Source of the DNA: Chrysochromulina tobinii
Lineage: Eukaryota > Haptophyta > Prymnesiales > Chrysochromulinaceae
Direction: 5' to 3'
DNA: 20,432 nucleotides
NCBI GenBank assembly: GCA_001275005.1
Contig: JWZX01002547.1
Location: forward strand, 1-20,432
Shown here: in pieces, positions 1 to 20,432 of the stretch
Position numbering within the stretch: position 1 is the first letter of the stretch
Layout: every line of letters begins with the position of its first letter
The notes under the pieces: model-generated
Databases searched by the model: none
Told to the model about the DNA's origin: nothing
Seen by the model: only the letters and a program-made list of their open reading frames with translations
Translations under genes and position numbers: made by a program

Positions 1-288
1 GCCAGCCGCGCCGTCGCCATCGGTCGCCATCGGCCACCGGTCGCGCCGTCGTCTCGGCCGCCGGGCGCGCCGTCGCCTCCGGCCGCCGCCGCGCCTTCGC
101 CATTGGCGGCCGCAGCGCCGACGCCATCGGCTGCTGCCACCGCGCCGTCGCCATCGGCCGCCTGCCGCGTGTGCGCAGGCGCGCACGACGGCGCACCCCC
201 CCTCGGGGGACGAAAAGACGCGCTCGACCTCGTCGCGTGACGACGGGGCCGAGCGCAGCACGCTCATGCACATGCTGCTTCTGTTGCG
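1..288. other. Low-complexity GC-rich leader, possibly the end of an upstream exon
   Basis: The first ~170 bases are built from variants of GCCGTCGCCATCGGCCGCC. Frame 1 is open from base 1 to a TGA at 238-240 and would read as an Ala/Pro/Ser-rich linker with APSP/AAAAP words. Frame 2 is open from base 2 to a TGA at 344-346 and contains a word (GDEKTRSTSSRDDG) similar to one in the next gene. Either frame could be part of an exon of a gene beginning outside the window. I see no recognisable domain, and such open frames are expected by chance at this GC content. Confidence 0.5.
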
Positions 289-2202
289 ATGCTCGTGCTC
301 ATGCTGCCGCTGCCGCTGCCGCTGCCGCTGCCGCTGCTGCGCCTGATGCCGTGCGCGATTGTGCGTGCGCTCGCAGGTCCCACCGCTCCCTCCGCCTCGG
401 CTGCCTTCGTCCGGCAACATGCCGCTCTGGCCGACTTCGTCGATCTGTACACCGACGTGCCCAATGGCGCGCGTACATCCTACGCCGGCGCATCCTCCTC
501 CGCCATCGCCGCGCCGAAGGGCGCCGGCGCTGCCGATGCGCCACCGCTCGCCCCAACGGCTGGGCTGCACTCAGCCAAGGTCGTCCCAACGCGTAGGCCG
601 CTCGCAGCCCAGCGGAGCGCCGTCACCCCGAGGGTGAGCGCAGCGCCGCGCACACGCACTGCTGAGTTCGACGCCGAGGTCAAGGAGCGCTTCAACAAGT
701 GGAGCACGGGCATGTACGCGAAGAACAGCTTCCTGTTCGAGATTGGCGCAACCGCGTGCCTAGAGCAGCGCGATCGCATCCGTGAGGAGCTCGAGGTCGA
801 ATGGCGGGCCGCCGGGCGGCCTCTCTTCCGAGAGGCAGAGCAGCTCCTGGTCAGAGGCGACCTCAACACGACGGCACCACGGTGGATCGCCACGCTCCGG
901 GCGGCCCCGAGCTCAGGGGGTCCGCGAGTTGGGCAACAGCAATCGGAAGCCGCCGCATCCCGCGAGGTCTGCGACGAGGTCCTGCGACGACTCGACCTCG
1001 ATCCGGACGCGCCCATCGATCCTGACGCCTGCGACATGGCGCTGCGCGGGCTGCGCTGGGAGGAGTTGCTTGGCCCACAGAAGCAACACCACGAGAAGAA
1101 GGCGGTGGAGACGACGGCAGCATCGAACCTGCGTGCACCGACGCGCCCGATGGCGCGCGGGGGGGACGCAAAGATGCACTCAACACCGTCGCGTGACGAC
1201 GGTGTCGAGCACACGTCAGCTTCCGTCGCCGCCGCCGCCTCCGCCACCACCGCATTGCGTCGCCAGCTGCGCCCAGCGACGCCTGCTGCAGCCGCCGCGC
1301 CGCTTGCCGCTGGCCGCTGGCGTCCAAAGACTATGGAGGACGCCACCAAGTACGGCGAGAAGCACGCGCAACTCTCGGGCGTGATGCCCTACGACTGGTG
1401 CAGCGCCTCGCTCTTCTCAAAGGGACCTGACAAAGTGGCGGGCCGCCATCGCACCAAGGGGCTGTTCCTCCACTACCCGCGGGAAAGCCCGCACAACGGC
1501 TACGTCACGCCAGAGGGCCACGGCACGGACCACACGATGCGTTTGCTGGAGCGCGCGATGCAGGGTCCAGCAGGCGCGTGCCTCCTGGAGACGATCGACT
1601 ACCTCGACGACCTGGACGGGCCCAACCCCCTCAAGATGGGCAAGCAGAAGTACTGCTTCGTCAAGCACTTCTGGCGCACCCTCAACCTGGCGCAGAAGGA
1701 TCAGTGGCGGGTCGCCAAGGTGCGCAAGCTCTCCTCGGTGATGGTCGACGAAATCGTCTTGCGCGGCAGCACGGGCATGGACTGCATCGTCGCCGGCAAG
1801 AACCCACTCAAGATCTGGCCGCTGCTGCTCACAACTGCGGCGAAGATCGCGGTGGAGGAAGCTTCAGCCGAGCTTGGGCGCATCGTCGAGTACGACATAG
1901 CTTTTGGTCCACTGGCGGACGCCGTCGAGGGCGAGGAGGACGAGGAGGACGAGGAGGACGAGGAGGAGGAGGAGGAGGAGGAGGAAGAGGGAGACGAGGA
2001 CGAGGATGAGGACGAGGAGCACACGCTCGCGAATGACCTCGCTCGAGCTCCGCCGTCCCGAGGCTGGAATAAGGCTGGAACACCCTTGCATGGCGACTTC
2101 CTGCATGTCCAGAGACGAGCGGCTCAAGTGGGACGAGGCGCTGTCATGGCTGCAACGCGAGGAGCTCAAGGGTGGCAAGATCACCTACTTCCAGAAGCTT
2201 AG
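289..2202 (+). CDS. Unrecognised protein with C-terminal acidic tract (gene A, frame-1 part)
   Basis: I do not recognise this family. The best protein-like segments are residues ~125-200 (charged, helical, with FDAEVKERFNKWSTGMYAKNSF), ~225-265 (VCDEVLRRLDLDPDAPIDPDAC) and ~355-545 (TKYGEKHAQLSGVMPYDW through ENPL-like KNPLKIWPLLL). They are separated by Ala/Pro/Thr-rich linkers. From residue ~547 the protein is almost pure Glu/Asp for ~30 residues. The stretch after the acidic run looks less protein-like than frame 2, which takes over near 2090-2115, so the frame-1 stop at 2202 may not be the true end: an unrecognised intron or a frameshift could join it to the next entry. The ATG at 289 is simply the first in frame; it lies beside a microsatellite and the gene may start upstream. 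Long introns cannot be ruled out. Confidence 0.5.
   Translation: MLVLMLPLPLPLPLPLLRLMPCAIVRALAGPTAPSASAAFVRQHAALADFVDLYTDVPNGARTSYAGASSSAIAAPKGAGAADAPPLAPTAGLHSAKVVPTRRPLAAQRSAVTPRVSAAPRTRTAEFDAEVKERFNKWSTGMYAKNSFLFEIGATACLEQRDRIREELEVEWRAAGRPLFREAEQLLVRGDLNTTAPRWIATLRAAPSSGGPRVGQQQSEAAASREVCDEVLRRLDLDPDAPIDPDACDMALRGLRWEELLGPQKQHHEKKAVETTAASNLRAPTRPMARGGDAKMHSTPSRDDGVEHTSASVAAAASATTALRRQLRPATPAAAAAPLAAGRWRPKTMEDATKYGEKHAQLSGVMPYDWCSASLFSKGPDKVAGRHRTKGLFLHYPRESPHNGYVTPEGHGTDHTMRLLERAMQGPAGACLLETIDYLDDLDGPNPLKMGKQKYCFVKHFWRTLNLAQKDQWRVAKVRKLSSVMVDEIVLRGSTGMDCIVAGKNPLKIWPLLLTTAAKIAVEEASAELGRIVEYDIAFGPLADAVEGEEDEEDEEDEEEEEEEEEEGDEDEDEDEEHTLANDLARAPPSRGWNKAGTPLHGDFLHVQRRAAQVGRGAVMAATRGAQGWQDHLLPEA
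304..341. repeat. (TGCCGC)n microsatellite
   Basis: About six tandem copies of the hexamer TGCCGC run from 304 to 341. In the frame of the 289 start it produces a Leu-Pro run that mimics a hydrophobic signal segment; in the next frame it gives Cys-Arg. Its length is probably polymorphic. Confidence 0.8.
1927..2021. repeat. GAG/GAC acidic-codon microsatellite
   Basis: A purine-only trinucleotide tract of GAG, GAC, GAT and GAA codons encodes an uninterrupted Glu/Asp run in frame 1. In frame 2 the same bases would read as Arg/Thr-rich, so frame 1 is the likely coding frame here. The coding frame changes just downstream. Confidence 0.8.
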
Positions 2203-3199
2203 TCCCAAGTTCGGCAACTACTCCAAGTCGGAGATCGCGCTGCTCCAATCGATCTCGTGGGCAGAGAAGGGTGACTATGTTGGCCCCCTCCCCACGGACC
2301 GCGAGCTGACGGACCGCGAGCGCTCCATCTTCGAGGCGGCCATCACCAAGGGCAGAAGCGACGCCAACCTGCACAACGTCGCTAGGGAGGCAGAGCTGCG
2401 CGCGCTCAAGGCGGAGAAGGCAGCCGATCGAGAGGGTGCCAGCGAGCCCGAGATCAAGGCGGCGGCCGCTGCGAGGGCGGAAGCTCGGGCGGCGTGGGAG
2501 CGGGCGGACGAACTGTCACGAAGCTTAAGCGAGTCCCGCCCGCACACCGTCGCTAGGGAGGCAGAGCTGCGCGCGCTCAAGGCGGAGAAGGCAGCCGATC
2601 GAGAGGGTGCCAGCGAGCCCGAGATCAAGGCGGCGGCCGCTGCGAGGGCGGAAGCTCGGGCGGCGTGGGAGCGGGCGGACGAACACAGGCTCAGATGCGG
2701 TGGCGGCGAGGCCGCGGTGCGCCTGAGCGAGCTCCAGGAGCTGCGCGCCGAGGCCGCGCCGACGGCAGCCCAGCGCGATAAGATCGCACAGCTCGAGGCG
2801 GGCGAGGCGGCGGACAAGCAGGCCGTGGCCGATTACAGGCTCAGATGCGGCGGCGGCGAGGCCGCGGTGCGCCTGAGCAAGCTCCAGGAGCTGCGCGCCG
2901 AGGCCGCGCCGACGGCAGCCCAGCGCGATAAGATCGCACAGCTCGAGGCGGGCGAGGCGGCGGACGAGCAGGCCGTGGCCGATCACAGGCTCAAGAAGAG
3001 TCATCCGAGCAACCCAAAGGCTACATGGGTGGAGCAAGCGCAGTTTAACTGCATGGAAGGAACATGCCGCAAGGGAGGTGTTATTTGCGCAGCAATCGGC
3101 TACGTGCCATCCCAACTGGACCCCATCAGCAGGGCACCAAAGCCGGGTGCAGTGCCGGCGCGCGTCAAGATCCCGGGCACCCACAAAGAATGGCGGTAA
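2090..3199 (+). CDS. Coiled-coil protein with duplicated Ala/Glu/Arg-rich modules (gene A, frame-2 part, or separate gene)
   Basis: The frame-2 reading from the ATG at 2090 gives 369 residues ending at the TAA at 3197-3199. Residues ~7-95 look like a compact domain (DERLKWDEALSWLQREELKG, then FQKLSPKFGNYSKSEIALL) that I cannot name. Residues ~97-300 are long charged helices made of two modules, each present twice: a 57-codon module and a 50-codon module. The last ~65 residues contain a Cys-bearing segment (FNCMEGTCRKGGVICAAIGY) and a basic tail. It overlaps the 3' end of the frame-1 reading, and the acidic tract lies just upstream, so both are probably parts of one gene joined by splicing or broken by a frameshift. 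I could not find a convincing GT-AG pair that joins the frames. Confidence 0.5.
   Translation: MATSCMSRDERLKWDEALSWLQREELKGGKITYFQKLSPKFGNYSKSEIALLQSISWAEKGDYVGPLPTDRELTDRERSIFEAAITKGRSDANLHNVAREAELRALKAEKAADREGASEPEIKAAAAARAEARAAWERADELSRSLSESRPHTVAREAELRALKAEKAADREGASEPEIKAAAAARAEARAAWERADEHRLRCGGGEAAVRLSELQELRAEAAPTAAQRDKIAQLEAGEAADKQAVADYRLRCGGGEAAVRLSKLQELRAEAAPTAAQRDKIAQLEAGEAADEQAVADHRLKKSHPSNPKATWVEQAQFNCMEGTCRKGGVICAAIGYVPSQLDPISRAPKPGAVPARVKIPGTHKEWR
2377..2684 (+). repeat. In-frame 137-bp direct duplication, 171-bp spacing
   Basis: Bases 2377-2513 recur at 2548-2684 with, by eye, no differences. The offset of 171 bp is 57 codons, so the reading frame is kept. The 34 bp between copies (2514-2547) are unique. 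The unit encodes a helix starting VAREAELRALKAEKAAD. The apparent identity argues for a recent duplication or gene conversion. Confidence 0.85.
2685..2990 (+). repeat. In-frame 150-bp tandem duplication
   Basis: Two full copies (2685-2834 and 2835-2984) follow directly after the 171-bp repeat, and a third begins (ACAGGCTCA at 2985) before diverging. The unit is exactly 50 codons and encodes a helix beginning RLRCGGGEAAVRLS. The copies differ at a few positions, including reciprocal Glu/Lys swaps. Confidence 0.85.
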
Positions 3200-3869
3200 G
3201 CACGTTAGTGCGGCACCGGTTTCTTTCGAGAAGTCTTCACACCCTTCACGAGACAAAACATCGTGGGGACGGTGTAACCACACCGCCACTTCACACTCCT
3301 TGTCTTTTTCTGATTTTCGGCGTGGCACTTCTGCCTCGCCGCTGCCGTCGCGCACATCGCGGCGACGGTCTCAAGCACTCAAGGGGCACGCGCGAGGCAC
3401 GCGCGGCCGTCACACCATGCGGCTAAGTCATCGCGCATCTCATGCGCGCCCACCGTCCACCCCAGTCAATCCACCAGCACGCCAAGGGGCTCGGTGTCTC
3501 TCAGCGCCAGCCTTTCTGAGCGGCAGCCGCGGTCTGCAGCTTCGTCGACCCCAAGCGTGCTCAGTACCATCGCGAAGAACTGCGTACACAGCCATGGGCC
3601 ACGCACGGCCGGTCGGGCTTGGAATCCCGAGCAAGCGCCTCCGCGTTAGGCGCAGCTGATCAACCAAGGCTCACCATTCTCGCACCATCGCCGCGAACGA
3701 CGCAGGCAGCGTTCGATTTTCGTCGCCCAGTCAGACCATGTTTTACCGCAGCCGCTGCGCCGGCTCGCCGCGACCGACGCGCGCCCTCGCATCGAGCGTG
3801 TGGTTTCTGATGGCAGCAGCCGTCACATACCGTCGATCGGCGGTTCTGTCATCCCGAACGCCGTCACTG
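3200..3869. other. Intergenic, no gene seen
   Basis: This stretch follows the stop of gene A. Open frames exist in several phases (for example 3078-3659) but their translations are Arg/Ser/Pro-rich, carry no recognisable motif, and change character between overlapping frames. I see no tRNA-like fold, and no clear repeat until GC-rich palindromes begin near 3870. Confidence 0.5.
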
Positions 3870-6690
3870 CTGGGCTACCGTGCGCGCCGCCGTGCGGGGC
3901 GCGAACCACATAGAAAGGACGTTAGCACTGCCTAGGCGACTTCCACCACTCACGTGCTCCTGCGGGCGCCGCCTTGGGGCGGCGCGAACTACATTTGTGC
4001 TACGGTGTAAGCCGCTGTGGGCAGCCATCGCGGTTACCACCGTGAGCGGTATGCGCTCATACCGGGATACCATGGATGCAGCCGCGGGCGGCGCACGCGT
4101 TTTCGTACCAGGCCAAGGGCGACGCCTTAAGCGCCGCCGCACCGCCTCGAGCGGCGGGCACATCGTCGAGCCCTCACTGGCGCCGCTGTCAGCAGCGCCC
4201 GATGTTGAACTATCGCGAACACCACCTCGGCGCTGGGGCAGAACACACGATCAAGCCATTACGGACGCCGCCATGCGCGGCACGGGCTACTGCTGTACTA
4301 CAGCGGACACCGCCATGATCTGCACGCGTTATCGGGCTATTGCAGGCGCCACTGTGGGCTATGGCTGTGCTTCATTGCACGTTCCTTCGGGCGGCATGCG
4401 TTACCAAACTATCACGAGCGGACCAACACCGATTTACTTCAGTGGACGCAGCGTGGCGCAGCGTGTGCTCTTGAGCCGACGCAGGCGCCGCCATGGACGG
4501 CGTGTGCTCTTACTATGCTATCATGGACGCCGCGTCGAGCGGGATGCGCTACTGAACTATCGCGAGGGCCTTCCTCCGCGAGTGGCTAGTCACTTTCAGT
4601 CCTTTAATGCAGGCCGCTTGGCGTAGCACGCGGACACTCAGCTGCCGCGGCTGCCTCCATGGGTTGCGTGGGCCATCACTACGCTGTCATGGATGCTGCT
4701 TCGAGCGGCGCGCACTGTCGAACTATCGCGAGCGCCGCCGCCGCGAGCGGCTCGTCACTTTCGTACTTCAGTGAACGCCGATTTGCGTGGCGCGCGTTCT
4801 CAAACTAGCGCAGGCGCCGCCATGGGCAGCGAAAGCTATTCCTATGCTATCGGGACCGCCACTTTGAGCTTCCGAGCTAACGCAAGCGCCGCCTCGAGCG
4901 GCTCGTGATAATATCGAGCCTTCGTGGACGCCGTTTTTGGGCGGCGTGCGCTACCGAGCTCGGCAGCTCGCGCGCGTGCCGCCGCGGACGCAGTGAGACA
5001 TTGCCATGCTTTCGTTGACACCGCTTCCAGCGGCATGCGCTATCACACTATCACGAGCGCCGCCGCGAACGGCGCGAGATCCTATTGTGCTTCAATGGTC
5101 GTCGATTGGCGCAGCGTGCGATATTGAGTTGGCGCAGGCGCCGCCGTGGACGGCGTGAGCTACGCACATTTCCTCGGCGACGCCGCTGGGCGTAGCGTGC
5201 GCTACCTGCGCTATCGCGATATCGCTGGCGGCTCGATACTATCGAGCTTTTCCATGCACGCCGCCCGGCGCAGCCTGCCGCAGACAGCGCGAGCTATTGC
5301 TATGCTTTCGTGGACGCCGCTCGGCGCGGCGTGCGCTCTTGAGCTCTCGCGGCATACTCTCGTGCTCAACTAATTTGACGCAGCTCATTTCGACATGCGC
5401 TATGGAGCTGGCGCAGGGGCTACCGTGGCTGGCGTGAGCTAGTGCTATGTTCACGTGGACGTCGCTTCGAGCTTCGAGCTGCGTTCACGCGAGCGCCGCA
5501 GCGAGCAAGAGATGCTATTGCGCCTTTGTGAACGCCGCTTTGAGCAGCTCTTCAGCTCTTCAGCTCTCGCAGGCGCCGCCTCGCGCGGCATCAGCCATTG
5601 TTCTGCTATCATTGACGCCGCTTCGCTATTGATCCTTCGCAAGATACTCTTCGGCCACGGTTGACGCCACTGCTGCGCGCGCTATTGCGTGCGCTACTGC
5701 ATGTCGCAGGCGCCGCCGTGGGCGGCGTGAGCTGCTGCTATGTTTGCGCGAAAACATCCTATGTGCCCTACTGCGTGTCGCAGGCGCCGCCGTGGGCGGC
5801 GTGAGCTGCTGCTATGTTCGCGCGAAAATATCCTATCGTGCCCTGACGCACGCCGCTTAGATCGGCGTGCCTTACGGCGCCGTCGCAGGCTCCGTTGGGC
5901 GGCGCAAGCTACTGCTATGCCATCTTCGACTTTCCTTTTTGAGCGGTGTGTGCTACCGATACATCGCGGCGCCGCCGCCGCGTGGCACTGGCGTGGCGCG
6001 CGTTATCGAACCATCGCGGGCGCCGCCGTGGGCAGCGTGAGCTATTACTAGGCTATCGTCGGCGCCGCTTTGGGCGGCATGAGCTGCCGAACCATCGCAG
6101 GCACCGCTGCGGGCGGTGTGAGCTATCACTACGAAAACGTCGACGCCGCTTCGAGCGTCACTTTCGTGCTTACGCTACCAAACTATCGCAGGCGCCGCCA
6201 TGGGCGACGTGAGTTACTGCTATGCTATCGTGAGCGCTGCTTCGAGCGGCTTGCGCTATACCGAACTATCGCGGGCGCCGCCGCCATGCGCCTGCGAGCG
6301 GCTTGTCATTTTGTTTTGTCCTTCAACGAACGCCGATTGGCGCGGAGTGCGCCATGGAGCTGTCGCAGGCACCGCCGTGGGTGGCGTGAGCTATTTCTAT
6401 GCTATCGTCGCCGCCGCTTTGAGCGGCATGAGCTACTGAACCATTGTAGGCGCCGCCGCGGGCAGGGCGAGATATCACTACGCTACCGCTGACGCCGCTT
6501 CGAGCGGCACGCACCACCGAACTATCGCGGGCGCCGCCGCAACGAGCGGCCCGTCATTTTGTCCTTTCAACGATGCCGATTGGCGCAGTGCGCGTTAACG
6601 CGCTGTCGCAGGCGCCGCCGTGGGTGGGTGGTGTGAGCTATTAATTCTATCATGGCCGCTGCTTCAAGCGACATGTGCTTCCGAACTCTC
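3870..6690. repeat. Degenerate ~81-bp hairpin-bearing satellite array
   Basis: The region is a tandem array of diverged monomers. Using the word AACTATCGCAGGCGCCGCC and its variants as anchor, copies start at 6009, 6090, 6181, 6264, 6358, 6439, 6520 and 6601, giving spacings of 81, 91, 83, 94, 81, 81 and 81. Most monomers carry two palindromes: CGCCGCC-GTG-GGCGGCG near the start and GCCGCT-TCG-AGCGGC near the end. A variant containing GTCATTTTGTCC...CGATTGGCGC recurs at ~4562, 4727, 6264 and 6520, so monomer subtypes exist and partly alternate. Stops interrupt every frame over the array. The period of 27 codons leaves a decayed repetitive coding sequence possible, but satellite DNA is the simpler reading. 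Confidence 0.75.
5703..5818. repeat. Recent 74-bp-spaced duplication inside the satellite
   Basis: The 42 bases at 5703-5744 are repeated identically at 5777-5818 and similarity continues into the following AT-richer bases (GCGCGAAAA..ATCCTAT). The rest of the array is far more diverged, so this is a local, younger duplication. Confidence 0.75.
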
Positions 6691-6696
6691 GCCCAG

Positions 6697-7460
6697 CGAT
6701 TCCCACCGAGGCTGTCGCCGAAGGCGCCGCCGTGAGTTCCACTCGCGCCACTCGCGCGCCGCACACGCACCTAGAGTACTGCTGCGGGCGTCACATGCGG
6801 ATCGCATAAGTCAACCTCGTGGCGCGCCGTCCTAGACGACTCGCGCCGATTACCTGGCGGCTGGTTCGTTTCCTCATCAAGGGCGTCGCTGAGGGCGCCA
6901 CCGTGAGCTCGACCCGCGCGCCGCACACGCATCTCGAATGCGACTGCGGGCGACGCATGCTGATTGCATACGTCGACCTGGTGGCGCGCCATACCGAGCG
7001 ACGCGCGCCGATCACCCTGCGGTTCGTTTTTCCTCATCAAAGGCTTTACCGAAGGCGCCGCCGAGAGCTCGACTCGCGCGCCGCACACGCACCTAGAGTA
7101 CTGCTGCGGGCGACACATGCTGATCGCACACGTCGACCTAGTGGCGCGCCGTTTTAGACGACGCACGCCGATTACCTGGCGGCTGGTTCGTTTCCCTCAT
7201 CAAGGGCGTCGCCGAGGGCGCCGCCGTGAGCTCGACCCGCGCGCCGCACACGCATCTCGAATGCGACTGCGGGCGACGCATGCTGATTGCATACGTCGAC
7301 CTGGTGGCGCGCCATACCGAGTGACGCGCGCGCCGATCACCCTGCGGTTCGATTCCTCAACAAAGGCTTCATCGAAGGCGCCGCCGTGAGCTCGACTCGC
7401 GCGCCGCACACGCACCTCGAAGCTGCCGCGGGCGACACATGCGGATCGCATACGTCCTCC
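6697..7460. repeat. ~161-bp tandem repeat with a two-monomer (~323-bp) higher-order structure
   Basis: The anchor CGCGCGCCGCACACGCA occurs at 6753, 6915, 7075, 7238 and 7398, spacings 162, 160, 163 and 160. Monomers at 6753 and 7075 share CTAGAGTACTGCTGCGGGCG and GATTACCTGGCGGCTGGTTCG. Those at 6915 and 7238 share CTCGAATGCGACTGCGGG and GATCACCCTGCGGTTCG and are nearly identical for ~110 bp. Every second monomer is therefore much more alike than neighbours. A last partial monomer ends near 7460. The array abuts the 81-bp array, and 161 is close to twice 81, so the two may share ancestry. Confidence 0.85.
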
Positions 7461-7467
7461 CGCGAGG

Positions 7468-7941
7468 GTGCTGTCCTTGGAGACAAGCGCCACATCGCTG
7501 CATAGCCGCAGCTATCCGTTGCCGAGAGGGGCGAATCTCGTTGACCTCCCATCGGGAGACGACTTCGAGCTTCTCAGTTCCATGGGCAGCCATGGCATCG
7601 GGGCCGACAAGATCCGATTCCCGGATCTCGCTCTCTCCTTCTCACAGAGGCGTTCCAGAGGCTCATAGACGAGCTCTTCCCATCCATGTCGACCCTCTTC
7701 ACGCGCCACAGATTTCAAATCGAGGAGGCAATCAAGGATCTATTATAACCGCCTCCCAAGCGCAGACGCTAGCCGCTCCCTCCTCATCCCTATCTACGGC
7801 TCAAAGCGCATCAGGCATCCCCCCCAGCAGAGTGGGGCGACACCTGGGCCGAGCCTCGTGCCCCGCCTTACAGGTCGTTGCCCCCGCTGGCTACCGGTCT
7901 TTACCGAGGAGGCAGGCGAGCGAGAGCTATCTTGTATGTAG
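7468..7941 (+). pseudogene. Possible frame-broken coding remnant
   Basis: Three adjoining segments read better as protein than the surrounding sequence but sit in different frames. Frame 1 to ~7647 gives NLVDLPSGDDFELLSSMGSH and on to FPDLALSFSQ. Frame 0 from ~7650 to the TAA at 7746-7748 gives FQRLIDELFPSMSTL and a helical end. Frame 1 from ~7738 to the TAG at 7939-7941 gives YYNRLPSADASRSLLIPIYG. Two compensating indels would join them. Alternatively CTCTCTCCTTCTCACAG at 7631-7647 is a splice acceptor and this is an exon. I do not recognise the family, and chance open frames are common at this GC content. Confidence 0.3.
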
Positions 7942-8106
7942 CCTCGCCTGATCTCTCATCCCATAGAGCCTACCGTGTGTAGAGCGAGCTACTCAGTGTC
8001 AGTATGCTCAGCGCGCCGTGTCGGCGGCGCGAGTTGCTAGTCTTGTGAAGGGTAACGACTGGCACCGGAAGAATGCCCTGCCGCGGCCGCCCGCCTCGGC
8101 TGCCGC

Positions 8107-9537
8107 ATGGCCACCCGCCTCAACGGTGGCGACAGCGAAGCCAGCCATGCTGCTGCCTCCGATAGTTATTCAACCGACGTTCGAAGGACGGCAACCTCGG
8201 TCACAGCAGCGCTGACTGAGCTTCAGGCTCAGCTCGAATGGCGATCTGCGCACTCCACTGTGGAGCTCCTCTCCAATACGACCTACGGCGCCGACTACGC
8301 GCAGCTCGTCAATGAGATGAGCAGCGGCAAAAGCACATCAGAGGCGATGCCATCTTCATCATTCAGTGCACTGGAAGACGTTCTGATGACGCCTGTCTCA
8401 CCTCGGACGGTGCGGAGGCCACCTCCACTGCCGGTGGGCGCCTCGCCGACCAACGGCAAGATGCATCGCCAGGCGGCATCGCGTCACACGCCTGGCAACA
8501 AGACGATGACGGGCTACGACACAGCCAATAGCAACGTCGTATTCACTCACCACAAGCCACCGCCGCTCTTGCTGCCGACGAGTGCCGCTCTTGCTGCCGC
8601 GCGCGACAGCACAAACCTGCGAGAGATGCTGGCAAAGTGCGTGCAGCAGCTGCGTAGCACGCAGGACCAGCTACACATGGTCACGGTCGAGCGCGACGGT
8701 CTACTCGAGATGCTCCTTGCCATGCAGGTCGAGAATGGCGCTCTGTCTCGCAGTCACAACCCAGCGTCGCATCCACCGCCGCCCTCTCCTTTGACGCCGC
8801 AATTGCCTGCGTCGTCCAACTCAGGTGGCGCGCCGTCGCCACGACACGCACGCATCGTCCTGTCCAAGGCCGAGGTCAGCGGCCTCTCAACACGGCTATA
8901 CGGGGACGCGCTCTCGAGACGAGATCGAGAGCGTCAGGTCGAGGAGGAGGTAGGACAGCAAATTCGAGCGAACGCGGCTCTGACTAGTCGGCCCGCCTTT
9001 TCGAGCGCGGAGGAGATGGCGCAGGCCACAGAGCGAATGGCCCAAGATGTTGAGCTGCGACGTCGCCACCAGGAGGAAGTGGAGAAACAGCGAGATGCTC
9101 AAGAACGAGCCATGCGCTTCATCGGCCGAAGGTCAGAAATGGCTGAAGGCGAGCGCCGGCGCTCCTTCGATCGACTGTACGAGAGCGCGATGCGCACGAA
9201 GGAGCGGCAACGGGAGGCTGAGGAGCGGCGCACGCGCGAATTTGATGACATGTATCACAACGCGGTTGCGGACCGCGCACGGATGATTCGGGAACATGAC
9301 CCCAAGTTCCGGCGGCCGACGCATCGCCCTCCCCCGGTGCGCCAAGTCGCCTCGGCCACTCCTCCCAAGGTGACCGGGGAGGTCAAAGGGGCTGTGGATG
9401 CGAGGACGCCAGAAGATCCAGACGCCGTGACCGCTGCCGCCGAATCAGCGAGTCAGTCTCCCGGTCCCACAGCTGCCCCGCCGAGCCCGACGTCGGAGGG
9501 GGAGGCACTGTATAGAAGTACTTCTGAAAGTAAGTAG
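8107..9537 (+). CDS. Coiled-coil protein with three LY/MY-xx-A motifs
   Basis: The ATG at 8107 opens 476 codons ending at the TAG at 9535-9537. Residues 1-165 are Ser/Thr/Pro-rich and probably disordered. Residues ~168-212 form one helix (LREMLAKCVQQLRSTQDQLH). Residues ~253-400 are a long Glu/Arg-rich helix carrying three related motifs: RLYGDAL at ~263, RLYESAM at ~356 and DMYHNAV at ~382, spaced by charged coil. Short LYxxA motifs of this kind recur in long coiled-coil proteins of protists; I cannot assign a precise family, and a cytoskeletal role is only inferred from the neighbouring kinesin gene. The tail from ~400 is Pro/Ala/Ser-rich. A GTAAGT donor at 9530 with an acceptor at 9650 suggests a final intron, which would replace the last SK with TSQR and move the stop to 9662-9664. 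Confidence 0.75.
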   Translation: MATRLNGGDSEASHAAASDSYSTDVRRTATSVTAALTELQAQLEWRSAHSTVELLSNTTYGADYAQLVNEMSSGKSTSEAMPSSSFSALEDVLMTPVSPRTVRRPPPLPVGASPTNGKMHRQAASRHTPGNKTMTGYDTANSNVVFTHHKPPPLLLPTSAALAAARDSTNLREMLAKCVQQLRSTQDQLHMVTVERDGLLEMLLAMQVENGALSRSHNPASHPPPPSPLTPQLPASSNSGGAPSPRHARIVLSKAEVSGLSTRLYGDALSRRDRERQVEEEVGQQIRANAALTSRPAFSSAEEMAQATERMAQDVELRRRHQEEVEKQRDAQERAMRFIGRRSEMAEGERRRSFDRLYESAMRTKERQREAEERRTREFDDMYHNAVADRARMIREHDPKFRRPTHRPPPVRQVASATPPKVTGEVKGAVDARTPEDPDAVTAAAESASQSPGPTAAPPSPTSEGEALYRSTSESK

Positions 9538-9650
9538 TGTACTGTAGTGTAGTCAGATTAGGGTTCTTGATGAGTGTGTGATAATTCCAATTCGCACAGT
9601 CCATGGTTGTTCAAGGCAGGCTAACACTTCCTGAGCTTACCTCTCAACAG
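9530..9650 (+). other. Candidate 121-bp GT-AG intron at the 3' end of the coiled-coil gene
   Basis: The donor GAAA|GTAAGT matches the eukaryotic consensus. The 3' side has CTAAC at 9621-9625, a pyrimidine-rich stretch, and CTCTCAACAG ending at 9650. Splicing keeps the protein in frame for four codons to a TAA at 9662-9664. If unspliced, a TAG lies only two codons past the donor, so the protein changes little either way. Confidence 0.55.
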
Positions 9651-9834
9651 CGTCTCAACGTTAAACCCGCTCCTCTGCGGGGACGACCGGACGTCTACAA
9701 CAACATCGCGACATTTGGCGGCAATTCAGTCGGTGCATGCGAAGCGAAATGAATTGGCTCCCTTCCCGGCACGTGCCACCGTTTGCTTTCTTGCTTTTTT
9801 GCTCTAATCCGACCTGTCCGGACCCAAACCGAGC

Positions 9835-12800
9835 ATGCAAGCCAAACGTTTTGGAAGTTGTCGCGCTGCTCATTGCGCCTCCTTTTCGCAATTGCAAAAT
9901 CTGTCGATGCCGGCCGCGGCACATAATGACTCGAAGGAGTGGGCTCCAACGGTCCAAACAGCTGGTACTCGACCTCGAGCCCTCACGGGAGACTCTGTCG
10001 TCGCAGTCACAGAAGAGACGGACACGGAAGCGAGGAAGCCGGCTGAAAAGCCGAAGGAGCCCATGAGGCATGAGATGCGCGTCATCGTGCGCGTGCGGCC
10101 GGCGGGCAAGACGGAGATCATCCATACGAGCTGCGACAGTAACGTGGGCGATTGGCTGCACGTGGACAAGCCGGAACCGACGGATGAGAAGTTTTCAACC
10201 GTGCTGGGCATGAAGTGCACGCAGCACGAGTGCTACATGGCCTGCGGCCCACCGATGATCGCCTCGGCGCTCAAAGGGCGCAATTCGTTGTTGTTTGCGT
10301 ATGGCCAGTCGGGCGCGGGCAAGACGTTCTCCATGTACGGCGCCGAGGGCGGCAAGAACCCGTCGAAGCTGGATGGCGTCGTGCCCGCGACTATCGCCGA
10401 GCTGTTTCGTCAAACCACAGCCATCGAAAAGGAGAAGGTCGGCAGCGTCAAGTATGCGCTCGGCGCGAGCCTGGTCGAGGTGCAAAATAAGTGGATCTTC
10501 GACCTGCTGCAAGACGCGGAGGAGAACGGCAACCAGCCGGCGATCCGCGCCCTTGGTCCGCACTTGATCGGGAACAAGATCGAGCGCATTTACTCGAGCC
10601 GCTCGCTGACGCACACGATCGAGCGCGGCATGCGGACGCGCGCGACGTCGCCCAATATCATGCACAAGCACAGCAGCCGCTCCCACTGCATTCTCATGCT
10701 ACTCCTCGAGCGGCGCGAGTGCAACCTGTTTGCGACCAAGGAGGAGAAGGACACCGGCCGAGATCTGATCGACTCATCGATGTGCTCGTTTTACATGGTC
10801 GACCTCGCCGGCAGCGAGGCGTTCAATTACGAGACGGAGGAGAAGCACCACGTGCATCATCGGGGCATCAACGCAGGGCTGCTTGCGCTTGGGCGCGTCA
10901 TCATGGCGATGAGCGACCGGCAAGAGCACGTGCCCTATCGGGACAGCGTCATCACGCAGCTCCTCCTCGGAGCTCTCGGTGGCGACAAGCCTTGCCTCAC
11001 GGAAATGCTCTGCTGTCTCTCACCCTCGTCTGCGCATGCGGCCGACACGAAGTGCTCGATCTCGTACGCCAAACGGTGCGCGCTGCTCGAGAGGGAGAAT
11101 GCCGTCGACGAGGTCGATGAGACCGAAGCCGAGGTTGCTGATGAGAAGGAGGGCGAAGCCGTCGCGAAGGAGAAGCAACTGGGCCATCCCGCCAACTCGC
11201 CGATGGCCAACGACGAATTCGATGAAGATGAGGAGGCGAATCGGCGTTGCGAGCTCATTGAGATCAAGGCAGGTGGCGTGTTCGCACGCACGTCGGGCGA
11301 TCCGACGAACCCGCTTGTGCTCTATTTGCACGACGGCTCGAGCTCGAGTGCCAATTCAGCCACGTGGAACCCCCTCGTGACCGCCCTCTCTCTCGCCAAG
11401 CGTGAGTCCTTCAAGCTGCTCAAGGCGGCCAAAGACGCCCAGAAGGCCAGCAAGGCGGGCAGCGCGTCCAAGAGCAAGAAGGGCGCGGAGGGCGCGAAGG
11501 CGTCTGGCAGCAGCGCGGCGGCAGCAGCTGCGCAGGCGGCGGCGGTTTCAGCATCGGCGCAGGGTGCGGAAGACGACGCCGAGGACGTTGAGTTTGACGA
11601 CCGCTTTGCTGTGCTTCGTGGAAAGCTCTCGAAGGCGTTGCAGCGGCGGCAGAAGGAGATCATGCAGACGCTGTGCTCATTGTGCCAATCGCTGCTGCTC
11701 GACCCGACGCGCCTCACCCGCTGCCGCCACGTGCTCTGTCGCTTGTGTGTGGAGCGATCCATCTTCTATCACCGCGAGTGTCCCGTGTGCGCGACGCCGT
11801 GCGGGCCGCCCGAGACCGACGCGGAGCATGACGCGGTGATGCGGCTGCGCATGCGCAGGACCTTCCGCAACGAGCCCGTGATGTCCACCGTGTGGAAGGC
11901 GCGGCTGGAGGAGCAGCAGTTGGAACGGCGGACCTCGATGCGCGTGGTCTTGGAGTATGGCTCGATCCTTGCGAGCGATAGCAAGCGCACCAAGGCGACG
12001 ATGTTTGTGGGCGTGCTCAAGGACGCGCGCGGCACGCCTGTCCACCGCGGTGAGGAGTGCGTTCAGACGCAGGGCGCGACGATCGCGCAGCTCATCCACT
12101 GCGTGTCGTGTGACTATCACCCGAGCTCAGACGAGGATACACTGATGACGCTTAATGAGCCCAATAACACCTCGGACGAACGCTTCGGCTACACGTTCAC
12201 GCGCCCGATGTCAGCGGGCTCCTTGTGCCACATGACCGTGCACTGGGCGAGTGAGATTAGCGTGGCGCCCCTCGAGATTCGGCACAAACTCGGGCGCGTG
12301 CCTGTCGGCCGCTTCACGCGTCGCATCGTCGTGCAGTTCCCCGCGGAGCTTCCAGTGCTGCGCGAAGGCGCGGCCACCACGACGCCCACCTCCTTTGCGG
12401 AGCGGCGCTCGAAAGAGCTCTCGGGCTGGGTGCACTACACTGACGCCGCCACGGCCAAGGCGGTCGGGGCGAGCGCGCGCGTCCTCGTCGGCGCTTGGAG
12501 CGGCGGGAGCAAGGCGTGTGGAGATATCATCCTAACGTCGGGCAACGTCAAGGAGGCACGGATGGCGATTACTTCGGCAGAGTCGAACCGCGCTGCGGTG
12601 GAGTACGTTGGCATGATTGGCGAGGCAAATCTCGCGTTGTGCTTGGCCGCGAGCGAGGGGCTGCCCCTCAAGAGTGCCACCGCCAAAGCGGACGCGATCG
12701 CTCCCTTGAAAAAGGCGCGCAAGAAGGCGATCCTTGAGCGCAAGAAAGCTAGCAGCGCCGTGGCGCTGGCCGGAGTCACCGATGGGGACTCGCCCAAAGG

Positions 12801-14373
12801 GCTTCGGAGCGGTGGCTCGGCGTCGCCTGGGCGCCACAGCTCCGCAATCTCGCCGGCCCGAGGTGCAATCTCGCCGACCCGAGGTGCAATCTCGCCGGGC
12901 CGAGGTCAGCCGGCCTTACCCGGCCGCCCACGCCCCCCCACTTCGCCCACTCAGCAGCCCTCCCCTGGCTTCATGAATGGGTCGTCCGGCATCGCCATCG
13001 AGACGCCCCTGTCCATGGCAGCGGCGCCGATTCAGTCATGCGCGCCGGGAGGAAGTCTTGTAGGAAGTGGTGGAGGTGGCGCCTTCAGGCAGCAAACCTC
13101 CACAAGTTGTGAGCCTTCGTCCCGTTCTCCACGCAGCGAGCCGCCACCAGCTAGCAGCCACAAGCCTCGCCGCCCGATCTCAGCGCGAGGCTCCTCCGCG
13201 TCCCCTTCGTCGTCTCGAGGCATGTATAGCGCACGCACGTATGTGCCACGCCCTATCATGCCAGGCTCCAACGGATCGCGCTCCGCCCGGCGGCAGCGGT
13301 CGCCGCGCCGCGCGGAGTCGCCGCTCGGCGGCTGCAGTGGCAGCAGTGCCGGTGGCGATGGCAGCAGAAGCGGTGGCGGCGGTGGCGGCAGCAACAGCGG
13401 TGCCAGCAGCAGCCGCAGCGGGCGCTCCTCTGCAGACAAGGGTGTGCACGCCGCCCGCCGCGCCTCGTACGACAAGGAGGAGCCGAGCGATTCCGAAGAT
13501 ATGGGGGCGTCTCTCCTTCTCAAGTCAGCCTCGTCCGCTTCAGACACGACATTCGTTCTGCTCTACGACAAGATGCTGGCCCTCATCGGGCCGAGCGCAC
13601 CGCCCCATGCGCGCGCCGGCTTCCTCGACGAGCTCAACATGGCCGGGCACGGCTTTGACGAGCCGGCCGAGTTCTTTCACGTGGCGATCGACTTGCCCGG
13701 CTTCGGAAATACGAAGGCATCGATGCAGACCCTCAAGCGCGGCGCCGAGGAGAAACGCGTCGCCGACGAAGGAGCCGTCATGTCCCCCGAATTCATCGTT
13801 GAGGTGATCAAGAGCCTGGGCAAGCACTACGCCTACTGCATCGTGACTTCCGCTGAGTGTAGCGCCAGCGTCTTCTCGGCGCTGCTCGAGCGCCCCAATC
13901 TCGCCTCGTTCTTAGTGCTCAAGGAGCCGCAAGTCAAGGACTACGACGCGCTGCACTCGATCTTTCAGCCGACCCTGATCTTATCAGAGAGCCGACAGGC
14001 GGCATCCACGGATAGAATTGAACAAGCGCTCATGAACAACTCCATCATCGAGTTCAGCAAGAAGACGAACCCCAGCTACATCGTCAAGGATGCTTCAAAG
14101 GACATTCTCGCCTGGATGAAAGGCCGCAAGTGGCGAGGCCACCTGTCCGGATTTGGGCACTCGAAGATGCGCCCGCTGCTCACTCGCCTCGTCGGCGGCG
14201 TGCGCATGTGGAGTGGCGTGCGCGAGTATAGGCCCTCGCCCATCATCGATGCCACGCCCGCCGCCACGAGGGACAAGGAGGGCGCTGGGGGAGGGAAGCC
14301 GGAGCACGACCCCAAGGCTAGAAGGGCCGAAAGCCCACCAAGAGAGAGCGATACGAAAGAGGACATATATTAG
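9835..14373 (+). CDS. Kinesin motor - RING finger - alpha/beta-hydrolase-like fusion protein
   Basis: One uninterrupted frame of 1512 codons. Residues ~80-425 are a kinesin motor: VIVRVRP at 83, P-loop GQSGAGKT at 157-164, switch I SSRSH at 280-284, switch II DLAGSE at 323-328, then INAGLLALGRVI and VPYRDSVITQLL. An acidic segment and an Ala/Lys-rich segment follow. Residues 614-652 form a C3HC4 RING finger (C614, C617, C630, H632, C635, C638, C649, C652), typical of E3 ubiquitin ligases. Residues ~690-960 look folded but I do not recognise them. Residues ~975-1225 are Ser/Gly/Arg-rich and disordered. Residues ~1238-1445 resemble an alpha/beta-hydrolase (FHVAIDLPGFG at 1280, strand-helix YCIVTSAECSAS at 1334, then FQPTLILSES), but the GxSxG elbow is absent. 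M25 or M77 are alternative starts. Expected role: ATP-driven microtubule binding with possible ubiquitin transfer; both are inferred from motifs. Confidence 0.85.
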   Translation: MQAKRFGSCRAAHCASFSQLQNLSMPAAAHNDSKEWAPTVQTAGTRPRALTGDSVVAVTEETDTEARKPAEKPKEPMRHEMRVIVRVRPAGKTEIIHTSCDSNVGDWLHVDKPEPTDEKFSTVLGMKCTQHECYMACGPPMIASALKGRNSLLFAYGQSGAGKTFSMYGAEGGKNPSKLDGVVPATIAELFRQTTAIEKEKVGSVKYALGASLVEVQNKWIFDLLQDAEENGNQPAIRALGPHLIGNKIERIYSSRSLTHTIERGMRTRATSPNIMHKHSSRSHCILMLLLERRECNLFATKEEKDTGRDLIDSSMCSFYMVDLAGSEAFNYETEEKHHVHHRGINAGLLALGRVIMAMSDRQEHVPYRDSVITQLLLGALGGDKPCLTEMLCCLSPSSAHAADTKCSISYAKRCALLERENAVDEVDETEAEVADEKEGEAVAKEKQLGHPANSPMANDEFDEDEEANRRCELIEIKAGGVFARTSGDPTNPLVLYLHDGSSSSANSATWNPLVTALSLAKRESFKLLKAAKDAQKASKAGSASKSKKGAEGAKASGSSAAAAAAQAAAVSASAQGAEDDAEDVEFDDRFAVLRGKLSKALQRRQKEIMQTLCSLCQSLLLDPTRLTRCRHVLCRLCVERSIFYHRECPVCATPCGPPETDAEHDAVMRLRMRRTFRNEPVMSTVWKARLEEQQLERRTSMRVVLEYGSILASDSKRTKATMFVGVLKDARGTPVHRGEECVQTQGATIAQLIHCVSCDYHPSSDEDTLMTLNEPNNTSDERFGYTFTRPMSAGSLCHMTVHWASEISVAPLEIRHKLGRVPVGRFTRRIVVQFPAELPVLREGAATTTPTSFAERRSKELSGWVHYTDAATAKAVGASARVLVGAWSGGSKACGDIILTSGNVKEARMAITSAESNRAAVEYVGMIGEANLALCLAASEGLPLKSATAKADAIAPLKKARKKAILERKKASSAVALAGVTDGDSPKGLRSGGSASPGRHSSAISPARGAISPTRGAISPGRGQPALPGRPRPPTSPTQQPSPGFMNGSSGIAIETPLSMAAAPIQSCAPGGSLVGSGGGGAFRQQTSTSCEPSSRSPRSEPPPASSHKPRRPISARGSSASPSSSRGMYSARTYVPRPIMPGSNGSRSARRQRSPRRAESPLGGCSGSSAGGDGSRSGGGGGGSNSGASSSRSGRSSADKGVHAARRASYDKEEPSDSEDMGASLLLKSASSASDTTFVLLYDKMLALIGPSAPPHARAGFLDELNMAGHGFDEPAEFFHVAIDLPGFGNTKASMQTLKRGAEEKRVADEGAVMSPEFIVEVIKSLGKHYAYCIVTSAECSASVFSALLERPNLASFLVLKEPQVKDYDALHSIFQPTLILSESRQAASTDRIEQALMNNSIIEFSKKTNPSYIVKDASKDILAWMKGRKWRGHLSGFGHSKMRPLLTRLVGGVRMWSGVREYRPSPIIDATPAATRDKEGAGGGKPEHDPKARRAESPPRESDTKEDIY
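12844..12906 (+). repeat. Three 21-bp tandem repeats in the kinesin linker
   Basis: Units start at 12844, 12865 and 12886 and differ by one or two bases. They encode AISPxRG three times, a Ser-Pro/Arg-Gly spacer in the disordered part of the kinesin-RING protein. SP sites could be targets of proline-directed kinases. Confidence 0.85.
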
Positions 14374-14755
14374 GCGGTAATGATGTCGTAAATAATCGAA
14401 TGCGGAGTCGATATAATGCCAGGTTGTGTGCCTTTGAGGGAGACGGACAGAAGTTCAAATGTGAAGCGGAACCGTACCGACCGGACACCTAAGCCCTGTC
14501 TTTATGTGTCTAGATGTACACAACATGTGATGTCGCGTGTCGTGTCGGGCTGTCGGCCCCGCCCTGGCCTCCCCGGCTCCCGGACGGTCCCCCGCCCCGT
14601 TGGTTTAGGTTTTTGAAATGGTAGTCGGTACGGTACCTCGTCACTCTTGAAAGAACATGTGAAAGAAATCGAAAAAGAGAGGAAAATGTGCCAACGAAGC
14701 GCGGCGCACGTTCCGGGACGTATAGTCGCTCTCGCTTCACAGCTTTCCGTCCACG
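14374..14755. other. Convergent 3' intergenic region
   Basis: This lies between the stop of the kinesin-RING gene and the stop of the minus-strand AlkB-like gene, so both 3' UTRs must end here. It is less GC-rich than the genes, with TAATGATG and AATAATCG near 14380-14400. I see no gene, tRNA or repeat in it. Confidence 0.6.
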
Positions 14756-15682
14756 CTACGAAGATGCACCACCACTAGCGGCAGTCGCAGGCGGACCAAA
14801 CGCAAACACCATTGAGAAGCGCTCTCGGCTTCGCTTGAGCAGGTAGTCGTTCTTGCCCCACCAGTCGCACGTCATAGCGTCGGCGCCCGTGCCCACCTGC
14901 ACTCCCGAGCGGATCGCGTGCTTCCACGCGCTGCGCGCCAGGCCGCTGAAATGGAGCAGCGTGCGCGGCTGGACGAGGACGTCAATGTCGCGATCAGTCC
15001 ACGATCGAAGGCCGACTTCGTGCCCCTCGCGCCGGCGCTGCGCGAGCGGCACGAGCTCGTCGGGCGGCGTAAAGGTGAGCACGACCGACGACAGCAGCGA
15101 GAGGATGAACACGTCTGGACCATCCGAAGCTGGGTCAACATGGGGATCCAGCTGGAAGAAGGCGTGGTCGCGGCCGTTGATGGTGAGATCGCGCACGGCG
15201 CCGACGGCAAACAGGCCGCACGTCGAGATGCGCGAGGCGACAGCGCTCAGCCGCGGCGGCATCGCGGCCTGATCAAACTCGTCGCCGTAGCCCCACGGTG
15301 GCATGTCCAGCTCGCCACGTTCAATGAGGTCGGGCCTCTCCAGCCGACCGGTCACGCGCAGATTATTGACAACATTATCGAGTGTGCTCTCGATTGCGCC
15401 GGTATCTGAGCTAATCGTGTGGATGCGCGTGTCGCCACCGTAGGCGTAGCCATATCGCTGGGCCATCTCCGCCGCCTCGCGCACAATCCCTCGCTCCTCC
15501 TCTTCGGAGACAAAGTTGGGTTCCACCCTGATGCCAGGGTTGTCTGCAGGCAAGACGAAGGAGCCGTCGCCGGTCCAACGGAGGCGCTCGGCGTCGCGGC
15601 GGAGGAACGGGCGATGCACGGCAGCGGCGGCGGCTGCTGCCGACGCAGCGGGGCTCGAGCGGCCAAAGATCCGACTCAGCAT
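14756..15682 (-). CDS. AlkB-like 2OG-Fe(II) dioxygenase, ALKBH7-type
   Basis: The 308-residue protein has the AlkB-family signature: iron ligands H181-x-D183 in LDPHVDP, H255 in ARSAWKHAIRSG, and a 2-oxoglutarate-binding RFS (R288, S290) in RFSMVFAF. Between them runs the expected strand FILSLLSSVVLTFTPP. AlkB enzymes use Fe(II), O2 and 2-oxoglutarate to hydroxylate or demethylate nucleic acids or proteins. The short nucleotide-recognition region and the spacing resemble ALKBH7 more than the DNA-repair AlkB proteins, but I could not align them, so the subfamily and substrate are uncertain. The first 29 residues lack acidic residues and are rich in Arg, Ser and Ala, which fits a mitochondrial presequence, as in ALKBH7. 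It is divergent from the Trp-repeat gene, with start codons 262 bp apart, and convergent with the kinesin gene. No internal stop or intron is needed. Confidence 0.85.
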   Translation of the reverse strand: MLSRIFGRSSPAASAAAAAAAVHRPFLRRDAERLRWTGDGSFVLPADNPGIRVEPNFVSEEEERGIVREAAEMAQRYGYAYGGDTRIHTISSDTGAIESTLDNVVNNLRVTGRLERPDLIERGELDMPPWGYGDEFDQAAMPPRLSAVASRISTCGLFAVGAVRDLTINGRDHAFFQLDPHVDPASDGPDVFILSLLSSVVLTFTPPDELVPLAQRRREGHEVGLRSWTDRDIDVLVQPRTLLHFSGLARSAWKHAIRSGVQVGTGADAMTCDWWGKNDYLLKRSRERFSMVFAFGPPATAASGGASS

Positions 15683-15944
15683 AAATTCACACCAAGTTCT
15701 GTGTGAACAGTACTAGTAAAGTCAAGTGGATCTTGAAAAGAGTAAAGTCAAGCCTTGCCTTGCCGCGCGTGAACTGACGGTTTCTTGAGGATGCAATGGT
15801 GTGAATCCAAGAATCCCTGGGAAGGCGTTCATCTGCAGCGTTCATCGAGGAAACGAACGCTGAACGGCATCTTTGCCGACGCTCGTGGTGGGCGGCGGCT
15901 CCGGTGGAAAGGCTCCGCCGCGTTGCCTCTGGAACCGTTCAGAA
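15683..15944. promoter_or_regulatory. Bidirectional promoter region with inverted and direct repeats
   Basis: This 262-bp gap separates two divergent start codons and must hold both promoters. It contains a perfect 7-bp inverted repeat, TTCACAC at 15686-15692 and GTGTGAA at 15701-15707 with an 8-bp spacer, immediately upstream of the AlkB-like start. A 12-bp direct repeat AGTAAAGTCAAG lies at 15715-15726 and 15741-15752, 26 bp apart. It is less GC-rich than its surroundings. I see no clear TATA box; the repeats are candidate factor-binding sites only. Confidence 0.5.
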
Positions 15945-18900
15945 ATGCTGCAGCGGCTGAGTGGTAGCCATTCGGCGCGGCCTCATAGGCCAGGCTACGG
16001 TGAGCCCGACTTGCTGTCCGTCCGTCCGTCAACCAGCTCTCCGCGAGCGCGACATGACAAGGAGATGCTCGACACGTTGAACACGATCAGCCAGTCGAGC
16101 TCCTTTTACTCGCCGCCTCGGAAGGGTGGCCGCACGAGCTCTGAGACGGGCAGGCAGCTGGGCACCTCCTACTTTTTGCCCGCACTCGATGCCAATGGCA
16201 CTCTGATGGAGTTGGAGCCGAGCGCTCTCAAGTCGGGATTATTCTCGCCTGAGCTCAACGGTGTGAGCGCAGCCTCCAAGTCGCCGTACCTGGATGGCGG
16301 CACGAGTGACCTGCGGAAGAAGATCGGGCAGCTCGAGCTCGAGATCAGCCGGTTGCGAGCTTCGCTCGACAAGAAGGTCCACACCATCCGCCGGCTCGAG
16401 GAGCGCGAGGTCTCGCGACAGTACGAGGACGATGTCATCAAGGCGCGGCTGACGCAGCAGTGGCAGGCCGAGCTGGAGCGCACGCGGCAAGAGCTGGAAG
16501 CCAAATACAGGCACGAGCTCGCCGGCGCGCGTCACAAGTCGCAGGACGAAGTAGCGACGGTCGCGAGCTCATGGGAGGAGGAGGTGGCGAGGCGCGAGGC
16601 CAAGGAGAAGGAGGCGCGCATCGAGCTGCTCCGTCGTCAGGTCGCACGGCGCATGAAGAACAGTGACTTGGCGCGCGGCTTCACCGCTTGGAACGACCTG
16701 TGGAAGGAGCGCACGCGCGTCCAGCAGCTGCTGCGGCAGGCGGCGGCGCGGCTGACCAAGCCCGCACTTTCGCACGCCTACCTAGTTTGGAAATTGGATT
16801 GGGACGAGAAGGTCAAGGCGGACTTGAAGGCGGCGCGGGATGAGTTTGAGAGCTCGCTGCTCACGGATAAGGAACGTCTCCAAATCGAGCTGCAGAAGAT
16901 GCGCGACGAATGCGAGCGAAAGCTCACGAGCCTCCAGCTGGTGCACGAGCAGGAGATGGCGGAGATGCGGATCGCCGCGTTTGGCAGCGCTGAGGAGCAG
17001 GCTCGGCAGAGGGATCTCAAGGAGAAGGAGGCGCGCATCGCGCTATACCGTCGCAAGGTGACGCGTCGCATCATATGAACTCCGCCAGCTGTCTGATTGC
17101 CTCTTGATTGCCACTGATGGGCTGTCTGATTGCCTCCCTCATCAGGTGACGCGCCGCATCATGAACTCCGACCTCGCGCGTGGCTGGACGGCATGGGTTG
17201 AGACGTGGGAGGCGCGCATCCACAGCCGCCGGCTGCTGCAGAGCGCGGCGAGCCGCCTCACGAAGCCGGTGCTGAGCAGCGCGTTTGGCTATTGGCGCAC
17301 CGACTGGAGGGACACGGAGAGGGAGCAGGCGGAGAGGACCAATCGCGAGCTCGCCGAGAAGCTGCAGCAGCGGCAGCTGGATGCCGAGCAGGAGCTCACC
17401 GAGCAGCGGCAGCTCCATGCCCAGGAGCTTGCGGCGATGAGCGCAAAGCACACTCATGACCTCGAGAGGCTTCGGGTGGAGCTGACCGGTACGGCCGAGG
17501 AGCGCGAGGCGATGCGAGACGCGCGCGAGCGCGACGAGCGTGTCGAGCTGCTTCGCCGGCAGGTGACGCGGCGCATGCTGAACGCGGACCTCTCGCGCGG
17601 CTGGACGGCGTGGTTTGCGATGTGGGACGCGCGCCGGCGCAGCAAGCAGCGCTTGCAGCAAGCAGCGAGCCGGCTCGTTCGCCCGCTGCTGACCGCGGCG
17701 TACTTGTACTGGCGCACGGACTGGAGGGCAGCTTACGAGCGCGCGGCCGCGGCGGAGCGTCAGAAGGGACTCTCGGAGCTCCAGAAACGCAACGTTGAGC
17801 TCGAGGAGGAACTGCGTGAGGTGCGGGAGGCCGCCAAAAAGAGCCTGGCAGAGATGGCGGCGAAGTGCGACGTGGCCATGGCGCGGCTGCGGATCGAGCT
17901 GACGGGCTCCTTGGCGGAGCAGGCGGCGGTGCGCGAGGAGCGCGAGAAGGAGGCGCGCGTCGAGCTGCTCCGCCGTCAGAGCGCGCGGCGGATCGCGAAC
18001 GCCGAGCTCTCACGCGGCTGGTCCACGTGGAAGCTCGGCTGGCAGGCGCGTGTGGACAGGCGCCGAATGATCAAGGGTGCTGCGATGCGCATGATGAAGC
18101 CCTTGCTCTTAAGCGCATACGGCTTCTGGAAGCACGACTGGGACAGCAAGCAGCGCAGCCTACAGGAGGCGGCGCGCTCGGCGGAGACGGGGAAGCTGCT
18201 CACCCGACAGCAGGAGCTTGAGAGGGCCCTCAGTGCGAAGGATGCGGAGTGGGAGGCGAAGCTCGAGCGGATGCGAGAGCAGCAGAAGGAGGCGCTGGAG
18301 AACCAGCGTATTGCTCTCGTGGGCACTGCTGAGGAACGGATGGCGTACGCGAAGTCCAAGGATAAGGAGGCGCGCGTCGAGCAGCTCCGACGTCAAGTCG
18401 CGCGGCGCATGATCCACAAAGAGCTCGCGCGCGGCTGGACTGCTTGGGTGGCGAAGCGAGCGGCATTGGCCAAGAAGAAGCAGATGCTCAAGCAGGCGGC
18501 GGCTCGGCTGACGCGCCCGGCGCTGTCGGCCTCGTACCGGTACTGGCTCAAGGACTTCCAAGAGGCGACCAAGGCCGATGATGCACGGCGGCAGCGGCGC
18601 GAGCTGGACGCCTTGGAGGTGCAGCTCTCGGAGAGCATGTACAGGGTGCACGAGCTCAACATGGTACGTGTCGCGCACGAGGACGAGATCGAGGCGCTCA
18701 AGGCGAAGCTACGGCACTCCGAGGAGGAGGTGCGCACGCAGGAGTCCACAGTGACGGACTTGCGGCCCAGATGCATGCAGCAGGCGTCGCAGATTGTCAA
18801 TCTCGAGGCGGAGCTCGAATCGGCCAAGAATGCGGCGCGCGATGCGGAGCGAGAGCGCGACGTGGCGCGCGAGCAGGCGCGCACGCAGCACGATGCGAAT

Positions 18901-19713
18901 GAGGCGCTGCTCGCGCGCCTGCTTGCCGAGCAGCGTGCGACGTTCGAGCTCGAGCTGCGCGAGCTCAAAGAGGCTCACTCGACGATGCTCGGCGAGAGGA
19001 TCGGGGCGCTCGAGTCCGAGTTACGGGCGGAATCGGAGCAGCTGCTCGAGGTTCGTCAGGCCCAGCTCGAGACGCAGGAGAGGCTACGCCTCGAGAGCGA
19101 CGGCCGCTCGCAGGTGGAGGCCGAGCTTGGCACGACGCGCGAGAAGCTCGACGTGACGATCGGTACGCTCGAGGAGCGCAAGGCGGATATCTGATGACCT
19201 CTGATGATCACTGATGACCCATGATTGCCTCCCTTATCAGGTACGCTCGAGGAGCGCAAGGCGGAGCTGTCTCAACTGCATCGGACGGTCGGAGATTTAA
19301 ATCTCGCCCTCTCCGAGAAGGATCGGCAGATTCATAGCCTCGAGAGTCAGATTCCGAAGAAGAAGGAGCCGCCGCCCAAGCCGAAGGGCTCGTCGGGCGT
19401 CCTCGGCGCCATCGACCTCGACGAAGGGCCCGACGCGCCGCCGATCTCGGAGCAGATCGCCAGCGCCCTTCGGTCGGGGGCCGGTCGTGTCCTCGACCTG
19501 TTCCGTGAGTGGGACGCTGACGGCGACGGCGAGATCTCCCGCAAGGAGTTCCACAAGGCCATGCCCGCGCTCGGGCTCGAGGTGCCCAAGGCGGACGTCG
19601 ACAAGCTCTTCGACGAGTGGGGCGGCGGCGATGGCACGATCACCTACAAGGAGATGAGCCAGATTTTGAAAGCGAAGCCGAAGCCGAGGGTCCCGATGCC
19701 TGCCAAAAAGTGA
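15945..19713 (+). CDS. Trp-repeat (Sfi1-like) coiled-coil protein with C-terminal EF-hands
   Basis: Three exons, 15945-17057, 17146-19162 and 19241-19713, give 1200 residues. The ATG at 15945 is the first in frame after a stop at 15861 and has A at -3. Residues 1-120 are Ser/Pro-rich; a coiled coil begins at ~122. Five repeats of 138-140 residues start near residues 223, 362, 502, 640 and 779; each has a basic RRQVxRRM helix, LARGWTAW, then Lxxx-P-LxxAYxYWxxDW about 35 residues on, then coiled coil. Paired Trp at this spacing resembles Sfi1/centrin-binding repeats, but I assign this by pattern only. Residues ~860-1080 are coiled coil. An EF-hand pair follows: loop 1135-1146 (DADGDGEISRKE) is canonical, while loop 1170-1181 starts with Trp and keeps only part of the Ca2+ ligands. 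Likely a structural, Ca2+-responsive protein of centrin-type fibres or basal bodies; this is inference. Confidence 0.8.
16611..18660 (+). repeat. Five tandem ~417-bp coding repeats
   Basis: Repeat starts, taken at the GAG of the EAR-[IV]-E-LLRRQ word, are 16611, 17028, 17536, 17950 and 18367. Spliced unit lengths are 417, 420, 414 and 417 bp (139, 140, 138 and 139 codons). The fifth unit keeps the two Trp motifs and then diverges into a longer coiled coil near 18620-18660. DNA similarity is highest over the Trp helices and low over the linking coil. Confidence 0.85.
17058..17145 (+). other. Intron 1 (88 bp) of the Trp-repeat gene, with flanking duplication
   Basis: Phase 0, AAG|GTGACG to CCTCATCAG|GTGACG. 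Removal is required: 88 is not a multiple of three and a TGA follows in frame, while splicing joins RRK to VTRRIMNSDLARGW exactly as the repeat register predicts. The first ~27 bases of the intron are a near copy of the exon that follows (17057-17084 versus 17145-17170; one substitution and a 2-base insertion). Inside, GCTGTCTGATTGCCTC occurs twice, at 17088-17103 and 17121-17136. Confidence 0.85.
19163..19240 (+). other. Intron 2 (78 bp) of the Trp-repeat gene, with perfect flanking duplication
   Basis: Phase 1, ATCG|GTACGC to CCTTATCAG|GTACGC. Unspliced, a TGA at 19192-19194 would end the protein before the EF-hands. A 26-bp block at 19162-19187 is repeated without change at 19240-19265, so the intron opens with a copy of the next exon. 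The core is a run of CTGATGA words, and its last 19 bases differ from those of intron 1 at one position. Confidence 0.85.
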
Positions 19714-20185
19714 GGCGCTGGCGTCGGGTGGGGGGCGCAGGGCGGCGCGCATGAGGAGTGCTGAAAAGTGGGTGGGCTGGGGTCATGGGCGAGAGCTCAG
19801 GGTCTCCGCGAAAGGGACGCACGCATGTGATCCATGTAGACGAATGGGCAGTCAGTCAGTTGCCGCATCCCAACGGATCTGAAACTAACCTTCGTACGCA
19901 TGTCAGTTACGTGTCTCGTGTGAAAAGCTCGCTGAGCTCCGGCATGCAAGTAGAAGTACTTCTTTTTTCGCTTGACAATTCGTCAGCGATTGTTCCTATG
20001 TCTCAACGGCTTCCCGGGCTGCTCCGCGGGCGGCTCGTGCTTGACGACAGCCTGTCAGAGTTCCCGGTCAGTGCTTTCCGGATTCCGCACTCGACCCTGG
20101 ATCGAAAAGGGCCATGTTGCATGGCCACTGCTTACGTTCTCTGATCATTGCGCTCCTGGCTACTGAAGGTAGGGCACCTCTCCGG
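19714..20185. other. 3' flank of the Trp-repeat gene, no gene seen
   Basis: The stretch holds the presumed 3' UTR and intergenic sequence. Short open frames at 19758-20144 and 19972-20166 lack ATG starts or recognisable motifs. It is less GC-rich than the genes. I see no RNA gene or repeat until the CCN tract begins. Confidence 0.55.
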
Positions 20186-20432
20186 ATGCTGCCACCTCCA
20201 TCAGCGCCGTCACCGCCCTCGCCGCCGCCTTCACCACCGCCGCCCTCGCCACCACCACCATCCTCCGCCGCCCTCTCCTCCGCCGCCCTCACCACCGTCC
20301 ACCTTCTCCACCGCCGCCGTCGCCGCCGCCATCACCGCCACCCCCATCAGCCGCCACCACCTTCACCACCACCACCCTCACCACCGCCACCCTCGCCACC
20401 ACCCTCCCCGACACCCTCGCCGCCACCACCCT
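20186..20432 (+). repeat. CCN low-complexity tract, possible start of a Ser/Pro-rich gene
   Basis: From ~20190 to the window end the plus strand is almost only CCN, GCC, TCN and CAC triplets. From an ATG at 20186 frame 2 stays open to the edge and reads Ser-Pro3/Ser-Pro4 blocks at both ends (20201-20263 and 20351-20432), as in hydroxyproline-rich, pherophorin-like wall proteins of algae. The middle reads as Ala/Leu/His/Arg in this frame, and Ser-Pro there falls in another frame, so a simple-sequence repeat is at least as likely as a gene. Confidence 0.45.

Follow-up and report, generated by a model that had tools for sequence, protein, structure and literature searches.

Possible copying of existing introns into exons, with long target duplications, in Chrysochromulina tobinii

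Sequence comparison shows that exons in the genome of Chrysochromulina tobinii have received inserts derived from introns already present, with about 10-49 bp of the target duplicated on either side. In the main class, the upstream duplicate gives the predicted 5′ splice site, whilst the insert brings the 3′ splice site CAG along with CTGAT repeats that resemble branch points; its removal restores the exon. In three donor-recipient chains, the 5′ end of the insert is variable and can include bases of the donor's own exon copy. We see about an even chance that new introns are made from old ones by the copying of excised intron RNA at a staggered nick. A broader reading is offered with somewhat less confidence, namely that spliceosomal introns may themselves be mobile without a dedicated transposon: excised RNAs would be reverse transcribed into nicked exons of their own or other genes, each birth duplicating c. 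25 bp to create a new 5′ splice site that can be carried onward. If true, one genome would hold thousands of intron births with readable donor-recipient chains. The mode of intron gain is a long-standing open question, and a passage of a 2012 review describes RNA-mediated intron transposition as often favoured, its molecular process being unknown (PMC3443670). The introns described here log their own birth, in that the duplication marks the cut, a paralogue shows the sites before insertion and sequence carried over from the donor names the parent intron. How often introns are born, from which parent, in which direction and over what distance thereby becomes countable in one genome, and these records can tell RNA from DNA models.

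The stretch analysed (20,432 nucleotides of contig JWZX01002547.1, hereafter the window) contains a coiled-coil/EF-hand protein gene on the forward strand with two predicted introns. Exon 1 was placed at 15945-17057 from the first in-frame ATG, a position counted by hand from the translation and uncertain, as the frame is open from 15873. It is followed by intron 1 (17058-17145, 88 nt, GTGACG...CATCAG), exon 2 (17146-19162), intron 2 (19163-19240, 78 nt, GTACGC...TATCAG) and exon 3 (19241-19713), which has an EF-hand at its end. Once both introns are taken out, translation from 15873 gives an open frame of 1,224 codons; without their removal the same stretch contains 18 stop codons. Junction 1 is backed by homology, the spliced protein aligning with repeat units of 65 of the 70 proteins listed, and 227/280 local alignments crossing it are gap-free. 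Junction 2 is located in a coiled coil, where no independent homologue was found. The sole match across it was P0121, a second public sequence (99% identical, representative of a 111-member cluster), which itself stops inside intron 2. Named protein matches were an EF-hand protein from the Chrysochromulina OHIO genome and a kinesin from Prymnesium parvum (37%). The interpretation of both regions as probable spliceosomal introns is indirectly supported by sequence, as their removal restores frame and domain, in line with the statement of an earlier, sequence-only reading that splicing recovers the coding sequence. The CTGAT words are plausible, if putative, branch points.

It is extremely unlikely that such regions are coding repeats or assembly errors. 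Removal restores frame and domain not just in the window gene; a Lon protease is also restored gap-free at four junctions after excision. Moreover, the ORF of P0121 has the same ends, inside both window introns, and an uninserted paralogue exists for the inserts of locus L022. This paralogue is uninterrupted over 1 kb with an open frame, and so provides the empty sites. When L022 2134-3514 was aligned to it, 7/7 consecutive alignment-block boundaries overlapped by 9-49 bp.

At the start of each window intron the sequence of the exon that follows it is repeated, as had been read from the letters alone. For intron 2 the repeat is exact (26/26 nt), the first copy (19162-19187) including the 5′ splice site and the second (19240-19265) being coding. 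The corresponding copies for intron 1 were annotated at 17058-17084, with the 5′ splice site, and 17146-17170, which is coding. Here the repeat measures 29 versus 27 nt, not the 28 versus 26 given previously, with 26/29 aligned columns identical; the single substitution and 2-base indel reported before were found again. The cores occupy 17085-17145 in intron 1 and 19188-19240 in intron 2, the latter with a CTGATGACC-type repeat at 10-nt spacing. As previously noted, they end in near-identical 19-mers common to the family, TGATTGCCTCCCTCATCAG (17127-17145) and TGATTGCCTCCCTTATCAG (19222-19240). At ≤3 mismatches the window contains 2 such sequences against 0.01 expected, and 0/100 shuffles reached 2. 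The common 3′ end fits the proposal of one family, but the nearest relatives of the two introns differ, placing them in different core subfamilies. The proposal that both are recent insertions holds in part: by its sequence, intron 2 alone of the pair looks young, whereas the two copies of the duplication at intron 1 have diverged and this intron is itself an apparent donor.

Across the 53-Mb genome, the shared 3′ end occurs 3,729 times at ≤2 mismatches, compared with 0 for a reversed-pattern control. Long duplications were carried by 67/123 testable copies, in a sample chosen by shared 3′ end or core similarity, against 0/123 controls; a second count gave 114/185 testable copies and 9/185 controls. 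Thus both genome checks that the sequence-only reading had put forward, for the 3′ core and, by sample, for the flanking duplication, came out in its favour. Similar introns at four or more different sites of one genome, the criterion for an introner in the broad sense of similar introns arising by insertion, are present. No exact match to the 3′ motif was found in viral contigs, from which records near this genome may be absent. Duplication length ranged from 11 to 45 bp (median 25, 71 single-core cases) in a search that extended up to 45 bp. The longest of 133 repeats in an open search, where the permitted length ran to 20 bp below the repeat spacing, was 49 bp. The first 11-45 nt of duplication-bearing copies are a copy of the target and differ from site to site. 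An excerpt of the introner literature quotes target duplications of 3-9 bp for earlier families, with 4 and 8 bp in its figure examples (PMC9860276). The lengths found here are far above these and bear out the earlier suggestion that a duplication of c. 26 bp points to a different mechanism.

Within the sample chosen by the 3′ end, 61/67 duplications begin at -3 to 0 of CAG. Inserts found independently of the end motif were less uniform: at least 5 of 39 isolated, duplication-flanked inserts end other than CAG (L012 3492, L016 5647, L017 5919, L022 2462, L023 1332). Two L022 units within compound introns end CATCA, the G being absent. A scan that set no condition on the 3′ end yielded 243 rows in which motif hits overlapped, a redundancy that ruled out a count. 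The 3′ splice site is therefore not an obligatory end.

Thousands of copies of one family could reflect a canonical introner, that is a non-autonomous, MITE-like DNA transposon with fixed ends and a fixed target duplication. A 5′ splice site supplied by the duplication and a carried 3′ site are likewise seen in Symbiodinium introners, as illustrated in part of one study (PMC9860276). However, the duplications are variable in length and no inverted repeat ≥12 bp joins the ends of either window intron, these being the two examined. The 5′ end of the insert is variable too, as cores in 43 cases start at every phase of the repeat, and the carry-over of donor exon sequence described below already contradicts this model. 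It was rejected on the variable duplications, the lack of inverted repeats in the two window introns and the carry-over, and we regard it as very unlikely. The idea that copying stops at the branch point found no support, the core start phase showing no preferred position.

Some duplications hold AG|GT internally, in which case both splice sites are exon-derived, and arrays of whole units are present. Both observations would suit a tandem duplication of AGGT-containing exon pieces within which a CTGATTGCC microsatellite later expanded. However, the same core subfamilies are identical over 45-70 nt at sites whose downstream exons are ≤60% alike, which independent microsatellite growth cannot yield. 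With a family core lying between the duplicates, the intron is also more than an exon duplicate, and this origin is scarcely credible.

Evidence of parentage came from three chains, checked genome-wide and the only ones for which carry-over is claimed, in which the recipient intron contains bases that are exon copy in the donor. Window positions 17076-17145 match C107:2220-2289(-) at every base; the match takes in TGAACTCCG, a stretch that belongs to the exon copy in the window. From this sequence, intron 1 appears to be the donor of the C107 copy (88 nt, against 89 nt in its C107 relative). In the Lon protease gene, intron C was copied to A and B; a 20-mer spanning the carry-over junction has three occurrences genome-wide, all within 431 bp, and donor and both recipients have GTGCTC in common after the junction. 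The third chain runs from C1363/C1926 to C1300. It follows from the carry-over that the copied unit is a 5′-truncated intron whose 5′ end is not fixed, which sets it apart from a canonical DNA transposon. The window introns, taken earlier for copies of one intron-generating element, do not seem to stem from an element with fixed ends: the 5′ end is variable and can hold donor exon sequence. Overall, the earlier interpretation is supported with three amendments. The carry-over is the new point here. A systematic count of carry-over (114 at ≥5 nt; shuffled mean 6.8, maximum 67) was discarded, being dominated by the repetitive core. Strict length-preserving copying was considered because longer duplications go with shorter cores (Spearman -0.64), the sum of the two having an interquartile range of 14 versus 23 when permuted (p = 0.0002). 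It was rejected, as subfamily members with near-identical cores differ in length (L036 79, L038 65 nt); a minimum spliceable length is a simpler explanation.

If excised intron RNA is the template, its 3′-OH end would be the 3′ splice site. Reverse transcription of the RNA would begin at a nick, with a cut in the second strand at a distance of 15-45 nt; microhomology of 1-3 nt would help to seal the cDNA on its 5′ side, and gap filling would yield the duplication, as in LINE/SINE insertion. Sites of the form G|GTRCG may persist since the duplication creates a functional 5′ splice site at no others. SINE/LINE retroposition is characterised by duplications of variable length, variable 5′ truncation, 5′ microhomology and a defined 3′ end. 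The first three have counterparts here, and in the main class the 3′ end lies mostly at CAG, with other ends in a minority of inserts. The differences are that neither a poly(A) stretch nor a tail of another kind was noticed on the inserts, that these are only about 30-110 nt, and that the RNA copied would be an excised spliceosomal intron. Besides duplications of variable length, reverse transcriptase is found in this genome, with 26 matches to RVT_1, 22 of them above cut-off. Two near-identical ORFs are non-LTR-like by eye. The LINE-type endonuclease PF14529 gave a single match, barely above cut-off, on another contig. The ORFs are only candidates for a role in copying the introns.

Close behind the copying of excised RNA stands a rival in which DNA is copied with the help of microhomology. 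Where an exon suffers a staggered break or a stalled fork, repair would switch by microhomology to the DNA of an existing intron and back, with 15-45 bp of exon re-copied and selection retaining the cases that splice. We hold this templated repair to be a real, if tentative, possibility. Microhomology at the 5′ junction, which counts for both readings, averaged 1.47 nt (36 cases) versus 0.71 at random junctions (P about 0.0007), or 1.65 nt in 38 cases with the window/L010 pair included; it was scorable in 38 of 71 cases, and the random-junction expectation was preferred to shuffled controls (0.49, 0.38), which are too lenient. Several non-CAG inserts also seem to be joined to the target within bases common to the repeat unit, by eye and unscripted. 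Moreover, cores spread locally: the nearest core lay in the same locus (≤10 kb) in 36/172 cases against a shuffled mean of 9.9 and maximum of 21 (1,000 shuffles). The GTGCTC shared in the Lon chain, and a slightly higher mean of exon bases in common between similar cores within a locus (3.5 in 13 pairs) than in other pairs (2.8 in 171), point the same way, both fitting either a DNA or a pre-mRNA template.

Against repair at the DNA level, identical cores with CAG ends also stand before non-GT sites (e.g. L014 4402). Exon-base sharing downstream was no higher between similar cores than in shuffled data (p = 0.26-0.53), which a template that stops at CAG would predict; an initial signal of DNA homology at the 3′ junction (p = 0.001) was lost to that level when one GT end per site was retained. 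The 49-bp maximum of the open search also counts against it. Upstream of 237 ends, sense core words outnumber antisense ones by 772 to 24, the latter from three words, the fourth being excluded as the end motif's reverse complement. In favour of the RNA reading, 3′ ends <250 bp apart form 570 same-strand versus 22 opposite-strand ordered pairs, arrays included. However, sense orientation and CAG ends are also an expected residue of selection for splicing. The template of the excised-RNA reading is unproven because a minority of inserts has other 3′ ends.

Reverse splicing would insert introns without target duplication, whereas this family has duplications. Fungal introner-like elements and stwintrons share a possible RNA intermediate derived from the intron itself and co-linearity with transcription, but the cited sections report no target duplication for 288 stwintrons and ascomycete introners without duplication (PMC3443670, PMC12403724). 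Amoebophrya introner elements are also protist intron families with direct repeats at exon-intron borders; those repeats, in the portion cited, are of 3-5 nt and accompanied by inverted repeats of 8-20 nt (PMC7789003). Daphnia neo-introns from staggered double-strand breaks differ in that their repeats measure 4-12 bp, and the text cited describes no core family that proliferates (PMC4202315). Rogers and Bendich (2025) likewise attribute direct repeats close to intron borders, 4-30 bp long, to insertion, but with a mean of 11.4 bp and ≥70% likeness in 213 introns of many kinds, and the sections cited describe neither donor nor empty site (PMC11782384). The introners of Gozashti et al. (2022) are likewise large near-identical intron families in aquatic protists with one splice site from the target duplication (Fig. 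2B type) and coding mostly restored (PMC9860276, from the parts cited). The search described there, the main one published, accepts introns only if they become alike no more than 10 intronic bases in from either end, which is not the case in this family, and drops low-complexity families. This family would therefore probably be missed, and intron gain of this kind may exceed current counts. The Chrysochromulina example in the same excerpt has 4-bp duplications and carries its 5′ splice site, the reverse of the arrangement found here.

The two introns of the coiled-coil/EF-hand protein gene (intron 1, 17058-17145; intron 2, 19163-19240; both on the forward strand) had been taken, in the sequence-only reading, for copies of one intron-generating element with target duplications of about 26 bp. 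Both indeed open with a copy of the downstream exon, identical at 26/26 bases in intron 2 and at 26 of 29 aligned columns in intron 1, and share the 3′ end TGATTGCCTCCCTYATCAG, which has two sites in the window against 0.01 expected. After excision of both, a single frame stays open for 1,224 codons from 15873, with an EF-hand at its end. The intron 1 junction falls inside a repeat unit that recurs in the same protein and is shared by 65 of 70 listed proteins, and 227 of 280 local alignments crossing it were gap-free; no comparable repeat-unit homology supports the intron 2 junction. The protein-database entry P0121, representing a cluster of 111 sequences, is a 696-aa ORF which starts inside intron 1 and ends inside intron 2. 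As its ends lie within both introns, another sequence, 99% identical, also contains the two introns.

Going by the closest named proteins, the host is a haptophyte. Its genome (53.15 Mb, 2,253 contigs, with the window as contig C1396) was searched with the 19-mer 3′ end, allowing up to two mismatches. Matches numbered 1,823 forward and 1,906 reverse, with none genome-wide to the reversed 19-mer pattern used as a control. Loci sampled were eight from this search, 20 stretches, none longer than 10 kb, from contigs with exact 19-mer copies, five loci matching intron 1, and 20 regions near relatives of the intron 2 core (61 listed) plus 20 near intron 1 matches (47 listed), these last regions coming from the upper part of the similarity lists, with some entries passed over. 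Three loci overlapping others were excluded from counts. Because loci were picked by the 19-mer end or by core similarity, the sample is biased towards CATCAG-ended copies. This is a very large, real intron family with an unusually informative birth mark.

In the first set, the downstream exon was matched upstream with a score of at least 12 at 114/185 ends, against 9/185 when the partner came from another locus; at a score of at least 20 the counts were 85 and 1 (n = 185 each). When the repeat was free to start anywhere, a score of at least 14 was reached by 67 of the 123 ends whose downstream sequence was clean and by 0/123 controls; in 61 of these 67 (a sample biased to CATCAG ends), the repeat start lay at -3 to 0 relative to the CAG end. 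Of 237 distinct ends, 71 were single-core cases once those resembling arrays or holding several cores had been set aside. In these, the duplication measured 11-45 bp (median 25; maximum length searched 45), the core, which lies between the two exon copies, had a median of 53 nt and the intron one of 78 nt, and GT directly followed the CAG end in 58. Outside arrays, the target consensus was G|GTRCG (G before the cut in 38/44, then G in 39/44 and T in 36/44), and the duplication copies were still identical in 17/44 cases. Core length was anticorrelated with duplication length in single-core cases, the simplest reason being that introns shorter than about 70 nt, which made up 3/44 cases outside arrays, are seldom kept.

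In the available text of a 2022 introner survey, duplications are 3-9 bp in earlier families and 4 and 8 bp in its own examples, and its filters required similarity near both splice sites and discarded low-complexity families (PMC9860276). In contrast to the 11-45 bp here, the portions available give direct repeats of 3-5 nt for Amoebophrya introners (PMC7789003) and 4-12 bp for Daphnia neo-introns (PMC4202315). Near many kinds of introns, direct repeats averaging 11.4 bp (range 4-30 bp) are described (PMC11782384, available part). Fungal stwintrons, as far as the accessible text goes, have no direct repeats (PMC12403724), unlike the C. tobinii family, where the duplication is present.

Joined exon flanks of 18 sites were searched against the genome for empty sites. 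For one site, in locus L022 (contig C201), the joined flanks matched contig C2024 without interruption, and those of a coiled-coil site gave a weak match (77%) on C1206; genome matches of the other 16/18 were to their own locus or nearby pieces only. The C2024 paralogue, whose blocks are 85-96% identical to L022 in the part compared and which has one open frame of 335 codons, contains none of the inserts at L022 2134-3514. At each of the seven boundaries between consecutive blocks in that interval, the paralogue shows an overlap (9, 30, 38, 27, 32, 49 and 29 bp); two blocks further upstream, separated by unmatched sequence, were left out. Viewed against this uninserted state, the L022 inserts are insertions with target duplication. 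At one site, contig C1926 has two units (exon copy plus core) and C1363 one, although the flanks are identical as far as compared; near-identical sequences can therefore differ in unit number. Tandem arrays of 2 to 5 whole units within one intron were seen in L029 (C1300:4950-5500), L031 (C1926) versus L032 (C1363), L010 and L026, with unequal copy number in two contigs that are nearly identical; the final unit of L029 has a junction unlike that of the first four.

The Lon protease gene on contig C289 contains several family introns. Five exons were joined with splice sites picked by eye, three of the four regions removed being compound (a unit plus further intron sequence). The joined exons give 157 residues of the Lon AAA+ domain, which align to PDB 8k3y with 0 gaps at 4/4 junctions and one single-residue gap elsewhere; from this gap-free restored domain we infer splicing of the Lon introns. 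Three of them, A, B and C, share CGATTACTCTGATGATGACC, whose only three genome-wide occurrences (up to two mismatches) are in these introns. CGATTAC lies within the exon copy in C, whose downstream exon reads GACCGATTACCTCC, but outside it in A and B, except for CGA in A. Duplication identity is 40/43 columns in C, 38/39 in A and 30/30 in B; C is thus more diverged and A and B younger, which makes C the donor. Likewise, intron 1 and an intron on C107 are identical over 70 bases. This stretch takes in TGAACTCCG, in the window part of the exon copy, and among the other 45 matches listed (best 40 of 43 candidates scored) none reaches as far. In C1363/C1926, the 20-mer across the boundary between exon-derived GGGAGTGC and the core has its only other occurrences in four C1300 units.

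A fixed-end transposon would not carry its previous target, but a 5′-truncated whole-intron copy would, so this carry-over speaks against the former. It is the main clue to mechanism, and points to the intron itself as the leading candidate for what moves: a whole intron would be copied, truncated at its 5′ side, with donor exon bases taken along. We regard it as highly probable that existing introns are the source from which new ones are copied, with long duplications. A DNA-transposon introner was rejected; the family behaves as introners do, yet does not pass the tests for that class, and fixed ends are contradicted by the carry-over. Titles and abstract openings of the introner literature (subscription journals mostly outside this scope) yielded no description of long duplications with donor carry-over.

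We give roughly even chances to a template of RNA ending at the 3′ splice site. In its favour, the main class stops exactly at CAG, before non-GT exons too, introns with similar cores show no excess of common exon bases, and neighbouring copies are mostly in sense orientation, all of which can be mimicked by selection for splicing. Reverse transcriptase ORFs in the genome also favour RNA; the LINE-type endonuclease family PF14529 has one match only. Two such ORFs, L075 (C1050) and L076 (C1746), are non-LTR-like by eye, and their near-identity suggests a recently active retroelement. Microhomology at the 5′ junction (1.47 nt versus 0.71 at random) is compatible with RNA and DNA models alike.

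Copying from DNA is a tenable, less favoured reading. A search that made no use of the end motif found 39 isolated inserts flanked by duplications; at least five of them lack the CAG end, and two L022 units end in CATCA, without the final G. GTGCTC follows the junction in Lon A, B and C alike, shared exon bases are slightly higher in same-locus pairs (3.5, 13 pairs, versus 2.8, 171 pairs), and copies are local (nearest core in the same locus in 36/172, versus a mean of 9.9). AG|GT lay at the left end of the repeat in 18 of the 39 inserts, inside it in 5 and at its right end in 2; 4 had only AG|GC and 10 neither, some of these 10 being gapped main-class copies or unrelated repeats. Inserts with the same core but no CAG end were seen at L012- 3492, L016- 5647, L017- 5919, L022+ 2462 and L023+ 1332 (locus, strand, position); in the first four, AG|GT lies within the duplication or at its far end, which would be a second route to an intron from the same material.

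Elsewhere in the window, a kinesin ORF of 1,512 codons (9835-14373, forward strand) is uninterrupted and free of introners, with a RING-like cysteine pattern beyond the motor by eye; a distant homologue, the protein-database entry P0009, has an alpha/beta-hydrolase domain. At 2371-2993, inside one open reading frame, are two tandem duplications with 96-99% matches and periods of 171 and 150 bp; 6750-7456 is a tandem array whose periods are 160 and 323 bp, and CCACC-type low-complexity repeats run from 20222 to the window end at 20432.
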